Below are positions 1 to 64,000 of a stretch of 64,000 bases of DNA, in pieces. The stretch's first letter is position 1, and each line of letters opens with the position of its first letter. The notes beneath the pieces are model-generated. The model had not been told where the DNA came from. It ran no database searches and saw only the letters and a program-made list of their open reading frames with translations. This stretch comes from Planctomycetota bacterium (GTDB lineage Bacteria; Planctomycetota; Phycisphaerae; Phycisphaerales; SM1A02): positions 1 through 64,000 of the forward strand of contig QWPT01000003.1 of assembly GCA_003671075.1 (NCBI GenBank). The letters run 5' to 3'. The position numbers and the translations under genes are program-made.

Positions 1-7
1 GAATGAG

Positions 8-57
8 AAAACCCGCGCTCGTTTCAACTTGGAAAGTTGGAACGACCGCGGGTTTTT
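8..57 (-). terminator. Terminator of tRNA-Ser
   Basis: Long inverted repeat: AAAACCCGCG pairs with CGCGGGTTTT, and an inner arm GTTTCAACTT pairs with AAGTTGGAAC with one wobble. It lies a few bases beyond the 3' end of the tRNA and has T runs on both sides, so it could work in both directions. Confidence 0.8.
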
Positions 58-64
58 CATGAAG

Positions 65-151
65 CGGAGAGGGTGAGATTCGAACTCACGAGTAGGCGAA
101 CCCACTACTAGTTTTCGAGACTAGCTCCTTCAACCGCTCGGACACCTCTCC
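65..151 (-). tRNA. tRNA-Ser (anticodon CGA)
   Basis: The minus strand reads as a complete 87-nt class II tRNA. The acceptor stem GGAGAGG pairs with CCTCTCC and G is the discriminator base. The anticodon arm is CTAGTCTCGAAAACTAG, with CGA reading the Ser codon UCG. It has a long variable arm and the T arm GAGTTCGAATCTC. The 3' CCA is not encoded (GCTTC follows), so maturation requires a CCA-adding enzyme; the cca gene in this window is frameshifted. Confidence 0.95.
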
Positions 152-159
152 GTGTGCAA

Positions 160-186
160 AGCCCCCCGCGCTTCATTGCGGGGGCT
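160..186 (-). terminator. GC-rich hairpin downstream of the EamA gene
   Basis: AGCCCCCGC and GCGGGGGGCT arms flank a short loop, followed by only a weak T stretch on the minus strand. It lies between the transporter stop codon and the tRNA, so it probably ends the EamA transcript and may also insulate the tRNA. Confidence 0.5.
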
Positions 187-258
187 GAGCGGAAACCAAG
201 TATCGCCCAAATCGCGGCGCTTGTCCACCGATTTACCGCGACCGGTTTGCTGTCGCGG

Positions 259-783
259 TTATCGCAACCCTGTTGGCTCGGACTCCGCGCCACCACCCGC
301 CGCGGGGGGCAAAGTTCCTGCCAACTTTCCCGAGGTCGTGAGCACCAAGACTCCGGTCACGATCAAACCGATAGCGATGGCCTTGCGCGCGTCCATGGAT
401 TCACCGAGCACGAGCCAGCCGAGAAGAACGCCCACCACGGGGGCGATCGAGAACGCGATCGGCTTGACGACCGACACCTCGCCGAGCGACAGCGCGATGT
501 AGAAGCAAATCATGGCCACCGCCCCCGCCACCAGCCCCGAGCCGAGCACGAGCTTCGCCCATGTCGTTGCGTCGACCTGCGCCAGCGGCGGCTCAACCTT
601 GAGTCCGACGGTGCCGCGCGTCATCAACCAGTAAGTCGCGACCAACAACGGGATCGCCACCAGCGAGCGCACTGTGATCGCACTGATAGGACCGATTCGG
701 CCCGCGTGCAACGCGCTGCGCGTGCACGCTTCGCCAATACCCCAGCACAGCCCCGCCAAGATTGCAAACAGGATCGCCTTCAT
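259..783 (-). CDS. EamA/DMT-family transporter, single-repeat form
   Basis: 174-aa membrane protein with about five hydrophobic helices. It fits one EamA repeat of the drug/metabolite transporter superfamily, for example the segments LGEVSVVKPIAFSIAPVVGVLLG and LGESMDARKAIAIGLIVTGVLVL. Canonical DMT exporters have two repeats (about 300 aa); single-repeat members usually act as dimers. The substrate cannot be read from sequence. The C-terminus is a hydrophilic Ala/Gly/Pro tail. Little 5' untranslated sequence is evident: a weak -10-like TAACAAT lies just upstream. It stands alone, followed by a hairpin and the tRNA. Confidence 0.8.
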   Translation of the reverse strand: MKAILFAILAGLCWGIGEACTRSALHAGRIGPISAITVRSLVAIPLLVATYWLMTRGTVGLKVEPPLAQVDATTWAKLVLGSGLVAGAVAMICFYIALSLGEVSVVKPIAFSIAPVVGVLLGWLVLGESMDARKAIAIGLIVTGVLVLTTSGKLAGTLPPAAGGGAESEPTGLR

Positions 784-805
784 GCCCGCATTGTTACAAA
801 CTCAA

Positions 806-1627
806 CTACGAGCAGGTCCCCCACGCGCCCAACAATGTTGCAAGGTCGAGCGCATTGGTCAGGCCGTCGCCCGTGACATCGCCTGATGCCGTGCCCCATC
901 CGCTGAGCATGATCGATAGATCTTGTGCGTTTACCACGCCGTTCGCAGTGAGATCGGCGGGACAAGACGGGGGCGCAAGCACTCCGCGCTGCTCGAGGGA
1001 AAAGCTTCCAAATCCAACATAGATGTCGTGTCCGCCAACCTGCACAAAGTAAGTGTTGCCCGCGGTGATCGGCACATCGACCTCGGCGTAACCGCCGCAA
1101 CCGAGAGTTTCGTCGCTGCAGCCGAGCACTGCGCCGCTCGCGGTGCGCAGCAGAATGATGCTGTCGAACTCGGCGGAATTGCCTGGGTGGGTCGCGGGGC
1201 AGCTGCTCACAATCGCTCGGCCGGTGTGGGTTGCAACGAAGCGAAACCACACATCGTGAGTGATGTCGTTGCCAAACATTCCGCCGCAACCGGCGGGCAG
1301 ACGAATCTCCGTTCCGTTGGTCGCGCCGATGGTGCAAACCTCGAATGAACCAGTCTGAATCAGAATCGCCGTATCCATCGTGTCATTGATCGCCGCGGGG
1401 GGCGAGCAGCGCGCGACGGCGGACTGACGGCAGATGTAATCCCATTCAACTTGTCCGCAAAATGGATCAAGCGCGCAGATCGCCGAACAGCAACTCGCGT
1501 CGGAGCATCCTGGAGTGGCGCGAACTCTCATGCAATCGCGACCGCTGGGCGCACCGCAAGATTCCTGCCCGTGGGCGAGGCCGCAGGAAGAAAGCGCGAT
1601 GGCGAACGCGAGCAAGTTTTTTTGCAT
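806..1627 (-). CDS. Exported protein with C-terminal dockerin-like repeats
   Basis: The ORF opens at 1678, but the Met at 1627 begins a clear signal peptide (MQKNLLAFAIALSSCGLAHGQ), giving 273 aa. A Cys-rich N-terminal part (residues 22-75) is followed by a beta-rich domain (about 80-210) containing HDVWFRF and TYFVQVGG, similar to carbohydrate-binding or pre-peptidase C-terminal-like folds. The end carries two dockerin-like calcium-loop repeats, NAQDLSIMLSGW and NALDLATLLGAW. In planctomycetes such tails are common on exported proteins and need not imply a cellulosome. The first loop (DLTANG) is degenerate. The domain assignment of the middle part is tentative. Confidence 0.75.
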   Translation of the reverse strand: MQKNLLAFAIALSSCGLAHGQESCGAPSGRDCMRVRATPGCSDASCCSAICALDPFCGQVEWDYICRQSAVARCSPPAAINDTMDTAILIQTGSFEVCTIGATNGTEIRLPAGCGGMFGNDITHDVWFRFVATHTGRAIVSSCPATHPGNSAEFDSIILLRTASGAVLGCSDETLGCGGYAEVDVPITAGNTYFVQVGGHDIYVGFGSFSLEQRGVLAPPSCPADLTANGVVNAQDLSIMLSGWGTASGDVTGDGLTNALDLATLLGAWGTCS

Positions 1628-1731
1628 GGATCTTCTCGCGACAATGAGCGACCTTTGAACATGACACCAGCCGTGCACACCGCAACAGGCGTGTCCTTGA
1701 CCTGATCAGCAAACCCAACTGAGGGTCGGTC

Positions 1732-1776
1732 TGTGCGATCTGTGCGATCTGTGCGATCTGTGCGATCCATGCGCTG
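1732..1776. repeat. 9-bp tandem array, five perfect TGTGCGATC copies
   Basis: Five contiguous identical 9-mers without spacers, in the gap between the two exported-protein genes and downstream of the larger one. One of about twenty such arrays in the window. Confidence 0.95.
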
Positions 1777-1820
1777 TGCACGCCCTTTGCTGCGCGCGCA
1801 GATTCGTCCGCGAAGTCCGA

Positions 1821-3311
1821 TCAGCTCCAGGCGTCGAGCAGGATGGACAGGTCTTGCGCGTTGACATGACCGTCGTGGTTCAGGTCCGCCGGCCCGCTGG
1901 TGGCTCCCCACGCGTTGAGCAGGATGGCGAGATCTTGCGCGCCGACGATGCCATCGCCGTTGAAGTCGGCGGGATTCGCCGCCTCGCAAGCATCAGCGAT
2001 GCCGTTGGCGTTGGCATCGACGCAAGTAGTGCCAGGACCCGCCCAATTCGCGCCCGCCGCCACAGCCTGCGCCTGCGTGAGCTGCAAGCAGAAGCCGTTG
2101 GCGAAGCACGCCGCGCCGATGGGCTCGGGGCAAAGACCTGCGGAACAGACGGAGCCGTTGCCTTGGAAAACGCCGCCCTGCGCTGAACATGCCGACGGAC
2201 TCATCGAGCCCGCGCATGAACCGTCGGGCAGGCAGCACGCGCCTTGCGGGAAGCAGACATAACCCGTGCACGATTGCCCGGTGGGACCAGCGATTCCGCC
2301 CGCGGCCTGACAAGACGACGGCGTGAGTGTCACGCAGCCACCGGTGGCGACGAAGCAGCACGGACAGATATTCGCAACGCAAGTGTTAGCGGTGCAAACC
2401 ACGCCGGCGCCGCTGAAGACGCCGCCCTGCGCAACGCACGCGCTGTTGGAGAGGCTCTGGCAAGTTCCGTTGGGCAGGCAGCACGCGCCGGGAATCTCGC
2501 ATTGCTGCGGAGTCCAGCTCACGCGCATGACCCAATCGCCTGACGGGCGGCAAATCGACGGGATCTGCGCGAAGGACTTCCATCCTGCGCTGCAACCGAA
2601 TGCACCGCAATCGAGCGCGTAGAGCCAATTGTTGGTGGGTGACGAAAGCCCGCCGACATCAGTGGTCGGAAAGGCGTTGGATGAACTCGGCGGCGCAACC
2701 TGACATGGATTCTGCGTTTGATTGTTGTGCTCGTCGATGCGGAATCCCACGCTGAAGGTGTGCGATCCGTTGTCAACAACAACCATTTGCTCGGGATCAC
2801 CTGGATCGATTCCGAACTGCACATTGGTTCCGTTAGTTCCCGGAGACATCACCAGATGCGGCAAATCAACGCCATTGGATGAGTAGGTGTACGCGAGCGT
2901 TCCCGTTGCGGGCGTGCCTTGCCAAACCATGACCGACCACTTGGTCGTCGTCGAAACCGAGGCGTTGCTGGTGGCGAAGATCGCCTCGATGAGATCGATG
3001 CGCAACGGAAAATCGGTCGGACTCAGCGTGTACGAACACGCGCTGCTCTCGCCTTGGGCAAACCCCGCCTGCACGACATACTGGCCGCCATCGAACGCGG
3101 CATTGGTGTAGGTCGAGATCACTTGCGGGCAACCGCCACCCGCGACGCCGCCATCGGACGACCCATCATGCGGCTTGAAGTTCGGCGCGGCGATCAGCGA
3201 CGGCGCGTTCTTCACGCCGATCGATTCCTCGACGAGACGGGATCCATCTGCCTGCGCGAGAGCGGCGCATGCAAGCGCGGTCGCGATGGACGAACGGTTC
3301 AGAATCTGCAT
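1821..3311 (-). CDS. Exported Cys-rich repeat protein with dockerin-like C-terminus
   Basis: 496 aa. The signal peptide is MQILNRSSIATALACAALAQADG. Residues about 50-270 form a beta-sandwich-like exported domain of unknown function. Residues about 275-430 hold three to four Cys-rich repeats of the type GACCLPNGTC...CVAQGGVFSG, separated by variable loops. The last 55 residues are two dockerin-like repeats (DFNGDGIVGAQDLAILLNAW, DLNHDGHVNAQDLSILLDAW) with good calcium-loop residues. The start at 3311 is supported by GGAG seven bases upstream. Probably surface-exposed or secreted; the partner and function are unknown. It is paired with the smaller dockerin-like gene downstream. Confidence 0.8.
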   Translation of the reverse strand: MQILNRSSIATALACAALAQADGSRLVEESIGVKNAPSLIAAPNFKPHDGSSDGGVAGGGCPQVISTYTNAAFDGGQYVVQAGFAQGESSACSYTLSPTDFPLRIDLIEAIFATSNASVSTTTKWSVMVWQGTPATGTLAYTYSSNGVDLPHLVMSPGTNGTNVQFGIDPGDPEQMVVVDNGSHTFSVGFRIDEHNNQTQNPCQVAPPSSSNAFPTTDVGGLSSPTNNWLYALDCGAFGCSAGWKSFAQIPSICRPSGDWVMRVSWTPQQCEIPGACCLPNGTCQSLSNSACVAQGGVFSGAGVVCTANTCVANICPCCFVATGGCVTLTPSSCQAAGGIAGPTGQSCTGYVCFPQGACCLPDGSCAGSMSPSACSAQGGVFQGNGSVCSAGLCPEPIGAACFANGFCLQLTQAQAVAAGANWAGPGTTCVDANANGIADACEAANPADFNGDGIVGAQDLAILLNAWGATSGPADLNHDGHVNAQDLSILLDAWS

Positions 3312-3474
3312 GAAACTGCTCCAGAGTGGGCGTGCACGGCGTCGAATGGCTCGGCGGCTGCGATCAATCGACGCAGGTCGAGAGTACCACTGCTTTCTAC
3401 ACGCTCAAGAACTTGGAGCCCGTTCGGAGCCATTTGCGGCGATTGGGACTCTTGGAATGCGCGCCAATGGCGAA

Positions 3475-4059
3475 TCAGGCGCGGAGGGAAGACGCCAGCG
3501 CATCCACGAGCGCATCAGGCTCAGGCAGCCGCCCCGGACCCACCGCTCGGCAAGCCTGCCAACCGGTCGCGGGCTCGAGAATGATGAATCCATCGGCCCG
3601 CAGCGTGACGAGGTTGCGCTGGGTTGCCGGCTGGCGCCACATCGCTTCGTTCATGCTCGGGGCAACGAGCACCTTGGTCTTGGTTCGGTCGATCGAGGCG
3701 GCCAGCAACGAGACCATGTCATCGCACTGCCCACTCGCGAGCTTCGCAAGCATGTCCATCGTGCAGGGCGCGATCAGAAATGCATCGAGCGCGCTGGCGG
3801 CGCGGATGTGCTGCGGGTCAGCGGGATTCGCCGACTCCCAGGCCGAAGTCAGCACTGGCCGGCCAGCGAGCGACTGAAACACCAGCGGCGCTACGAAACG
3901 CTGCGCATCGGCGGTCATGGCGACCGTAACTTCTGCGCCCGCCTGCGCGAGCGTGCTCACGACAGAGCAGACCTTGTAGGACGCGATGCCAGCGCAAACG
4001 CCGACAGCGATCCTGCGTCCGTTCAGGGATGCAAGGTTGGCTTGGTCACCGTCGTACAT
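3475..4059 (-). CDS. coaC: Phosphopantothenoylcysteine decarboxylase (CoaC domain only)
   Basis: Flavoprotein of the HFCD family that decarboxylates 4'-phosphopantothenoylcysteine in coenzyme A synthesis. Visible signatures are the N-terminal GVCAGIASYK nucleotide-binding segment, the catalytic His region ADPQHIRAA, APSMNEAMW (PXMNXXMW motif) and the substrate clamp WQACRAVGPGRLPEP. At about 194 aa it holds only the decarboxylase half; the CoaB synthetase half of bacterial Dfp fusions is absent and must be encoded elsewhere. It lies just downstream of rpoZ, a common bacterial arrangement. The start is uncertain: the ORF extends to 4122, but the conserved part begins near the Met at 4059. Confidence 0.8.
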   Translation of the reverse strand: MYDGDQANLASLNGRRIAVGVCAGIASYKVCSVVSTLAQAGAEVTVAMTADAQRFVAPLVFQSLAGRPVLTSAWESANPADPQHIRAASALDAFLIAPCTMDMLAKLASGQCDDMVSLLAASIDRTKTKVLVAPSMNEAMWRQPATQRNLVTLRADGFIILEPATGWQACRAVGPGRLPEPDALVDALASSLRA

Positions 4060-4164
4060 GTTGATACTGCGTGAAACCGCTTTCAATATGGCATTTACGC
4101 CAAAGCGCCCGGCCGGGCGCATCGCAAGTCATGCGCAAATCACGCCACGAAAGAAACGCGCAAT

Positions 4165-4407
4165 TCAGCGCTTCTTCGACGAGCCAGGTCCGCGCATCTT
4201 CTCGATGAGGGCTGGGTCCATCTCAAGCGTGATCTTGTCTTGCATGATCTCGTCGATGACGACCTCGAGATCCGAACGGCCGTTGCGGTCAACGAGCGGA
4301 CGGGCGCCCTCGATGATTTCACCGAGGCGGCGCTGGATGAGGGCGGTCAGCTTGAAGCGTCCGCCAAGCTTTTCGACGATAGCATCGCTCTTCAGTGCTT
4401 CAATCAT
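4165..4407 (-). CDS. rpoZ: RNA polymerase omega subunit
   Basis: 80-aa protein with the omega-type core LGGRFKLTALIQRRLGEIIEGARPLV. Omega binds and stabilises the beta' subunit of RNA polymerase. The length matches the family. The downstream coaC neighbour strengthens the call, since rpoZ-dfp adjacency is widespread. The start at 4407 has AGGG in the upstream leader, and a TATAGT box sits about 48 nt upstream, back to back with the promoter of the CLC gene. The C-terminus is short and basic (GSSKKR). Confidence 0.85.
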   Translation of the reverse strand: MIEALKSDAIVEKLGGRFKLTALIQRRLGEIIEGARPLVDRNGRSDLEVVIDEIMQDKITLEMDPALIEKMRGPGSSKKR

Positions 4408-4453
4408 GGGTTCCCTGTGCCTGAGCGGGTCTGTCCCTCAGGCGAAGGGATTA

Positions 4454-4460
4454 CTATAGC
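4454..4460. promoter_or_regulatory. Overlapping divergent -10 boxes for rpoZ and the CLC gene
   Basis: TACTATA supplies TATAGT on the minus strand (rpoZ, leader about 41 nt) and TACTAT on the plus strand (CLC gene, leader about 48 nt). No convincing TTGACA-like -35 box is seen for either. Confidence 0.5.
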
Positions 4461-4513
4461 GGCACATCGACTTCTTTGCGGCGACTTTTGCCGTTGTTCT
4501 CCTTCCGATCACC

Positions 4514-6418
4514 GTGACCGACTCATCGCGCCCATCTTCCGCCCCGCTCTTGGCTTCCACGCTCGGTCATACGCCAGGCCGGGCGGGGCGGCGACCGACC
4601 GATATCCCCCGTTTTATCCGAATCTCCCGATCCATCGGGCGGACGCTGACCAAGATCGGCCTCAACCGTGAGCGGCGACTGCTGCTTTGGGCGGCCGCAA
4701 TCGGCATGACGCTGGCAGTGGTGGCGCTCGCGTTCATCCTGCCGATCAAGTGGGCCGAGCGTGCGGCGATCTCGTGGCTCCACGATCATCCCGGACGCGC
4801 CGCGCTGGCCATTGCCATCGTGCCCGTTCTGGGCGCGCTTGCCTGCGGAGTGATCCAGCTTGCCTTCCCGGTGAAGATCCGTGCCCACGGCGTTTCCAGC
4901 GTTCTCTACGCAATCCATCGCCGCCGTTCGCAGCTGCCCGCCACGCTTGCGCTGCGCACTTGGTTCGGCGCAACCGCGATCATCGCCACTGGTGGCTCGG
5001 CCGGTCCCGAGGGGCCGATCGTCACCATCGGCGCAACGCTGGGCTCGATCATCTCGCGCTTCCTTCGCGTTGATCCGCGAACGGCGACCACCATGCTCGG
5101 TTGCGGCGCGGCGGCGGGACTCGCGGCTGTGTTCAACGCACCGATCACCGGGATCTTCTTCGTGCTCGAGGTTCTTCTGCGCGACTTCTCGCTGCGGACC
5201 TTCACGCCGATCGTGATTTCTTCGGTGTTCGCCGCAGCAACGGTGCAAACCCTTCTGGGCACGCAGGAGCCTCTCTTCGGCGTCAGCGCGCAAGCGGTCT
5301 CCGCCGACGGCGCCACGGCGTTGAACATCGCCACCGCACCGGCCTTTGCCATTCTCGGCATCGCCTGCGGAATCGCGAGTGTGTTCTTCGTGCGCACCGT
5401 GCAAGCGTGCGAAACGGCGTTCAGCCGGTTGCCGATTCCGCGCTGGATGTCGCCAGCGTCGGGCGCGGCGATCCTGGCGGTGCTGGGCATTCTCAACATT
5501 GCGTTCGCCGCCCGCTGGATGGATTTCGGACAAGGGCTGATGCCTCCGTTCTACGGCAACGGATATCCGCTCGCCAATGCGGTGCTGGATCCGGCCTTCT
5601 ATCACCACGAAACCGCGCTGGCGGTGGGCGCGTTACTCATCGGACTTGCGGTGGTGAAGTGCGTGGCCACTGGACTCACGCTTGGATCAGGCGGCATCGG
5701 CGGACTCTTTGCGCCGGCGCTTTTGGTCGGAGCACTCGTCGGCGGCGCGTTCGGAAGCATGGGTGAACTCGTTCCGCTGCTGCAAGATGTCGGGCCAACG
5801 CGGCTGGCGCTCGCGGGAATGGCGGGCGTGGTTGCGGGCACCACGCATGCGCCGCTTGCGGGCGCGATGCTGGTCTACGAACTCTCGCGCGAACCGTCGA
5901 TCCTGCTGCCCGTGATCTTGGTCGCGGCGCTGAGCACGATCGTTGCGCGCCTCCTCGAACGCCACAGCGTGTACACCGCCGAGTTGGCGGCGCTGGGCGT
6001 GCAGATCGGATCGACAACCGACATGTTGTCGCTGCGACGGATGCGCGTGAGCGATGTGATGCTCAAGGACGCCGTCTTTGTCCAGGGTTCCGCATCGGCG
6101 CACACGCTTCTCGCGTTGGCCGAAACGAAAGACGACTTCATCGTGCTCAACGACGCGGGTGGGCTCGAAGGTGTCGTGGGCGCGCGCGACCTTCGCATGG
6201 CGCTCGTGCACCCAGAGGCGCTGCCGCTGCTGCAGGTGCGCGATATCGCCCGCATTTCCACGCGCATGATCGATCTCGACATGCCGCTCGATCAGGCGCT
6301 TGAACTTGTCGAGCGCGGACCGCTTCCCGTCAAAAACGCTACTGGCCTGATCTTGGGCGTCATTACGCGGTCGCGGATCATGCGCACTTGGCAGCGTCGA
6401 ATCGAGCGCGACTCGTGA
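4514..6418 (+). CDS. CLC-type chloride channel with C-terminal CBS pair
   Basis: 634 aa, GTG start. The N-terminal 50 residues are cytosolic, followed by a CLC core of about 16-18 helices. Motifs are GSAGPEGP (keeps the gating glutamate), FNAPITGIFFVLEV and GSGGIGGLFAPALLVGA. Residues about 515-630 form two CBS domains that could bind nucleotides. The residue matching the internal proton glutamate of E. coli ClC-ec1 (E203, in FIIEEM) is Val here (FVLEVL). By family knowledge, Val at this place marks passive channels rather than H+/Cl- antiporters. The stop overlaps the rnpA GTG start. Confidence 0.88.
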   Translation: MTDSSRPSSAPLLASTLGHTPGRAGRRPTDIPRFIRISRSIGRTLTKIGLNRERRLLLWAAAIGMTLAVVALAFILPIKWAERAAISWLHDHPGRAALAIAIVPVLGALACGVIQLAFPVKIRAHGVSSVLYAIHRRRSQLPATLALRTWFGATAIIATGGSAGPEGPIVTIGATLGSIISRFLRVDPRTATTMLGCGAAAGLAAVFNAPITGIFFVLEVLLRDFSLRTFTPIVISSVFAAATVQTLLGTQEPLFGVSAQAVSADGATALNIATAPAFAILGIACGIASVFFVRTVQACETAFSRLPIPRWMSPASGAAILAVLGILNIAFAARWMDFGQGLMPPFYGNGYPLANAVLDPAFYHHETALAVGALLIGLAVVKCVATGLTLGSGGIGGLFAPALLVGALVGGAFGSMGELVPLLQDVGPTRLALAGMAGVVAGTTHAPLAGAMLVYELSREPSILLPVILVAALSTIVARLLERHSVYTAELAALGVQIGSTTDMLSLRRMRVSDVMLKDAVFVQGSASAHTLLALAETKDDFIVLNDAGGLEGVVGARDLRMALVHPEALPLLQVRDIARISTRMIDLDMPLDQALELVERGPLPVKNATGLILGVITRSRIMRTWQRRIERDS

Positions 6419-6837
6419 CCACGCCGCGCCTGACTTTTCGGCGTGAGCAGCGACTGCGCGGTCGTGGCGTCTTCAAGGAAGTCATGGACGGTCGGGCCCG
6501 CGCCGACGGTCCTGTCATCGCTGTGCATGCCCGGCCCAACGGCGGCGCGGCGCATCGCATCGGCATTTCCATCGGTCGCCGCGTTGGCGCCGCCGCGGTG
6601 CGCAATCGCATCAAGCGACTGCTTCGCGAAGCCTATCGCCTTTCCCAGCACGAATTGCCCCGCGACGAGCCGGCCCCCTACGACTTCATCATCGTCGTGC
6701 GCGCGCACGAGCCGCTCCCGCTCGAACACTACCGAGCCGCCTTCACCGACGCGGTGCGCCACCTTCACTCCACATGGCAGAAGCGAATCAACCGACGCAC
6801 AACCGCCGCCGACCGAGCCTCGCCGCGCGAGGACTGA
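6415..6837 (+). CDS. rnpA: Ribonuclease P protein component
   Basis: 140 aa from a GTG that overlaps the CLC stop codon (GTGA), implying translational coupling. It shows the RnpA signature RRVGAAAVRNRIKRLLREAYR (RNR motif) and the N-terminal FRREQRLRGRGVFKEV. The protein binds the RNase P RNA and assists 5' maturation of tRNAs. The ORF runs upstream to 6388, but the GTG at 6415 gives the usual short N-terminus. rpmH, the usual upstream partner, is missing; the gene follows a channel gene instead. It overlaps yidD by 64 nt. Confidence 0.92.
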   Translation: MTTPRLTFRREQRLRGRGVFKEVMDGRARADGPVIAVHARPNGGAAHRIGISIGRRVGAAAVRNRIKRLLREAYRLSQHELPRDEPAPYDFIIVVRAHEPLPLEHYRAAFTDAVRHLHSTWQKRINRRTTAADRASPRED

Positions 6838-7031
6838 TCCGCGCTGTGCGTGGATATCAAGTCGTGCTTGGTCCGCTTCTGGGCGGCCATTGCCGTTTCA
6901 CGCCGAGTTGCTCGTTCTATTCAATCGAAGCGTTGAACACGCATGGCGCTTGGCGCGGATCAAGGCTCACGCTGCGTCGATTGCTGCGCTGCCAACCATG
7001 GGGCGGCTGTGGTCACGACCCAGTGCCGTAA
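6774..7031 (+). CDS. yidD: Membrane protein insertion efficiency factor YidD
   Basis: 85 aa with the YidD signature CRFTPSCSFYSIEALNTHG...LLRCQPWGGCGHDPVP, including the three conserved Cys positions. YidD is a small peripheral inner-membrane protein that helps YidC insert proteins. It overlaps the end of rnpA in another frame, as in most bacteria, but yidC does not follow. The N-terminal 16 residues before the hydrophobic segment vary in this family. Confidence 0.92.
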   Translation: MAEANQPTHNRRRPSLAARGLIRAVRGYQVVLGPLLGGHCRFTPSCSFYSIEALNTHGAWRGSRLTLRRLLRCQPWGGCGHDPVP

Positions 7032-7300
7032 GCGATTCATCCGCACAACTCAATCGCTTGCGCGCTCTGGCGAATCAACTTCAATTGATCCTTGTTTTTA
7101 CCCTTCGTGCACAAGACCCGTAACCGCGCGAGCAGAGCCTTCTTGTGCTGCCTATACAACAGCGCACACGCTGAAAATCGGGTCATCGACCTGAGTTGTC
7201 AACGCACGATCACTCGTGCGCGCATACGCGTCGATGAAAGGAATCAGGGAATCGATCGGGGTGGCTGCCGCCCTCCGCTGGATTTCAATGCGTTGCTCCA

Positions 7301-7587
7301 ATGCCTGAACCCAACTCTCCAATCATTGTCAGCGTGCTGCTCGCCGCGCTGATGGTGTTGGGCCTTGGGATCGTCGTTCTTCTGTTGTGGCGACGACGCC
7401 ACGAGATGATGCGATGCGATGAGATGATGCGACGCGATGATGCGGTTCGAGCGCATCCATCGCGAGCGCTCCGAAGCCATCGAGCGCGGTAGCCATCAGG
7501 CTCGGCTGATTCATCCCGACATCGATCTCGCAAAATGCATCGGCTGCGGAACATGCGTCCGCGCGTGCCCCGAGGACGGCGTGGTGA
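7301..7587 (+). pseudogene. Frameshifted, 3'-truncated remnant of a membrane-anchored ferredoxin-domain protein
   Basis: The first frame encodes MPEPNSPIIVSVLLAALMVLGLGIVVLLLWRRRHEMMR, a single membrane helix followed by a basic stretch. The next frame (from about 7437) continues with MRFERIHRERSEAIERG...LIHPDIDLAKCIGCGTCVRACPEDGV, a [4Fe-4S] CxxCxxCxxxCP cluster motif. The two halves meet in a GATGATGCG repeat whose three copies add 31 bp; deleting 31 bp fuses them into one frame. The reading then runs into the converging ccsA gene, so the rest of the protein is lost. The helix-plus-ferredoxin start resembles N-termini of some flavin/NAD-binding oxidoreductases (inference). Alternatively these are two tiny independent genes. 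Confidence 0.6.
7405..7444. repeat. Frameshifting GATGATGCG repeat
   Basis: GATGATGCG occurs at 7405, 7423 and 7436, with 18- and 13-bp periods. The added 31 bp shifts the reading frame of the ferredoxin-like remnant by one. Confidence 0.85.
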
Positions 7588-9294
7588 TCAGCGCGCGGCA
7601 AGACTTCGCCAACGCGCGAGTGGCACGAAGGCAACGCTCATCAGCGCGAGTTGCACGATGCAGAAAGTAACGAGCGCGAAGACGGCGGAGTCCATGAAGC
7701 CGTAGGAATGCAGGCCGACTCCGAGCATGTTGGTGCCGAACCACGACCACGCCGTTACGACATTTCCTGCGATCGCCAACGCAGCCACGCCGCGCTCGCG
7801 AATCATGCCGCCCCAACGCGCGTGCAGAATCAGGAGATTCCACAGCACGATGAGCGCTGCGCCGTTCTCCTTTGGATCCCAGCCCCAGAAGCGACCCCAA
7901 GACTGATCGGCCCAAATGCCGCCGAGCACGGTGCCTACGAAACTGGCGAACGCGGCGAAACAAATCACGCCGTAGATCATCTTCGGCAAAGCCTTCATGG
8001 CATCGCCGCGCAAGAGACGGGTCAAGACCCCGCCGAGCACATAGAAGATGGCGATGAAGCCGGCGAGAAAGCTCGCCGAGTAACCGACGGTGACAACAAC
8101 GACATGAGTCGCGAGCCAGAAGTTCGAATCGAGAACCGCCTGCATCATCTCCATGGTGTCGCCGGAGGCGGAGAGATTGTGGGCAACAACGAGGGTGGCG
8201 AAACCGATCAGCGATGCGGCCATTGCCAACACGCCGATGCGCGCGAACCACTCACCGGCCAGCGCGAGCGGAATGCAAACCCAACCGATGAAGACCGCCG
8301 AGCTGTAGAGGTTGGTGACGGGCGGACGGCCTTGCAGGTAGATGCGCGCAACCAACCCAACGGTGTGAAGCACGAAGGCGATCGCGATCACGATCAGCGC
8401 GCTGCGCAACAGGCTTGGTTTCCAGCGGTCTGGCGAAATCGGCGAGGCCAACATTGCCACGCAGCCCAGGAGAAACGCGAACAGATAGAGCAACGATGCC
8501 TGATAGAACGGCTCGCAGCGGCTCATGATCACTTCGAAGGAACTGGCGCTGCTTCCGGTGCCGAGATTTCCCGCTTCGGCCTTTGACTCAAGGAGCGCGC
8601 GATACCCCGCAACCCGTTGCGTGAAGTCCGCGCTGTCGCCGGTGGCGTAACTGGCCAACATGCCACGAAACGCCTGCGCGGAAACAGTATCGAGCGGCCT
8701 GCCGCGCGGGTCCGCGCCCATGAGCGGCGCCCACTCCTCGCCAGCCGCCAACGGCGCAACCGTGTAAGGCGTGCGCAGCGACTGCACCTCCGCATACTCC
8801 ACGAGCTTTCCGTACAGATCACTGATTTGTCGCTGGAAAGGATCCTGTTTCTTGCGTGGAATCTGCGAAGCGAGTTCGGCTTGACGCACGACCTCCTCGA
8901 GTTTGGGCGCAATCTCCATCCAACTAAAGCGGGTGCGCGTTGCATCGGACAGGGCCAGCAGAGAACGCACATCGGGATGATCGATACGAAAAACGCGCCG
9001 CTCGGCCGCGAGCTTTGGGTTGGTCCACAATTCGAGAATCCACTCGATCGCCGGATGCGTGCCTCCGTCGATCTCGCAAGTTTGTCGACCACTCAAACGC
9101 AGAAGCGTGTTGCGCGCGAAAGTATCGAGCGGCTTGGTGCGACCGCCGGCGGAAACGGGAATGCGGGCGATTCCCTCGAGCGGCATGGCGCGGGAAAGAT
9201 CACCCTCGTCAAAACCGCGCAAAAGCACGATCGATATGAAGGCGACGACGCCGAGCGCCACCAACGCGGGAAACCAGTGGGCAAGCTTCTTCAA
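7588..9294 (-). CDS. ccsA: System II cytochrome c maturation protein CcsA/ResC
   Basis: 568-aa polytopic membrane protein that moves haem across the membrane and, with ResB, attaches it to apocytochromes c. The C-terminal half (about 290-560) has eight or so helices and the tryptophan-rich WWD-type motif SWGRFWGWDPKENGA, plus a conserved C-terminal segment SWFGTNMLGVGLHSYGF with a His. The first about 260 residues are an extra non-cytoplasmic region after one helix. The start is taken as TTG at 9294: it overlaps the resB stop (TTGA) and has GGAGG eight bases upstream; the ATG-type ORF start at 9390 would overlap resB by 100 nt. Third gene of the lipoprotein-resB-ccsA operon. Confidence 0.88.
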   Translation of the reverse strand: MKKLAHWFPALVALGVVAFISIVLLRGFDEGDLSRAMPLEGIARIPVSAGGRTKPLDTFARNTLLRLSGRQTCEIDGGTHPAIEWILELWTNPKLAAERRVFRIDHPDVRSLLALSDATRTRFSWMEIAPKLEEVVRQAELASQIPRKKQDPFQRQISDLYGKLVEYAEVQSLRTPYTVAPLAAGEEWAPLMGADPRGRPLDTVSAQAFRGMLASYATGDSADFTQRVAGYRALLESKAEAGNLGTGSSASSFEVIMSRCEPFYQASLLYLFAFLLGCVAMLASPISPDRWKPSLLRSALIVIAIAFVLHTVGLVARIYLQGRPPVTNLYSSAVFIGWVCIPLALAGEWFARIGVLAMAASLIGFATLVVAHNLSASGDTMEMMQAVLDSNFWLATHVVVVTVGYSASFLAGFIAIFYVLGGVLTRLLRGDAMKALPKMIYGVICFAAFASFVGTVLGGIWADQSWGRFWGWDPKENGAALIVLWNLLILHARWGGMIRERGVAALAIAGNVVTAWSWFGTNMLGVGLHSYGFMDSAVFALVTFCIVQLALMSVAFVPLARWRSLAAR

Positions 9295-10475
9295 GCGATC
9301 TTCCTCCGAACCGAGCTGGAGAGGCGTGTGCCGAAGTGCAGGAGAAGCCCAAGCGAGACCAACGCGCAAGACAAGTACGGCAGCATCCATCCGGGATTGC
9401 GCACAACCTGCAAGACCGTTCCGCTGTCGTCAGGCGCGAACGACGCTTGGTAGAAGGTTTCTCCCGCGTAACGCAGCGGATTATTCATCGAGATCAGAAC
9501 TTCGCGATCCACGCGCTCGGTGGGATCAGACAAGCGCACCAGGCTGGAGAAGTTGCGCGCCATCTCGGTTCCGACAAAGCGATCGTGCTTGAAATCAATA
9601 AGCGAAACCGTGTAGGAGCGATAGTTGCGTTCGAAACGCAAGGCGATGTCGTAGCGCTTGGCGCCAACAACGACCGTCTGCGGCGCATTCAGCCGAGGCG
9701 AAACCATATAGGTTCCGAGCGAAGTTCCATCGTGCAATAACTCGAGGTAGGCGGCGGGAGTATCGATATCAGCGCCATCGACGCCAGTCGCAACATCAAC
9801 GGCGACTGCGGCGACTTGCGTGCCCGTCCCCACCGTCGCCCTCGCAAGTTGTTGCTTCGAAGCCTGCATCGGCCCGAGTACGCGCGCGTTGGGCATCCAC
9901 TCGATGACTCGCACCGCGAAAGGCATCACCCCGCTGGTGATCGGCGCCTGCGCACTTTCAGCGAGCAGGCTCGCGGGCACCACGACCACAAGGTCATCGG
10001 CCGGATCGGACCGATCGATGATGGCAAGCTCGCTGGTGCGCGTGTCCTCGATGTAGTTCGCCGACTGACCTTCGGCGATCGTCATGTTCCCTTCCTTGGC
10101 GAACGCACCGGTGACGAACTCGCCGACAAGCAGGAGCAGAACTCCGGCGTGCGTCGCGATCATTCCCGCGCGCTTCCACGAAAGCGTGAATCGCACGGCG
10201 TGGGCGGCGAGCAAGTTGACGAAGAGCAGGACGCCAAGAGTCATCCCGCCAGGAAAGGGGAAAACCCCTGGGATTCCTAGCACTTTCGCCGGCACGAACA
10301 GCTGGAAGGGAATCAGGACAAACAGCGAACGGAAGTAGAGGTCGACGACCATCCAGACGCCCTGCTCGGTCTGCGCGAGCGTGCCCGCGAGGATGAGCAC
10401 AATCGACAAGGCGAAGAGGACGACGGTCAGCCGCAGCGACGAGAGGCTGCGTAGAAGCGGTTTGAATGCGTTCAT
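9291..10475 (-). CDS. resB: Cytochrome c biogenesis protein ResB
   Basis: 394 aa. It starts MNAFKPLLRSLSSLRLTVVLFALSIVLILAGTLAQ, the typical first helix of ResB/Ccs1, then has further helices near residues 70-130, a large exported domain (about 130-360) and a last helix (MLPYLSCALVSLGLLLHFG). ResB works with CcsA in covalent haem ligation. The ATG at 10475 is preceded by AGGAG at good spacing and overlaps the lipoprotein stop (ATGA), so this start is well supported; the track's longer ORF is not needed. Confidence 0.88.
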   Translation of the reverse strand: MNAFKPLLRSLSSLRLTVVLFALSIVLILAGTLAQTEQGVWMVVDLYFRSLFVLIPFQLFVPAKVLGIPGVFPFPGGMTLGVLLFVNLLAAHAVRFTLSWKRAGMIATHAGVLLLLVGEFVTGAFAKEGNMTIAEGQSANYIEDTRTSELAIIDRSDPADDLVVVVPASLLAESAQAPITSGVMPFAVRVIEWMPNARVLGPMQASKQQLARATVGTGTQVAAVAVDVATGVDGADIDTPAAYLELLHDGTSLGTYMVSPRLNAPQTVVVGAKRYDIALRFERNYRSYTVSLIDFKHDRFVGTEMARNFSSLVRLSDPTERVDREVLISMNNPLRYAGETFYQASFAPDDSGTVLQVVRNPGWMLPYLSCALVSLGLLLHFGTRLSSSVRRKIA

Positions 10476-11599
10476 AGTGCGACTCCTAGACCAACCGCGC
10501 GTACGAAGGCATCGAATTGCGCGCGCTCTGCTTCGACCCCAGCAACGGTGCCGCGCAACTTGAAGTACCAAGTCGCGCCGTCAACCGTGATGATTGCGAC
10601 GATCATGCGGTCGGTGCCCGCGTCGTTGACGAGATCAACCGCCGTCGCACCCGGTCCAACTTGACTGCGCTTGACCTGCGCGAGATCGGCCATCGCCTCG
10701 AGCCCGAGCTGACCGCGCCAACGATTGATGTTGGCAAGATCTCCGCCGCCGTCATTGGCGAGCGAAGTCGCGGTCACCCTCGCTCCACCTCCCGCATTTG
10801 TCACGGCAAAGGCGGCGGTCACGATTCCGCCAGCCTGCGCCTCGGCCCTCCAAGTGGCGGGCACGGCGCAGAGAGCAAGGCGTTCTTCAATCGCACCCAT
10901 CGCCTGCACCGGTGCACCCGCCGATGCGTTCGCGGAAGTCGGCGGCGAATTCGGATCGGTCGTTGCTTGGTCCGCGCGAGTGCTGGCGGGAGCGCTGGCG
11001 GGAGCACTCGCGGGCGCACCCGCACCCTCTCGGCGAAACGAACGGGCGAACGCGTCAAAGGTGGGACGCAGCGCCGCGGCGCGGGTTGCATCGGTCGTCG
11101 ACTTCACGAACCAAGTCTGCCCATCGCCAGGCGTAACGACGGCGGCGAGCATGACTCGTCCATCGCTTGCGGTCATCGCCAGCGTGGCAACATCGGTGCC
11201 ATGATCGCTCGTCGACGAAAGCAGCGGCGCGAGCTCACGCTCTTCGATGGCGGCAAGCCCGATCTGCCCGCGCCAACGATTCACATTCGCAAGCATTCCA
11301 CCAACAGCGCCGGGGAACGCCGCCACCGTCACCTCAGCGCCCGAAGCGTCGTAAGTCGCCAGGCGCATCGGCTGGTCCGATTGCACCACCTTCCAATCGC
11401 CAGGAACATCCCAAACGACGCGCGCGCCATCGGCGGCCCTCGTTGGAAGTTCAGGGTTGATGTCTTGTGGTCGAGCGCGCCCCGCACCCGCGAGCGAATC
11501 GTCAACCGATTTCGCAACACGATACGAGTGAACATCCTCACGGCCACAGCCGACGGTCATCACTGCGAGAGTGGCGATCAAAGCGATTCGGCGCTGCAC
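10472..11599 (-). CDS. Predicted lipoprotein with duplicated domain
   Basis: 375 aa from a GTG at 11599 (GGAG five bases upstream), giving the lipoprotein signal VQRRIALIATLAVMTVGC with the lipobox ending at Cys18. After a short linker come two related domains of about 130 residues. Each has NRWRGQIGL or NRWRGQLGL, a following ERELAPLL or AQVKRSQVG stretch and a C-terminal F-D-A-F-(A/V)-R. An Ala-Pro-Ser repeat linker (APASAPASAPAS), encoded by 12-bp repeats, joins them. The function is unknown. The overlap with resB suggests a membrane-anchored accessory to cytochrome c assembly (inference). Confidence 0.7.
   Translation of the reverse strand: MQRRIALIATLAVMTVGCGREDVHSYRVAKSVDDSLAGAGRARPQDINPELPTRAADGARVVWDVPGDWKVVQSDQPMRLATYDASGAEVTVAAFPGAVGGMLANVNRWRGQIGLAAIEERELAPLLSSTSDHGTDVATLAMTASDGRVMLAAVVTPGDGQTWFVKSTTDATRAAALRPTFDAFARSFRREGAGAPASAPASAPASTRADQATTDPNSPPTSANASAGAPVQAMGAIEERLALCAVPATWRAEAQAGGIVTAAFAVTNAGGGARVTATSLANDGGGDLANINRWRGQLGLEAMADLAQVKRSQVGPGATAVDLVNDAGTDRMIVAIITVDGATWYFKLRGTVAGVEAERAQFDAFVRAVGLGVAL
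10982..11017. repeat. 12-bp in-frame tandem repeat (Ala-Pro-Ala-Ser linker)
   Basis: GCTGGCGGGAGC occurs twice, followed by a diverged third unit. It encodes the APAS repeats joining the two lipoprotein domains without shifting the frame. Confidence 0.85.
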
Positions 11600-11670
11600 A
11601 GAAACTCCATTGATGTCGAGCGCCAGCCATCCGCGCGCCCCGGCGACACGAAAAAAGGCCGACATCCTCG

Positions 11671-11676
11671 ATGATA
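11671..11676 (-). promoter_or_regulatory. Candidate -10 box of the lipoprotein-resB-ccsA operon
   Basis: TATCAT on the minus strand would start transcription about 65 nt before the GTG that has a Shine-Dalgarno sequence. It sits in a short inverted repeat, GATAGCATCCTATC. No -35 element is obvious. Confidence 0.4.
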
Positions 11677-11737
11677 GGATGCTATCGACTGTGACCGCGT
11701 CCGCGCCTCAGAACTTGGCCTGATCCTGCCGGCGCGC

Positions 11738-12394
11738 TCAGGCCTCGCGCACCTTGTTCACCAGGTGCCCGATCCGGGCGATCTTCACCTCAACGCAGTC
11801 GCCGTCCTTCAGGAAGAGCGGCGGCGTCCGCCCCGCACCAACGCCCGCTGGGGTGCCGGTGAGGACGATGGTTCCCGCCAACAGCGTCATGCCGCGCGAA
11901 AGTTCGGCAATGAGAAACTTGACCGGAAAGACCATCAATCGCGTGCTGGCGTGCTGCACACGCACACCGTTGAGGATCGTCTCGATCTCGAGATCCTGCG
12001 GATCAGCGATCGCACCCGCGGGCACGAGGTCGCTCATGGGACAGAATGTATCGAAGCTTTTGCCTCGGCAAAACTGCCCACCCGAACCAGTCTTCTGCCA
12101 CCAGCGCGCGCTCACATCGTTGGCTACGCGGTAACCGGCGAGCACCGACATCGCCTGTTCCACGGGAACATCGCGGCAATCGTCGGCAATCTCAAAGGCG
12201 AGCTCGCCTTCGTAATCAACCTGCGGTCCGCCTTCGCGGCAAATCGTGGGAATCACGATGGTGTCGCCGTTGCGACACGCGCTCGCGGGATTCTTCATGA
12301 ACACCATCGGGCGTTCGTCGGTCTTGCCGCCCATCTCGGCGGCGTGGTCGGCGTAGTTACGGCCAATGGCGATGATCGCGGGTGGAATGCGCAT
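11738..12394 (-). CDS. Fumarylacetoacetate hydrolase (FAH) family protein
   Basis: 218 aa, the size of the one-domain FAH fold. Motifs are GRNYADHAAEMG, the metal-binding DYEGELAFEI (two acidic ligands), ANDVSAR, GKSFDTFCPMSD and LTGTPAGVG. Members hydrolyse C-C bonds of acylpyruvates (acylpyruvase/oxaloacetate decarboxylase type) or hydrate 2-keto-pentenoates; the exact substrate cannot be assigned. It is a single gene with no aromatic degradation genes nearby, which favours a housekeeping acylpyruvase or oxaloacetate tautomerase role (inference). The start codon is exactly where the upstream TAGATT box predicts transcription to begin. Confidence 0.85.
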   Translation of the reverse strand: MRIPPAIIAIGRNYADHAAEMGGKTDERPMVFMKNPASACRNGDTIVIPTICREGGPQVDYEGELAFEIADDCRDVPVEQAMSVLAGYRVANDVSARWWQKTGSGGQFCRGKSFDTFCPMSDLVPAGAIADPQDLEIETILNGVRVQHASTRLMVFPVKFLIAELSRGMTLLAGTIVLTGTPAGVGAGRTPPLFLKDGDCVEVKIARIGHLVNKVREA

Positions 12395-12400
12395 ACGCGC

Positions 12401-12406
12401 AATCTA
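12401..12406 (-). promoter_or_regulatory. -10 box of the FAH-family gene (leaderless)
   Basis: TAGATT, then six bases, then ATG. The predicted transcription start coincides with the A of the start codon; no Shine-Dalgarno sequence is present. Confidence 0.55.
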
Positions 12407-12432
12407 CCGACCAACGGTGACGAGCGCTCGCG

Positions 12433-14631
12433 CTACTTCCGCTCCGCGTCGGAACGGTTTTCCTGCTTGACCGCTTCGGCCTTCGCCTTGGCAGCTTCGG
12501 CCTGCGCCTTTCGGAACGCGTCGATGCCGGCTGGCTCAGGAACAAGATTGGCGAACACCAATCCAGAACTCGCCAACCGACTGCTCTTGAACTCCAACTC
12601 AAGCGCGGGGCGCACCTGGTCATAGACCAATGCGCGCACTTCGTCAGGCGCCTTGCGGAAGATGATCAGGCGATCAAGCAGCGGCTGCGAAGTATCGAGC
12701 AGAATCTTGGTGAACACCGCGGGAATCGACTGGTCGAGTTCGCCGATCAGGTCCTTCATGCGGCCCTCGCCGAACTTGTTCACGAAGTCGTTGTACCGCG
12801 CCTCGCGGAAATACCGAGTGAGGCCACGCGCGTACTCGAGCGCCTCCTTCAGCACCTGCTCATTGTCCAGCAGCAAGCCTTCGCGGAAACCGCGCTCGAG
12901 CACTGAGTAGACATCGCTGCGCGCAACTTCGGGCTGCATTTCAAACTCGCCGTAGGTCACGCTTCGCACGAACTCGTCGATAGGGACGTGGTAGGTGGTG
13001 TTCTCGTTAAACGAGCCGCGGCCGTAGAGCCGATCGAGCTTGTCAAGAATCGCCTGCCCGCCCGCGACATCACCGGTGCGATACAGCTCGCGCACCGCCT
13101 GTTTCATGAAGTTCTCGTGGAAGTTCGTGAAGGTGTCGCCACCAGCGCCGCGCACGTCGTAGTGCTTCTTGTAGAGCACCTCGAAGTACTCGTCGATCAC
13201 CTTGATCCAACGCGCGTCGTTGAGGCGCGTGACATTGTCGCCGCTGAACGGGTCGTACTGCACCAACCCCGAACGGGCGAGAGCCTGCATGGCCTGGATC
13301 TCGACGCGATCGTTGTTGATGACCTTGTAGATGTCTTTGTCGTCGGTAATGCGATGCTCGCCGTATTCGGAGCCGCGGCGCGCCCAATAGAGCGCGTGGG
13401 CTGCGGGGTGGCGCCAGTCGAGCGGACCAGTGGCGGCTGTGTACTTGGACATCAGCGCCGGATCCATGTTGTAAGCGTCTACGAGCACGCGCTTGCGAAG
13501 GAACGCCATGAGGGCGCCACCGGCACGGGCGCGCGCGGGATCGCCGAAGGTCGAATCGAAGATACCAACGAGAGTCGCGGCCTCTTCACTCATGGCGCGC
13601 AGGCCAAGAAAGCGCGCGTAGGGCGAACTCTGCCGCGACGCCCATTCGCCAACGAGCAACAGAAAACGCTTGTCGGCGGCGAAGGCGTAGCGCGGCGGAA
13701 GCGGCGCCAACTTCGTCTCCAACTCGCTGACGAAATCCTTCGCCTCCGGGACTTTGGCGTAGAGGCCGTCGAGGGTGTCGGGTGCGTCGGCGATCGCCTT
13801 GATCCACGCCTTGCGCTGCTCGTAATCCTGCGGCGGAATACCGAGGAGATACTGCCATTCGCGGGCAAACTGCCGCTTGTAGGTGAGGTGCGCATCGTCG
13901 GCCACGCCGTCGATCTTGTGAGAGAACCAAAAGGCGAGCTCCTTGCACAGCAACAGACTGTTCGGGTTGTAGCGAACGCCCTTGTCGCGCACGAGCGAGA
14001 TACCTGCGTTCACCCACGCCCAACGCTCTTCGGGCGTGTTGGTCATGACCGAGATGTTGTAGGCCATGTTGTGTCCATGGAATGACCACACCTCGGGAAA
14101 TCGCGGCTGCAGCGCGGTGATGAGATTGGCGTCGGACATCACCTCGTAGAGAAGGCCCTTCTCTTTCTGCAAGGTGACCTTGATCCACAGGTAATCGACG
14201 AGAAGACCGCGCAACGCACCGAGCGCAGTGCCCAGCACCACCATTGGTGGCGCGCCGTCTTCGGCTTCGTCGGTGTAGCGCAGGCCAAATCCGCCTTGAC
14301 CACGCACAACGGCCTCGATCGACTCCTGACCCTTCGCGGTCTCGAAGCCAACGGCAACATCGTCGCCGACCTTGCCAGTCCAGGTACGAATGTCGCCGAG
14401 GTACTTGAACGAGAGATCCTGGCCCGAAAGCACTGATTTCTTCGTCTCAATCGAGCGGATGCGCGAGAGCGAAACTCGGCGCTGTGCTTCGGGACGGCTC
14501 TCGCCCGCGACGCCGAGCGCCAGATACTGCTCGCTCGCCATCTCCGTCAGGCGCGGCTGCAGCAAACCCGCCGCGGTGAACGCAAGAATTCCGATGAGGA
14601 CGGAGAGGATCAGGATGGCGCGATCGCGCAT
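12433..14631 (-). CDS. Large membrane-anchored protein of unknown function in the ABC operon
   Basis: 732 aa. It begins MRDRAILILSVLIGILAFTAAGLLQP, one N-terminal helix that anchors a large exported domain. The middle has helical-repeat character with long aromatic-rich segments such as WSFHGHNMAYNIS, PEERWAWVNAGISLVRDKG, NPNSLLLCKELAFWFSHKI and KRQFAREWQYLLG. I associate this layout with planctomycete proteins but know no function. It starts 2 nt after the permease stop and is the last gene of the operon. The track's start at 14757 lies inside the permease gene; 14631 fits the operon. The C-terminus is charged (KAKAEAVKQENRSDAERK). Confidence 0.65.
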   Translation of the reverse strand: MRDRAILILSVLIGILAFTAAGLLQPRLTEMASEQYLALGVAGESRPEAQRRVSLSRIRSIETKKSVLSGQDLSFKYLGDIRTWTGKVGDDVAVGFETAKGQESIEAVVRGQGGFGLRYTDEAEDGAPPMVVLGTALGALRGLLVDYLWIKVTLQKEKGLLYEVMSDANLITALQPRFPEVWSFHGHNMAYNISVMTNTPEERWAWVNAGISLVRDKGVRYNPNSLLLCKELAFWFSHKIDGVADDAHLTYKRQFAREWQYLLGIPPQDYEQRKAWIKAIADAPDTLDGLYAKVPEAKDFVSELETKLAPLPPRYAFAADKRFLLLVGEWASRQSSPYARFLGLRAMSEEAATLVGIFDSTFGDPARARAGGALMAFLRKRVLVDAYNMDPALMSKYTAATGPLDWRHPAAHALYWARRGSEYGEHRITDDKDIYKVINNDRVEIQAMQALARSGLVQYDPFSGDNVTRLNDARWIKVIDEYFEVLYKKHYDVRGAGGDTFTNFHENFMKQAVRELYRTGDVAGGQAILDKLDRLYGRGSFNENTTYHVPIDEFVRSVTYGEFEMQPEVARSDVYSVLERGFREGLLLDNEQVLKEALEYARGLTRYFREARYNDFVNKFGEGRMKDLIGELDQSIPAVFTKILLDTSQPLLDRLIIFRKAPDEVRALVYDQVRPALELEFKSSRLASSGLVFANLVPEPAGIDAFRKAQAEAAKAKAEAVKQENRSDAERK

Positions 14632-14633
14632 GG

Positions 14634-16691
14634 TCAGCCCCCCTGCCCGCTGTAAATGGCGAGTTCCTTGCGACGGAACGAAAGGTATCCGAGCACAAGC
14701 AGCACACCCGACCAACCAACGCCGATCATGACGAAGGTTCGCCCGACATCGTTCCACGAAACCAACCGGCCTTCAACGACGGGCCCATTGCCCTGCGCCT
14801 CGCCGAACGCGCGCACCGAAAACTCAGTTGCGCCAGCGATGGTCCGCACCAACGCCTCGAAACCCTTGAGGATTTCGGAGTCGGTTCGAATGCTGTACTC
14901 GGCAACACTGGTGGCAAGGAACGGTCCGATGGATCCCGCAGAGAAGACGGTGAACACCACGAGGCAAGCGACGGGGAAGCTCAGTGTCGCTGCGCAAACT
15001 ACGGAAAGCATGCCGAGAAACGACAGTTTCAGCAGGTTCATCAACTGCGCGCGAAAGAGATTGTCACCGAATCCGCCAACGCGATAGAGCAGCTCGATGC
15101 CATTGGGATCGAAGAAGATCGTTCCCATACCAGGCAGAAACTCAAGTTCGTTGGGACGCGCGTTCTTGTTGAGTCTCTGATTCTGAATGTGCACATCGAG
15201 CGTGCCATCGTCGGCAATGGCGCTCGCGGGCACAGGCACAACATTGGACTGAGCGGCGATGAAGTTGTGATCGATCCACGCCTGCCGATCACCCTCGCCA
15301 AAGACGAACACCACGGGATACACCTGGTTGGGATCGCTCTCGCCGGCGTAGAACTTGTAACGCAGCGAAAGGCTTCCTCCCGCGCGCTGCTGAGCGGAAA
15401 GTCCGGTGAAGCGATACACGCGCTCGTTGTTCGGGCCAATCGAACGCTGCGCCTTGAGGTACTCCTCGCTGATCGCACGCGCCAGACTCTTCTTGACCTC
15501 GATTTCAGTACGCACGCCTTCGCGCAGATCGGACTGAATGTTTGGATCGGCCTTCATCGTCTCTTCGACGGCGGCCTGCAACTCCGCAGGCGCAAGCCTG
15601 GTGTAGAGGGGATAGCTACCGATGCGCGCAACCAGAACCTCGTCCTGCACGGCGATGGCGTCGTAAAGATCCTGGGCCGGACGCGCGCGGATCTGCGCGA
15701 GAAACGCGTACATCGCCACCGTGCAAGTCAGAAGAATGGCGATGTTGATCGCGACCAGTCCAAGCCACTTGCCCGCGAGCCAAGAAAGGCGCGAAACCGG
15801 CTTGGTGAGCGTGGTCCACGCCTGACGATCGCGAATCTCAAACGCAACAGTCGCGCAACCGAGGAAGACGGTGAGAAACGCGCACACCATGTACATGGTG
15901 TCGAGCGCGCTCGAAAGATAGGTCTGCACTTGGTAGCGCAGCGGCAGCGTTGGGTCGATCATCTGCGGCAGCAGCGGAATGACGACGATTGCGATGGCGG
16001 CAAACGATACAGCAATGCGCAGGCGCATCGCCTCGCGCACCACGCTTCCCGCAACGGCGTAGATCGGTCGCGGCCGGTCGAGGGCTTCGAGCAGCAAGCG
16101 CACCACCAACACAAACATGAACAGAAAGAGCGGGATCGAGGCAAGACTCGCGCCGATGTTGGGGCGGCCCGCCAACAGCAAGCCACCGCCGATGGCGCCG
16201 CTCACGAACGAAACCAACACCAGCTGCAAGGCCAGGCCCGACCAACAGGCGAACCCAACAATGCTGAGCGCGACCGCACCTGCGCCGAGCGCGAGCCACG
16301 GCTCCTGCGCGAGCGCGATGGGCAACCAGTCCTTGCGTTGCGTGGCAAGAATGACGCTGGCCGCCTCGGCAACGCGCTCGATCTTGCCAGTGCGCTCAAA
16401 CATGCGCTCCAAGCTCTTGGCCAACGCGGCGTCGCCAACACTGGCGCCGTCGACGGTCAGCGTGCCCCGCTCAACGAGTTCGACCGCGATGGGTTCCTTG
16501 GCCGTCAAGTCCGCTTGCTTGAGAATCTCAGGGATGCGACCGGCGAGATAATCCAAGCGCGATGCCTCGCGATAGAAGATCGCGGCGACGGCGATGATGG
16601 CGACGCAGTACACCACCGCGACTGAAGTGCGCAGGCGGCGGCTGCGGCCGAGGGCGCCGAACTTCTCTTGAATCGCTTGATATGCGCTCAC
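14634..16691 (-). CDS. ABC-2 type transporter permease with large exported domain
   Basis: 685-aa membrane protein. One helix lies near residue 22-42, a cluster of helices at about 140-340, a long exported region (about 340-560) and C-terminal helices (about 570-670) ending in FRRKELAIYSGQGG. Segments such as FEIRDRQAWTTLTKPVSRLSWLAGKWLGLVAINIAILL match the ABC-2 permease pattern of membrane-remodelling or export systems. It overlaps the upstream ATPase gene by 4 nt (ATGA), so the two form one transporter. The cargo is not evident; the exported insert suggests interaction with periplasmic or cell-envelope material. Confidence 0.75.
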   Translation of the reverse strand: MSAYQAIQEKFGALGRSRRLRTSVAVVYCVAIIAVAAIFYREASRLDYLAGRIPEILKQADLTAKEPIAVELVERGTLTVDGASVGDAALAKSLERMFERTGKIERVAEAASVILATQRKDWLPIALAQEPWLALGAGAVALSIVGFACWSGLALQLVLVSFVSGAIGGGLLLAGRPNIGASLASIPLFLFMFVLVVRLLLEALDRPRPIYAVAGSVVREAMRLRIAVSFAAIAIVVIPLLPQMIDPTLPLRYQVQTYLSSALDTMYMVCAFLTVFLGCATVAFEIRDRQAWTTLTKPVSRLSWLAGKWLGLVAINIAILLTCTVAMYAFLAQIRARPAQDLYDAIAVQDEVLVARIGSYPLYTRLAPAELQAAVEETMKADPNIQSDLREGVRTEIEVKKSLARAISEEYLKAQRSIGPNNERVYRFTGLSAQQRAGGSLSLRYKFYAGESDPNQVYPVVFVFGEGDRQAWIDHNFIAAQSNVVPVPASAIADDGTLDVHIQNQRLNKNARPNELEFLPGMGTIFFDPNGIELLYRVGGFGDNLFRAQLMNLLKLSFLGMLSVVCAATLSFPVACLVVFTVFSAGSIGPFLATSVAEYSIRTDSEILKGFEALVRTIAGATEFSVRAFGEAQGNGPVVEGRLVSWNDVGRTFVMIGVGWSGVLLVLGYLSFRRKELAIYSGQGG

Positions 16692-17929
16692 GCGCGGCCC
16701 TCGCCATTGGGCTTCTTCTTACTGGCGTCACCGCCATCAAGCAACGAATCGATCAACCCTTGGTCGAGGTTGGGGGTGCCTGATGAACCTACTGATGAAC
16801 CACCTGCCGCCTTCGCCACTGGTTGAGCTGCGGGCGTGGCGGGTTCAATGAGCGCGTCGAGTATCGCTGCGCGTTGCGAAGTGGCGGTTGAGCCGCGCTC
16901 CGATGACGCGTCGACGAACACGGGCGCGGGCATCGTTGATGCCTTCACCAACTGATCGACGACATCGCGGCCAGCCGCGCCGTCACCACCTTCCTCACCT
17001 TGCAGGAACGATGCGATGCGACCGCCCGACTGCGCGCCACTGGTGGCGATCTGCTCGGCGCGCGCACGCTCGACGATGTCGAGAAAGAGCTCCTCGAGCG
17101 TTTGCCTCGGCGCGGAAACGCCTTCGATGGAGATCCCCTGCATCCGGTGCAGGGTTTCGTCAACGGCCTTGATGGTCGCCGCGTCAAGTCGCGGCGTGCG
17201 CAGCAGCGTGTGGCGACTGTCGGCGAGCAACTCGTTGGCCGTGCCCTGCGCTCGAATCTTGCCGCCGTAAAGAATGACCATGCGCGAGCAGACATCCTCA
17301 ACATCGGCCAAGAGGTGCGATGTCAAAAGGATGGTCTTTCCTCGGCGGCCAAGCTCAAGAATGAGATCCTTCACTTGCCGAGTACCGATCGGGTCGAGAC
17401 CAGATGTCGGCTCATCGAGGATCAACAACTCGGGGTCATTGACCAAGGCCTGCGCGAGACCGAGGCGGCGCGCCATGCCCTTGGAAAATTCGCCAGCAGG
17501 ACGATGGGCGACCTGGGTGAGGCCGACCATTTCCAACAGTTCCTCAGTGCGTCGACGGCGAGTGCGCCGATCGAGACCGAAGAGTTTGCCGTAGTAGTCG
17601 ATGGTCTCGGTCGGATTGAGAAAGCGATAAAGGTAGGTTTCCTCGGGCAAATAGCCGATTTTACGCTTCACCTCAACATCGCTCGGATCACGACCAAACA
17701 CAACCAAGCGACCTCGCGAGCGATGAAGCAGCCCGAGGATCATCTTGATGGTGGTCGACTTACCCGATCCGTTGGGACCGAGCAGGCCGAAGATCTCGTG
17801 ACGGTCGATGTGAAAATCGATCCCGTCAACGGCGCGCGCGGTGGCGCGCATCCAGAAGTCACTGAAGGTCTTGGTGAGGCCCGCGGCGTCGACGATGCGT
17901 GCTTCGGAACCGTGCTGAGAACTCGCCAT
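16688..17929 (-). CDS. ABC transporter ATP-binding protein with C-terminal extension
   Basis: 413 aa. The nucleotide-binding domain (about 10-235) has Walker A GPNGSGKST, signature FSKGMARRLGLAQAL (LSGGQ variant), Walker B LLILDEPTSGLDP and the H-loop LLTSHLL. This is the CcmA/NatA-like subgroup paired with ABC-2 permeases. After a short regulatory domain (to about 290) comes a roughly 120-residue low-complexity Ala/Ser/Gly tail containing SSVGSSGTPNLDQGLIDSLLDGGDASKKK. The start is supported by GAGGAG five bases upstream. First gene of the ATPase-permease-732-aa operon, 101 nt downstream of the SPFH operon. Confidence 0.88.
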   Translation of the reverse strand: MASSQHGSEARIVDAAGLTKTFSDFWMRATARAVDGIDFHIDRHEIFGLLGPNGSGKSTTIKMILGLLHRSRGRLVVFGRDPSDVEVKRKIGYLPEETYLYRFLNPTETIDYYGKLFGLDRRTRRRRTEELLEMVGLTQVAHRPAGEFSKGMARRLGLAQALVNDPELLILDEPTSGLDPIGTRQVKDLILELGRRGKTILLTSHLLADVEDVCSRMVILYGGKIRAQGTANELLADSRHTLLRTPRLDAATIKAVDETLHRMQGISIEGVSAPRQTLEELFLDIVERARAEQIATSGAQSGGRIASFLQGEEGGDGAAGRDVVDQLVKASTMPAPVFVDASSERGSTATSQRAAILDALIEPATPAAQPVAKAAGGSSVGSSGTPNLDQGLIDSLLDGGDASKKKPNGEGRA

Positions 17930-18030
17930 TCGTACTCCTCTGGTGACTGCATCTTCACTCTCACGCGCCGAAACTCAAGCGCGCTGAACTATGCGCAACG
18001 CCTGCGCTGGGTTCTCCGTCCCGCGGGCGA

Positions 18031-19488
18031 TTAGCGACCGATTCCGCCGGTCGCGTCGCGGCTGAGTCGCCGCCCCGCCTTGTTCACAAAGATCTGCTCG
18101 CTGTTGGGCGCATAGAAGCCACCGGCGTCACGCGCCGCCTTCTCGCCCTTCTTGCGCTCGACCTCCGCATCGCGGCGAAACTGCATCATTTCCGATGAAC
18201 TCGACAGCCTGAGATTGAGCATGCCCAGCATGGTGGGCGCAGCGATCACTTCAGCCTGCGGATTCTCCAACGCCTCGCGCACCGCATCGAGCCAGAGCTG
18301 CTTGACGATCTGACCGCGCGAATCGCGATAGCTGGCGGCCAGACTCTCAAGCCGCTTGGTTTCGCGCTCAAGTCCCGCACGCATCGACGCGTCGGTTGCA
18401 CGCGCGCGCGAAACGATCTTCGACACTTCGCCGCCGACATCCTTCTGCTCCATGCGTGCGCCAAGGCGAACGAGGATCTGCTCGGACTCGTCGGTGCGGC
18501 CGGCTTCGAGCGCCTCTTCGTAGAGACGGATCTCGCCGAGAAGATCGCCGTAGACCTCGCCGCCGGCGATCTGAGTGAGAATGGTTCCAGCGTTCTGCCG
18601 CGCGCGCTCGACCTCGCCCTTGGCGTACTCGCGGGCGGTCTGCACATCGCGAAACTTATTTTGCACTGCGAGCGGCGCGATCCGCTCGACGGCGCGCACC
18701 GATGTGAACTCGATGCCAACGCCCAGACGATCGAGCGTGCGCTGAGCGCGTTCGCGCACCAACGGGCCAACCATATCGCGCGTGTCGGTGAACTCAGGAA
18801 GCGTGAGCGTGCTCGCCGACTCGACCGCAGCCTGCATAAGCGCTGCAACCACGATGCGGTCACTGTTCTGCGGCGAAGTCGACTCGAGGAACTTGACCGC
18901 ATCGGCGATCACATAATCGGCCTCGAACTGCGCGTGGGCAAGATCGCCTTCTTTGGTCAGCAGCGATCCATCGGCACCAGGCTTGAGGCCCGAGTTGGGA
19001 TCGGCGGAGTCGATCTGCTCTTGCAGCGTCTTGCGGCGCTGGTCGCCCTGATTCATCGACGCTGGCCAGAACTGGCGGTCGAGTCGAATCGTGCGCCGCT
19101 GCTCGATCACCTGAAGGTCGCCGATGGGATACGGCCAAAAGGGCTGCAAACCAGGCTGCACCTGCGCATCGCCCGATTCGTCGCCGCCGGCAATCGCTCC
19201 GAAGAGCGTCTTGATTCCCGTACTACCCTCGGGCACCGACTGAAAGCCGGAGAAGACGAACACCACGCACAGCGCAACGATGCCCGCCTGCAGGATGCGA
19301 TAGGAAAGCTTGAGCGCATCGCCGAGCGACTGAGTCGCGGGATCGAGCGCATCACGCATGTCCATGCTGCCGCGCAAATCATCGCGGCCCGCGACTTCAA
19401 AGCGCGCGCTGGCGGCACGACGCGGCGCCTCCACCTCGAGCGGACGCATGGCGGCTGGACGCAGCGGATCGTTTGGTGCTCCCGTCAT
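18031..19488 (-). CDS. SPFH/band-7 membrane protein, HflK-like (third of three)
   Basis: 485 aa. The N-terminal 70 residues are hydrophilic, followed by one helix (AGIVALCVVFVFSGFQSVPEG) and an SPFH domain with TGIKTLFGAI, PGLQPFWPYPIGDLQVIEQR and a long coiled-coil region (about 250-420). The C-terminus carries MLGMLNLRLSSSSEMMQF and a short tail. SPFH proteins oligomerise into membrane domains and, as HflKC, modulate the FtsH protease. The start at 19488 overlaps the preceding SPFH stop (ATGA). Inserted loops make it longer than typical HflK. Confidence 0.8.
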   Translation of the reverse strand: MTGAPNDPLRPAAMRPLEVEAPRRAASARFEVAGRDDLRGSMDMRDALDPATQSLGDALKLSYRILQAGIVALCVVFVFSGFQSVPEGSTGIKTLFGAIAGGDESGDAQVQPGLQPFWPYPIGDLQVIEQRRTIRLDRQFWPASMNQGDQRRKTLQEQIDSADPNSGLKPGADGSLLTKEGDLAHAQFEADYVIADAVKFLESTSPQNSDRIVVAALMQAAVESASTLTLPEFTDTRDMVGPLVRERAQRTLDRLGVGIEFTSVRAVERIAPLAVQNKFRDVQTAREYAKGEVERARQNAGTILTQIAGGEVYGDLLGEIRLYEEALEAGRTDESEQILVRLGARMEQKDVGGEVSKIVSRARATDASMRAGLERETKRLESLAASYRDSRGQIVKQLWLDAVREALENPQAEVIAAPTMLGMLNLRLSSSSEMMQFRRDAEVERKKGEKAARDAGGFYAPNSEQIFVNKAGRRLSRDATGGIGR

Positions 19489-20429
19489 TGCGCCGCTCCG
19501 TGCTTGTCCGTCGCCGCGCTCACCTTTGGCTGAGGAATGCCATTCTTGTCGACCTCGGTCGACAGGTCGAACAGGTGGAACGGCGCTTGGCTCGTGTCGC
19601 CGACATAGGTCGTCGAACCACGCAGTCCTGCCTTGAGCGCATCGATCCACGCGAGGAAAGTCGCAAGTTCGGCGTGCTCCTTCATGCGCTCGTAGTAAAC
19701 GGTTGCCTCGGCGTTGCCCTTGTTCTCGATGCGCGACGCCCACTGGGTCGCGAACGCACGAATCGTGTCGGCCTGGCTCGAGGCCTGGCTCTTGAGCGCC
19801 TCGGCCTGCGAGGCCGCCTTGGCCGCTTCGAGCTTGGCCAGCGTGTTCTGCACTTCGCTCATGCGCGAGAGAACGCTGACGGTGGTCTTCTGCGGAAGCA
19901 CGACCTGCGCGAGTCCAACGGAAATCGTGTCGACGCCGACCTTCATCGAGCCGGAAACGCCGCTCAGAATCGACTTTTCCGCCTCGGCGAGTTTCGCGTT
20001 GGGGCCAACCAACTCATCGAAATTGAAACCTGCGACCGCCTTGACCGCGCCCGAAAGCGTCTGCTCGAGCTTCTTCGAAGCCTCATCGAGCGAGCCGCCG
20101 TAGCTGACGAAGAATGCTTCCGCGCCTTCATCGGTGTCGGTGACTTGCCAGAAAAGATAAGCCTGCACCATCACCTGCAGACCGTCGCGCGTCGAAGTCT
20201 GCACCAGCGGACTCTCGACGAATTGCTTGCGCCGATCGATCTTGGTAACCGAGTCCACGAAGAACGGAAGCTTGAAGTGCAGACCCGCATCACGCTCGAC
20301 GCCCGCGGGCTTGCCGAAGCGAGTGCGAATGGCGATCTCGTGGAAGTTCACCGTGTAAGTGGTGCTGTACATCACGAGCACCGCAACGATTGCGAGTCCG
20401 AGTGCTATGGCCGATGATCGCTTGTTCAT
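19485..20429 (-). CDS. SPFH/band-7 membrane protein, HflC-like (second of three)
   Basis: 314 aa, the usual HflC length. It starts MNKRSSAIALGLAIVAVLVMYSTTYTVNFHEIAIRTRFGKP, a single helix directly followed by the SPFH entry segment. It continues with AGLHFKLPFFVDSVTKIDRRKQ, matching the HflC pattern GLHFKIPFIDSVKxLDxRxQ, and a coiled coil (about 190-250, rich in Ala/Ser/Gln). A partner SPFH gene lies on each side. Probably one subunit of a membrane assembly with its neighbours (inference from HflKC). Confidence 0.85.
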   Translation of the reverse strand: MNKRSSAIALGLAIVAVLVMYSTTYTVNFHEIAIRTRFGKPAGVERDAGLHFKLPFFVDSVTKIDRRKQFVESPLVQTSTRDGLQVMVQAYLFWQVTDTDEGAEAFFVSYGGSLDEASKKLEQTLSGAVKAVAGFNFDELVGPNAKLAEAEKSILSGVSGSMKVGVDTISVGLAQVVLPQKTTVSVLSRMSEVQNTLAKLEAAKAASQAEALKSQASSQADTIRAFATQWASRIENKGNAEATVYYERMKEHAELATFLAWIDALKAGLRGSTTYVGDTSQAPFHLFDLSTEVDKNGIPQPKVSAATDKHGAAQ

Positions 20430-20491
20430 GTCGGTCTTCCGTCTGTCGTTTCTTCTGAAGGGGAAATCGTCGTAGGTTGGAAACGCGCGGC

Positions 20492-22729
20492 TTAGCTGCC
20501 GTCCGTTGTCTTCTTCTCAAGATAATCAGTGAGATTCAGGCCCGAAGTTGGCTCCTGCATCTCGATGTCGAGGCGCACATTCTTGGCGTCGGGCAGCAGC
20601 ACATACTTCACGCGCACGCCTGCCAGCGACTCGCTCAGCGCTTCCATCGTTCGACGGGTGCGATAGAGCTCGGGGGCGACCTTCCATGCGGGAGACTGAC
20701 CGAGGACATCCTGCGCGATCGACTGCGCGTCCATCAGCGCCGTCCAGCGCAGGGCGCGGGCGTTGGAGATCACGCTTGCGGTTTGCGCCCGTGAATCGAG
20801 CAAGATCTGCTCAAGACGAGCGCGCAACCCATCGGCGGCCGTGCGCGCCTTTGCCTGCGCTACCAGATCCTTGCCTGCCTTCGATTCTTGCTCGAGCTTG
20901 ATCAGTTCAGCGATGCCGCGCGCAACCTCATCGGCGCGAGCAACATCGCCGACGATCAGACTCATGTTGGTATTGACGGTGCTCTGCGCGTCCTCAAGTT
21001 GACGCCGGCCATTCTGGCGAGCGATCGAGAGCTCCTCGAACTTTCCGCCTTCCTTGCTCGGCGGACGAAGGCGCGGAATGCTCAGGCCCACGACCTCGAC
21101 GCCGCAGTCCGCAACATCGAAAGCGGACTGGATCGACTGCGCGAGCGCATCGACAAGCGGCTTGTCCGTCGGCGGCGAAAGAACCTCGTCGAGCGAGCGG
21201 CTGCTCATTGCGCGCGTGACTTCGCGCAGCGCAATGGCCTTCAGCGCGCGCTCACGCATATCAAGCGGCGAGCGACGAGCCTTCACATCGTTGGAGAAAT
21301 CGAGGAACCGATTGAGTTGATGATCGCGCACCCGATATTGCAGCACGATGTCGGCCTCGACCACGGCGAACTGATCGGTGGCCTGACCCGCCACCTGCGC
21401 AGCGGTCTGCCCAAGCAACGACGCGGTGCGACTGCCCGCACCAACGAGGAAGAGGTTCACATTGAGGTCGATTTCCGGAGTGTCCTCGCCCCAGACGATG
21501 ACGTCGAGCTTGCGGGTGTCCTTCATGACTCCCAGCGGCAACTCGCGCACCCGATTCACATCGAGCACGATCGCGGTGTCGATTGGCCACGGCAACTTCA
21601 CCATGGGCGCGCCCTGATAAACCTCGCCAACAGGCGAACCGAAACGCAGGCGCATCCCCTGCTCCTGCGGCTCGACGATGACGAGAGCGGTCAGGGCGAT
21701 GACAACAGCGAGGCCGATGGCGATCAGGCGCACGAAGTTGCGCAGCAGGAGTTGATAGCCCCAGCTGCTGGTGATGTCGAAACCGAACTGATAGTTCACC
21801 GCTTCGTTGATCGAACGCACGATCGAGTCGGGCGCGGCAAAGAGACTGAGCAGGCGCGAATCGAAGGCGGGACGCGGCGTCTCGGTGGCGCGACGCGGGC
21901 GATACAGATTCAGCAGGAAGTTGAGCAGCGTTTCGATCGCAACCGCAACCATGAAGATCGCGATGCCCCACACGATCGCTTTCATGATGCCTTGGGAGAA
22001 GCCTTGGGAGAAACCTTGGCTGAGGCCTTGCGCGATACCCGGCGTAACGCCCGCCGTCAGGCCTTGCGCCGCCGCATCCGCCATGCGCGATTGCGCGTCG
22101 TCGCGCAGCATTTCGAAGATGCTTCCCACGCCCAACGCGAGCGTGATCAGCGCATTGCCAACCATGACTCCCGCGCCACCGCGCAGATTCGCCCACGCCG
22201 GCTGCACCGCCATTCCCGCGAGGAATCGCGAGAAAATGAACGACAGCAGCGAGATCCCCAACGCCACCGCCAACTGCCATCCCAGCGCGTTGGAGACGGT
22301 GAAAGTTCCGAGATCGGAATTCGGATCGCCTTCCTTGCCCATCCACCAGTTGATTCCGATGGCGCAACCAATCAGGAGCGCCGCGTAGAGCACGCTCAGC
22401 GTCGGCATCAACGCCGAGTGCATCAGACCGAGGCGTTTACGCGCGACGCGCGCCTCATCAGTGGCGAACAGCCGCCCACCATCGTCGATGCGCGCACCCG
22501 CGTCCATTTCCAAACTCTCCAGGCGCTCAAGGCGGTGCTGGTGAAAGGTCAGGATGAGGCCGAGCCACACGACCAGGCCGGCGAAGGCCCACCCCGAGGC
22601 GATGACCGAAGTGGTGTCATCGGTCGACTTGCCGAAGACGAGCAGCAGCAGCGCGATCGCAAGCTGGGCAAACAGGCCGGCGGCGGCAACGCCCGTAGCC
22701 CGCTGATAGGCATGGTGGTCGATACGCAT
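20492..22729 (-). CDS. SPFH protein with polytopic N-terminal membrane domain (first of three)
   Basis: 745 aa from the Met at 22729. The N-terminal about 290 residues contain about six membrane helices, unlike standard HflK (one helix). They are followed by an SPFH domain (about 320-560) with EQGMRLRFGSPVGEVYQGAPMVKLPWPIDTAIVLDVNRVRELPLG, then a coiled coil and a tail with RVKYVLLPDAKNVRLDIEM. A helix-lining segment GVTPGIAQGLSQGFSQGFSQG is encoded by 12-bp tandem repeats. It leads the SPFH operon. The start is less certain because upstream in-frame codons exist to 22831. Confidence 0.8.
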   Translation of the reverse strand: MRIDHHAYQRATGVAAAGLFAQLAIALLLLVFGKSTDDTTSVIASGWAFAGLVVWLGLILTFHQHRLERLESLEMDAGARIDDGGRLFATDEARVARKRLGLMHSALMPTLSVLYAALLIGCAIGINWWMGKEGDPNSDLGTFTVSNALGWQLAVALGISLLSFIFSRFLAGMAVQPAWANLRGGAGVMVGNALITLALGVGSIFEMLRDDAQSRMADAAAQGLTAGVTPGIAQGLSQGFSQGFSQGIMKAIVWGIAIFMVAVAIETLLNFLLNLYRPRRATETPRPAFDSRLLSLFAAPDSIVRSINEAVNYQFGFDITSSWGYQLLLRNFVRLIAIGLAVVIALTALVIVEPQEQGMRLRFGSPVGEVYQGAPMVKLPWPIDTAIVLDVNRVRELPLGVMKDTRKLDVIVWGEDTPEIDLNVNLFLVGAGSRTASLLGQTAAQVAGQATDQFAVVEADIVLQYRVRDHQLNRFLDFSNDVKARRSPLDMRERALKAIALREVTRAMSSRSLDEVLSPPTDKPLVDALAQSIQSAFDVADCGVEVVGLSIPRLRPPSKEGGKFEELSIARQNGRRQLEDAQSTVNTNMSLIVGDVARADEVARGIAELIKLEQESKAGKDLVAQAKARTAADGLRARLEQILLDSRAQTASVISNARALRWTALMDAQSIAQDVLGQSPAWKVAPELYRTRRTMEALSESLAGVRVKYVLLPDAKNVRLDIEMQEPTSGLNLTDYLEKKTTDGS
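21990..22025. repeat. 12-bp in-frame tandem repeat (Gly-Phe-Ser-Gln)
   Basis: CCTTGGGAGAAG-type units, three in a row with slight divergence, encode repeated GFSQ/GLSQ tetrapeptides in the first SPFH protein. Confidence 0.85.
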
Positions 22730-23047
22730 CAGTGGATCATCAATGAGTTTGAACGGAATCGGGTTGTGATCCTGAGGCGCTTTGGTTTCGGATGCCGAAG
22801 CTCCGACGCGGTCGCGCACACAGGCCCACACCTAGGCATGGGGGGGAGAAATGACACCGTCGGAACGAGCGCGAACGGTGGGCTTGTACTGTAAGGTACG
22901 CGCCAAGTTCGTGCAGGGGTTCGAACCTTTTCCGACCTCTGCGCGTTCGGACAATTCATCCATCGTCACCGCGGGCGCGGCTCCGCGTTGGGCATCTCAA
23001 CCGTCCTGACTCCGCCCCGCGCCAACCGAATCTTCCCCCCCCCACCC
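22730..23047. other. Divergent intergenic region between the SPFH operon and the ABC-2 permease
   Basis: About 318 bases with no supported gene. TACTGT on the plus strand and TACCTT on the minus strand, near 22886-22900, are possible back-to-back -10 boxes. A GGGGTTCGAACC segment looks like a tRNA T arm, but no tRNA can be folded around it. Runs of C and G precede the permease start. Confidence 0.4.
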
Positions 23048-23074
23048 ATGCCGGTCATGCCGATCATGCCGATC
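23048..23074. repeat. 9-bp start-codon repeat
   Basis: Three ATGCCGNTC units in tandem duplicate the start codon of the permease in frame. Confidence 0.8.
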
Positions 23075-24088
23075 ATCTCGATCATCGAGCAACTCCTCGC
23101 GATCGCTCGCAACACGCTCCTCGAGTCGATCCGTCAACCGATCGTCCTGATCGTGTGCGCGGCGGCCACCATCCTTGTGGTCATGAGCAATCCATTCAGC
23201 GCGTGGACCATGCAGGACGACCAGCGCATGTTCGTCGACATCGGCCTTTCCACGGTGTTTCTCGCGACCGCCGTGTTGGCCTCCTTCATCGCTACCAATG
23301 TGATCACCCGCGAAATCGACAATGGAACGGTGCTGACGGTGGTGTCCAAGCCGGTGCCGAGGCCGATCTTCGTCATCGGAAAGTACCTCGGCGTTTCGGT
23401 CGCGATGCTGCTGGCGTTCGCGTATCTCTCCCTGGTGTTCATGCTGGTCGAAGTGCACGGAACGCTGCAGACCGCGCGCGACCCGCTGCACATTCCCGTG
23501 ATTCTGTTCGGCTCGGCGGCCATCATCGGCGCCGTGAGCGTGGGCGCCTGGATGAACTTCTTCTACGGCCGCAGTTTCGCCTCTTGGACCGTGGCCACCG
23601 CGCTGCCGATGCTCGGGCTGGCCTATCTGCTCTCCCTGTTCTTCGACGCCGAATGGAACAGCGTTCCGCTCGCGCAGCAGTTTGAACCAGAGATCTGGAA
23701 GGCGCTGCTGCTGATGTCGCTGGCCACGCTGGTGCTGAACGCGGTTGCGATTGCGGCCAGTACCCGCCTCGGGCAGGTGCTCACGCTCGTCATCGTGGTG
23801 AGCATCTTCGTGCTCGGACTACTTTCGGACTGGATGATCGGTCGCACTCTCAGCGAAACCGCCGCGCAGGCGACCCTCACCGCCGGCGACCAAGTCAAAT
23901 GGGGCTTGCTCTCGGCCTGCCGCGCCGTACTGCCGAACTTCCAAGTGTTCTGGCTCTCCGACGCGCTCACGCAGAAGAAGTCGATCCCCGGCGAGTACAT
24001 CGCTTACGCCGTGCCGTACGCGCTGGCGATGGTGACCGGCCTGCTCGCTCTGGCAACAGCGATGTTCCAGCGGCGTGAGGTTGGCTGA
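23048..24088 (+). CDS. ABC-2 type permease subunit
   Basis: 346 aa when started at the ATG 23048; the track's start at 22988 adds a Pro-rich stretch that looks untranslated. Six or so helices. ABC-2 features include FIATNVITREIDNGTVLTVVSKPVPRPIFVIGKYLGVSVAMLLAFAYLSLVF, the usual cytosolic loop between helices 2 and 3. No ATPase gene is adjacent on this strand, so its partner lies elsewhere or is the ATPase across the SPFH operon (inference). The start region is a 9-bp repeat ATGCCGGTC-ATGCCGATC-ATGCCGATC giving MPVMPIMPI, so any of three ATGs could be used. Confidence 0.75.
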   Translation: MPVMPIMPIISIIEQLLAIARNTLLESIRQPIVLIVCAAATILVVMSNPFSAWTMQDDQRMFVDIGLSTVFLATAVLASFIATNVITREIDNGTVLTVVSKPVPRPIFVIGKYLGVSVAMLLAFAYLSLVFMLVEVHGTLQTARDPLHIPVILFGSAAIIGAVSVGAWMNFFYGRSFASWTVATALPMLGLAYLLSLFFDAEWNSVPLAQQFEPEIWKALLLMSLATLVLNAVAIAASTRLGQVLTLVIVVSIFVLGLLSDWMIGRTLSETAAQATLTAGDQVKWGLLSACRAVLPNFQVFWLSDALTQKKSIPGEYIAYAVPYALAMVTGLLALATAMFQRREVG

Positions 24089-24120
24089 ATCACGCTTGAT
24101 TCGGGCCGAACTGGCGTGTT

Positions 24121-24828
24121 TCAGCCAACTTCGCGCCGCTCAGTCGACCAACCCGCAACATCGTTTCGGCTGCGCTTGCCCGTCAACGCGATCCCCAGCA
24201 CCAGCGGCCACAAGGCCACTGCGCCGATCATGATCCCAATCCACTTCGGCGCGGATTTCCTCACCGACTCGACGGTCGGCGGCTCCATCCCAAACGCGCG
24301 CATGCTCGTCTCCGCCTTCTCTCGGTCCCCCGCCGACAGTTGCGCCATCTGCGCCTCGTACTGATCGACCTGGGCCGTAACGACGAGATCGATGGTGACC
24401 ACTGAGATCGCCAATTGAATGACCGCAAACACCAAGCGCGCGGCGGCCCAGCCAATCACAAGTCGGTAGCCGCGCGGACGGCGACGAAGCAGTTCGATCC
24501 CGCCGTAGAGCAACATCCCGCCCAAAATCATGGGGACTGTCGTCTGCAGGATGTTGATCCAGAAGAGTGATGGCGGCGTCCCGATGGTTCGACCCGCGAG
24601 CTTGCTGAGCCAAGGACCAAGGATCACGATCAGCAGCGCCAAGCCGTAGAAACAAAGCCCGATTCCACCGTACGCCGCGCAAAGGATTCCAAAGACCACA
24701 TGCCAGCGTCGAGGCTCATTCTCGGCGTCACTCACATACGGCGCGGTCGGGTCGGCGTTCTGGACATTCGTTTCGGTCATGTTGGCATCGGACGCGATTT
24801 GGCGGAGTTTCGCAAGCGACGAATCCAT
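24121..24828 (-). CDS. Four-helix membrane protein of unknown function
   Basis: 235 aa. The N-terminal 40 residues are hydrophilic and four membrane helices follow: about 43-75 (VVFGILCAAYGGIGLCFYGLALLIVILGPW), 88-110, 120-150 and 195-215. A charged loop (AQMAQLSAGDREKAETSMRAFG) lies between helices 3 and 4. I recognise no family. A second in-frame Met at 24780 could be the real start. It converges on the ABC-2 permease gene, leaving only about 30 nt between them. Confidence 0.6.
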   Translation of the reverse strand: MDSSLAKLRQIASDANMTETNVQNADPTAPYVSDAENEPRRWHVVFGILCAAYGGIGLCFYGLALLIVILGPWLSKLAGRTIGTPPSLFWINILQTTVPMILGGMLLYGGIELLRRRPRGYRLVIGWAAARLVFAVIQLAISVVTIDLVVTAQVDQYEAQMAQLSAGDREKAETSMRAFGMEPPTVESVRKSAPKWIGIMIGAVALWPLVLGIALTGKRSRNDVAGWSTERREVG

Positions 24829-24842
24829 GCTCTACCAACCGC

Positions 24843-24882
24843 AAAACGAAAGGCGCGGTCCCCGTCGAGGGTGACCGCGCCT
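24843..24882 (-). terminator. Rho-independent terminator of the ClpP-like operon
   Basis: The 10-bp stem AGGCGCGGTC/GACCGCGCCT with a 12-nt loop is followed on the minus strand by TTTCGTTTT. It lies downstream of the 444-aa exported protein gene. Confidence 0.8.
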
Positions 24883-24917
24883 GAACAAACACATGAATGA
24901 ACGCCTGAATAAACGCC
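24880..24917. repeat. 12-bp tandem array after the ClpP-like gene
   Basis: On the minus strand GGCGTTTATTCA, GGCGTTCATTCA and TGTGTTTGTTCA follow one another between the stop codon and the terminator. Confidence 0.75.
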
Positions 24918-24941
24918 CGAGTCCAATGACGAACGCGCGAC

Positions 24942-26276
24942 TTAACCCTTCTTCTGCTTCTGAATCTCGCCGAGTTGCTTCCTCAGCTGCTTCAGCTGCT
25001 TCTCCAGCTCCTCCTTGGGCGGAACCTGCGGGCCATCAAGCTGCATGCAGGGCGCGCACTTGTCCCACCACAAGATCAACTGCTTGATAGCCTTGATCTG
25101 GCTGCCGATCTGAGCAACATTGTCCGAACCCGCAGGGTTCATCGCGTCGCGGATGATCTTCGGCTTCTGCTCCTTACAATCCTCGAGCAACGCCTGCCAG
25201 TCCTTGTGGATCTTGTAGCCAACCGGCGAGATCACCACATCCTCCTTGTTCAGGTGAAGGAGCGCGATCAGCTCGTCAGGATTGTTGGCGATGCCATCGG
25301 CAAACTTGCAGTGCATCGCTATGTCGGCATTCAGCGTCAGGTTCTGAATCGCATCAGAGAGCGGATACTTGCCCTCGAGCGTGTTGTACCACTTGATGTT
25401 GCCGTTCTCGTCGCGGTCGTAGCTCAGAAGCGGAGCGTTGGTGACCATCGCCTCGCCAACCCAGCGATTGCGACCACCGACTTCAGTCACATCGCCGACC
25501 TTCTTCTGCCAGGCGTCGAGCTCTGCGCCCTCAATCGACTTGGTTCCAGCGAACATGGTGATGGCGCCGAGGGTGCCAACGCGCTGGAAATAGATCTCGT
25601 CGCAATGCAAGCTGGTGAACGCGGCGGCGGAAATCGCCTCCTTGATCCAGGCGATGACTCGGTGACGCTTCTTGAGATCCATGAGCGTCGCGTCGATCTC
25701 ATCGCCCTCGGTCACGAGACCGCCCGGACTGATGACCTCGAGAATGATGATCTGGTGCGGGCCAATCTTGTCGGCTTCCTTACCGATCGCCTCGATTTCG
25801 TCGTGACGCGCGCCTTCTCCAACGGTGCCTTCCCAAGGCATGATGAAGATGGTTCGTTTGGCGGGCGGGGCGGCGGCGATGGCGGTGCCGGTCTTGGAAT
25901 CAGCTGCCGCGGATGAACCGATGATGCTGATCGACTTGATCGAGCTCCACTTGATCACGCGGTCGGTGGGCTTGCCCGCAACGATCGCGGTCACGGTGAT
26001 CGATTTGTCATCGGCGTTGACGCGAAGGATCTTGCCTTCGACGACCGACGCGGATGGTGCAGCTGCGGGCTTGGTCGGATTCACCGCCGACGCCGATGCC
26101 GACGCCGTGAGCAAGACGCGGACCGAGTTTCCCGCGTCGACCTTGACGATGGTTCCGTCGCTGATCTTGATGTCCGCCGCGCGTGCGCTTGGCGCAATGG
26201 TGAGTGCGACAGCAGAGACGATGCAGGCCGCAATGCAACCGCGACCGAACGAGAGAAAAGACCTGTAGTCCGACAT
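24942..26276 (-). CDS. Exported ClpP/SppA-fold protein (NfeD-protease-like), larger paralogue
   Basis: 444 aa from the Met at 26276 (GGAG upstream), with signal peptide MSDYRSFLSFGRGCIAACIVSAVALTIAPSARA. Residues 35-125 are a beta-rich module (IKISDGTIVKV, GKILRVNADDKSITV). Residues about 140-300 resemble the ClpP/crotonase fold: IFIMPWEGTVGEG, ILEVISPGGLVTEGDEI, WIKEAISAAAFTSLHCDEIYFQRVGTLGAITMF. The Ser of ISAAAF sits where the NfeD/SppA nucleophile is expected. A helical tail ends in a Lys/Gln-rich coiled coil. The neighbouring upstream gene encodes a second member of the same fold. Whether it is an active protease is unproven. Confidence 0.6.
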   Translation of the reverse strand: MSDYRSFLSFGRGCIAACIVSAVALTIAPSARAADIKISDGTIVKVDAGNSVRVLLTASASASAVNPTKPAAAPSASVVEGKILRVNADDKSITVTAIVAGKPTDRVIKWSSIKSISIIGSSAAADSKTGTAIAAAPPAKRTIFIMPWEGTVGEGARHDEIEAIGKEADKIGPHQIIILEVISPGGLVTEGDEIDATLMDLKKRHRVIAWIKEAISAAAFTSLHCDEIYFQRVGTLGAITMFAGTKSIEGAELDAWQKKVGDVTEVGGRNRWVGEAMVTNAPLLSYDRDENGNIKWYNTLEGKYPLSDAIQNLTLNADIAMHCKFADGIANNPDELIALLHLNKEDVVISPVGYKIHKDWQALLEDCKEQKPKIIRDAMNPAGSDNVAQIGSQIKAIKQLILWWDKCAPCMQLDGPQVPPKEELEKQLKQLRKQLGEIQKQKKG

Positions 26277-26429
26277 GAACAACGCTCCGAGTTGGTACTG
26301 CCCGTGGTGAATCAAACTTGGTTTCGGCGGCGCGATCGACGCGCACGATCCGATCTGCTTCCGCCGTTTCAGCGAACGCCTCCAGCAAAGCCGAAGTTCT
26401 GCCGCTGTAACTCTGATCAATCGACTGCT

Positions 26430-26478
26430 GCTTGACCCTTGGCTTGGCCTAAACCTTGCCTTGGCCTTAACCCCTGTC
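26430..26478. repeat. Imperfect repeat following the second ClpP-like gene
   Basis: Degenerate CCTTGGCTTGGCC / CCTTGCCTTGGCC / CTTAGCCTTGCCC units extend from the stop codon of the 402-aa gene into the gap before the 444-aa gene. Confidence 0.55.
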
Positions 26479-27687
26479 TTAGCCTTGCCCTTTGGGTCGG
26501 CCCATGCCGCCGCCGCCAAGACCCTTACCGCCACCACCACCACCGCCGCCGGACTTGCCGCCCTTTTCGGCGTCACGCTGGCGCTGGATGTCCTTCTTGA
26601 TGTCGTCGATCGCGCCTTCAATCGCCTGGCGAGTCACGCCCTGCTGCTGCATCTCGCGACGCTTCTCGATGCAGGGATACGCCTTGAACGCGGCAACGAC
26701 CTTCTCGTAGAGCGACTTGCGCTTGCCCAAGCCAGCGATGCTGTCCTCGGTGTCGCCCGCCTCTTCCATCCACTGCAGGACATTCTTCATGGCCTTGCGC
26801 CAGTCGTCGGTGTACTGCTTGGCGATCTTCTCGCCAGTATCCACCTTGGTGAACTCGCGGTAACCCAGCAGGAACACCAAGTCGTCGAGCGTGTCGACGG
26901 TGCCGTCGGAAAGCAGGATTTCCTCGGCCAAAGGAGCCTCAAAGCTCACGGGACGGTCGGTGCTGCTGTCAACAACCCACTGACCCGAGGTGTCGCCAAC
27001 GAACTTGGCGCCGCGCGACTCGAAGCTCACCGAAAGCGTGCGCTCCTCAAAGATCATGGCGTCGGCAAGCTGGTCAGGGTAACGGCCGAGCTGCACGAGG
27101 CCCTTCATGATGCCCGTCCAAGCTGCGACCATCTTCGATCGAACATCCGCGTCGGTCCACTGCGCCTCGACCATGTTCTTAAACTGGTAGAGACCGCCCA
27201 GACGGGCGTCGCTCGACATGTACATGCGCTCCCAGGCCAGCCCGACAAGCCCAGACACGCCAACGGAGTCTTCGATCCACATGACTTGCGGGATGCTCGA
27301 TAGATCTTGGTGGATCTTGTCGACCATGTCGCGATAGTTGGTGATCTCGCCGACCAGCCCGAACTCAACGGGATTGTCGTTTCTGAGGTGATTGATGCGG
27401 TCGATGTCCGCGCTCTTGAGCTTGAGCACCAGGATGTCGGGCTTCTGCTTCTTCACATCCTCGATGAGGGTCTGAACGATCGGCATCGAGATGTCGGTGC
27501 CCATCTGTCCAGAAAGCGGGAAGACGTACACCTTCGGCGACGCCATCCCAAGTGGAAGCGGCGCGCCCGTATCGTCAGCACGGGCGTCGGCGCGGGCCGT
27601 GGCGACCGTCATGCCGACCGTCATGGAAACGATCGCGGTCGCGAAGGTGAAGGCGAGAGAGAACGCACGGAACTTGGCAATCTTCAT
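26479..27687 (-). CDS. Exported ClpP/SppA-fold protein, glycine-tailed paralogue
   Basis: 402 aa with signal peptide MKIAKFRAFSLAFTFATAIVSMTVGMTVATARA. The core (about 50-260) aligns by eye with the next gene's product: VYVFPLSGQMGTDISMPIV, LVLKLKSADIDRI, VMWIEDSVGVSGLVGLAWERMYMSSDARLGGLYQF, again with a Ser at the presumed nucleophile position. A helical region and a Gly-rich tail (GGKSGGGGGGGGKGLGGGGMGRPKGQG) follow; the tail could be a flexible or RNA/cell-wall-contacting end. Both genes point the same way and are probably cotranscribed. Function unknown. Confidence 0.6.
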   Translation of the reverse strand: MKIAKFRAFSLAFTFATAIVSMTVGMTVATARADARADDTGAPLPLGMASPKVYVFPLSGQMGTDISMPIVQTLIEDVKKQKPDILVLKLKSADIDRINHLRNDNPVEFGLVGEITNYRDMVDKIHQDLSSIPQVMWIEDSVGVSGLVGLAWERMYMSSDARLGGLYQFKNMVEAQWTDADVRSKMVAAWTGIMKGLVQLGRYPDQLADAMIFEERTLSVSFESRGAKFVGDTSGQWVVDSSTDRPVSFEAPLAEEILLSDGTVDTLDDLVFLLGYREFTKVDTGEKIAKQYTDDWRKAMKNVLQWMEEAGDTEDSIAGLGKRKSLYEKVVAAFKAYPCIEKRREMQQQGVTRQAIEGAIDDIKKDIQRQRDAEKGGKSGGGGGGGGKGLGGGGMGRPKGQG

Positions 27688-27830
27688 GGCGTGAACTCTT
27701 GTTTCTAGGCGCAGCCAAACTGGGCAAACGCTTCGCGCATCCTACGACACCGCCGAGGGCGGTTGGATGCAATCCCACGCAGAATCACCAAGATGCAGGC
27801 GACGATCGAGCGTTGCTTGTAACTTCGCCG

Positions 27831-27898
27831 ACCTCGTCCGCAGACCTCGTCCGCAGACCTCGTCCGATCAGGCCTTCGGATCAGGCCTTCCGATCAAG
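27831..27898. repeat. 13-bp tandem array over the cca stop codon
   Basis: Five 13-mers (ACCTCGTCCGCAG twice, then ACCTCGTCCGATC, AGGCCTTCGGATC, AGGCCTTCCGATC). On the minus strand the units repeat AAGGCNTGATC, which is the last Lys-Ala-stop of cca. Confidence 0.85.
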
Positions 27899-29325
27899 CC
27901 TTGTCCACTTTGGGGCTGCCGAGCGTGGTCGCCGCATGGCGCACCAACTCAAGCGCCTGCGCGCGGGTCGTTACTCGGCCTTCGATCTGCGCATCCATCG
28001 CAAGGTCAAGCAAGACCTTGAATCGCGGACCTGGGCGCATTCCCTCTGCGACAAGCGCGTTTCCGTCCACCAGTGGCTCCGGGAGCGCCCGCTCGGGCAG
28101 CGTGGCGTCGGCCTGCGACTTCCAGCGGGCGGCATCGGCGGGGAGTTCGGCGTGCAGGATCTCCAGAGCGGTGTCGAAACCGGGACCGGCCATCAGGCGC
28201 ACGCGAGCGGCGGGCTCGAGCGCATCGAACCCCGCCAGCAGCGCCTCGCGGGCGTCGAGCGCGTGAGCGACCCCATCGGCGTCATGGTTGGAAAGCGTCA
28301 GCCGCCGGCGCAACTCCCCCACCATCAGCGCGCGCTCGGCGGAGGTTGGTTGCGGCAGCGTGCGGTCGGGGCGGTCGGGGCGGTCGAGGCCGTCGAGGCC
28401 GTCGAGGCCGTCGCGGCACCATCAGCGCGCGCTCGGCGGAGGTTGGTTGCGGCAGCGTGCGGTCGGGGCGGTCGGGGCGGTCGAGGCCGTCGCGGCGGCC
28501 GGGGCGGTCGAGGCGGTCGAGGCGGTCGAGAAGCCAAGCCGCAAGAACCGTGGTCCACGCCGTCGTGTTCGCGAGAGCGTTCACGCGCGCGAGCGGTCCT
28601 GCCGACGAGCCTCCGCCGAAGATCGCTGCGTCGAGCGCGTGCTCCTCGATCAGCGTTGCGGCTCGATGACGCGCAGGATGCTGGAGCATCTTGCGCACCT
28701 CTTCGCCGACACGCTCGGGACTCACCGAAAGCAATTCGTTGGAGTGCGCGCGCACCGCGGCGCTGGTCGCTGGCTCGATGGCAAAGTTGAAGCGCGCGGC
28801 AAACCGCAGCGCGCGCAACATGCGCAGTCGGTCTTCGGCGATGCGCGCGTGCGGATCGCCGATGGCGCGGATCAGTTTCGCTGCGATGTCCGCTCGGCCC
28901 AAAACATGATCGACTGGCTCGCCGGTCTTGGGTTCGGCGAAGATCCCGTTGATGGTGAAATCGCGGCGTTGCGCGTCCTCCACCTCATCCGAAAAAGTCA
29001 CCGTGGTCGGGCGCCTTCCGTCTTGGTACTGACCGTCCTTGCGAAAGGTCGCCACCTCGAAAGTATGGCCGTGGTGGCGCACGAGCATCACGCCAAACGC
29101 CTCGCCCACTCCGCGGGCCTTCGGGAAGATTTGCTTAATTTCCTCGGGCTTTGCGCTGGTTGCAATATCAAAGTCGACGACATCCTCGATGCCCATCAAC
29201 TCGTCGCGCACGCAACCGCCCGCGAAGAGCGTGCGGTGACCCGCGTCGATGAGCCGTTGCGCGAGCGCACGCGCCGCCTCACGCGCCGACATGCGCGGTG
29301 CGCCATCGGCGGCATCCAAACTCAC
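27894..29325 (-). pseudogene. cca: CCA tRNA nucleotidyltransferase, split by a 97-bp tandem duplication
   Basis: The N-terminal frame holds a class II nucleotidyltransferase: AGGCVRDELMG (nucleotide-binding GG), VDFDIATSA (catalytic acidic pair), RRDFTINGIFAEP and EDRLRMLRALRFAARF. It runs on into Arg/Pro repeats and stops at 28282. The C-terminal RNA-binding part (VGELRRRLTLSNHDADGV to the end) is in another frame from 28325. A 97-bp unit present twice (28321 and 28418) causes the shift; removing one copy gives a continuous 444-aa enzyme reading SAERALMVGELRRRL. The GTG at 29325 overlaps the plsC stop (GTGA) with GGAG upstream. Possibly a true null, a split two-chain enzyme, a switchable locus or an assembly error. 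Confidence 0.8.
28321..28530. repeat. 97-bp direct duplication plus GGGGCGGTC/GGTCGAGGC repeats
   Basis: ACCATCAGCGCGCGCTCGGC and the following 55 bases occur identically at 28321 and 28418. They are surrounded by 9-bp GGTCGGGGC, GGCCGTCGA and GGCGGTCGA units. The repeats encode the LDRLDRPGRRDGLDRPDRPDR linker of the nucleotidyltransferase. Confidence 0.95.
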
Positions 29326-30023
29326 CGATGCTCCCCGACCCACCGCGCGCGAATTTCGCACGCTTCCTTGTGGGCCTTGGCCACCGCGTCGTACAGCGCC
29401 GCCAGTGCATCTTCGTTGCTGAGTTTGGCGATCTCCTCGCCAGAAATCGGCTCGCCGCACACGCAGACCACTCGGCCGCGCACCTTGGGAAACCTCCGCC
29501 CACGCGGCCAAGCCTCATGTGTGCCTTCGACGCCCATGGGCAGAATCGTCGGCTTCATCCGCTTCAGCAGCAGCAGCACGCCGCGCTTGAACTCCTGCAT
29601 GGTTCCGTCGGGCGAACGGGTGCCTTCGGGGTAGATGATGACCACGCGGCCGGACTCGAGTTCCGACAACGCCATCTTCATCGCTTCAAGGTCGCCGCCC
29701 GAGCGCTTGATCGGTCGCGCGCTCACCGACTTCAATATCCATCCAAACGGCGGAACGAAGAGCGAGTCGCGGGCAAGTGCGGTGAATTGGCGGTCCCACA
29801 CCGTCACGCCATTGACCATGGGATCGAGGAACGACTGATGGTTGGAAATGACGAGGATCGCGCCCGTGCGCGGCACGCGTTCACGATGCACGCGGCGCAG
29901 TCGGTAGCTGAGTCGAAGCCACGACCAACAGAGAAACGCGCCGATGTCCCACCAAATCGCGCGCACCGCGCTGCGTCCGGGCACACGGCGGCGGAAATCA
30001 AACGGGTTGGGAAAGGGACTCAC
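29322..30023 (-). CDS. plsC: 1-acyl-sn-glycerol-3-phosphate acyltransferase
   Basis: 233 aa from a GTG at 30023 that overlaps the cmk stop (GTGA). PlsC-family motifs are NHQSFLDP (catalytic NHX4D), the acceptor-binding GGDLEAM region and YPEGTRS. It makes phosphatidic acid from lysophosphatidic acid at the inner membrane. One hydrophobic segment (AIWWDIGAFLCWSWLRL) precedes the catalytic domain. The track's longer ORF is an artefact through cmk. The cmk-plsC pairing is common in bacteria and supports both calls. Confidence 0.9.
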   Translation of the reverse strand: MSPFPNPFDFRRRVPGRSAVRAIWWDIGAFLCWSWLRLSYRLRRVHRERVPRTGAILVISNHQSFLDPMVNGVTVWDRQFTALARDSLFVPPFGWILKSVSARPIKRSGGDLEAMKMALSELESGRVVIIYPEGTRSPDGTMQEFKRGVLLLLKRMKPTILPMGVEGTHEAWPRGRRFPKVRGRVVCVCGEPISGEEIAKLSNEDALAALYDAVAKAHKEACEIRARWVGEHR

Positions 30024-30790
30024 GCGCGGTTCCCATCGGCGTGTCCTTCGCATGATCCTTCGCATGCTCTTTCGCCTGATCCTTCGCACGCACTCTCGAC
30101 CAGCGCCGCGCCCGCGCGCCGACGCACGATCTCCTCGAGGCGATCGATCACCTCGTCGATGTGGATGTCGCTGGTGTCCACGACATCGGCACCGCGCGGG
30201 CAGATCAGCGGTCCATCGCGTCGCGACGAATCCATGCGATCGCGCTCGATGATCTGCGCGAGCACTTCGGACTCGGTGGTCACGATGCCCTTGGCGCGCA
30301 ACTGCTCGACTCGCCGACCAGCGCGAATTTCCGGACGAGCGTCGAGGTAGATCCGCACATCGGCGTCGGCAAAGACAACCGAACCCTGATCGCGTCCTTC
30401 GGTCACCAGTCGGCGATGCAACGAGGCGATCTTGCGCTGCGAAACCACCATCGCCGCGCGCACCATCGGATTGGATGCGACAAAGGAAACCGCCTTGGTG
30501 ACCTGCGGCGTTCGAATGCGTTCGCCGACGGGCTTTCCGTCGACGAGCAATTCGGGCGGATCGGATTTCCAATCGAAGCGAAGCTCGATTTCGCGCACGA
30601 GTTGGGCGATCGCTTCACCATCGGTCAGATCGATGCCACGGTCGAGCGCCTCTAACGCCGCAGCGCGATACATCGCGCCGGTGTCGAGGAACTCAAGACC
30701 AAGCCGCTTCGCCAATCGATGCGCAACCGTCGACTTGCCCGTACCGGCGGGGCCGTCGATGGTGACGATGAAGGAACCGGTGGCGGACAT
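30020..30790 (-). CDS. cmk: Cytidylate kinase
   Basis: 256 aa. It phosphorylates CMP and dCMP with ATP. The P-loop GPAGTGKST, FLDTGAMYRA, LVTEGRDQGSVVF and the lid segment RDRMDSSRRDGPL match bacterial Cmk. The ATG at 30790 lies one base after the transcription start predicted by the TATCTT box. The last 25 residues (ACEGSGERACEGSCEGHADGNRA) are not part of the fold; they are encoded by 12-bp tandem units, so the tail is a recent repeat-driven extension. Lead gene of cmk-plsC-cca. Confidence 0.92.
   Translation of the reverse strand: MSATGSFIVTIDGPAGTGKSTVAHRLAKRLGLEFLDTGAMYRAAALEALDRGIDLTDGEAIAQLVREIELRFDWKSDPPELLVDGKPVGERIRTPQVTKAVSFVASNPMVRAAMVVSQRKIASLHRRLVTEGRDQGSVVFADADVRIYLDARPEIRAGRRVEQLRAKGIVTTESEVLAQIIERDRMDSSRRDGPLICPRGADVVDTSDIHIDEVIDRLEEIVRRRAGAALVESACEGSGERACEGSCEGHADGNRA
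30044..30091. repeat. 12-bp tandem repeat in the cmk tail
   Basis: Four TCCTTCGCATGA-type units in a row, in frame, encode the repeated Ala-Cys-Glu-Gly tail of cytidylate kinase. Confidence 0.85.
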
Positions 30791-30797
30791 GACCAAC

Positions 30798-30803
30798 AAG
30801 ATA
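30798..30803 (-). promoter_or_regulatory. -10 box of cmk (leaderless)
   Basis: GC-TATCTT followed by seven bases and ATG. The predicted transcript has a leader of about one base. Confidence 0.55.
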
Positions 30804-30898
30804 GCTGCTCCTGCCTTGTCACCACAACACTTCAACGATACGACTTCGGCATTGTCATCCGAACCAACGATCAGTATGCCGCAAAGGTGCGCGGAAGA

Positions 30899-31774
30899 TC
30901 AATCCTCTTCGTCGTCGAATACCACCGCCGCTTCAGGCTCGGCCGTCAGCGTGGAAAGTTGTCGACGGGCAGTTTCGAGTTCGGCCACAATGTCGACCTC
31001 GACCGCCTTCTTCGCGCTCTTCTTCTTCTCGACCTGCTCCCGGCCGATGAATTCAAGGGCAAGCGTGTTGCCGTAGCCAACGCTTCGAATGCTGCTCACG
31101 CAGGTTTCGAGGCTGAATCCGTCGTGAGCGCCGTCCTTATCGAACCCACGCACGCTGGCCGCGATGGATGGGGCGTATGGCGCCAGCTTGCGGAGAGTCT
31201 TCTCGATGTCGCCAGTTGCGTGAGCGTGAGCGAAGCTCGGATAGCTGCCGATGCGGAAACCGCCGATCTTCTTAATCAGATCGGTCAGTCGCGTCGGGTC
31301 GAAAGTCAGGCCCACGGTCGGCGAAATCAGCAAGTTCAACTCGAACTTATCGAGCTCCTTGAGCGCGATCTTCACGCCGAGGGCGGTCGCTTCGAACGCT
31401 TCATCGGTGTCAGGTGCCTGAATCTTCACCGCGATCGCTGGGCAGCCAAGGCGGCTGGCAGCTGTTCCCAATCGGCGAAGTCGATCAAGCGCCGCAACCC
31501 AGGTTGGGCCAGGGCGAGTTACGAAATCAATCGGAGTTTCTTCGGTGAGCAGGAGCACCGGGCAATGGGCGCGATCAGCCTCGTCGCGCAACTTCTCAAC
31601 ATCGGGGATCGCAAAGCCCTTCAGCATTTCGGCAGGCAGGTTCAGCCCGCGAAGCTCGAGGTCAGTGGCCACGAACTGCGGCATTTCGAAGATCGTCGAA
31701 CAGCGCGGATCCCTCGCCGCGAGGAGAGGGCGCACAGAACCGGCGGAGAGCGTGAGCAGGATATCGGGTTGCAA
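30899..31774 (-). CDS. TIM-barrel sugar phosphate isomerase/epimerase-like protein
   Basis: 291 aa. The alternating pattern, with LRGLNLPAEML, PCTWVAALDRLRRLGTAASRLGCPAIAVKIQ-like strands and LEFIG near the end, fits the AP endonuclease 2/xylose isomerase-like barrel. Not all metal ligands can be placed, so catalytic activity is doubtful. After the barrel (about residue 250) comes a charged tail, EKKKSAKKAVEVDIVAELETARRQLSTL...VVFDDEED, probably a short coiled coil. The start read by the track is TTG (31774). It is divergent from gcvH. Function unassigned. Confidence 0.5.
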   Translation of the reverse strand: MQPDILLTLSAGSVRPLLAARDPRCSTIFEMPQFVATDLELRGLNLPAEMLKGFAIPDVEKLRDEADRAHCPVLLLTEETPIDFVTRPGPTWVAALDRLRRLGTAASRLGCPAIAVKIQAPDTDEAFEATALGVKIALKELDKFELNLLISPTVGLTFDPTRLTDLIKKIGGFRIGSYPSFAHAHATGDIEKTLRKLAPYAPSIAASVRGFDKDGAHDGFSLETCVSSIRSVGYGNTLALEFIGREQVEKKKSAKKAVEVDIVAELETARRQLSTLTAEPEAAVVFDDEED

Positions 31775-31897
31775 GGTGGCGGCCGGAACTTCATGGATCA
31801 GCGGAACCCCGTCCCGCCTGAACGGCGAAGTCTACCACGGACTCGGATCCATATTGCCGCACTCAATATTGCCACACAACGCGTCTTGCGATCCCGC

Positions 31898-31903
31898 TAC
31901 CAT
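31898..31903 (+). promoter_or_regulatory. Candidate -10 box of gcvH
   Basis: GC-TACCAT gives a leader of about 38 nt, and this gene does have a Shine-Dalgarno sequence (TTGGAGC). No glycine riboswitch fold is seen in the leader. Confidence 0.45.
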
Positions 31904-31947
31904 CCGCCCCCCTCCGACCGCTTTGGTCGGAGCCTCTTGGAGCAAGC

Positions 31948-32328
31948 ATGTCCACCCCAGCCGATTGCCGCGTTTCCGACACGCATGAGTGGTTCCGAGT
32001 CAACGGAACCACCGTCACCATGGGCATCACCCAGCACGCCGCCGACGAACTCACCGACATCACCTTCGTCGAGATGAAGCCCGCGGGCTCCACCATTTCG
32101 GCGGGCGGTTCGATCGGGGAGGTCGAGAGCGTCAAGACCACCAGCGAGATCTACGCCGTCGCCGCCGGCAAGATTATCGAGGTCAACTCCGCCGCCGCCA
32201 AGGATCCGTCGCTGTTGAACAGCGATCCCTATGGCAAGGGCTGGTTGGTCAAGCTCGAGGTCGCCGACGCATCGGCCATTCTCGCGCTGCCGAACGGTTC
32301 GGCGTACGACAAGAAGCACGGTCACTGA
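31948..32328 (+). CDS. gcvH: Glycine cleavage system H protein
   Basis: 126 aa, standard H-protein length. It carries the lipoyl group that shuttles the methylamine intermediate between P, T and L proteins. The lipoylation lysine lies in ESVKTTSEIY. HEWFRVNG at the start, GITQHAADELTDITFVEMKPAG and the tail segment GKGWLVKLEV are all canonical. GGAG lies six bases before the ATG. It is not next to gcvT or gcvP; a LolD-like ABC ATPase gene begins 14 nt after its stop. Confidence 0.95.
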   Translation: MSTPADCRVSDTHEWFRVNGTTVTMGITQHAADELTDITFVEMKPAGSTISAGGSIGEVESVKTTSEIYAVAAGKIIEVNSAAAKDPSLLNSDPYGKGWLVKLEVADASAILALPNGSAYDKKHGH

Positions 32329-32342
32329 ACCGCGACCACGCC

Positions 32343-33125
32343 ATGCCACAAGCGCCGAGCCCTGCGACGCCAACCGTGCTTTGTCGCGGTGTTACCAAGC
32401 GATATGAGCTCGGCGCGCGAAGCGTCGACGCACTGCGCGGTATCGATCTCGCCATTGAAGGCGCGGGTTTCTACGCGATCATGGGCGCGTCGGGCAGCGG
32501 CAAGAGCACGCTGATGCATCTCGTTGCCGGCCTTGATCGGCCGACCGCTGGCGAAGTTTCTGTTGCTGGCGTCCGCGTCGACCGCATGAGCGAGGCCGAG
32601 TTGACGATGTACCGTCGGCGACAGGTTGGGATCGTCTTCCAACATTTCAACCTCTTGCCGTCGATGACCGCGCTTGAGAATGTGATGTTGCCCGCGCTGC
32701 TCGACGGAATGAGTCGGGCGGCTAGCGAAACGCGGGCGCGACAGCTCATGGACGAACTCGGAGTCGAGGAACGCGCCGAGCATCGACCCGACGCGCTTTC
32801 GGGCGGCGAGCAGCAGCGCGTTGCCATTGCGCGCGCGCTCTTTTTTGCACCGCCAGTCATTCTCGCCGACGAACCCACTGGAAATCTAGACAGTGCGGCG
32901 GCCGCGCGCTTGTTCGCCCTGCTCACGCAAATCGCTCGCACCCACAACACGCTGCTGCTCATGGTCACCCATGAGCCCGCCGCCGCCGCCAACTGTCAGC
33001 GCGTGATCGTGCTGCGCGACGGCGTGGTCGCGGGCGCGTTCGATACCACCACTCCTCAAGAAGGGAAACTCGATGCGGGCGCTTTGGCCCTTCGCGCGCA
33101 GGAGCTTGCTCGGCCGACCTGGTAG
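32343..33125 (+). CDS. ABC transporter ATPase, LolD/MacB-like
   Basis: 260 aa from the ATG 32343; the track's upstream extension runs through gcvH. Walker A GASGSGKST, Q-loop FQHFNLLPSMTALENVMLPAL (typical of LolD/MacB), signature LSGGEQQRVAIARAL, Walker B ILADEPTGNLD and H-loop MVTHE are all present. It pairs with the FtsX-type permease that overlaps its last 53 nt. Such pairs extract lipoproteins from the inner membrane or act as mechanotransmitters; the cargo cannot be told from sequence. Confidence 0.9.
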   Translation: MPQAPSPATPTVLCRGVTKRYELGARSVDALRGIDLAIEGAGFYAIMGASGSGKSTLMHLVAGLDRPTAGEVSVAGVRVDRMSEAELTMYRRRQVGIVFQHFNLLPSMTALENVMLPALLDGMSRAASETRARQLMDELGVEERAEHRPDALSGGEQQRVAIARALFFAPPVILADEPTGNLDSAAAARLFALLTQIARTHNTLLLMVTHEPAAAANCQRVIVLRDGVVAGAFDTTTPQEGKLDAGALALRAQELARPTW

Positions 33126-35643
33126 GACGGCGCTGCTGCTGTGCGCCGTCGCGCTGGCCGCCACCCTCGTCGTCGCGGTGACGAGCGGTTTGCGCACAGC
33201 CCAATCGAGTCTCGACGCCGCGGTGTTGCGCGCGATGGGCGCCACCGACGCGCGTGTGGTGCATCGCTACGCGCAACCATTTCAAGCGACGCTGCTCGAG
33301 GAAATCCGCGCGTGGCCGGGCGTCGCGCGGGCGGCGGGCCGACTGAGCGGGTCGATCACACTTGCCAATGAAAGCGCGGTACCGGTCCGCAAGTCGACCG
33401 CGCAGTGTCGCGGAGTGGAACCGACGGAAGACGCCTTTTTTCGCGAGGTCGAACTCGAGAGCGGCCGACGCATCGAGTCGGTCGGGGAAGTCGTGCTCGA
33501 TCCGCTCACCGCGAAAGCGCTGGAAGCCAAGCCCGGCGACAACCTCACTATTTTGCGCTTCGGCAAGCCGATTTCGGTGAAAGTCGTCGGCATCTACAAG
33601 CGCCCCGCACTCGGCGCGCTGCAGCGGCCGCTCATCGAGATCGACATCGCCACCCTCGGCCGAGCGACCAAGCACGACGGTGAACTCACCGGCATTTCCA
33701 TCGCGCTCTCCGAAGGCATCGACGTCGAGGCGTGGTGCAAGGAACACTCCGCGAGCCTGCATGAACCCATGCTGTGCGAGCCGGCCGAGCGCGTGCGCAC
33801 CGGCCTCGACGAGCAGGTCGCCGCCAGCGAACTCGCCACCGTGATCGCAACCATGATCGCGTTTCTCTCCTGCGCGGGCATCGTGGCCACGGGCATGACC
33901 ACCGCGGTGCTCGAGGAACTCCGTGAAATGGGCATCGCCCGCGCCATCGGCGCCACCCGCGGACAACTCTTCGGCGCGCAACTTCTCTGCGGCTCGGCGA
34001 TCGGACTCGTTGGCGGACTTCTCGGCTTGCCACTGGGAATCGCATTGATCTCGGCGTTGGCGTGGGTCTATCGCGATCTGCTCGGATCGGGCGTCACCTT
34101 CGATATGCGCGGAGCGGCAGTTGCGGTCGGCGGCGCCACGATGAGCGGAATACTCGGCGGGCTCTTCCCCGCCATACGCGCTGCCAGCATTTCGCCGCTT
34201 GAAGCGCTGGCCATCCGCGCCCGCGCGCCCCAACCTCGCACGCTCATCATTGCAACCGCAGCCGCTTTTGCCGCCATTGGCGTCTGGGCGCTCGGTCTGC
34301 TTCCCGAGTCGCGCGATACACGCTTCTGGCTCTATGTCATGGGCGGGCTTCCCCTGCTGCACATTGCGTGGTTCGTGCTGTCGGTGCCGATCACGCTGGT
34401 GGTCGCGCGATTGGCCGGACCGTTGGTCGAACGCGCACTGCGACTGCCGCGCGGACTTCTCACCAGCAGTGTGCTGCGCATGCCTTGGCGATTGGGCTTC
34501 ACCGCGGGCGCGCTGATGGTCGCGGTTTCGATCCTTGTGAGCACGCGCTCCAACGGCGATGCGATCATCCGCGATCTGCGTGAACGCGTGCAATTTGCCG
34601 ACGGATTCGTCTTCTGCACCTCGGGACTCTCGAAGGAAGAGCAGGCGCGCATCAAGGCTGTTCCCGGCATCGTGGCCGCGCTGCCCATCGGCTATCTGCC
34701 GCTGCGCATCGCTGGCGAGCAGGTCTTCGGTGTGCAAGGCATGGGCCCGACCAATGTGGTGTGCGTCGGCTTCGAGCCGCGGCCGTTCCTCGAAACCAAC
34801 CGGCTCGAATGGCTGCAAGGAACCCCGGAACAAGCGATCCCGCGACTCGAGCAAGGCGATGCGATCCTGGTTGCTCCCGAGTTTCTCGTCGCGCGCAAGA
34901 TGGGCGTCGGCTCGCACATTCGCCTCGGGTCGGGCGCGAACGAATTCGATTTTGAAATCGTCGGCGTCGTCACCGCGGGCGGGCTCGACATCGCCACTCA
35001 GACTTTCGGCATGCGGCAGATCTACATGGAACAGGCCGTCAGCTGCGTGTTCATGGACTTCTCCGCCGTCGAACGCCATTTCAATACCCGCGACGCCTAC
35101 ATCATGCAGCTGCGACTCGATCCGAGCATCGACGAAGCTGCGGAAAAGCGGCTCGGCGAGGCGATTTCCGACACGGTGCCCGGTGCGATCTTCTCCAGCG
35201 GCCGCGCGATCCGCGGCTTCGTCGAGGAGATCGGCGGAAAGGTCCTCGCGATCACCAGTGCCATCGCTTTGGCGGCGCTGGCCTTGGCATCGATCGGCGT
35301 CGGCAGCGTGGTTGCAGCGGGAATCAGCGCGCGCACCCGTGAATTCGGCGTGATCCGCGCCATCGGTGGATCGACGCGGACCATCGCTGGCCTGGTTGTG
35401 GGCGAAACAATCCTCATGGCGATCGCGGCGATCATCTCTGGTTCCGCGCTCGGATTGCAGTTGGCGTGGATGGGCGTGTCGCTCTACCGCGACTTCGCTG
35501 GACTGCAGCTTTCATGGGTCTTCCCCGCCGCTTCGCTGCTCATCGGCGCCGTGGTGGTGATCGCGACCGCACTACTGGCCGCCACCCCCGCCGTCGTTCG
35601 ACTTTGCAGAAAGCCCGCCCGCGAGCTGCTGGCAAGCGCGTAA
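33073..35643 (+). CDS. FtsX-domain ABC permease
   Basis: 856 aa. There is one N-terminal helix (TALLLCAVALAATLVVAVTSGL), a first exported domain, helices at about 250-380 (first FtsX domain: ATVIATMIAFLSCAGIVATGMTTAVLEELREMGIARAIGATRGQLFG), a central pair at about 390-460, a second exported domain, and the C-terminal FtsX domain (AITSAIALAALALASIGVGSVVAAGISARTREFGVIRAIGGSTRTIAGLVVGE). The two FtsX repeats with REFGVIRAIG match long MacB/LolE-like permeases. It overlaps the ATPase gene by 53 nt, so the pair is translationally coupled. Confidence 0.88.
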   Translation: MRALWPFARRSLLGRPGRTALLLCAVALAATLVVAVTSGLRTAQSSLDAAVLRAMGATDARVVHRYAQPFQATLLEEIRAWPGVARAAGRLSGSITLANESAVPVRKSTAQCRGVEPTEDAFFREVELESGRRIESVGEVVLDPLTAKALEAKPGDNLTILRFGKPISVKVVGIYKRPALGALQRPLIEIDIATLGRATKHDGELTGISIALSEGIDVEAWCKEHSASLHEPMLCEPAERVRTGLDEQVAASELATVIATMIAFLSCAGIVATGMTTAVLEELREMGIARAIGATRGQLFGAQLLCGSAIGLVGGLLGLPLGIALISALAWVYRDLLGSGVTFDMRGAAVAVGGATMSGILGGLFPAIRAASISPLEALAIRARAPQPRTLIIATAAAFAAIGVWALGLLPESRDTRFWLYVMGGLPLLHIAWFVLSVPITLVVARLAGPLVERALRLPRGLLTSSVLRMPWRLGFTAGALMVAVSILVSTRSNGDAIIRDLRERVQFADGFVFCTSGLSKEEQARIKAVPGIVAALPIGYLPLRIAGEQVFGVQGMGPTNVVCVGFEPRPFLETNRLEWLQGTPEQAIPRLEQGDAILVAPEFLVARKMGVGSHIRLGSGANEFDFEIVGVVTAGGLDIATQTFGMRQIYMEQAVSCVFMDFSAVERHFNTRDAYIMQLRLDPSIDEAAEKRLGEAISDTVPGAIFSSGRAIRGFVEEIGGKVLAITSAIALAALALASIGVGSVVAAGISARTREFGVIRAIGGSTRTIAGLVVGETILMAIAAIISGSALGLQLAWMGVSLYRDFAGLQLSWVFPAASLLIGAVVVIATALLAATPAVVRLCRKPARELLASA

Positions 35644-35658
35644 CCTCCTGCCCGAACC

Positions 35659-37767
35659 TTGAACGAAACGCCCTTCATCCTCCGAAGCCAGTTCGAGCCG
35701 ATGGGCGACCAGCCGCAGGCGATCGATGATCTTTCCGATGGTCTCGAGGCTAAGCGCCGCTATCAAGTTTTGCTGGGCGCAACAGGAACGGGCAAGACTT
35801 TCACCATTGCCAATGTCATTGCCCGCGCCAACAAGCCCACGCTGCTGATCTCGCACAACAAGACGCTCGCCGCGCAGCTCTACGAGGAAATGAAGGAGCT
35901 GTTTCCGCACAACGCCGTCAGCTACTTCGTGAGCTACTACGACTTCTATCAGCCTGAGGCCTACATCCCTGCGCGCGACATCTTCATTGAGAAGGACGCG
36001 TCGCGCAACGCCGACCTCGACCGCCTTCGTCTTGCGGCGACGAGCCATCTGCTCTCGCGCCGCGACAGCATCGTGGTCGCGAGCGTGTCGTGCCTCTTCG
36101 GTCTTGGTTCGCCCACCGAGTACCGCAATAAGACGCTGATGCTTGAAGTTGGACAGACCATCGAGCGACGCGCGTTTCTTCTCGGGCTCTCCGCGATGAA
36201 GTACACGCGCAACGAAATCGATCCCGCGCGCGGAAACTTTCGCGTGCGCGGTGACTGCATCGAGATCTATCCCGCCTACGAGCAATACGCGATCCGCATC
36301 GATCTCTTCGGTGACACCGTCGAGGGAATCCAGCTTTTCGAGCCCACCAGCGGCGAGGTGTTGGCGGATGAGAAGAAGACATTCATCTTTCCCGCCGTGC
36401 ACTATGTGATGCCTGAGGAGCAACGAGCGACGGCGATTGGAACCATTCGCGAAGAACTCGACGCGCGCGTGCTTGAGTTGCGCCGTCAAGGAAAGTTGCT
36501 CGAGGCGCAACGGCTGCTCGCGCGCACCAAGTACGACCTCGAGTTGCTCGAGGAAACCGGATTCTGCAACGGCATCGAGAACTACTCGCGCCACTTCGAC
36601 GGCCGCGCTTCCGGTGAACGCGCGTGGACGCTGTTGGATTATTTCCGCCACTCCACCGGGCCAGCTCAAACCGAGGACTGGCTCGTGGTGATCGATGAGT
36701 CGCATGTCACGCTGCCGCAGATTCGCGGCATGTTTTTCGGCGACCGCTCGCGCAAGCAGACGCTGGTTGACCACGGATTTCGCCTTCCCAGCGCGCTCGA
36801 CAATCGCCCGCTCAAGTTCGACGAGTTCCTGGAGATCACGCCGCAAACAATCTTCGTAAGCGCGACGCCCGGCCCATGGGAACTCGAGCAGGCTGGCGGC
36901 ATTGTGGCCGAGCAGATCATCCGCCCGACCGGCCTCGTTGATCCGCCCATCGAGATTCGCCCCGCGCGCACCCAGGTGCCCGATCTGCTTATTGAGGCGC
37001 GCATGCGCAGCGAAAGTGGCGAGCGCACGCTGGTCACCGCGCTCACCAAGCGGCTGTGCGAGGATCTCACCTCGTACCTCGACCGCGAGGGTCTGCGCGT
37101 GCGCTATTTGCACAGCGAGATCGAAACGCTGGAACGACTGGAGCTCCTGCGCGATTTGCGCGAAGGCGCGTTCGATGTTCTCGTGGGCGTAAACCTGCTG
37201 CGCGAAGGACTTGATTTGCCTGAGGTTTCGCTGGTTTGCATTCTTGACGCCGACAAGGCGGGCTTCCTCCGCAGCCAATCGGCCCTGATCCAGACCATGG
37301 GCCGCGCCGCGCGCAACGCCAACTCGAAGGCCATTTTGTACGCCGACGAAATGACCGAGCAAATGCAGCAGGCGATCAACGAAGTCGAGCGCCGTCGCGC
37401 TAAGCAACTCGCCCACAACGCCGCCAACGGCATCGTTCCAACCACCGTGATCAAGGCGATTCGCCGCGGCATTGAAATGGAACTCGCCGCGCACAAGTCC
37501 GCCAAGCGGGCGGCGGGAATGGAAGATGAGGACGACGAAACCTTCGACCGCGAGGAACTCATCGGGCAGATGCAGTCGGAAATGATGCAGGCCGCCGAGC
37601 GCCTCGAGTTCGAAAAAGCGGCGCGGCTGCGCGACGAAATCGGCAAACTCAAGTCGCTGCCCGCGAGCGCACGGGTCACTAAAAAAAGCGGCGACGATGG
37701 CGAACGCCGCCCATCAAAGGCGGGAATGCCAGGCAAGCGCGCGCGGTCGGGCAAAAAGGGACGCTAG
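35659..37767 (+). CDS. uvrB: Excinuclease ABC subunit B
   Basis: 702 aa. Nucleotide excision repair helicase that receives damaged DNA from UvrA and recruits UvrC. Motifs are FEPMGDQPQAIDDL, Walker A LGATGTGKTFT, beta-hairpin YYDFYQPEAYIP, DESHVTLPQIRGMF, ATPGPWELE and DADKAGFLRSQSALIQTMGRAARN. A C-terminal UVR domain, ELIGQMQSEMMQAAERLEFEKAARLRDEIGKL, contacts UvrC. The start is read as TTG at 35659, 15 nt after the permease stop; no strong Shine-Dalgarno sequence is seen, and the conserved segment starts soon after, so little is missing. The basic C-terminal tail is variable. Confidence 0.95.
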   Translation: MNETPFILRSQFEPMGDQPQAIDDLSDGLEAKRRYQVLLGATGTGKTFTIANVIARANKPTLLISHNKTLAAQLYEEMKELFPHNAVSYFVSYYDFYQPEAYIPARDIFIEKDASRNADLDRLRLAATSHLLSRRDSIVVASVSCLFGLGSPTEYRNKTLMLEVGQTIERRAFLLGLSAMKYTRNEIDPARGNFRVRGDCIEIYPAYEQYAIRIDLFGDTVEGIQLFEPTSGEVLADEKKTFIFPAVHYVMPEEQRATAIGTIREELDARVLELRRQGKLLEAQRLLARTKYDLELLEETGFCNGIENYSRHFDGRASGERAWTLLDYFRHSTGPAQTEDWLVVIDESHVTLPQIRGMFFGDRSRKQTLVDHGFRLPSALDNRPLKFDEFLEITPQTIFVSATPGPWELEQAGGIVAEQIIRPTGLVDPPIEIRPARTQVPDLLIEARMRSESGERTLVTALTKRLCEDLTSYLDREGLRVRYLHSEIETLERLELLRDLREGAFDVLVGVNLLREGLDLPEVSLVCILDADKAGFLRSQSALIQTMGRAARNANSKAILYADEMTEQMQQAINEVERRRAKQLAHNAANGIVPTTVIKAIRRGIEMELAAHKSAKRAAGMEDEDDETFDREELIGQMQSEMMQAAERLEFEKAARLRDEIGKLKSLPASARVTKKSGDDGERRPSKAGMPGKRARSGKKGR

Positions 37768-37774
37768 AGCCAAC

Positions 37775-37839
37775 AGTTGTCCGAAGCAGTTGTCCGAAGC
37801 AGTTGTCCGAAGCAGTTGTCCGAAGCAGCTGTCCCAAGC
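37775..37839. repeat. 13-bp tandem array between uvrB and the small membrane-protein gene
   Basis: Four perfect AGTTGTCCGAAGC units plus one diverged unit, starting just after the uvrB stop and ending eight bases short of the converging gene's stop codon. Confidence 0.95.
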
Positions 37840-37846
37840 AGCCGCA

Positions 37847-38134
37847 TCACGGCGAGAACTTGTACGGCTCCCACGTGGACTTAGGCTTCGAGGTGTCGAG
37901 GGCGAACAGCTTGCCGGTATCGTCGACGGCGATGAGCGTCGAGGACGAGCGTCCCGAACTCTGGCTTGCATCGAGCGCAATGGCCTGAATCTTGCGACTA
38001 GAGACTTGCTGCATGCCGCCCAGTACGAAACCTGCGCCAACGCCAACGGCGACGAGCGCAACTGTCCGCCACCGCGCGCGGCTGAGCATGAGTCCCTGCA
38101 TGGTGTCGGAGTACGGAGCTTGTGACGTGGTCAT
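37847..38134 (-). CDS. Small single-helix membrane protein, unknown
   Basis: 95 aa from the Met at 38134. A short hydrophilic start is followed by a helix, TVALVAVGVGAGFVLGGMQQ, and an exported part with IQAIALDASQSSGRSSSTLIAVDDTGKLFALDTSKPKSTWEPYKFSP, which looks like one beta-propeller-type blade (LIAVDDTGKLFALD). I recognise no family. The upstream in-frame extension to 38212 is less likely. It converges on uvrB across the 13-bp array. Confidence 0.55.
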   Translation of the reverse strand: MTTSQAPYSDTMQGLMLSRARWRTVALVAVGVGAGFVLGGMQQVSSRKIQAIALDASQSSGRSSSTLIAVDDTGKLFALDTSKPKSTWEPYKFSP

Positions 38135-38169
38135 GAACTGATCATACAAGCGCGCGCGAAGCGCACGCG

Positions 38170-38206
38170 TGAAATGCCCGAGTGAAGTGCCCGAGTGAAG
38201 TGCCGG
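38170..38206. repeat. 13-bp tandem array
   Basis: AAATGCCCGAGTG, AAGTGCCCGAGTG and a partial third unit, between the small membrane-protein gene and the doubtful ORF. Confidence 0.85.
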
Positions 38207-38230
38207 GGCCAACGACCGTAGTCGCGCGGG

Positions 38231-38455
38231 TTATCGCAGCCGAAACGAAGACGCGCGCCGTTCAAGCGCGCGCCATTCGTCAGGTCCGGGGATGCTCTTG
38301 CCGGCGTTCAATCTTGGGAAATCGGCTGGCGTCGCAGTTCCATTTTGCGTCGCAGTTTCGTCCTGCGTCGCGGCCATCATCACCGTCGCCGACGCAACCA
38401 TCGTCGCGGGGACGGCGGTCTGGTTGAAGGCGAGTTTGGTTACGGCGATGCTCAT
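38231..38455 (-). CDS. Doubtful small exported protein
   Basis: 74 aa from the Met at 38455: a weakly hydrophobic start [31 protein letters not shown], a [13 protein letters not shown] stretch encoded by 18-bp in-frame repeats, and a tail [23 protein letters not shown]. The in-frame period of the repeat is compatible with coding, but no family or good ribosome site supports it. It could be noise in a repeat-rich gap. Confidence 0.3.
38329..38373. repeat. 18-bp tandem array
   Basis: GCGTCGCAGTTCCATTTT, GCGTCGCAGTTTCGTCCT and GCGTCGCGG follow each other directly. Confidence 0.8.
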
Positions 38456-38628
38456 GCGAGGCTCATGCAATTCGAGGTCAGAAGAGTCCTACCCCAGTTT
38501 CGACACTGTTCGGGTACGGCTCGCAAAAAGACTCGCGAATCGTCTGCTTCCCCTTCTGCGATCGCACGAACTCTCGCGCTCGCCTTCGTTCTTGGACCGA
38601 GGACGAGCGCGAGATCCCCTCCCCGCCC

Positions 38629-38634
38629 TATCAT
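38629..38634 (+). promoter_or_regulatory. -10 box of uvrA (leaderless)
   Basis: CC-TATCAT followed by nine bases and ATG; predicted leader about three bases, with no Shine-Dalgarno sequence. Confidence 0.55.
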
Positions 38635-38643
38635 CGTCCCCCC

Positions 38644-41600
38644 ATGGCAACGCCCGAGAAGTTCATTCGCGTTCGCGGCGCCCGCGAGCACAATCTCAAG
38701 AACCTGTCGGTGGATCTCCCCCGCGACCGCTTGGTGGTCATCACCGGCGTGTCGGGCTCGGGAAAGAGTTCGCTGGCGTTTGACACCATTTTTGCCGAGG
38801 GACAGCGCAAGTACATGGAGTCGCTCTCCGCATACGCGCGCCAGTTTCTCGACCAAATGCAGAAGCCCAATGTCGAGGCGATCGAGGGACTGCCGCCGAC
38901 CATCGCCATCGAGCAGCGCTCGGGCGGACATAGCCCGCGCTCGATCGTTGCGACAACGACGGAGATCTGGGATTACCTTCGCCTGCTCTATGCGCGCTGC
39001 GGTACGCCGACATGCTGGCACGCTGATGTCATGAGCAAGACTGCGGGCAAGACTGCGGGCAAGAGCGCGGGCAAGGCTGCGAGTAACACTGCGGCCAAAA
39101 CTGCGGGCAAGTCAACGCATGTGTGCGGCAAGTCGATCAGCGCGTCCAATCCGAGCCAGATCGTTGACACGCTGCTTGCGCGCTTCGCCGGCAAGCGCGC
39201 GATGCTTTGCGCGCCGGTCGTGCGTGCCAAGAAGGGTTACCACCGCGAGGTGCTCGAGGGGCTGCAGAAGCAAGGGCTGGTGCGCGCGCGCGCGAATGGC
39301 AAGATCGTCGATCTCCGCGAGGTGCTCAAGGACAGCGGTGAGAATCCGCTTGGTTTCGGCCGCTACGAGATCAACAACATCGACGCGGTGGTCGATCGCA
39401 TTCTGCTCGACGAAGGCGGACGCCAGCGCATCGCCGAGAGCGTCGAGACTGCGCTCAAGCTCGCCGACGGAACGCTCGTCGCCGTCATCGAAGAAGGCAC
39501 GATTTGGACTGAGCACCGTTTCAGCGAGAAATTCGCGTGCCCCGACCATCCCGAGTGCGCGCTCGATGAACTCGAGCCGCGCATCTTCAGCTTCAATTCG
39601 CCCCAAGGCGCGTGCCCGGCGTGTTCGGGCCTGGGCACCGTCAACGAGTTCGACGAAGAACTCTGCGTCCCCGATATGACCAAGCCGCTGCGCGAGTCGA
39701 TCGAGCCGTGGCGACGCAACGGGCGGCGCATGAACATCTACTACGCGCGCCAATTGCGCACTTTCGCCGCCGCCGCCAAGATCGACCTCGACACGCCCTA
39801 CGAGGATCTTCCCGAGAAGACCCGCGCCGCACTGATGCGCGGATCCGAGGCCGAAGGCGTGAAAGTCGCGTTCGAATGGGAAGGCGTTCTGCCTCAACTC
39901 AAGCGCCGCTGCTCGGATAGCGAAAGCGAGAATGTGAAAGAGCGCCTGATGGCCTACATGAGCCAGGCGCCTTGCCCGGTTTGTGAGCGCAGGCGCCTGC
40001 GGCCGGAATCCTTGGCGGTCAAGTTGTACAGCGGCACGCTGGCGCTCTCGATCGCCGACATCGCCGCCTTGACGGTTTCGCGCGCGCTCGCGGCGCTGCA
40101 ATCGCTCGTTCTCTCGCAGGAAGCTCAGCAAATCGCCGAGCCGATCCTCAAGGAGATCGATGCGCGTCTGGGCTTTCTCGCCTCGGTCGGGCTCGAGTAC
40201 CTATCGCTCGACCGCACCAGTTCGACGCTTTCCGGCGGCGAAGCGCAGCGCATTCGCCTTGCCACTCAGGTCGGCAGCGGGCTGGTGGGCGTGTGCTATG
40301 TGCTCGACGAACCGACCATCGGACTGCATCAGCGCGACAACGATCGGCTGATCGCCACGCTGCGCCGCCTTTGCGACATCGGCAACTCTGTGCTCGTTGT
40401 CGAGCATGACGAGGACATGATGCGCGCCGCCGACTGGATCGTCGACATCGGCCCAGGGCCAGGCCGTCACGGCGGAATGCTGGTTGCACAAGGTGACCTC
40501 AACGCGATCGCGGCGCATCCGACGAGCCTCACCGGCGAGTATCTCTCTGGGCGCAAGAAGATCGAGATTCCCGCTACCCGACGCAAGGTTTCGCCCACAA
40601 AGGCGATCGTGGTCAAGGGCGCGAACGCGAACAACCTTCAATCGGTCGACGCGGCGTTCCCGCTCGGAGGCATCGTGTGCGTGACTGGAGTGTCGGGCTC
40701 GGGCAAATCGACGCTGGTCAACGACATCCTGCTCAAGGCTGCGCAGAAGCATGTGCTCGGCGAAAAAACTGCGCCTGGCAAACACGCACGCGTGACCGGA
40801 CTCGACTCGTTGACGCGGGTGGTCGAGGTCGATCAATCGCCGATCGGCCGCACGCCGCGATCCAATCCAGCGACCTACACCGGCATATTCGACGAGATCC
40901 GCAAGATCTGGGCCTTGGTACCCGAGTCGAAGATCCGCGGCTACCAGCCGGGGCGGTTCTCCTTCAATGTCAAGGGCGGACGCTGCGAGGCGTGCCAAGG
41001 CCAGGGCGTGAAGCGCATTGAAATGCACTTCCTTCCCGATGTTTTTGTTGCTTGCGAGATTTGCAACGGCAAGCGCTATGCACGCGAAACGCTTGAAATC
41101 AAGTACCGCGGCAAGACCATCGCCGATGTGCTCGAAGCAACGGTCGAAGACGCGCTGCAGTTCTTCGACGCGCATCCGAAGATCCACCGCATGCTCGATT
41201 GCTTGCGCGAGGTGGGACTTGGATATGTCCAACTCGGTCAGGCTTCCACCACGCTTTCCGGCGGCGAGGCGCAACGGGTCAAGCTCGCGACCGAGCTGGG
41301 CGATGCGACCGACGCGACGACGCTTTATGTGCTCGACGAGCCGACCACCGGTCTGCACTTTGCTGATGTCGCGCGGCTTCTGACCGTGCTGCAGCGGCTG
41401 GCCGACAAGGGCCACACGCTGGTGGTGATCGAACACAACCTCGATGTGGTGAAGTGCGCCGACTGGATCATCGACCTTGGGCCAGAAGGAGGTGACCGCG
41501 GCGGCACGATCGTCGCCGCGGGCACCCCCGAAGAAATTGCCCGTCACAAGACTTCTTGGACGGGCAAGTGGCTCAAGGCCATGTTGTCAACAGCGTCACC

Positions 41601-41673
41601 AGCGTCAGCAGCGACTCCCGCCCCGACGAAATCACGATCGTCGGCGGCGGGTAAGGCGCTTAGGAATACTTGA
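38644..41673 (+). CDS. uvrA: Excinuclease ABC subunit A with in-frame repeat insertion
   Basis: 1009 aa. DNA-damage sensor ATPase of nucleotide excision repair. First ATPase half: Walker [10 protein letters not shown], signature [14 protein letters not shown], Walker [14 protein letters not shown]. Second half: [13 protein letters not shown], zinc module [32 protein letters not shown], signature [28 protein letters not shown]. After [16 protein letters not shown] (about residue 130) there is an insertion, [26 protein letters not shown], encoded by 12-bp tandem units, in the loop before the UvrB-binding domain. An Ala/Pro/Ser tail ends the protein. It converges on the ArsR-like gene with a 14-bp overlap. 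Confidence 0.96.
39037..39110. repeat. 12-bp in-frame tandem repeat inside uvrA
   Basis: AAGACTGCGGGC occurs twice, followed by four diverged units, coding [20 protein letters not shown]. The gradient from perfect to diverged copies suggests slippage expansion. Confidence 0.9.
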
Positions 41674-42283
41674 ACTTGATTTCCGGGCCCGGCATCACAT
41701 GGCCGTCGACCGGGGTGATCACGAAGCCAACATGCATATTCGCCGTGGGCGCCTTGCGGGCGTTGTTCGAGCGATTGCGGGCGCGGCGCATGATCTCATC
41801 GAGTTCGTTGGCGAGCCCGCGCACGCGGGTGATCTCGTCGTCGTTGAGATTCTCCCAGTGCAGCCCAACGCGCTTGGCCTGGATGCCACCAGGCGACTTG
41901 GCGTCAAGTGCGGCCAAACGGCTCTCGTTGAGCCACGGGCGAGTGAGATCGCCAACGCGCTGCATCTCGCGCTTGCTGCTCGAATCGATGGGGAAGTGAA
42001 GTTCCTGCGTGGTCACGCTGTAGTAGCGCGGGCGCTTGCCACGACGACCCGGAGTTGGCTCGCCACCTCGGGAGGTCAGAACGCCAGCCTTCTCGAGGTG
42101 ACGGAGGTGGAAGTACAACGCTGTGCGATTGAGTCCGACGGCCTGCGCGAGTTCGGTCACCGACGACTCGCCGAGGCGGCGGGCCGCCTCGAAGATGCGA
42201 AGTCGCAGCGGGAGTCGAACACCTTGCCAGATCGGAGTCTTAGACAGCAGGAGCTTGGGGCTCTCAACAATTGCGTCAGCCAT
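41660..42283 (-). CDS. ArsR-like winged-helix transcription regulator
   Basis: 207 aa. The N-terminal domain (about 20-95) is a winged helix with [48 protein letters not shown] and a wing ending in RPRYYSV, as in ArsR-type and TrmB-type regulators. The C-terminal half (about 100-207) has a helical segment, [29 protein letters not shown], and a beta stretch, [25 protein letters not shown]. No metal-binding Cys pattern is seen. The target is unknown. It is convergent with uvrA and 37 nt from the end of the glycosyltransferase gene. Confidence 0.75.
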
Positions 42284-42320
42284 GATGACAAAAATCCCAA
42301 AGGTGGCGCGAGGCGATCAA

Positions 42321-43835
42321 TCACGCGCCGAAGTGCACTGAATGAGCCGCTGAACCCGATGACCGTGCGAGCAACTGCCATCGACCGACGCTGTCTAGCG
42401 TTGGCGGAGAGAGAGGCGTAAAGCCTCCCACATGCTGCACGATCTGAAGGAGTTCATGCGCCGCGAACAAATGCGACGCCTTCCCACGACTTTCGAAACG
42501 CGCCACTCGCGCCCGGCTCCTCACGATGAGGAGCCCGTCAGCAACCAGCAAACGCCTCGATTCCCTCAAGAGCCCGACAGGATTCCAATATCGCTCCACG
42601 CTGTCAAGTTGCGCCACAAATTTAAATGAGGCAGTTTGGAGTCCTGAAGATGCTAGGTCGGAAACATAGCAACTTCTCAAGCATTTCGCCGTCGCTCCAA
42701 GACTTTTTGACTTTTCTGCGAGCGCTCGAATCGACGGCGCGTGCTCCTCGACGGCGGTCACTTCGATCCCGTCGCGCGCGCGAAGGAACGATGACAGTCC
42801 GCTCCGACATCCGAACACGGCCACTGGTCCGTCTACAAGTCGAAGCGCGGAGAGCTCGGCTGCAATCCCTGACTGCAGCGCAGGATCGGTGAGAAAGCGG
42901 TCCCATTCCGCACCCGGAGGAAGATCGCCGAAGGATGCCGGGTCCCACGCGCGTGGACCATGAATGCCCGCGCGCTCCACCAGCGGCGTCCCCTTCCAGC
43001 GCTCCCAGACATCTGAGAGGTCAGGCGCGAGGCGATCGCAGCCCCATTTTTCACGAAACCGCTCGAGACTTCTCTGAAGACCCGCGCCCGTGTCGGCGGT
43101 GTTTGGTCGCCAATGCCGCTCGCCGTGAAAATGGCGGAACACGATGCGGGTGGTTGCAAGCGCGCGCCAACCCGCGAGGTTCAGCCTCATGGCGAGCTCC
43201 TCGGTCTGACCGCGCAACACGGTCTCGTCGTACCCGCCGACTTGCGTGATCGCGGCGCGACGCGATGCATGAAAACACCCCATCGCATGCTCGACCTCGA
43301 CGACCTCGGGCAGCGCCGACTCGGGAAGGCCCTGGCCGAGGTGGTGGTAGCCGAGCGGGCTTAGGATCGCATCGCCGAGCGCGTGCACACGACCGTCGGG
43401 GAGTTTCTGCAGGCCGGTGACCACGGCCACCTGCGGATCGGCGTCGAGCAGCGCCACGCACTTGGCGACCCAGCACGGGGTTTCGAGGACGACATCGCCG
43501 TCGAGTCGGCAGATGTACTCGCCTTGGCTGTGCGCATGAAGCGCGTTCAGCACCTTCGAGAGCACGCCGGTATGCGCGAGCTCAACCAGCCGCACCATGG
43601 GCAGGCCCGCGCGCGGCGATCCTGCAGGCCAGAGCCGACGCGACCACGCGCGGGCGGTTTCGAGACTGTCGTCGGTGGATCCGTCGTCGGCGATGAGGAT
43701 CTCGAGCTCAGTCGGGTCGTCGGCGAGCGTGCGCTCGAGGCTTTCCAGGAGTTTGCCCAGGAAATCACGGGTCCCGTCGCGCGAACTGGCGCGGCCGTTG
43801 TTGTAGTTCGGGATGATGACGGTCGCGCGCGGCAC
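42321..43835 (-). CDS. Glycosyltransferase family 2 fused to a methyltransferase-like domain
   Basis: 504 aa, GTG start. Residues 1-290 are a GT-A fold: ATVIIPNYNN, EILIADDGSTDDSLE, EYICRLDGDVVLETP (metal-binding DxD-like), VEVEHAMGCFHASRRAAITQVGGYDE and LRGQTEELAMRL. The C-terminal part (about 325-490) reads as a class I SAM-dependent methyltransferase core: GPVAVFGCRSGLSSFLRARDGIEVTAVEEHAPSIRALA, then FVAQLDSVERYWNPVGLLRESRRLLVADGLLIVRS. It probably elongates and modifies a surface glycan (inference). It is divergent from the thioesterase gene. Confidence 0.82.
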   Translation of the reverse strand: MPRATVIIPNYNNGRASSRDGTRDFLGKLLESLERTLADDPTELEILIADDGSTDDSLETARAWSRRLWPAGSPRAGLPMVRLVELAHTGVLSKVLNALHAHSQGEYICRLDGDVVLETPCWVAKCVALLDADPQVAVVTGLQKLPDGRVHALGDAILSPLGYHHLGQGLPESALPEVVEVEHAMGCFHASRRAAITQVGGYDETVLRGQTEELAMRLNLAGWRALATTRIVFRHFHGERHWRPNTADTGAGLQRSLERFREKWGCDRLAPDLSDVWERWKGTPLVERAGIHGPRAWDPASFGDLPPGAEWDRFLTDPALQSGIAAELSALRLVDGPVAVFGCRSGLSSFLRARDGIEVTAVEEHAPSIRALAEKSKSLGATAKCLRSCYVSDLASSGLQTASFKFVAQLDSVERYWNPVGLLRESRRLLVADGLLIVRSRARVARFESRGKASHLFAAHELLQIVQHVGGFTPLSPPTLDSVGRWQLLARSSGSAAHSVHFGA

Positions 43836-43890
43836 CGCTCCGAGATCGGCAACTTCGCGCGCCGAACTGCAGAGGGCGCGAGTCGGCGGC

Positions 43891-43896
43891 TACCAT
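43891..43896 (+). promoter_or_regulatory. -10 box of the thioesterase gene (leaderless)
   Basis: GC-TACCAT followed by eight bases and ATG; predicted leader about two bases. Confidence 0.55.
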
Positions 43897-43904
43897 CGCC
43901 GCCA

Positions 43905-44312
43905 ATGAGCGCAGACTTCCCTCCAGTAGAAGCCCCACGCCTCGCGTTGCGCGTGCTGATGATGCCGCGCGACACCAACCACCAGGGCACCATCTTCGGT
44001 GGAATCATTCTGGCGCACATCGACCAGGCGGGCTACATCGAGGCGCGGCGCCATGGACTGCATCGCTGGGTAACGGCGTGCATCGATCGCGTCGACTTCA
44101 AGGCGTCGGTGCACACTGGCGAGGTCATCGAACTCAAGACGCGCACGATTCGGCTCGGGCGCACCTCGGTTGCGATTCAGGTGCTGGTTGACGCCGAGCG
44201 CCTCGACGGAAGTTGGGCGCGGGTAACCGAGGCGCAAATGACGATGGTCGCCGTCGACGATGCCGGCAAGGCGATGCCGTTTCGCGACTCGCCAACACCG
44301 GAGGCGCATTGA
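43905..44312 (+). CDS. Acyl-CoA thioesterase, hotdog fold (YciA type)
   Basis: 135 aa from the ATG 43905; the track's longer ORF is antisense to the glycosyltransferase. Hotdog features are MMPRDTNHQGTIFGGIILAHIDQAGYIEAR (catalytic Asn/Asp region and long helix), WVTACIDRVDFKASVHTGEVIELKTRTIRLGRTSVAIQVLVDAE and VTEAQMTMVAVDDAGKAMP. This matches YciA-type acyl-CoA thioesterases, which release free fatty acid from acyl-CoA. The stop overlaps the purN TTG start. Confidence 0.88.
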   Translation: MSADFPPVEAPRLALRVLMMPRDTNHQGTIFGGIILAHIDQAGYIEARRHGLHRWVTACIDRVDFKASVHTGEVIELKTRTIRLGRTSVAIQVLVDAERLDGSWARVTEAQMTMVAVDDAGKAMPFRDSPTPEAH

Positions 44313-44950
44313 ACAGCGCGGCCATCGGCGGCGAGCTTTGCGACGAGATCGGCGGCGTGCGACTCGGCGTGCTTATCTCCGCCGGCGGGCGCAGCGCGAT
44401 GAACATCCACGACGCGTGCATGAGCGGCGAACTGGGTGATGCGCGCATCGCGATCGTGATCGCGCATCGCGAGGAAATTGAGGGTGTCGCCCGTTGCCGC
44501 GCCGCGGGCCTTCGCGTTGCGGTCTTGGCGCAAGGCGATGCGCAAGCCGACGCGCTCGATGACCGCATCGACGCTGCACTGGCGGCGGCGAAGGTCGATC
44601 TCGTCTGCCTTGCTGGCTATCTCCGCCACTTTCGCGTGGGTGAACGCTGGCGCGGTCGGACACTGAACATCCACCCCGGGCTGTTGCCGGACTTCGGCGG
44701 ACCCGGCATGTTCGGGCTGCATGTTCACCGCGCCGTGCTCGCCGCCGGAAGCTCACAGAGTGGTTGCACTGTGCACGAGGTCGACGAGCAATACGACCAC
44801 GGAACTGTGATTCTCCAGCGAAAGTGCCCGGTTCTTGCCAACGACACCGCGCAATCGCTGGCCGAGCGCGTATTCAAAGAAGAATGCGTCGCCTACCCGC
44901 AAGCCATCCGACAAGTGCTTGCGGCCGTGCGCGCGGGCGTGAAGGCATGA
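44309..44950 (+). CDS. purN: Phosphoribosylglycinamide formyltransferase
   Basis: 213 aa. It transfers formyl from 10-formyl-THF to GAR in purine synthesis. Motifs are GVRLGVLISAGGRSAMNIHDAC, RIAIVIAHRE, VDLVCLAGYLRHF, NIHPGLLPDFGGPGMFGLHVHRAVLAAG (catalytic Asn and His) and GCTVHEVDEQYDHGTVILQRKCPV (catalytic Asp). The start is TTG at 44309, overlapping the thioesterase stop (TTGA) with GGAGG four bases upstream. The segment matching the usual SGSGSN loop is ISAGGRSAMN. Its stop overlaps the next ATG (ATGA), inside a 12-bp repeat. Confidence 0.9.
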   Translation: MNSAAIGGELCDEIGGVRLGVLISAGGRSAMNIHDACMSGELGDARIAIVIAHREEIEGVARCRAAGLRVAVLAQGDAQADALDDRIDAALAAAKVDLVCLAGYLRHFRVGERWRGRTLNIHPGLLPDFGGPGMFGLHVHRAVLAAGSSQSGCTVHEVDEQYDHGTVILQRKCPVLANDTAQSLAERVFKEECVAYPQAIRQVLAAVRAGVKA

Positions 44951-44976
44951 TTGGTCGCATGATTGGTCGCATGATT
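44947..44976. repeat. 12-bp repeat over the purN stop and the next start codon
   Basis: ATGATTGGTCGC occurs twice, plus a partial copy. Each unit carries both ATG (start of the peptidase) and TGA (stop of purN in the other frame). Confidence 0.85.
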
Positions 44977-46500
44977 CATCGCACGAACTTCGCCCAACTG
45001 CTCCGCGCCGCCATGGTCGGCGCCGTTCTCATCGCGGCTTCGTTCCTGACCGCGCCGCTTGCCGCCGCCGATCCTCCGTCGCCCCCCGCCGACATCCGTG
45101 AATCCCCCGCCGATCTGCTCGACCGTCTCTTGCGCGCGCGTCGATTCGACGAGGCGCAGCGGCTTATGCAGCGCCGCATGGACGATGGCGACCGCGACCC
45201 CGTGCTCCTCTACAACTCGGCCTGTGCGCTCGCACAACTCGGCCAGCTTCAGGCCGCCGAGAAACGCCTGCTCGAATGCGTCAAGGCGGGCTTTCGCGAC
45301 TTTGACGCGATGGAGGCGGACGATGACCTCGAGCCCGTGCGCGCTTCGCGCACCTACGAAGCGATCATGGAGGCGCGCACGGCGATCGACGCGCGCGCGC
45401 CGAGCGCCCTCGCGCCACGCCCGCGTCGTAAGACACTCGTTCCCGATCCGGTCGCGCAATGGAAGTCCGACCATCCTGAGGAATACCGCTCCGACAAGGG
45501 ATACCGCTACGACCACGGCGAAGAGGGCAATGGCGGCGAGAACCTCGTGTACGCGACCTTTCTCGACGAAGCTTCGCACGCGCGCATGAAGCGCATGCTC
45601 GACGAACTTGCCACTCATTTGCGCCGCGCCTATTTCGGCAAGCCGCCCGAGGACATCGTGCTCGTCGCCATCGTTCGGCCTGCGGACGCCAAGAAATACC
45701 TTGAGCGCGCTGAGGTGCGCGGGATGTATCTGCACAGCGCGCGCCGACTGGTCTCACGCGACGCGGGGCAGAGTTTGCAGCATGAATTCGTTCATCTCCT
45801 GCACTTTGCCCAGATGGAGCGCATCGGCCAACGCCATCCCATTTGGGTGCAAGAAGGCCTCGCTAGTTTGTATGAAGACTACGAGTTTCGCGCCGACGGC
45901 AGCGTTGAGTTCCATCCGAACATCCGCTTCAACATCGCCCGCAGGCAAGTCGTTTCCAAGACCGCCAAGCATTGGGACCAACTCTTCGCGCTCTCGGGCG
46001 AGGCGTTCATGCAGGACGCTGAGCGGCTGTACCCCGAGGTTCGTTCGATCTTCGAGTTTTTTGCTCGCGAAAAAAAGCTCGAGGAGTTCTATCGCCAGCT
46101 TTGCAACACGGCAACCACTGATCCCGACGGCTCGAGCGCGGTCGAGAAGGCATTCGGCGAGCCGTTGGCGCGCGTCGAGGACCGATGGCGCAAATGGATG
46201 ATCGAGCGCGGCGCGATCGACGACAGCATCGATCAGAACGACGCGTCGCTGGGAATCACCGTCGACGACGCGGGCGACGGAGTGCGCATCCGCTCGTTCG
46301 TGTTGAAATCAGCGGCAAAAGCAGCGGGACTTCGCGTGGGCGATGTCATCTTCGAAGTCGGTGGCTCGCCCGTGCGCAATCGCGACGAGATGCAGCTCGC
46401 GGTCGCACGCCTTGTCATCAGCACGCCGGTTGAAGTGAAATTTCGCCGCGACGAACAAGAACTCACGCTGCCGGTGTCGCCGCGTGCGCTCGGACGATGA
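44947..46500 (+). CDS. Exported TPR, metallopeptidase-like and PDZ protein
   Basis: 517 aa. The start region MIGRMIGRMIHR has three in-frame ATGs made by a 12-bp repeat, then an export signal (LLRAAMVGAVLIAASFLTAPLAAA). Residues about 55-125 are two TPR-like helical hairpins (VLLYNSACALAQLGQLQAAEKRLLECV). Residues about 190-410 are a gluzincin (peptidase MA-like) domain with the HEFVH zinc motif (HxxxH) and a downstream WVQEGLASLYEDYE glutamate. The C-terminal about 90 residues are a PDZ domain, LGITVDDAGDGVRIRSFVLKSAAKAAGLRVGDVIFEVGGSPV. Probably a periplasmic peptidase. It overlaps purN by 4 nt. Confidence 0.78.
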   Translation: MIGRMIGRMIHRTNFAQLLRAAMVGAVLIAASFLTAPLAAADPPSPPADIRESPADLLDRLLRARRFDEAQRLMQRRMDDGDRDPVLLYNSACALAQLGQLQAAEKRLLECVKAGFRDFDAMEADDDLEPVRASRTYEAIMEARTAIDARAPSALAPRPRRKTLVPDPVAQWKSDHPEEYRSDKGYRYDHGEEGNGGENLVYATFLDEASHARMKRMLDELATHLRRAYFGKPPEDIVLVAIVRPADAKKYLERAEVRGMYLHSARRLVSRDAGQSLQHEFVHLLHFAQMERIGQRHPIWVQEGLASLYEDYEFRADGSVEFHPNIRFNIARRQVVSKTAKHWDQLFALSGEAFMQDAERLYPEVRSIFEFFAREKKLEEFYRQLCNTATTDPDGSSAVEKAFGEPLARVEDRWRKWMIERGAIDDSIDQNDASLGITVDDAGDGVRIRSFVLKSAAKAAGLRVGDVIFEVGGSPVRNRDEMQLAVARLVISTPVEVKFRRDEQELTLPVSPRALGR

Positions 46501-46550
46501 CGCATCCGAGCGATGACGGATCCGAGCGATGACGGATCCTGGCGATGACC
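46495..46550. repeat. 16-bp tandem array over the peptidase stop codon
   Basis: CGATGACGCATCCGAG, CGATGACGGATCCGAG, CGATGACGGATCCTGG and CGATGACC. Each copy contains the TGA that ends the peptidase gene. Confidence 0.9.
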
Positions 46551-46587
46551 ATCACACGAAACCTCGCGCGCGCAAACGCCTGATTGC

Positions 46588-46593
46588 TACACT
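46588..46593 (+). promoter_or_regulatory. -10 box of the DUF502 gene (leaderless)
   Basis: TTGC-TACACT, an extended -10 with TGn, is followed by six bases and ATG. Transcription is predicted to start on the A of ATG. Confidence 0.6.
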
Positions 46594-46599
46594 CGCTTC

Positions 46600-47454
46600 A
46601 TGAGTCAATCGCCGTCCAAAGGCACCATTTCCATGCCAATCAAACGCCACGGTGCTGGGCGTTTTTTCATTCGCGGACTCGGTGTCGTTCTACCCAGCGT
46701 GCTCACGCTGTGGATCTTGGTGGCGGCGTTCCGCTTCATCGACAGCAACATCGCCGCACCAATCAACGCGGGCGTCCGTCTGGCCATCGCCACCGCCGCC
46801 GACACTGGTTCGATCGACCGTTTCCTGCCAACCGAAGATGAGATCGTCCGCGAGCAGGACCTCGCCAAGCGCAATCGACTTGACCCCAGCCGCGCCAACG
46901 CCGTGTCGCGCGCGACCCGCACCAATGTCGACGCCTGGTGGTCGGCGCGCTGGTATCTCGAACTCGTCGGCCTGGCCTTGGCGATCGTCGCCGTCTACCT
47001 GCTCGGCCGTTTGGTCGGCGGATTCCTCGGACGCAAGTTACTTTCGGCATTTGAGGCGGGGCTGCTGACCGTGCCCGGCATACGCTCGGTGTACCCCGCG
47101 CTCAAGCAGGTGGTCGAGTTCCTATTTGGCAGCGGAAAGCAACGATTCAACTTTAATCGCGTGGTTCTCGTCGAGTATCCGCGCGCAGGAATGTGGTCGA
47201 TAGGCCTCGTGACTGGCGATGCGCCCAAGGAACTCGTACCAATCGTTGGCGATAGCCTGACCGTGTTCATGCCCAACTCCCCCACCCCATTCACGGGCTG
47301 GACCATCACCGTCCCCCGCTCCGAAGTCCGCGAGGTTTCCCTCACCATCGACGAGGCGCTTCGCTACCTTGTGTCCGCTGGCGTCATCGTCCCTGAAGGC
47401 AAGCAGCCCACGGATGGCGAGCCAGGAAGTTCAAACAACCATCAGCGTCAGTGA
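46600..47454 (+). CDS. DUF502 family membrane protein
   Basis: 284 aa. Helix 1 is FFIRGLGVVLPSVLTLWILVAAFRFID; an inserted charged loop (about 65-105) follows, then helix 2, WYLELVGLALAIVAVYLLGRLVGGFLGRKLL. A soluble part contains the DUF502 hallmarks VPGIRSVYPALKQVVEFLFG, FNRVVLVEYPRAGMWSIGLVTG and VFMPNSPTPFTGW. The family is widespread and uncharacterised. It lies 10 nt upstream of hpf and probably leads the DUF502-hpf-ptsN-ptsH operon. Confidence 0.88.
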   Translation: MSQSPSKGTISMPIKRHGAGRFFIRGLGVVLPSVLTLWILVAAFRFIDSNIAAPINAGVRLAIATAADTGSIDRFLPTEDEIVREQDLAKRNRLDPSRANAVSRATRTNVDAWWSARWYLELVGLALAIVAVYLLGRLVGGFLGRKLLSAFEAGLLTVPGIRSVYPALKQVVEFLFGSGKQRFNFNRVVLVEYPRAGMWSIGLVTGDAPKELVPIVGDSLTVFMPNSPTPFTGWTITVPRSEVREVSLTIDEALRYLVSAGVIVPEGKQPTDGEPGSSNNHQRQ

Positions 47455-47464
47455 AAGGTTCATC

Positions 47465-47767
47465 ATGCAGATCAATGTGAAGGGCAAGCACCTCGAGATC
47501 ACCGAAGCCATCGACGCCTATGTGCGAACGAAGTCAGAGAAGTTCGTCCGCTACTTCGACAAGGTGCAGTCGATCAACTGCGTCATTGAGAAGGAGCCAA
47601 ATGGCTTCCATGTCGAGTTCATCGTTGCTGTCGAGCATCACGAGGACTTCATCGTCAACCAGCGCAATGCAGATCTCTACGCCGCCATCGACCTCGCCGT
47701 CGACCGCGAGTCCCGCCAACTCGCCGAGCACAAGAGCCGCACCCGCGATCACAAGCACCACCAGTGA
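47465..47767 (+). CDS. hpf: Ribosome hibernation promoting factor (short HPF)
   Basis: 100 aa, short-form HPF/YfiA. It binds the 30S decoding region when growth stops. MQINVKGKHLEITEAIDAYVRTKSEKFVRYFD and the following beta strands with NADLYAAIDLAVDRESRQL match the family. The ATG at 47465 has AAGG six bases upstream; the track's longer frame is the tail of the DUF502 gene. It lies upstream of ptsN, the classical hpf-ptsN order, but no rpoN precedes it here. Confidence 0.92.
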   Translation: MQINVKGKHLEITEAIDAYVRTKSEKFVRYFDKVQSINCVIEKEPNGFHVEFIVAVEHHEDFIVNQRNADLYAAIDLAVDRESRQLAEHKSRTRDHKHHQ

Positions 47768-47819
47768 GTCAGCGATCACACCCGCGTTCCCCACGCCTGC
47801 ATCAGCCTGCGAGACCGCT

Positions 47820-48296
47820 ATGAAACTCCGAGATATCGTCGTAGAAAAAGCCATCGTCACCAACCTCGTCGCCACCAAGCGCGACGATGCGATCAAGGAG
47901 TTGCTTGATGCGCTGGTGACGAGCGGCAAGGTGTCCGCCGACATGCGCGACACCTTCGCCAAGTCGATCATCGCGCGCGAGAACAAGGGTTCGACCGGAC
48001 TGAACCATGGTGTTGCGATTCCGCACACCAAGACCACCACGGTAAAGACGCCGCTGGCCGCGATCGGCGTGAGCCGCGGCGGCGTCGAGTTCAATTCACT
48101 CGACAAGCAACCGGTGTTCTCCATCTTTCTGCTGGTTTCGCCCGAGGACAAGCCTGAACTGCATCTCGATGCGATTCAGGCCATCTTCTCCCACCTTTCC
48201 AAAGACCAGTTCCGACGGTTCCTGCGCCAAGCGACAACCGTCAAGGATGTCGTCACGCTGCTCGACGAGGCGGACGCGGGCCAGGCTGCGCGCTGA
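47820..48296 (+). CDS. ptsN: PTS IIA-like nitrogen-regulatory protein
   Basis: 158 aa from the ATG 47820. The phosphorylated His lies in NHGVAIPHTK and FSIFLLVSPEDKPELHLDAIQAIFSHLSKD is typical of the EIIA-Fru/Ntr fold. It is probably the output protein of a regulatory phosphotransfer chain fed by HPr, whose gene follows 6 nt downstream. No EIIB or EIIC domain is attached, so it is regulatory rather than sugar-transporting. The track ORF's upstream portion is antisense noise from hpf. Confidence 0.9.
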   Translation: MKLRDIVVEKAIVTNLVATKRDDAIKELLDALVTSGKVSADMRDTFAKSIIARENKGSTGLNHGVAIPHTKTTTVKTPLAAIGVSRGGVEFNSLDKQPVFSIFLLVSPEDKPELHLDAIQAIFSHLSKDQFRRFLRQATTVKDVVTLLDEADAGQAAR

Positions 48297-48302
48297 TCGA
48301 CC

Positions 48303-48578
48303 ATGCGTGCGGCAACGACGACCATCGTCAACCGGCTCGGGCTGCACGCGCGGCCGGCGATGACATTCGTTGAGGAAGCATCGCGCTTCATCGCCGAGAT
48401 CACCGTGCGCAAATGCTGCGAAGGCGAGACGGTCGACGGCAAGTCCATCTTGCAGATGCTGATGCTCGCCGGCACCTGCGGAACGCTGATCGAGATCACC
48501 GCCGACGGCACCGATGAGAACGATGCGCTTGCGGCGTTGGTGCGCTTAGTCGAGTTGAGGTTCGGCGAGGACGAGTAG
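48303..48578 (+). CDS. ptsH: HPr-family phosphocarrier protein
   Basis: 91 aa. The active-site His is in NRLGLHARPAM, and a Ser lies in the regulatory position (VDGKSILQMLML), so HPr kinase control is possible. HPr passes phosphate from EI to EIIA proteins. It directly follows ptsN; ptsI (EI) is not in this window. Last gene of the DUF502-hpf-ptsN-ptsH unit, convergent with gpsA about 30 nt away. Confidence 0.93.
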   Translation: MRAATTTIVNRLGLHARPAMTFVEEASRFIAEITVRKCCEGETVDGKSILQMLMLAGTCGTLIEITADGTDENDALAALVRLVELRFGEDE

Positions 48579-48607
48579 CCGTTGGTTCGCAGAACCAATC
48601 GATGCGC

Positions 48608-49615
48608 TTAACCGATTCGTTCAGTGGTGCTCGCGCGGCGCATGAGTTGAAACAGCGCCTCGTGAGGATCGAGGCCGTTGAAGACAATCGCGTCGACCGC
48701 TTCGCAGATCGGGAGTTCGATGCCATGGCGGCGCGCGAGACTGACCAGCGCGCGCGCGGTGGGAACGCCCTCGACCACGGAAATCGTGCGGGAAAGCGCG
48801 TCGTGCACCTTCTCGCCTCGACCTAGGCGCTCGCCGAAACTTCGGTTTCGGCCTTCAGGTGCGAAGCAGGTGGTGGCGAGATCGCCAGCGCCGGCGACAC
48901 CGAAGAATGTCTCAACCTTGCCACCGAGGGCAACACCGATGCGCGCGATTTCCGCGAGTCCACGCGCCAGAAGCGCGCTCTTGGCGTTGGTTCCGAGGCC
49001 CATGCCATCGGCGACGCCCGCCGCAATGGCGATGACATTCTTGCACGCGCCCGCGAGTTCGACGCCGATCAGATCGTTCGACTGGTAGACCTTGGTCCAC
49101 GGTGAAGTGAACACCGCCTGCACACGCGCGCAAAGTTGGGCGTCATGGCTCGCGGCAACCAGCACCGCGGGAAGCCTTCGCGCAAGTTCGGCCGCGATGG
49201 TCGGGCCACTGAGCGCCGCAATCGGTCGCGCTCCGCAAGCCTCGGCGAGGATGTCGCACGGCAGGCGGAACGAATCGACCTCGATGCCCTTGGCAATGCT
49301 GACCACGGGGACCCCGGGCGCGATCCACGGCGCCATCGCCGCAAAGGTTGCGCCGATGTACTGGGTGGGAATGGCGCAAACCACGAGCGTTGCGTCGGCC
49401 AGCATCGAAGCGTCGGAAGTAACGCGCAGCTGCGCGGGCAGCGTGAAACCGGGAAGACGCGGGCTGGTTCGAGCGGCCGCGAGTTTCTCGCTCACGGCCG
49501 CGAATGGCGAGATCAGAGTGGTGGTGATGCCTCGGACGGCGAGGATGTCGCTGAGAACCAGCGCCATCTGCCCGTCGCCGACGAGCGCCACATGTTCACG
49601 GGTAGCCTGTTGCAC
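48608..49615 (-). CDS. gpsA: Glycerol-3-phosphate dehydrogenase [NAD(P)+]
   Basis: 335 aa. It makes sn-glycerol-3-phosphate for phospholipids. N-terminal Rossmann segment HVALVGDGQMALVLSDIL (GDGQMA in place of the commoner GAGSWG), VVCAIPTQYI, KGIEVD, ALSGPTIAAEL, the catalytic Lys region GACKNVIAIAAGVADGMGLGTNAKSALL and GAGDLATTCFAPEGRNRSFGERL. The GTG at 49615 is preferred over the upstream ATG 49636 because a TATCCT box places transcription exactly on it and the protein then starts just before the Rossmann strand. Confidence 0.9.
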   Translation of the reverse strand: MQQATREHVALVGDGQMALVLSDILAVRGITTTLISPFAAVSEKLAAARTSPRLPGFTLPAQLRVTSDASMLADATLVVCAIPTQYIGATFAAMAPWIAPGVPVVSIAKGIEVDSFRLPCDILAEACGARPIAALSGPTIAAELARRLPAVLVAASHDAQLCARVQAVFTSPWTKVYQSNDLIGVELAGACKNVIAIAAGVADGMGLGTNAKSALLARGLAEIARIGVALGGKVETFFGVAGAGDLATTCFAPEGRNRSFGERLGRGEKVHDALSRTISVVEGVPTARALVSLARRHGIELPICEAVDAIVFNGLDPHEALFQLMRRASTTERIG

Positions 49616-49621
49616 CCCCGC

Positions 49622-49627
49622 AGGATA
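49622..49627 (-). promoter_or_regulatory. -10 box of gpsA (leaderless)
   Basis: GC-TATCCT, six bases, then GTG. The predicted transcription start is the first base of the GTG; this supports the chosen start. Confidence 0.5.
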
Positions 49628-49722
49628 GCGGGGCATTGCGCGGATGAGTCCGCATGTCCTCATCGCGACGGTCTTTGACCGAGCGGCGTCGAACAAGCCG
49701 CTCGATGGCCCGTAGGCTCTGC

Positions 49723-49728
49723 TACGCT
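49723..49728 (+). promoter_or_regulatory. Candidate -10 box of the P-type ATPase gene
   Basis: GC-TACGCT gives a leader of about 14 nt before ATG 49749. Shine-Dalgarno pairing is not evident. Confidence 0.4.
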
Positions 49729-49748
49729 TCGAACTCGCGGATTGCACT

Positions 49749-51776
49749 ATGTCCACTCTGACCTCGACCCCGACGGACAACATCGCCCGCACCTCCCTCG
49801 CCGATGACGCTGGAGGCGCAGAACGCCTTGAGCGCCAACTCTTCGTGGCGCTCCTCGGAGGCATGCTGCTGCTTGCCTCGTGGGTGTCGCGGCTGTTGGG
49901 CATCGAAAGTTCGGTCGCCGACATTCCTGCGCTTCTGGGCGCACTTGTGCTGGTGGTGCCTTTGGCCAAAGGCGCGTTCGAAGAGTTGCGCGAAGGCCGC
50001 GCCTCCAGCGACAGCCTCGCGAGCTTGGCCGTGTTTGCGGCCATTGCCAACGAGCTCTACCTCGCGGCAGGTTTCCTCGCTTTCTTCCTCTGGTTCAGCG
50101 AACTCGTGCTTTCGCGCACCGCTTGGGGCGCGCAACGGGCGATCCGCAATCTGCTTGAATTGACGCCTGATATCGCACGCATCGTCGATGCCGACGGCAG
50201 TGAGCGCGCGGTTTCACTTGCCGAAGTGCGCATTGGTTCGATGGTCCGCGTTCGCCCTGGTGAGAATCTTCCCGCCGACGGTGTCGTGCGCAAGGGCACC
50301 TCGAACATCAACCAAGCGTCGCTCACTGGCGAAGCGGTGCCGACCGAGGTTCAGCCTGGCGCGCCCGTCTACGCAGGCACGACCAACCTCACTGGCCAGA
50401 TCGATTTTGAAGTCACCGCCGTCAAGGGCGAGACCACCATCGGCAAGGTCGAGAAACTCATCCGCGAGGCGGAGAGCGCCAAGGGTCGCAAGCAGGAACT
50501 CATCGAGCGCATCGCTGGCTACTACGTGCCCGTCGTGCTCATGGTCTCGCTCATCGTCTGGTTCTTCACCGCAAAATCGGGATCGCCCGACGCGAAGGCC
50601 GTCGCTGCCGAACGCGCGATCACGGTGCTGGTGGTGACTTGCCCGGGCGCACTGCTCATCGCCTATCCCACCGCGATGGTGGCTGCGTTCGCCGCGGCCG
50701 CACGCTTGGGCGTGATGATCAAGCAAACGCGCACGCTCGAGAGCGCCGCCGACATCGACACGGTTGTGATGGATAAGACCGGCACGCTCACCACGGGCAA
50801 GTTTGCCGTGAGCCGACTTGCGCCTGCCGACGGCGTCGACGGTGCGATGTTGCTGCAGGCCGCGGCCGATGCAGAGCAGTCGTCGAACCACCCGCTGGCG
50901 AAGTCCATTATTGAAACCGCCGAACGCGCGCGCATCGCGCCGCACACGCTTGTTTCCTATCGCGAAGTGCATGGACGCGGCGTTGCTGCGACCACCGCCG
51001 ACGGCGAGATCTTCGCTGGACGCGGCGCTTGGATCGTCGAACTCAACGCCGCAACCGCCGCCGAAGTGAGGGTCGTCGAGGCCAAGATCGAAGGCATGTC
51101 GGGCGTGCATGTGATGGCCAATGGCCGCTACCTCGGCGCCGTCGGACTCGAGGACAAGCTGCGCCGCAATGCCACTGAGGTCGTCGCGAAGTTGCGCGAA
51201 CTGGGCGTGCGCCGCGTGTCGATCTTCACTGGTGACCGCCTCGCCGTTGCAACCCGCGTCGGCCAAGCCGTGGGTGTTGACGCGATCGAGGCCGAGTGCC
51301 TGCCCGAAGAAAAGCACGAGGAACTCAAGTACCTCATGCGCAAAGGCCACCGCACGCTCGTCGTCGGCGACGGCATCAACGACGGACCGATTCTGGCGAC
51401 CGCGGATGTCGGCGTGGCGATGGGCCTCTCTGGCTCCGACATCGCCACCAACAGCGCGGGCGTCGCGCTCATGAACGACGATCTACGCAACATCCCGTTT
51501 CTGCTTGAGATCGCCCGCAAGACCAAATCGATCATCGCGCTCAACATCACCGTGGCCGTGCTCATGGCGCTCGTTGGCCTCGCGCTCGCCGCCACTGGCA
51601 GGCTGTACATCTGGGTGACGCCGTTCTATCAGGCGGCTGCCTATGTGTTCGTGATCGCCAATTCGCTGCGCCTCGTGCGATTCGGCGAGGAGTTCGCGAC
51701 CACCGAGGAGATCCGTCGACAGGCGGAATCCGACGCGGCGGACAAGCCTTCGCGCCGCATGCTCGCTGGCCCCTGA
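49749..51776 (+). CDS. Heavy-metal-type P-type ATPase with CPG motif
   Basis: 675 aa with no N-terminal metal-binding domain. Layout: helices, actuator domain with SLTGEAVPTEV, transport helix VVTCPGALLIAYPTAM, phosphorylation site DKTGTLTTGK, the HP motif SSNHPLAKSI, nucleotide domain, GDGINDGPILATADVGVAMG hinge, and last helices ending FVIANSLRLVRFGEE. The ion-binding motif reads CPG instead of the CPC or SPC of best-known P1B pumps. The overall shape fits P1B (Cu, Zn/Cd or Co class), but the metal cannot be decided. It is divergent from gpsA. Confidence 0.88.
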   Translation: MSTLTSTPTDNIARTSLADDAGGAERLERQLFVALLGGMLLLASWVSRLLGIESSVADIPALLGALVLVVPLAKGAFEELREGRASSDSLASLAVFAAIANELYLAAGFLAFFLWFSELVLSRTAWGAQRAIRNLLELTPDIARIVDADGSERAVSLAEVRIGSMVRVRPGENLPADGVVRKGTSNINQASLTGEAVPTEVQPGAPVYAGTTNLTGQIDFEVTAVKGETTIGKVEKLIREAESAKGRKQELIERIAGYYVPVVLMVSLIVWFFTAKSGSPDAKAVAAERAITVLVVTCPGALLIAYPTAMVAAFAAAARLGVMIKQTRTLESAADIDTVVMDKTGTLTTGKFAVSRLAPADGVDGAMLLQAAADAEQSSNHPLAKSIIETAERARIAPHTLVSYREVHGRGVAATTADGEIFAGRGAWIVELNAATAAEVRVVEAKIEGMSGVHVMANGRYLGAVGLEDKLRRNATEVVAKLRELGVRRVSIFTGDRLAVATRVGQAVGVDAIEAECLPEEKHEELKYLMRKGHRTLVVGDGINDGPILATADVGVAMGLSGSDIATNSAGVALMNDDLRNIPFLLEIARKTKSIIALNITVAVLMALVGLALAATGRLYIWVTPFYQAAAYVFVIANSLRLVRFGEEFATTEEIRRQAESDAADKPSRRMLAGP

Positions 51777-51794
51777 CCGCCTGCACGAAGTTGC

Positions 51795-51800
51795 TACATT
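51795..51800 (+). promoter_or_regulatory. Candidate -10 box of the aldolase gene
   Basis: TTGC-TACATT would give a leader of about 62 nt before ATG 51869. It is the same box type as the leaderless promoters, but with a real leader. Confidence 0.4.
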
Positions 51801-51868
51801 TCGCGGGCGCGTGCGTTCTCTTCACCTGAGGTCGGCGCGTTCGCTTCATTTCCCGCCCGGGACCAAAC

Positions 51869-52951
51869 ATGTCGACACTCAGCACGATTCAGTCGCTCCT
51901 CGGCGCCGATGCCGATTCGCTCCTCAACCACAAGGCCAAGGTGTCGAAGGATGTGCTGCACATCCCGGGACCGACATCGGTCGACACCTGCTTCGGTCCG
52001 AGCGATCGCAGCCCGCAAGTGATGCGCAGCCTTCAGTCGATGCTCGGCCACGGTCGACTCGCCAACACTGGGTACCTCTCGATCCTTCCGGTCGATCAGG
52101 GCATCGAGCATTCCGCGGGCGCGAGCTTCGCGAAGAACCCGATTTACTTCGATGGCGAGAACATCGTCAAGCTTGCGATCGAGGGCGGCTGCAACGCCGT
52201 CGCCTCGACCTTCGGCGTGCTCTCGAGCGTCTCGCGCAAGTACGCGCACCGCATTCCGTTCATGGTCAAGATCAACCACAACGAACTCATGACCTATCCG
52301 AACAAGTTCGACCAGATCATGTTCGGCTCGGTGCGCGATGCGTGGAATCTCGGCGCCTGCGCGGTTGGCGCGACCATTTACTTCGGCAGCGACAACTCCA
52401 CGCGGCAGATCGTCGAAGTCGCGCGCGCATTCGATGAGGCGCACGAACTGGGCATGGCGACGGTGCTGTGGTGCTACATCAGAAACAACGCGTTTAAGGT
52501 CGGCAGCGGAGCATCTCAGAAGGATTTTCATGTGTCCGCCGACCTCACCGGCCAGGCCAATCACCTGGGCGTGACGATCAAGGCCGACATCATCAAGCAA
52601 AAGTTGCCCGAGCTGAATGGCGGCTTCGAGGCGCTGAATTCGGGCGACTCGAGCTACGGCAAACTCGACAAGCGCATGTACACCGATCTCTCGACCGATC
52701 ATCCGATCGACCTCTGCCGCTATCAGGTTCTGAACTGTTACTGCGGACGCGCGGGCCTGATCAACTCGGGCGGCGCCAGCGGATCCAACGATCTCACCGA
52801 GGCGGTGAAGACCGCGGTGATCAACAAGCGCGCGGGCGGAATGGGCCTGATTTCGGGACGCAAGGCGTTTCAGAAGCCGATGGCCGACGGAGTGAAACTC
52901 CTGAACGCAGTGCAGGATGTGTATCTGTGCGCGGGCGTTACGGTGGCTTGA
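51869..52951 (+). CDS. fbaB: Class I fructose-bisphosphate aldolase (DhnA/FbaB type)
   Basis: 360 aa, close to E. coli FbaB (about 350). It interconverts fructose-1,6-bisphosphate with DHAP and glyceraldehyde-3-phosphate through a Schiff-base Lys. Visible: [86 protein letters not shown] and the phosphate-binding [39 protein letters not shown]. The final GTG-GCT-TGA is the first unit of an 11-bp tandem array. Confidence 0.92.
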
Positions 52952-53008
52952 TCGTGGCTTGATCGTGGCTTGATCGTGGCTTGATCGTGGCTTGCTCGTG
53001 ACTTGCTC
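52943..53008. repeat. 11-bp tandem array over the aldolase stop codon
   Basis: Four perfect GTGGCTTGATC units plus two variants (GTGGCTTGCTC, GTGACTTGCTC). The first unit is the aldolase's own Val-Ala-stop. Confidence 0.95.
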
Positions 53009-53038
53009 GTGAACGCGGACGCGGGCACGCGTCTCGCG

Positions 53039-53044
53039 TAGACT
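53039..53044 (+). promoter_or_regulatory. -10 box of mnmA (leaderless)
   Basis: TAGACT, seven bases, then GTG; the predicted leader is one base. No Shine-Dalgarno sequence. Confidence 0.5.
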
Positions 53045-53051
53045 CGCGGCT

Positions 53052-54191
53052 GTGAAGATTCTTCTCGCCATGTCCGGCGGTGTCGACAGTTCCGTCGCCG
53101 CCGCGATGCTTCAGCGCGATGGCCATGAGGTCGTCGGCTGCTTCATGCGGCTGGGAAGTCCGGGCGAAGAGCTTGAGACGCCGCTTGCCGGAGCTGCCTG
53201 CAAGATCGGTCCCGCCAACAGCAGTCCCGCGAAGATCGGCCATCAAGGCTGCTGCTCGATCAACGACGCTGCCGACGCTCGCCTGGTCGCAGCTAAGTTG
53301 GGAATCCCCTTCTATGTCGTGAATTTCCGCAACGACTTCGGGCGGATCATCTCGTACTTCGAAGAGGAGTATCACGCCGGCCGCACGCCCAATCCATGCG
53401 TGCGCTGCAACGACTGGCTGAAGTTTGGAAAGTTGCGCGAGTACGCCGAGCAACTCGGCTGCGACGCTGTTGCCACCGGCCACTACGCGCGCGTGGCGAC
53501 GACCGACGCGGGACCGCGCATCCAGCGCGGCCTCGATCGCGCGAAGGATCAGTCGTATGTGCTCTTTGGAATCGGTCGCAACGCGCTCGCGCGCATGATG
53601 CTGCCGATCGGCGAGATGGAGAAGCCGGATGTACGGGCGTTGGCCCGTGATTTTGCGCTGCCCGTCTTTGACAAGCCTGATTCGCAGGAGATCTGCTTCG
53701 TGCCCGACGACTACGCGAAGTTTCTCGAGCGCCGCGCGCCTGCTCGGTTTGCTGAGGGCGCGATCGAGGATGAGTCGGGCCGCGAACTCGGCCGCCACGA
53801 AGGCCACCAGAACTTCACCATCGGGCAACGCAAGGGAATCCGCGTAGCTGCAACGATTCCGCTGTATGTGCTGCGCAAGGATGCAACGCGCAACGCCGTG
53901 GTGGTTGGCCCGCGCGCATCGCTCGAGGTCCATCGCGTCGAGGCGGCCGAAGTGGTGTGGTACGCCGGCGACGGTCATGAAACCGAAGTCGAGTGCACGG
54001 CGCAGGTTCGCGCCCACGGAGCAGGAATTCCCGCACGGGCGCGCGTGATCTGCGTCGATGGCGTGACCACGCTCGATGTGCGTTTTTTGCGCGCGGAATC
54101 GGGCGTTGCGCCGGGGCAGGCCGTGGTCTGTTACGACGGCGAAGAGCGCGTCCTCGGCGGCGGATGGATCCACGCTACATTCCCCGCGTGA
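53052..54191 (+). CDS. mnmA: tRNA-specific 2-thiouridylase MnmA
   Basis: 379 aa, GTG start. It thiolates U34 of Lys, Glu and Gln tRNAs. PP-loop AMSGGVDSSVAAA; CCSINDAADARLVAAKLGIPFYVVNFR; catalytic Cys pair in TPNPCVRCNDWLKFG and KPDSQEICFVPD; ATGHYARV; C-terminal beta domain starting HQNFTIGQRKG. An inserted 20-residue loop (ELETPLAGAACKIGPANSSPAKIGHQ) precedes the CC motif. The stop overlaps the next gene's GTG start (GTGA). Confidence 0.94.
   Translation: MKILLAMSGGVDSSVAAAMLQRDGHEVVGCFMRLGSPGEELETPLAGAACKIGPANSSPAKIGHQGCCSINDAADARLVAAKLGIPFYVVNFRNDFGRIISYFEEEYHAGRTPNPCVRCNDWLKFGKLREYAEQLGCDAVATGHYARVATTDAGPRIQRGLDRAKDQSYVLFGIGRNALARMMLPIGEMEKPDVRALARDFALPVFDKPDSQEICFVPDDYAKFLERRAPARFAEGAIEDESGRELGRHEGHQNFTIGQRKGIRVAATIPLYVLRKDATRNAVVVGPRASLEVHRVEAAEVVWYAGDGHETEVECTAQVRAHGAGIPARARVICVDGVTTLDVRFLRAESGVAPGQAVVCYDGEERVLGGGWIHATFPA
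54176..54181 (+). promoter_or_regulatory. Possible internal promoter for the RNase HII-like gene
   Basis: GC-TACATT inside the last codons of mnmA, six bases before the GTG. The spacing equals that of the leaderless promoters, but it may be chance because the site is coding. Confidence 0.35.
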
Positions 54192-55138
54192 TTTACGCAG
54201 GCATCGACGAGGCGGGCTACGGCCCGCTGCTTGGACCTCTGTGCGTCGGCGCGAGCGCGTTTCGCCTTGCCGATGTGCGCGACGCATCCACGGCGCCCGA
54301 CCTTTGGTCGTTGCTTTCGCTCGGCGTCTGCCGCAAGCCCAAGGACGCGCGACGCAGAATCGCCGTTGCCGACAGCAAAAAACTCAAGAGCGCGGGCGAC
54401 CAGCCGCTCATCCATCTTGAGCGCGGCGTGATGGCGTTCGCAGGAATCGACATCGCTTGCGACGCCCAACTCTTCGCGCGGCTGGGCGTGCATACGCGCG
54501 AGACCAAGGCGACTCCGTGGCACGCGCGTGAAATGACTTTACCGACCTCGCACACGCGCGACTCGCTGGGGATCGCGCGCAATGTCGTCGCGCGCGCGCT
54601 TGCCCGCGCCAACGCCGAGGTCGCCCACTTCGGCGTCTGCGCGCTCGATGCGCCGAGTTTCAACGCGCTCTACCGCAGCCTCGCCAACAAGGCGCATGTC
54701 AACATGTCGCTGGTGTTTGAGGCCGCACGCAACATCGATCTGCTGCGCGGCGACGAGCCGGCCTTCCTCGCCATTGACCGGTTGGGCGGTCGCTCGACCT
54801 ACACCCGCGAACTCGAGGAGCATGTTGCCCGCGGCGCGCGAGTGCGCACGATCATCGAGTCCGACGAACGCTCCGCCTACGAAGTCGGCGACGGCCTCTT
54901 CGTGTCGTTCGAGGTCCAAGCGGAGGACCGACACCTGCCGGTGGCGCTGGCGTCGATGGCTGCGAAGTATGTTCGCGAGCTGGTCATGCGCCGCCTGAAC
55001 GCGTACTTCGCCGAGCGGATGCCCGGGCTCGAGCCAACCGCGGGCTATGTCGAGGACGGGCGGCGCTTTCTTGCCGAAGTGAAGCCGATCCTCCTCCGAG
55101 AGGCGATTCCCGAGGGCGAGTTCGCCCGCATGGTGTGA
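54188..55138 (+). CDS. Ribonuclease HII-like protein, enlarged
   Basis: 316 aa from a GTG overlapping the mnmA stop. The opening IYAGIDEAGYGPLLGPLCVGA is the RNase HII/HIII active-site strand (Asp-Glu pair; G-Y-G instead of G-R-G). DSKKL (substrate-binding), FLAIDRLGGRSTY (third acidic residue) and ESDERSAYEV...ASMAAKYVRELVMRRLN follow as in RNase HII (fourth Asp and AKxxRD-like helix). Classical RNase HII is about 200 aa; the extra about 100 residues lie between DSKKL and the third acid. It probably removes ribonucleotides or RNA from DNA, but the insertion may have changed its role. Confidence 0.72.
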   Translation: MIYAGIDEAGYGPLLGPLCVGASAFRLADVRDASTAPDLWSLLSLGVCRKPKDARRRIAVADSKKLKSAGDQPLIHLERGVMAFAGIDIACDAQLFARLGVHTRETKATPWHAREMTLPTSHTRDSLGIARNVVARALARANAEVAHFGVCALDAPSFNALYRSLANKAHVNMSLVFEAARNIDLLRGDEPAFLAIDRLGGRSTYTRELEEHVARGARVRTIIESDERSAYEVGDGLFVSFEVQAEDRHLPVALASMAAKYVRELVMRRLNAYFAERMPGLEPTAGYVEDGRRFLAEVKPILLREAIPEGEFARMV

Positions 55139-55175
55139 AATTGGGCTTATAAGCCTGAAATCGGGGGCCATGACG

Positions 55176-55215
55176 GACGGAGCGCGGCTGGGCGGGACGG
55201 AGCGCGGCTGGGCGG
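55176..55215. repeat. 20-bp tandem repeat after the RNase HII-like gene
   Basis: GACGGAGCGCGGCTGGGCGG occurs twice directly, with the start of a third unit. Confidence 0.9.
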
Positions 55216-55304
55216 GACGAATCGCGACCCCTGTCCCTCCGATGATCGGCGCAACGGAGGAATTGGCGTTGCATTGGCATCGACGCAGGTTTACACTGTT
55301 CGGC

Positions 55305-55322
55305 TCGGCGGAATTCCGCCGA
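55305..55322. promoter_or_regulatory. 18-bp perfect palindrome upstream of fusA
   Basis: TCGGCGGAATTCCGCCGA is fully symmetric. It could be an operator or an RNA hairpin element; position alone suggests control of fusA. Confidence 0.5.
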
Positions 55323-55345
55323 CAAGAATCCATACCTGCCTAACC

Positions 55346-55441
55346 ATGACTGACGACGACCCAACCATTGCCGACGACGACCGCCGCGCCCCCACGCGCA
55401 GATGGTCCTCGCCGCGCGACTGGTTGAGGAGCGTCCGCTGA
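55346..55441 (+). CDS. Possible leader peptide upstream of fusA
   Basis: 31 codons starting MTDDDPTIADDDRRAPTRRW. There is no good ribosome-binding site, and its stop codon lies inside a 12-bp palindrome. It is too short to judge by sequence alone and may be chance. Confidence 0.2.
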   Translation: MTDDDPTIADDDRRAPTRRWSSPRDWLRSVR

Positions 55442-55558
55442 TCAGCGCACGGTTTCGTTCCCCACTTCACATTCTGTCTTGAACCGTCGCCGAAGGCTCG
55501 GCGACACGCATCGTTACTCCGCCCGCTTGTCAGCGGGCCCACTTTCAGGATTCCCGAC

Positions 55559-57670
55559 ATGGCTACCGATCTCAATAGGGTCCGCAACATCGGCATCTGC
55601 GCCCACATCGACGCAGGCAAGACGACCGTTTCCGAACGCATCCTCTTTTACACTGGCCGCAACTACAAGATCGGCGAGGTCCACGACGGAACCGCCACGA
55701 TGGACTTCCTCCAGGAGGAGCAGGAGCGCGGCATCACCATCCAGTCGGCCGCGACGACTTGCCCGTGGGAGAAGGACGGCCACGAGTACAAGATCAACCT
55801 GATCGATACCCCGGGCCACGTCGACTTCACCATCGAGGTCGAGCGTTCGCTGCGCGTCCTCGACGGCGCGTGCGCGGTGTTTGACGGCAAGGAAGGCGTC
55901 GAGGCGCAGTCCGAGACCGTCTGGCGCCAGGCCGATCGCTACAACGTTCCCCGCCTTTGCTTCATCAACAAGATGGACAAGATGGGCGCCGATTGGGACT
56001 TCTCCTTCGCCTCGATCCGCTCGCGCCTCGGCGCCAACGGCATCGCCATCCAGCTGCCGATCGGCAAGGGCAACGACTTCATCGGAATCATCGATCTCGT
56101 CACGATGAAGGCCAACTACTTCTCGCAAGACGATCAGGGCGCCACGATGACCGAGGGCGAGATTCCTGCCGACTTGCTCGACAAGGCGGAGTACTACCGC
56201 AACGAACTCATCGAAAAGGCCGCTGAAGTCGAGGATGTGCTCATGGAGCAGTTCCTCACCGACCCGGCGAAGATCACCAACGAGCAGTTGAAGGCCGCGA
56301 TTCGTCGTGGCACGATCGACATCAAGTGCTTCCCCGTGCTCTGCGGCGCTGCGCTGAAGAACATCGGCGTGCAGAAGGTGCTCGATGCTGCCATCGACTA
56401 TCTGCCGAATCCGACCGAGCGTCCCGACACCAAGGGCGTGAATCCTGATGACATCAACCAGCCGATGACGCGTCCGCACTCCGCGACCGCGCCGTTCTCC
56501 GCGCTGGTGTTCAAGGTCGTTTCCGACATTCACGGCGACCTCACCTACATCCGCATCTACTCCGGCACCCTGGACAAGGGCACCCGCGTGCTCAATCCCG
56601 GCAACGGCAAGCGCGAGAATGTCAGCCGCATCTTCGAGATGCACGCGCGTGACCGTAACGCGCTCGATACCGTCGACGCTGGCAACATCGTCGCCGTCAT
56701 CGGTCTCAAGAGCTCGTACACCGGCGACACCATCTGCGATCAGGATCACCCAATCATCCTCGAGCGCATGACCTTCCCTGAGCCGGTTATCTCGATGGCG
56801 ATCGAGCCGATCACCGCCGACGACAAGAAGAAGCTTGGCGATGCGCTCACCACCATCCGCCGAGAGGACCCGTCCTTCCGCTCCAACTACAACGACGAAA
56901 CCGGCGAGACCATCATCGCGGGCATGGGCGAGCTTCACCTTGAGATCATCAAGAACAAGCTGACGCGCGACATGAAGATCGGCGTGAATGTTGGCAAGCC
57001 GCGCGTTTCCTATCGCGAGACCATCCTCGGTACCGCCAAGGATGTCCGCGGTCTGTTCAAGAAGCAGTCCGGTGGACGCGGTCAGTTCGGCGACGCAGTT
57101 GTGACCGTCATGCCGATCACGCCTGAGCAGGCGGCCGAAGAAGAATTGAAGATGAAGAACGGCATCGTGTTCGAGGACAAGATCGCCGGCGGCGTTGTTC
57201 CGCGCGAATTCATCCCGTCGATCGAATACGGCGTGCGTCAGGCTGCGGCTTCGGGCGTTCTTGGCGGCTACCCCGTCATCAATGTCCGCGTCCAGCTCGT
57301 CTACGGTTCGTACCACGATGTCGACTCCAGCCAGATCGCCTTCGAGCAGGCCGGCATGCTGGCCTTCCGCGAGGCGATCATGAAGGCGAAGCCAGCGCTT
57401 CTCGAGCCCATCATGAAGCTCGTGGTCACTACGCCTGACGAGTTCTTCGGCAACGTCTCGGGCGACATCGCTTCCCGTCGCGGCCAGATCACCGACCAGG
57501 AGATGCGCGGCAATGCGCGCTTGCTCACCTGCGAAGTGCCGCTGTCCGAGCTCTTCGGCTACACCACGACCCTGCGTTCGATGACGCAGGGCCGCGCGAC
57601 CAGCTCGATGGAGCCGCTGACCTACCGCGTCATGCCAGAGAAGTTGAAGGACCTCGTCCTGAAGAAGTAA
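55559..57670 (+). CDS. fusA: Translation elongation factor G
   Basis: 703 aa, full length. It drives translocation and ribosome recycling with GTP. G1 AHIDAGKTT, G2/switch region DFLQEEQERGITIQSAA, G3 DTPGHVDF, G4 NKMDKMGADW. Domain II (from about 300), domain III (ELHLEIIKNKLTRD), domain IV (VSYRETILGTAKDVRGLFKKQSGGRGQFGDAVVTVMP) and domain V (GARLLTCEVPLSELFGYTTTLRSMTQGRATSSME-type) follow. AGGA lies eight to nine bases before the ATG. The usual rpsL, rpsG and tuf neighbours are absent, so it is a single-gene unit with its own leader and terminator. Confidence 0.96.
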   Translation: MATDLNRVRNIGICAHIDAGKTTVSERILFYTGRNYKIGEVHDGTATMDFLQEEQERGITIQSAATTCPWEKDGHEYKINLIDTPGHVDFTIEVERSLRVLDGACAVFDGKEGVEAQSETVWRQADRYNVPRLCFINKMDKMGADWDFSFASIRSRLGANGIAIQLPIGKGNDFIGIIDLVTMKANYFSQDDQGATMTEGEIPADLLDKAEYYRNELIEKAAEVEDVLMEQFLTDPAKITNEQLKAAIRRGTIDIKCFPVLCGAALKNIGVQKVLDAAIDYLPNPTERPDTKGVNPDDINQPMTRPHSATAPFSALVFKVVSDIHGDLTYIRIYSGTLDKGTRVLNPGNGKRENVSRIFEMHARDRNALDTVDAGNIVAVIGLKSSYTGDTICDQDHPIILERMTFPEPVISMAIEPITADDKKKLGDALTTIRREDPSFRSNYNDETGETIIAGMGELHLEIIKNKLTRDMKIGVNVGKPRVSYRETILGTAKDVRGLFKKQSGGRGQFGDAVVTVMPITPEQAAEEELKMKNGIVFEDKIAGGVVPREFIPSIEYGVRQAAASGVLGGYPVINVRVQLVYGSYHDVDSSQIAFEQAGMLAFREAIMKAKPALLEPIMKLVVTTPDEFFGNVSGDIASRRGQITDQEMRGNARLLTCEVPLSELFGYTTTLRSMTQGRATSSMEPLTYRVMPEKLKDLVLKK

Positions 57671-57750
57671 GCCGCTGCGTATCTGGCGGTCGCCGCTGTT
57701 GCGGCTTCCTCTGGTGGTGGTGCTTGTGGTTGATGTGATTTGAAACTTTG

Positions 57751-57783
57751 ACCGCCGCCGGTTTTTGCCGGCGGCGGTTTTCC
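57751..57783 (+). terminator. Terminator of fusA
   Basis: ACCGCCGCCGG and CCGGCGGCGGT arms with a TTTTTG loop, followed by TTTTCCTTT. Confidence 0.85.
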
Positions 57784-57817
57784 TTTGAGAGATCATGACG
57801 CGCCCTCGCCGACTGCC

Positions 57818-57823
57818 TACTAT
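57818..57823 (+). promoter_or_regulatory. -10 box of the phosphatase-ribD operon (leaderless)
   Basis: TGCC-TACTAT, eight bases, then ATG; predicted leader two bases. It follows the fusA terminator, so a fresh promoter is needed here. Confidence 0.6.
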
Positions 57824-57831
57824 GGCGCCCC

Positions 57832-59853
57832 ATGGCTGCGGCACCAGGCGACACCGCCGAACTCCAGAATGACCGCGGGGTGTTCCGTGCCGAGTACGAG
57901 CGTGAGCTTGGACAGTGGTTGCGCCGACGCCTCGGGTGGCTGTGCATTGCCTACGCGGTGTTCCAGATCCTCTCGACCACAGCGCTGATCTTGACCTCAA
58001 CGCGGTCTGGGCCATTCGCCAGGCCATCGCAGCCGCAGGTGCTCACGCCCATCGAGATACGCGCCGACCGCGCAGAGAAGCGCGCCGATGCGGGGCTGCC
58101 GCCCAAGCCCGGTGATGCGCGCGCGATCGAGGTTGCCAAGGAACTCGAACAGCGTCGCGCTGAGCGCGAACGCGGCGCTGAGGCGGTCGTCTCGACGCTC
58201 GATGCTTTCAGCGAGATCGCCAAGGGAATCTCGCGCGAAGTGCGCGATGTAGCGACAGAATCGAAATCCGCGCGCGAGCCAGGTGGCGGCCTCGCAGGCG
58301 CGCCCGCTGTCGGACGCATGGCCGATCGATGGTGGGAAGAAACCAACGCGCCCGTCGCCACTGCTGCCGACGCACCTGCTTCAGCCCGCAGCGCTTCGGC
58401 TCGAGCAACTTCGACACCCGCGCCAACGGCGAACAAAGAAATCGCCATCAGCAAACCAGCTGATGTCGGCGATCAAATGGGCCTGCGCGCCGATGGGACC
58501 GCCGCGTCCGCGACCGCGCTCGGAAGCGCGCTCGATGCCGCGCTCGCAACCGCTGGCGAGTCCGAGTCGATCGATGTGCCTCGAATCCCCTGGTGGATCT
58601 GGGCGATTCTCACGCTGCCCATTCTCGGAGTGGTCGCGTGGTACGGACTCGCGGTTCGCCCGCGGCTCTACACGCGCGCCGAACTGGTGACCGCCGCGTC
58701 GCGCATGATCCTCACGCTCGGGCTGCTCAACTTCACCTTCGAAAGCGCGTTGCTGCTGTCCAATCCCGACGCGACGGTCACACCGCTGCTCTCGATCTTC
58801 TTCTGGCACTTCACCGCGTCGATGTTCCTGCCGTGGAATTGGCGCGAATCGCTGCGTCCGATCGTGCCCGTTTTCCTCTGCTGGGTGCTGCTACAAGCGG
58901 GTCTTGCCGCAACGGATGGATCTTGGCTTCAGTTCCTGCTCACGGTTGCGTTCGCGCCGTTGGCGTTTGTGCCCGCCCTGCTGCTGTGCTACGTGCGACT
59001 GCGTTGGCACCAGAACCGCTTCAAATCCGGCTTCGTCGGCCGCCGTTTCCTGCAGATGCGCCGCGAGTTCCTGCAGGCACGCGCGGTACACGAGTCGCTC
59101 TTCCCCAAGCCGCTCGACTCTGGTTGGATGCGCTTTGACTTCGGCTACCGACCAGCGGCCGACATCGGCGGCGACTTCATTCATGTGTGGATCGACGAAC
59201 GGGAGCGATTTCACCTTGCGCTGATCGATGTGACTGGCCACGGTCTGGCGAGCGCGATGAGCGTTGCCCGCATCCACGGCGAAATCGAGCGTCTGCGCGA
59301 CGAGTATCCCGAAGAGGGACCCGCCAAGATTTTGCTTCGGCTGAACCGCTACTTTCACCGCCTATTGGCGCGGCACACTTTGTTTGCCACTGGCGTGCTG
59401 CTGATGATCGATCCGCACAGCGGCGAACTGCGCTACGCCAGCGCTGGACATCCGCCCGTCTTCATTCGCACGCGCGAACGCGTTGTCGAACTTCCTTCGA
59501 CCACACTCCTGCTCGGAGCGGTGGATGATTCGATGTTTGGCGAGGAAGAAGTCACGATCAAGCTCGAGGAGGGCGACACCATCGTGCTCTTCACCGATGG
59601 CGCGTACGACGCACGCAGTCCGCGCGGCGAGCGCTTCGGGCTCGATCGCCTGCGCGAGATCATGCAACGACCCACCGCTCCGCCGCGATGGACGCAGTAC
59701 CTCATGCGCTTGGTCGAGACATTCGAGGCGGGCATGCCTGAGGACGACCTACTAGTTGCGGAGATTCACTTTGTAAGCCGACGGTCGATTTCGTCGGTCA
59801 CGGGCGACGATATTCCCATGCCCGCGCAAGAGTACGCCGGAGCGCGCGCGTGA
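57832..59853 (+). CDS. Membrane-bound SpoIIE/RsbU-type serine phosphatase
   Basis: 673 aa. Helix near residues 37-57; long Ala-rich cytosolic or exported region (60-240); a membrane block of about six helices (245-390); then a PPM/SpoIIE phosphatase domain (about 415-640): FGYRPAADIGGDFIHVW (metal-binding Asp), ALIDVTGHGLASAMSVARIHGEI, ATGVLLMIDPHSGELRYASAGHPP, LLLGAVDD and DTIVLFTDGAYDARSPRGERFG (metal-binding Asp). Such enzymes dephosphorylate anti-sigma-factor antagonists in stress or partner-switch signalling; no partner genes are nearby. The stop overlaps ribD's GTG. Confidence 0.86.
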   Translation: MAAAPGDTAELQNDRGVFRAEYERELGQWLRRRLGWLCIAYAVFQILSTTALILTSTRSGPFARPSQPQVLTPIEIRADRAEKRADAGLPPKPGDARAIEVAKELEQRRAERERGAEAVVSTLDAFSEIAKGISREVRDVATESKSAREPGGGLAGAPAVGRMADRWWEETNAPVATAADAPASARSASARATSTPAPTANKEIAISKPADVGDQMGLRADGTAASATALGSALDAALATAGESESIDVPRIPWWIWAILTLPILGVVAWYGLAVRPRLYTRAELVTAASRMILTLGLLNFTFESALLLSNPDATVTPLLSIFFWHFTASMFLPWNWRESLRPIVPVFLCWVLLQAGLAATDGSWLQFLLTVAFAPLAFVPALLLCYVRLRWHQNRFKSGFVGRRFLQMRREFLQARAVHESLFPKPLDSGWMRFDFGYRPAADIGGDFIHVWIDERERFHLALIDVTGHGLASAMSVARIHGEIERLRDEYPEEGPAKILLRLNRYFHRLLARHTLFATGVLLMIDPHSGELRYASAGHPPVFIRTRERVVELPSTTLLLGAVDDSMFGEEEVTIKLEEGDTIVLFTDGAYDARSPRGERFGLDRLREIMQRPTAPPRWTQYLMRLVETFEAGMPEDDLLVAEIHFVSRRSISSVTGDDIPMPAQEYAGARA

Positions 59854-60938
59854 CCCCGGATCGCGTGCGCGCGCTGCTCGACCGTGCGGTGCGCATTGCC
59901 GCACGCGGACACGGCGGCGTCGAGCCAAATCCGATGGTCGGCTGCGTGATCGCCCACGACGACGCAACGCCGATCGCCGAGGGATTTCATCGCGTTTGCG
60001 GCGGACCACACGCTGAAGTCGACGCCTTGCGCGCTGCTGGTGCGCGCGCGCGCGGGGCCACCGCGATCGTGACTCTTGAGCCCTGCGCGCACCGAGGTCG
60101 GACCGGTCCGTGCGCCGATGCGCTGATCGAAGCGGGAATCGCACGCGTGTACTACGCGGTTGCGGATCCCAACCCAATTGCCGGCGGCGGCGCGCGAAAG
60201 CTCATCGACGCAGGGGTTCCAGCTGAGCTCATATTCCACGCGGGCGCGGACGAACTCGCGCGGCCGTTCATCAAGCGGATCACAACGAAACTCCCGTGGG
60301 TGAGTGCGAAGTGGGCGCAGTCGATCGACGGCGCCATCGCGCTTTCCAACGGAGATAGTAAGTGGATGTCGTGTGCGCGCAGTCGGGCAATGGTCCATCG
60401 CGAGCGCGGCCGCGTCGATGCGGTGCTGACTGGCATCGGCACCGTGGTCGAGGATGATCCGCAACTCACTCCGCGCGGCGTTCGGGTGCAGCGCCTGCCG
60501 CGACGAATCGTGTTTGACCCCGATGTCATGACGCCGGTCGAAGCGAAAATCCTCGAAGGCGACGCGCCAGCAACGCTGTTGGTGAGCAATGCGCTCGACG
60601 CTGCGGCGCAGCGACGCATGGCGCTGCTGCGCGGGCGTGGCGCGACATTTCTGCCGCTGGGCCCGAGGGATTCGCTGAAGGACGCGTTGGCTGCGCTCGC
60701 CGAGTCGGGCGTCGCAACCATCCTCGTCGAAGCTGGCGGCGGCTTGGTAGGACGACTTCTGCGCGAAGGATTGTTGGATGAAGCCTGGGTCTTCGTCGCG
60801 CCGCTGCTCGTTGGCGATGCGTCGGCCCAACGCGGAGCTCGCGGCATCGACCGCGATGTTCTCGCAGCGATTCCTCGCGCGCGTCTGCTGAGCGTTCGAC
60901 GCCGTGGCGCCGACGCGCTGCTCCACTATCGATTCTGA
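59850..60938 (+). CDS. ribD: Bifunctional riboflavin deaminase/reductase RibD
   Basis: 362 aa. The N-terminal cytidine-deaminase-type zinc domain has HAEVDALRA and PCAHRGRTGPCADALIEAG, with EPNPMVGCVI at the start. The C-terminal reductase domain has WAQSIDGAIAL, VLTGIGTVVEDDPQLTPRG (substrate/NADPH contact) and ILVEAGGGLVGRLLREGLLDEAWVFVAPLL. It catalyses the second and third steps of riboflavin synthesis. GTG start overlapping the phosphatase stop (GTGA). No FMN riboswitch precedes it, since the upstream DNA is coding. Other rib genes are not adjacent. Confidence 0.93.
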   Translation: MTPDRVRALLDRAVRIAARGHGGVEPNPMVGCVIAHDDATPIAEGFHRVCGGPHAEVDALRAAGARARGATAIVTLEPCAHRGRTGPCADALIEAGIARVYYAVADPNPIAGGGARKLIDAGVPAELIFHAGADELARPFIKRITTKLPWVSAKWAQSIDGAIALSNGDSKWMSCARSRAMVHRERGRVDAVLTGIGTVVEDDPQLTPRGVRVQRLPRRIVFDPDVMTPVEAKILEGDAPATLLVSNALDAAAQRRMALLRGRGATFLPLGPRDSLKDALAALAESGVATILVEAGGGLVGRLLREGLLDEAWVFVAPLLVGDASAQRGARGIDRDVLAAIPRARLLSVRRRGADALLHYRF

Positions 60939-60968
60939 TGGCGGGAAGATCTTCCCTCGTCAATGAGG

Positions 60969-61008
60969 GGTTTCGCGCGGTGTTTCGCGCGGTGTTTCGC
61001 GCGGGATT
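60969..61008. repeat. 12-bp tandem array between ribD and the DUF4340 gene
   Basis: GGTTTCGCGCGG, TGTTTCGCGCGG and TGTTTCGCGCGG, then a partial unit, in the convergent gap. Confidence 0.9.
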
Positions 61009-61010
61009 TC

Positions 61011-62426
61011 CTACTTAGCATGGAACCCGAGTTCCTCCGCCGTCAACGGAAGATCGATCGACCCATGCACGCGCAACACGCCGTCACCGTTTTCAAGCAG
61101 CGTCTTGGAATCTGCGCCACGGCGAGCGATGCGCACGGTGTCGAGCGGTTCACTGGCGAAGCCGAGGAAAGTCACGGTGGCAACCGAATCGCTGGCGGGA
61201 AACGCGGAGAGTTCGACGCTGGCCGCGCGAGTCTCGGTGAGCGCCTTCAACAAGCGGTCGGCGGCGTCGAGGTCGATGGTGCCGGCGATTGATGCGGGAC
61301 TTGTTGCGGGACTTGTCGCGGGATTCAAATCATGAGTAGCCACCGATGCCGTCCAACCGCTTGTCTCGCGACGCAGCGTGATGTGCTGCGCGCCGACGGC
61401 GATCTCGATGGCCGCGATGTCGCGCGGACGAATGGCGCTGGCGACGGCGTCGATGAGCCGCTCGACGCGCGGGAAGATCGGCGCGAGCACTGCGGCGGGC
61501 AAGCGGACGACGGTGCTCGTTCCATCGAGCATGCCGAAGCGGTCTTGTGCGCCGATCGAAACGGTGTCGCCGATCAGAAGTGTGCGCCGCGTGGAGCCTG
61601 AGTCGACCTCGAGCGTCGCCATTGCAGGCGAAAGGCCGTACGCCGCCAGTTCGGCGGGCTTGTCGGACACGAAGCCCGAACTCTTGGCGCGGCGCAACGC
61701 GTCGAACAACTCCTCAGCTTGCACGCGATCGACGCGGGTCTTGACCGGCGACTCGAGGCGAAAGACTTTCCCCTGCCGCGTGAGCACCAGTTCGTTTCCC
61801 GTGCTGCGAAACGCCACTCGATCTACATCCTTGAGATCGATGAACAGGTCGCGCCGACGGAACTCCTTGGGATCGCGACCGAGGGCAAACTCGTGCAGTT
61901 CGGAGTCCACGACTTGGTAGTGCGTGTCGTCGACCTTTCCATCCTGTGCTCCAACTCTGGCGTACGCGCGGCCCGCGAGGCTGCGACGACCGAGGTCGAT
62001 GGTCACGCTACGCGCCGCGGCGCCTGCAGCCGCCTGCTCCTTGAGCTCGATGCGTCCAGATGGAGGCGAGAGCCCCGCTTGCACGAGAGACTTCGCGCGC
62101 GCATCGCCATCGCTCGTCGAGAGATCGACGGTCCGGACCGAGACGGTCTTGAGCACGCGGCCGATGAGCTGTCGCATGCTCCAATTCTCGACGGCATGCA
62201 GGATCGGCGCGGTCTGCAACCACGAACCATCCTGACGCTCGAATCGATAGACCGTGCCATCGCGTTCAAGAACGATTTCGTTGACGCGGTCGGCGTCGAT
62301 GGCGTCGCTGGCAATCAGCGGCGCGCGGGTGGATGTCGCCAGCGCAGGTCCGTTGGCCATGCGCGATGTTGCAAACGCGAGCGCGAAAGCCAGGACGAAG
62401 GCGATGATGCCACGAAGCCAGTTCAT
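61011..62426 (-). CDS. DUF4340 domain protein, ABC-transport accessory
   Basis: 471 aa with one N-terminal helix (MNWLRGIIAFVLAFALAFATSRM) and an exported part made of two or more beta-rich DUF4340-type repeats: VNEIVLERDGTVYRFERQDGSWLQTAPI, DRVAFRSTGNELVLTRQGKVFRLESPV and AAIEIAVGAQHITLRRETSGWTASV. NPATSPATSPASIAG is a linker from in-frame 12-bp repeats. DUF4340 proteins are usually encoded next to a GldG-like protein and an ABC-2 exporter, as here with the overlapping upstream gene (ATGA). Exact role unknown. Confidence 0.75.
   Translation of the reverse strand: MNWLRGIIAFVLAFALAFATSRMANGPALATSTRAPLIASDAIDADRVNEIVLERDGTVYRFERQDGSWLQTAPILHAVENWSMRQLIGRVLKTVSVRTVDLSTSDGDARAKSLVQAGLSPPSGRIELKEQAAAGAAARSVTIDLGRRSLAGRAYARVGAQDGKVDDTHYQVVDSELHEFALGRDPKEFRRRDLFIDLKDVDRVAFRSTGNELVLTRQGKVFRLESPVKTRVDRVQAEELFDALRRAKSSGFVSDKPAELAAYGLSPAMATLEVDSGSTRRTLLIGDTVSIGAQDRFGMLDGTSTVVRLPAAVLAPIFPRVERLIDAVASAIRPRDIAAIEIAVGAQHITLRRETSGWTASVATHDLNPATSPATSPASIAGTIDLDAADRLLKALTETRAASVELSAFPASDSVATVTFLGFASEPLDTVRIARRGADSKTLLENGDGVLRVHGSIDLPLTAEELGFHAK
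61289..61324. repeat. 12-bp in-frame repeat (Ala-Thr-Ser-Pro) in the DUF4340 gene
   Basis: GCGGGACTTGTT, GCGGGACTTGTC and GCGGGATTC-type units code the repeated Pro-Ala-Thr-Ser linker. Confidence 0.8.
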
Positions 62427-64000
62427 CCGCGGCGCCTCCTGCGACTCACAAGAATTCCGCCCAGCGCAATTGGTCCAAGTGCCAACAGTCCGCCGAAACC
62501 GATGGCCCAGGTCCTCTGCGCGCTCACAGAGAGGTTCTCGATGCGCGCAACCTCACGGCCACTGAGCCCTGCATCGAGCAAGTCGGTTCGACCGGCGAGC
62601 CAGGAGACAGTCGCGAGCAGAAGTTCGCGGTTGCCGGGATTGACCAACGCGGTGCGGCCTCCGCCGAGACTGTCGGAAAGATCGGCGACGCTCGAAAGCA
62701 TCCATCCTCCGCTGGCGACCAGAGCCGCGCGCTGCGAACCACCAGAAACCTTGCGCTCGCCCAAGACGGCAACGGGGAACGCGGTCGTCAGTTCCTTCCC
62801 CGCGGGAACCTCGCGGATGCCGTCACCATCGCCGCGCCAATCGTCGGCGAGCCAACGACTCGGCGAGGGAGCGATCTCGACCACCGTTGAAACCGTAGCG
62901 CCCGACGGAAGCGGATCGGCGATGCGCACTCGCATGGCCTGATTGAACAGAATCGATCGACCTCGAAGTCGTGAGGCCAACGGCGAATCGGTAGGGACGC
63001 GCTCGATGAGCTGCCACGGACGCACTTCAGGAGTGCCGTCGTCCTTGGCAACGAGTTCGAGGAGAACCTTACTGGCTTCGGGTTCTAGCCCGAAAGGAGC
63101 GAGGATCTGTTGCCACGGGTCGGTCTGGCCGAGCACCGCCAACATGCTGCGACCAGCTGTCATCAACACCGGCTCACCATCGCTCACCAGACGCGCAGCT
63201 TCCTCGACGAGCAGTTTCTCTTCACGCGAGAGATCAAGCTGCGCGCGGCGCAACGCGGGAACAATGATGTAGACCTGCGTGCGAACCTTCGACTTCGTCG
63301 GCCGGTCGCCGCGTCCTGGCGTCCACTCCTCGACCATGAAGCCCGCGCTCTTCAGCGCGTCGGCGACCGAAGCGAGTTCGTTGTGATCTGCACGGGCGCG
63401 AAGAAGGGAGTCGCGTTCGCAATGCACAAAGATGACCTCGGGCATCGAACCGGAGGAAATGCTGCGGATCGCGCCCGAAAGCACTTCTTCACCACGGAAC
63501 CCCCAACTGTAGGAAACTCGGTCGGTGCCTTGCGCCGCTGCCAACCGCGGGAAGATTCTCCACGCGGGGACGACCGAAATCCGCCCGGCCCCCGCCACCA
63601 CCGCGGCCTCGCCATTGACAAGTTCGCGACCGAGTGCGTCGAGCTCCAGCGTGGGGAGCGCCTCAAGTTCCTGTCGCGACGCGAGCATCTTGGTGGCGAT
63701 CTCCTCATAGCGCGCGATCCGCGAGCTGGCGATATTGCGCACCGACTGCGCAAGTGCCGTCTGCCCGCGCCATTGAGCGAAGAGCGTCGCGGCGGAGGAA
63801 AGTTGATCGCCCCAAACGCGAAAGCCCTGCACGAGTGCCGAACGGGCACCCTCGATGTCGGGCAGCGGTCGAGTGACGCTCGTCTTAGAGAGTTCGACAA
63901 CCTGCCGCTTAAACTCCTCGCCATCAGTAGAGATCTGCGCGAACAACGCGGCGAGCTGCTCAAGCGTGCGGCGCACTGGACTCTCGGCGGCGAGTTGCTG
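62423..64000 (-). CDS. GldG-like ABC transporter auxiliary protein (5' end beyond the window)
   Basis: The frame is open to the window edge (QQLAAESPVRRTLEQL continues upstream of the GTG that the track uses), so the N-terminus is missing. About 525 residues are visible: a long helical part, a Rossmann-like exported domain typical of GldG/ABC_transp_aux proteins (PEVIFVHCERDSLLRARADHNELASVADALKSAGFMVEEW, VYIIVPALRRAQLDLSREEKLLVEEAARLVSDGEPVLMTAG), a final helix AIGFGGLLALGPIALGGILVSRRRRRG and a basic cytosolic end. It pairs with the overlapping DUF4340 gene; a permease and ATPase are expected upstream, outside the window. Confidence 0.72.
   Translation of the reverse strand, partial: QQLAAESPVRRTLEQLAALFAQISTDGEEFKRQVVELSKTSVTRPLPDIEGARSALVQGFRVWGDQLSSAATLFAQWRGQTALAQSVRNIASSRIARYEEIATKMLASRQELEALPTLELDALGRELVNGEAAVVAGAGRISVVPAWRIFPRLAAAQGTDRVSYSWGFRGEEVLSGAIRSISSGSMPEVIFVHCERDSLLRARADHNELASVADALKSAGFMVEEWTPGRGDRPTKSKVRTQVYIIVPALRRAQLDLSREEKLLVEEAARLVSDGEPVLMTAGRSMLAVLGQTDPWQQILAPFGLEPEASKVLLELVAKDDGTPEVRPWQLIERVPTDSPLASRLRGRSILFNQAMRVRIADPLPSGATVSTVVEIAPSPSRWLADDWRGDGDGIREVPAGKELTTAFPVAVLGERKVSGGSQRAALVASGGWMLSSVADLSDSLGGGRTALVNPGNRELLLATVSWLAGRTDLLDAGLSGREVARIENLSVSAQRTWAIGFGGLLALGPIALGGILVSRRRRRG

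Follow-up and report, generated by a model that had tools for sequence, protein, structure and literature searches.

A broken ferredoxin-like reading frame beside ccsA in a planctomycete, very probably the deletion scar of a multiheme cytochrome operon

Between yidD and the convergent ccsA gene of a Planctomycetota bacterium (assembly GCA_003671075.1, here G000), two short overlapping reading frames encode what looks like the beginning of an iron–sulfur protein. The window under study is the whole 64,000-nucleotide stretch of contig QWPT01000003.1. The first-pass annotation proposed a ferredoxin-like gene which was disabled by the expansion of a repeat and cut at the stop codon of ccsA. The locus raises the question of which gene once stood there, how much of it was lost, and in what way.

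Frame A (positions 7301–7492, plus strand) encodes 63 residues, MPEPNSPIIV...LLLWRRRHEMMR..., and carries a transmembrane (TM) helix. Frame B (7437–7670, plus strand) starts with its own ATG and encodes 77 residues, MMRFERIH...KCIGCGTCVRACPEDGV..., with one 4Fe-4S motif; in a profile search it was matched by Fer4 models (Fer4_7, E 1.8e-9). The sequence GATGATGCG occurs in three exact copies within 40 bp (7405–7444, plus strand, with starts at 7405, 7423 and 7436) and nowhere else in the window, and Tandem Repeats Finder called the array at 7394–7440. The spacings of 18 and 13 bp add up to 31 bp from the first to the last copy, which sets the two coding parts one base out of frame, just as initially described. 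A direct repeat of CCATCG (at 7457 and 7477, 20 bp apart; 7457–7482, plus strand) is also kept in the linker.

A genome scan revealed four Planctomycetota contigs (L002–L005) on which this N-terminus leads into a single long frame. Open frames of 796, 767 and 766 codons are present in G012 and G013, two members of the same genus, and in G045 from another family of the order, respectively. The product of the G012 gene (770 aa) combines the TM helix and a pair of 4Fe-4S motifs with a pyridine nucleotide-disulphide oxidoreductase domain (PF13738, E 1.7e-37; the closest NCBIfam model is YpdA, below its cut-off) and hydrophobic C-terminal segments, in which histidines are possibly b-heme ligands. 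The gene in the window is therefore broken and its 3' part lost, as had been proposed. The search for homologues yielded full-length relatives, none of which ends at the last codon of the remnant, and no short ferredoxin family ending there was found, the relatives being long open reading frames. Betaproteobacterial matches (L007–L040) were also considered as operon relatives; those inspected have no multiheme genes in the fetched flanks, and this group was taken to have no more than the Fe-S domain in common.

Alignment with the intact genes divides the remnant into two parts. The first (7301–7408, plus strand, frame A) comprises the start codon and the N-terminal TM helix, 36 codons that share 72% amino acid identity with G012 and 64% with G013; beyond it, frame A stays open to 7492 without homology to the relatives. 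The second (7437–7583, plus strand, frame B) comprises 49 codons with a charged linker and the first [4Fe-4S] motif, CIGCGTCVRACP, included in the Fer4 match, and is 80% identical to G012 over 49 codons and 83% to G013 over 36. In G012, the linker EEMRRYERSHRERTEAKERG is read in a single frame and the sequence at the site of the array is ...RRREEMRRYERSHRERTEA..., unbroken and without array. The linker of the window is 31 bp longer owing to the array, which offsets the TM and Fe-S parts by one base and is absent from both G012 and G013. Altogether the window retains about 85 codons. The ferredoxin-like character noted at first is borne out by the Fer4 match, but it belongs to the first ~11% of an oxidoreductase of about 770 residues and not to a small ferredoxin gene. 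Two-cluster ferredoxins have two cysteine motifs, and their clusters share ligands with the second one. Only the first motif is present in the window; the second, CVGHGRCAEVCP in the intact homologues, is missing.

The flanks of the remnant are collinear with those of relatives which hold the full gene between them, the arrangement by which a deletion remnant is recognised. On the left lies yidD (6774–7031, plus strand; PF01809, E 4.4e-25), common by synteny to G012, G013 and G008, and on the right a ccsA-type cytochrome c assembly gene (7588–9390, minus strand; 600 aa; PF01578, E 1.8e-18), intact and 79% identical to its G012 counterpart. With blastn, window positions 4654–7027, 7431–7583 and 7594–11426 aligned to positions 407–2819, 3264–3421 and 11158–14960 of G012; between these three collinear blocks, about 7.74 kb of G012 sequence is missing between 7583 and 7594 of the window. 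The comparison with G013 gave identical breakpoints and about 7.6 kb missing.

From blastn against the loci L097 and L098 (the latter being G013:C8:100000-115500) and from comparison of the flanks, the deletion junction was placed at 7583–7594, these two positions being the last base with homology to the operon and the first that aligns with ccsA of the relatives. The ccsA stop codon, TGA, occupies 7588–7590 on the minus strand, five bases further, so that the gene was indeed cut at the ccsA stop within 5 bp. The homology ends there, as the reading frame had been said to do, but frame B stays open as far as 7670. Its tail (7584–7670, plus strand), corresponding to the last ~27 of 77 codons, is antisense to the 3' end of ccsA and has no counterpart in the relatives. 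The C-termini of CcsA (..RSLAAR in the window, ..RSLAAAS in G012 and ..RSLAATP in G013, each followed by the stop) are alike, which indicates that ccsA is complete. No convincing microhomology was seen at the junction, nor any of a length that would point to a deletion mechanism; a crossover at GGCGTG, present on both sides in G013, does not fit the window sequence between the junction and ccsA.

The ccsA gene lies beside resB (7588–10571 for the region) and encodes an N-terminal extension of about 300 residues. This extended form was found only in the clade of four genomes described below, while other members of the genus have a paralogue of about 33% identity or no match. G000 also carries this paralogue on contig C28, where a TGA first taken to lie inside the gene proved to be its own stop. 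Possibly the extended ccsA was acquired together with the cytochrome operon and persisted in G000 after the operon was lost. Across the window (1–64,000), ccsA and resB are intact, yet CxxCH motifs occur only singly and no multiheme cytochrome gene is present.

In G012 and G013, the oxidoreductase gene sits between yidD and the convergent ccsA as the first of four operon genes. The second encodes a cytochrome with 23 CxxCH motifs and an N-terminal hydrophobic segment, the third a porin-like protein of about 550 residues (L097, 7536–9182) with a leader-like N-terminus, no CxxCH and the C-terminus ..RF, and the fourth a lipoprotein cytochrome with 25 CxxCH motifs in G012, where the lipobox is VVAC, and 22 in G013. 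The two G012 cytochromes, with 23 and 25 motifs, are thus multiheme c-type cytochromes, predicted to be located in the periplasm and at the outer membrane. For the porin-like protein, Pfam and NCBIfam gave no match and PDB sequences none that was meaningful, and an AlphaFold model (from L003/L004) was strand-rich and too poor for structure search (mean pLDDT 36.8). Multiheme cytochrome frames flank its gene on both sides in all eight loci inspected (L133–L140), and the order cytochrome, porin-like protein, cytochrome recurs at other porin-like hits in the order. Among 301 genomes sampled in the order, 14 gave a hit for the porin-like protein, within the family of the window only in its own genus; one of the 14, a weak match with stops in G129, is spurious, and was dismissed as a decaying copy since no operon homology exists at that locus. 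By its gene content, the lost block would be an operon of the porin–cytochrome type. By analogy with porin–cytochrome conduits (PMC4245776), the block was probably a system for extracellular electron transfer.

Neither the body of the oxidoreductase nor the cytochromes nor the porin-like gene was found anywhere in G000 (97.6% complete, 113-contig draft), and the whole-assembly searches thus gave no sign of relocation; the same queries recovered these genes in G012 and G013. The loss of a 3' part was hence correctly recognised but understated, since the rest of the oxidoreductase and three further genes are gone, about 7.6–7.7 kb in all.

The other members of the clade display further states of the locus. 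In G013, also a draft genome, gene 1 lacks about 20 bp in the linker, which breaks its frame independently (L098, 3325–3345), and no in-frame ATG is present upstream of its Fe-S motif. The site of this gap coincides with the CCATCG pair of the window with its 20-bp spacing, and the loss is consistent with slippage at these repeats. In the same genome, cytochrome 1 contains a TGA (L098, 7139–7141) in place of a tryptophan codon of G012, and the porin-like gene contains another (L098, 8422–8424). In G008, yidD and ccsA are about 75 bp apart, with neither operon nor remnant. Within a single Planctomycetota-type genus, one syntenic locus thus shows intact, decaying, scar and absent states. In a tree of the ClC protein, G012, G008, G000 and G013 form one clade (support 98/96), in which G012 branches first and the other three are grouped at 90/87. 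Together with the shared yidD–ccsA position, this single-gene tree of draft genomes suggests, as the simplest reading, that the ancestor of the clade had the operon and that it was then degraded separately.

With G012 as reference, pN/pS was 0.29 for the TM part (36 codons) and 0.27 for the Fe-S part (49 codons), while the intact neighbours gave 0.26 (ccsA) and 0.35 (ClC) for the same pair of genomes. Given the shortness of the segments, these values say no more than that signs of prolonged decay are lacking; as they equal those of intact genes, both array and deletion look recent relative to the divergence of the species. That repeat expansion came first, as had been asserted, is only one possible order, since the array and the deletion alike are confined to this genome and no relaxation of constraint is seen in either part of the remnant.

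The low pN/pS of the remnant could also be expected if frame B, with its one 4Fe-4S motif, and/or frame A, as a TM peptide, were expressed as a small protein under selection, and the retention of every residue of CIGCGTCVRACP and the ATG of frame B agree with such a re-use. However, a recent deletion would give equal pN/pS, 27 of the 77 codons of frame B are antisense ccsA, such a short gene exists in no relative and the partner genes are all gone, which makes re-use most unlikely. It is very unlikely, too, that the organism still has the operon and that the assembly joined the flanks across it or collapsed a mixture of strains. In a draft of 113 contigs a misjoin at 7583–7594 or a misassembled array is conceivable, but the remaining ~7.6 kb lies on no other contig, the operon is independently missing in G008, and the junction is clean at the stop of a ccsA complete at 600 aa.

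The array might finally be regarded as an on/off (contingency) switch or a frameshift site of the oxidoreductase gene, with the deletion as a later, incidental event. Of the three members of the genus that possess the gene, two carry a frame break at local direct repeats within this same short linker, which is rich in repeats. Nevertheless, the array is present in the genome of the window only, the G013 lesion is a separate event at a different repeat, the more distant L002–L005 are in frame without arrays, and the stops in two other operon genes of G013 point to decay; a switch appears extremely improbable.

The feature is thus very probably the deletion scar of a four-gene operon once located between yidD and the convergent ccsA. 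Its first gene would have encoded a membrane-anchored oxidoreductase with a TM helix, two 4Fe-4S motifs, a thioredoxin-reductase/YpdA-like domain and a C-terminal TM part, and the operon, by analogy with porin–cytochrome conduits, would have passed electrons between the cell exterior and a donor in the cytoplasm. As shown by synteny, a deletion of about 7.7 kb removed everything from codon ~85 of this gene to a few bases from the ccsA stop codon, the 31-bp array in the linker additionally splitting what is left into two frames. As it has neither the second motif nor the flavin and C-terminal membrane parts, the remnant is expected to yield no working protein. The mechanism of loss is ordinary; the loss is recurrent within one genus. 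A further proposal, that the intact operon is a little-described porin–cytochrome module (about 48 CxxCH motifs and a TM/Fe-S/flavoprotein fusion) which this clade gained at the yidD–ccsA site and which selection then removed repeatedly, breakage beginning preferentially in the repeat-rich linker of gene 1, is tentative and rather unlikely.

For annotation, no ferredoxin should be called at the remnant and the pathway should not be credited to G000. The four close species, with a probable extracellular electron transfer operon in four different states, offer a natural series for studying the conditions under which it pays to retain an operon of this kind.

Compared with known systems, residues ~185–450 of the intact homologue match YpdA/thioredoxin-reductase-like flavoproteins (TIGR04018, TIGR01292; PDB 7a7b) with E values of 3.6e-38 and 2e-19, but score far under the family cut-offs and are fused to ferredoxin and TM parts; this domain is wholly missing from the window. 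The lost block resembles the Pcc/Mtr clusters (OmbB-OmaB-OmcB, MtrCAB, extABCD; PMC4245776, PMC8235581) in its porin-like protein and two large multiheme cytochromes, one of them lipobox-bearing, and in weak matches of the block to the MtrC-like, DmsE and OmcA/MtrC models of Pfam/NCBIfam. It differs from them in the 23 and 22–25 CxxCH motifs per cytochrome, in the TM-FeS-flavoprotein fusion as first gene and in a porin-like protein that matches nothing in Pfam or NCBIfam and nothing meaningful among PDB sequences. The closest published parallel to the recurrent loss is Geobacter, where porin–cytochrome genes are reported to be often gained and lost (PMC12977616), and in Desulfuromonas pseudogenes with frameshifts and missing termini have been described (PMC12977616, PMC8235581). 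In contrast to the turnover in those genera, the intact, decaying, scar and absent states are here found at one syntenic locus in one genus.
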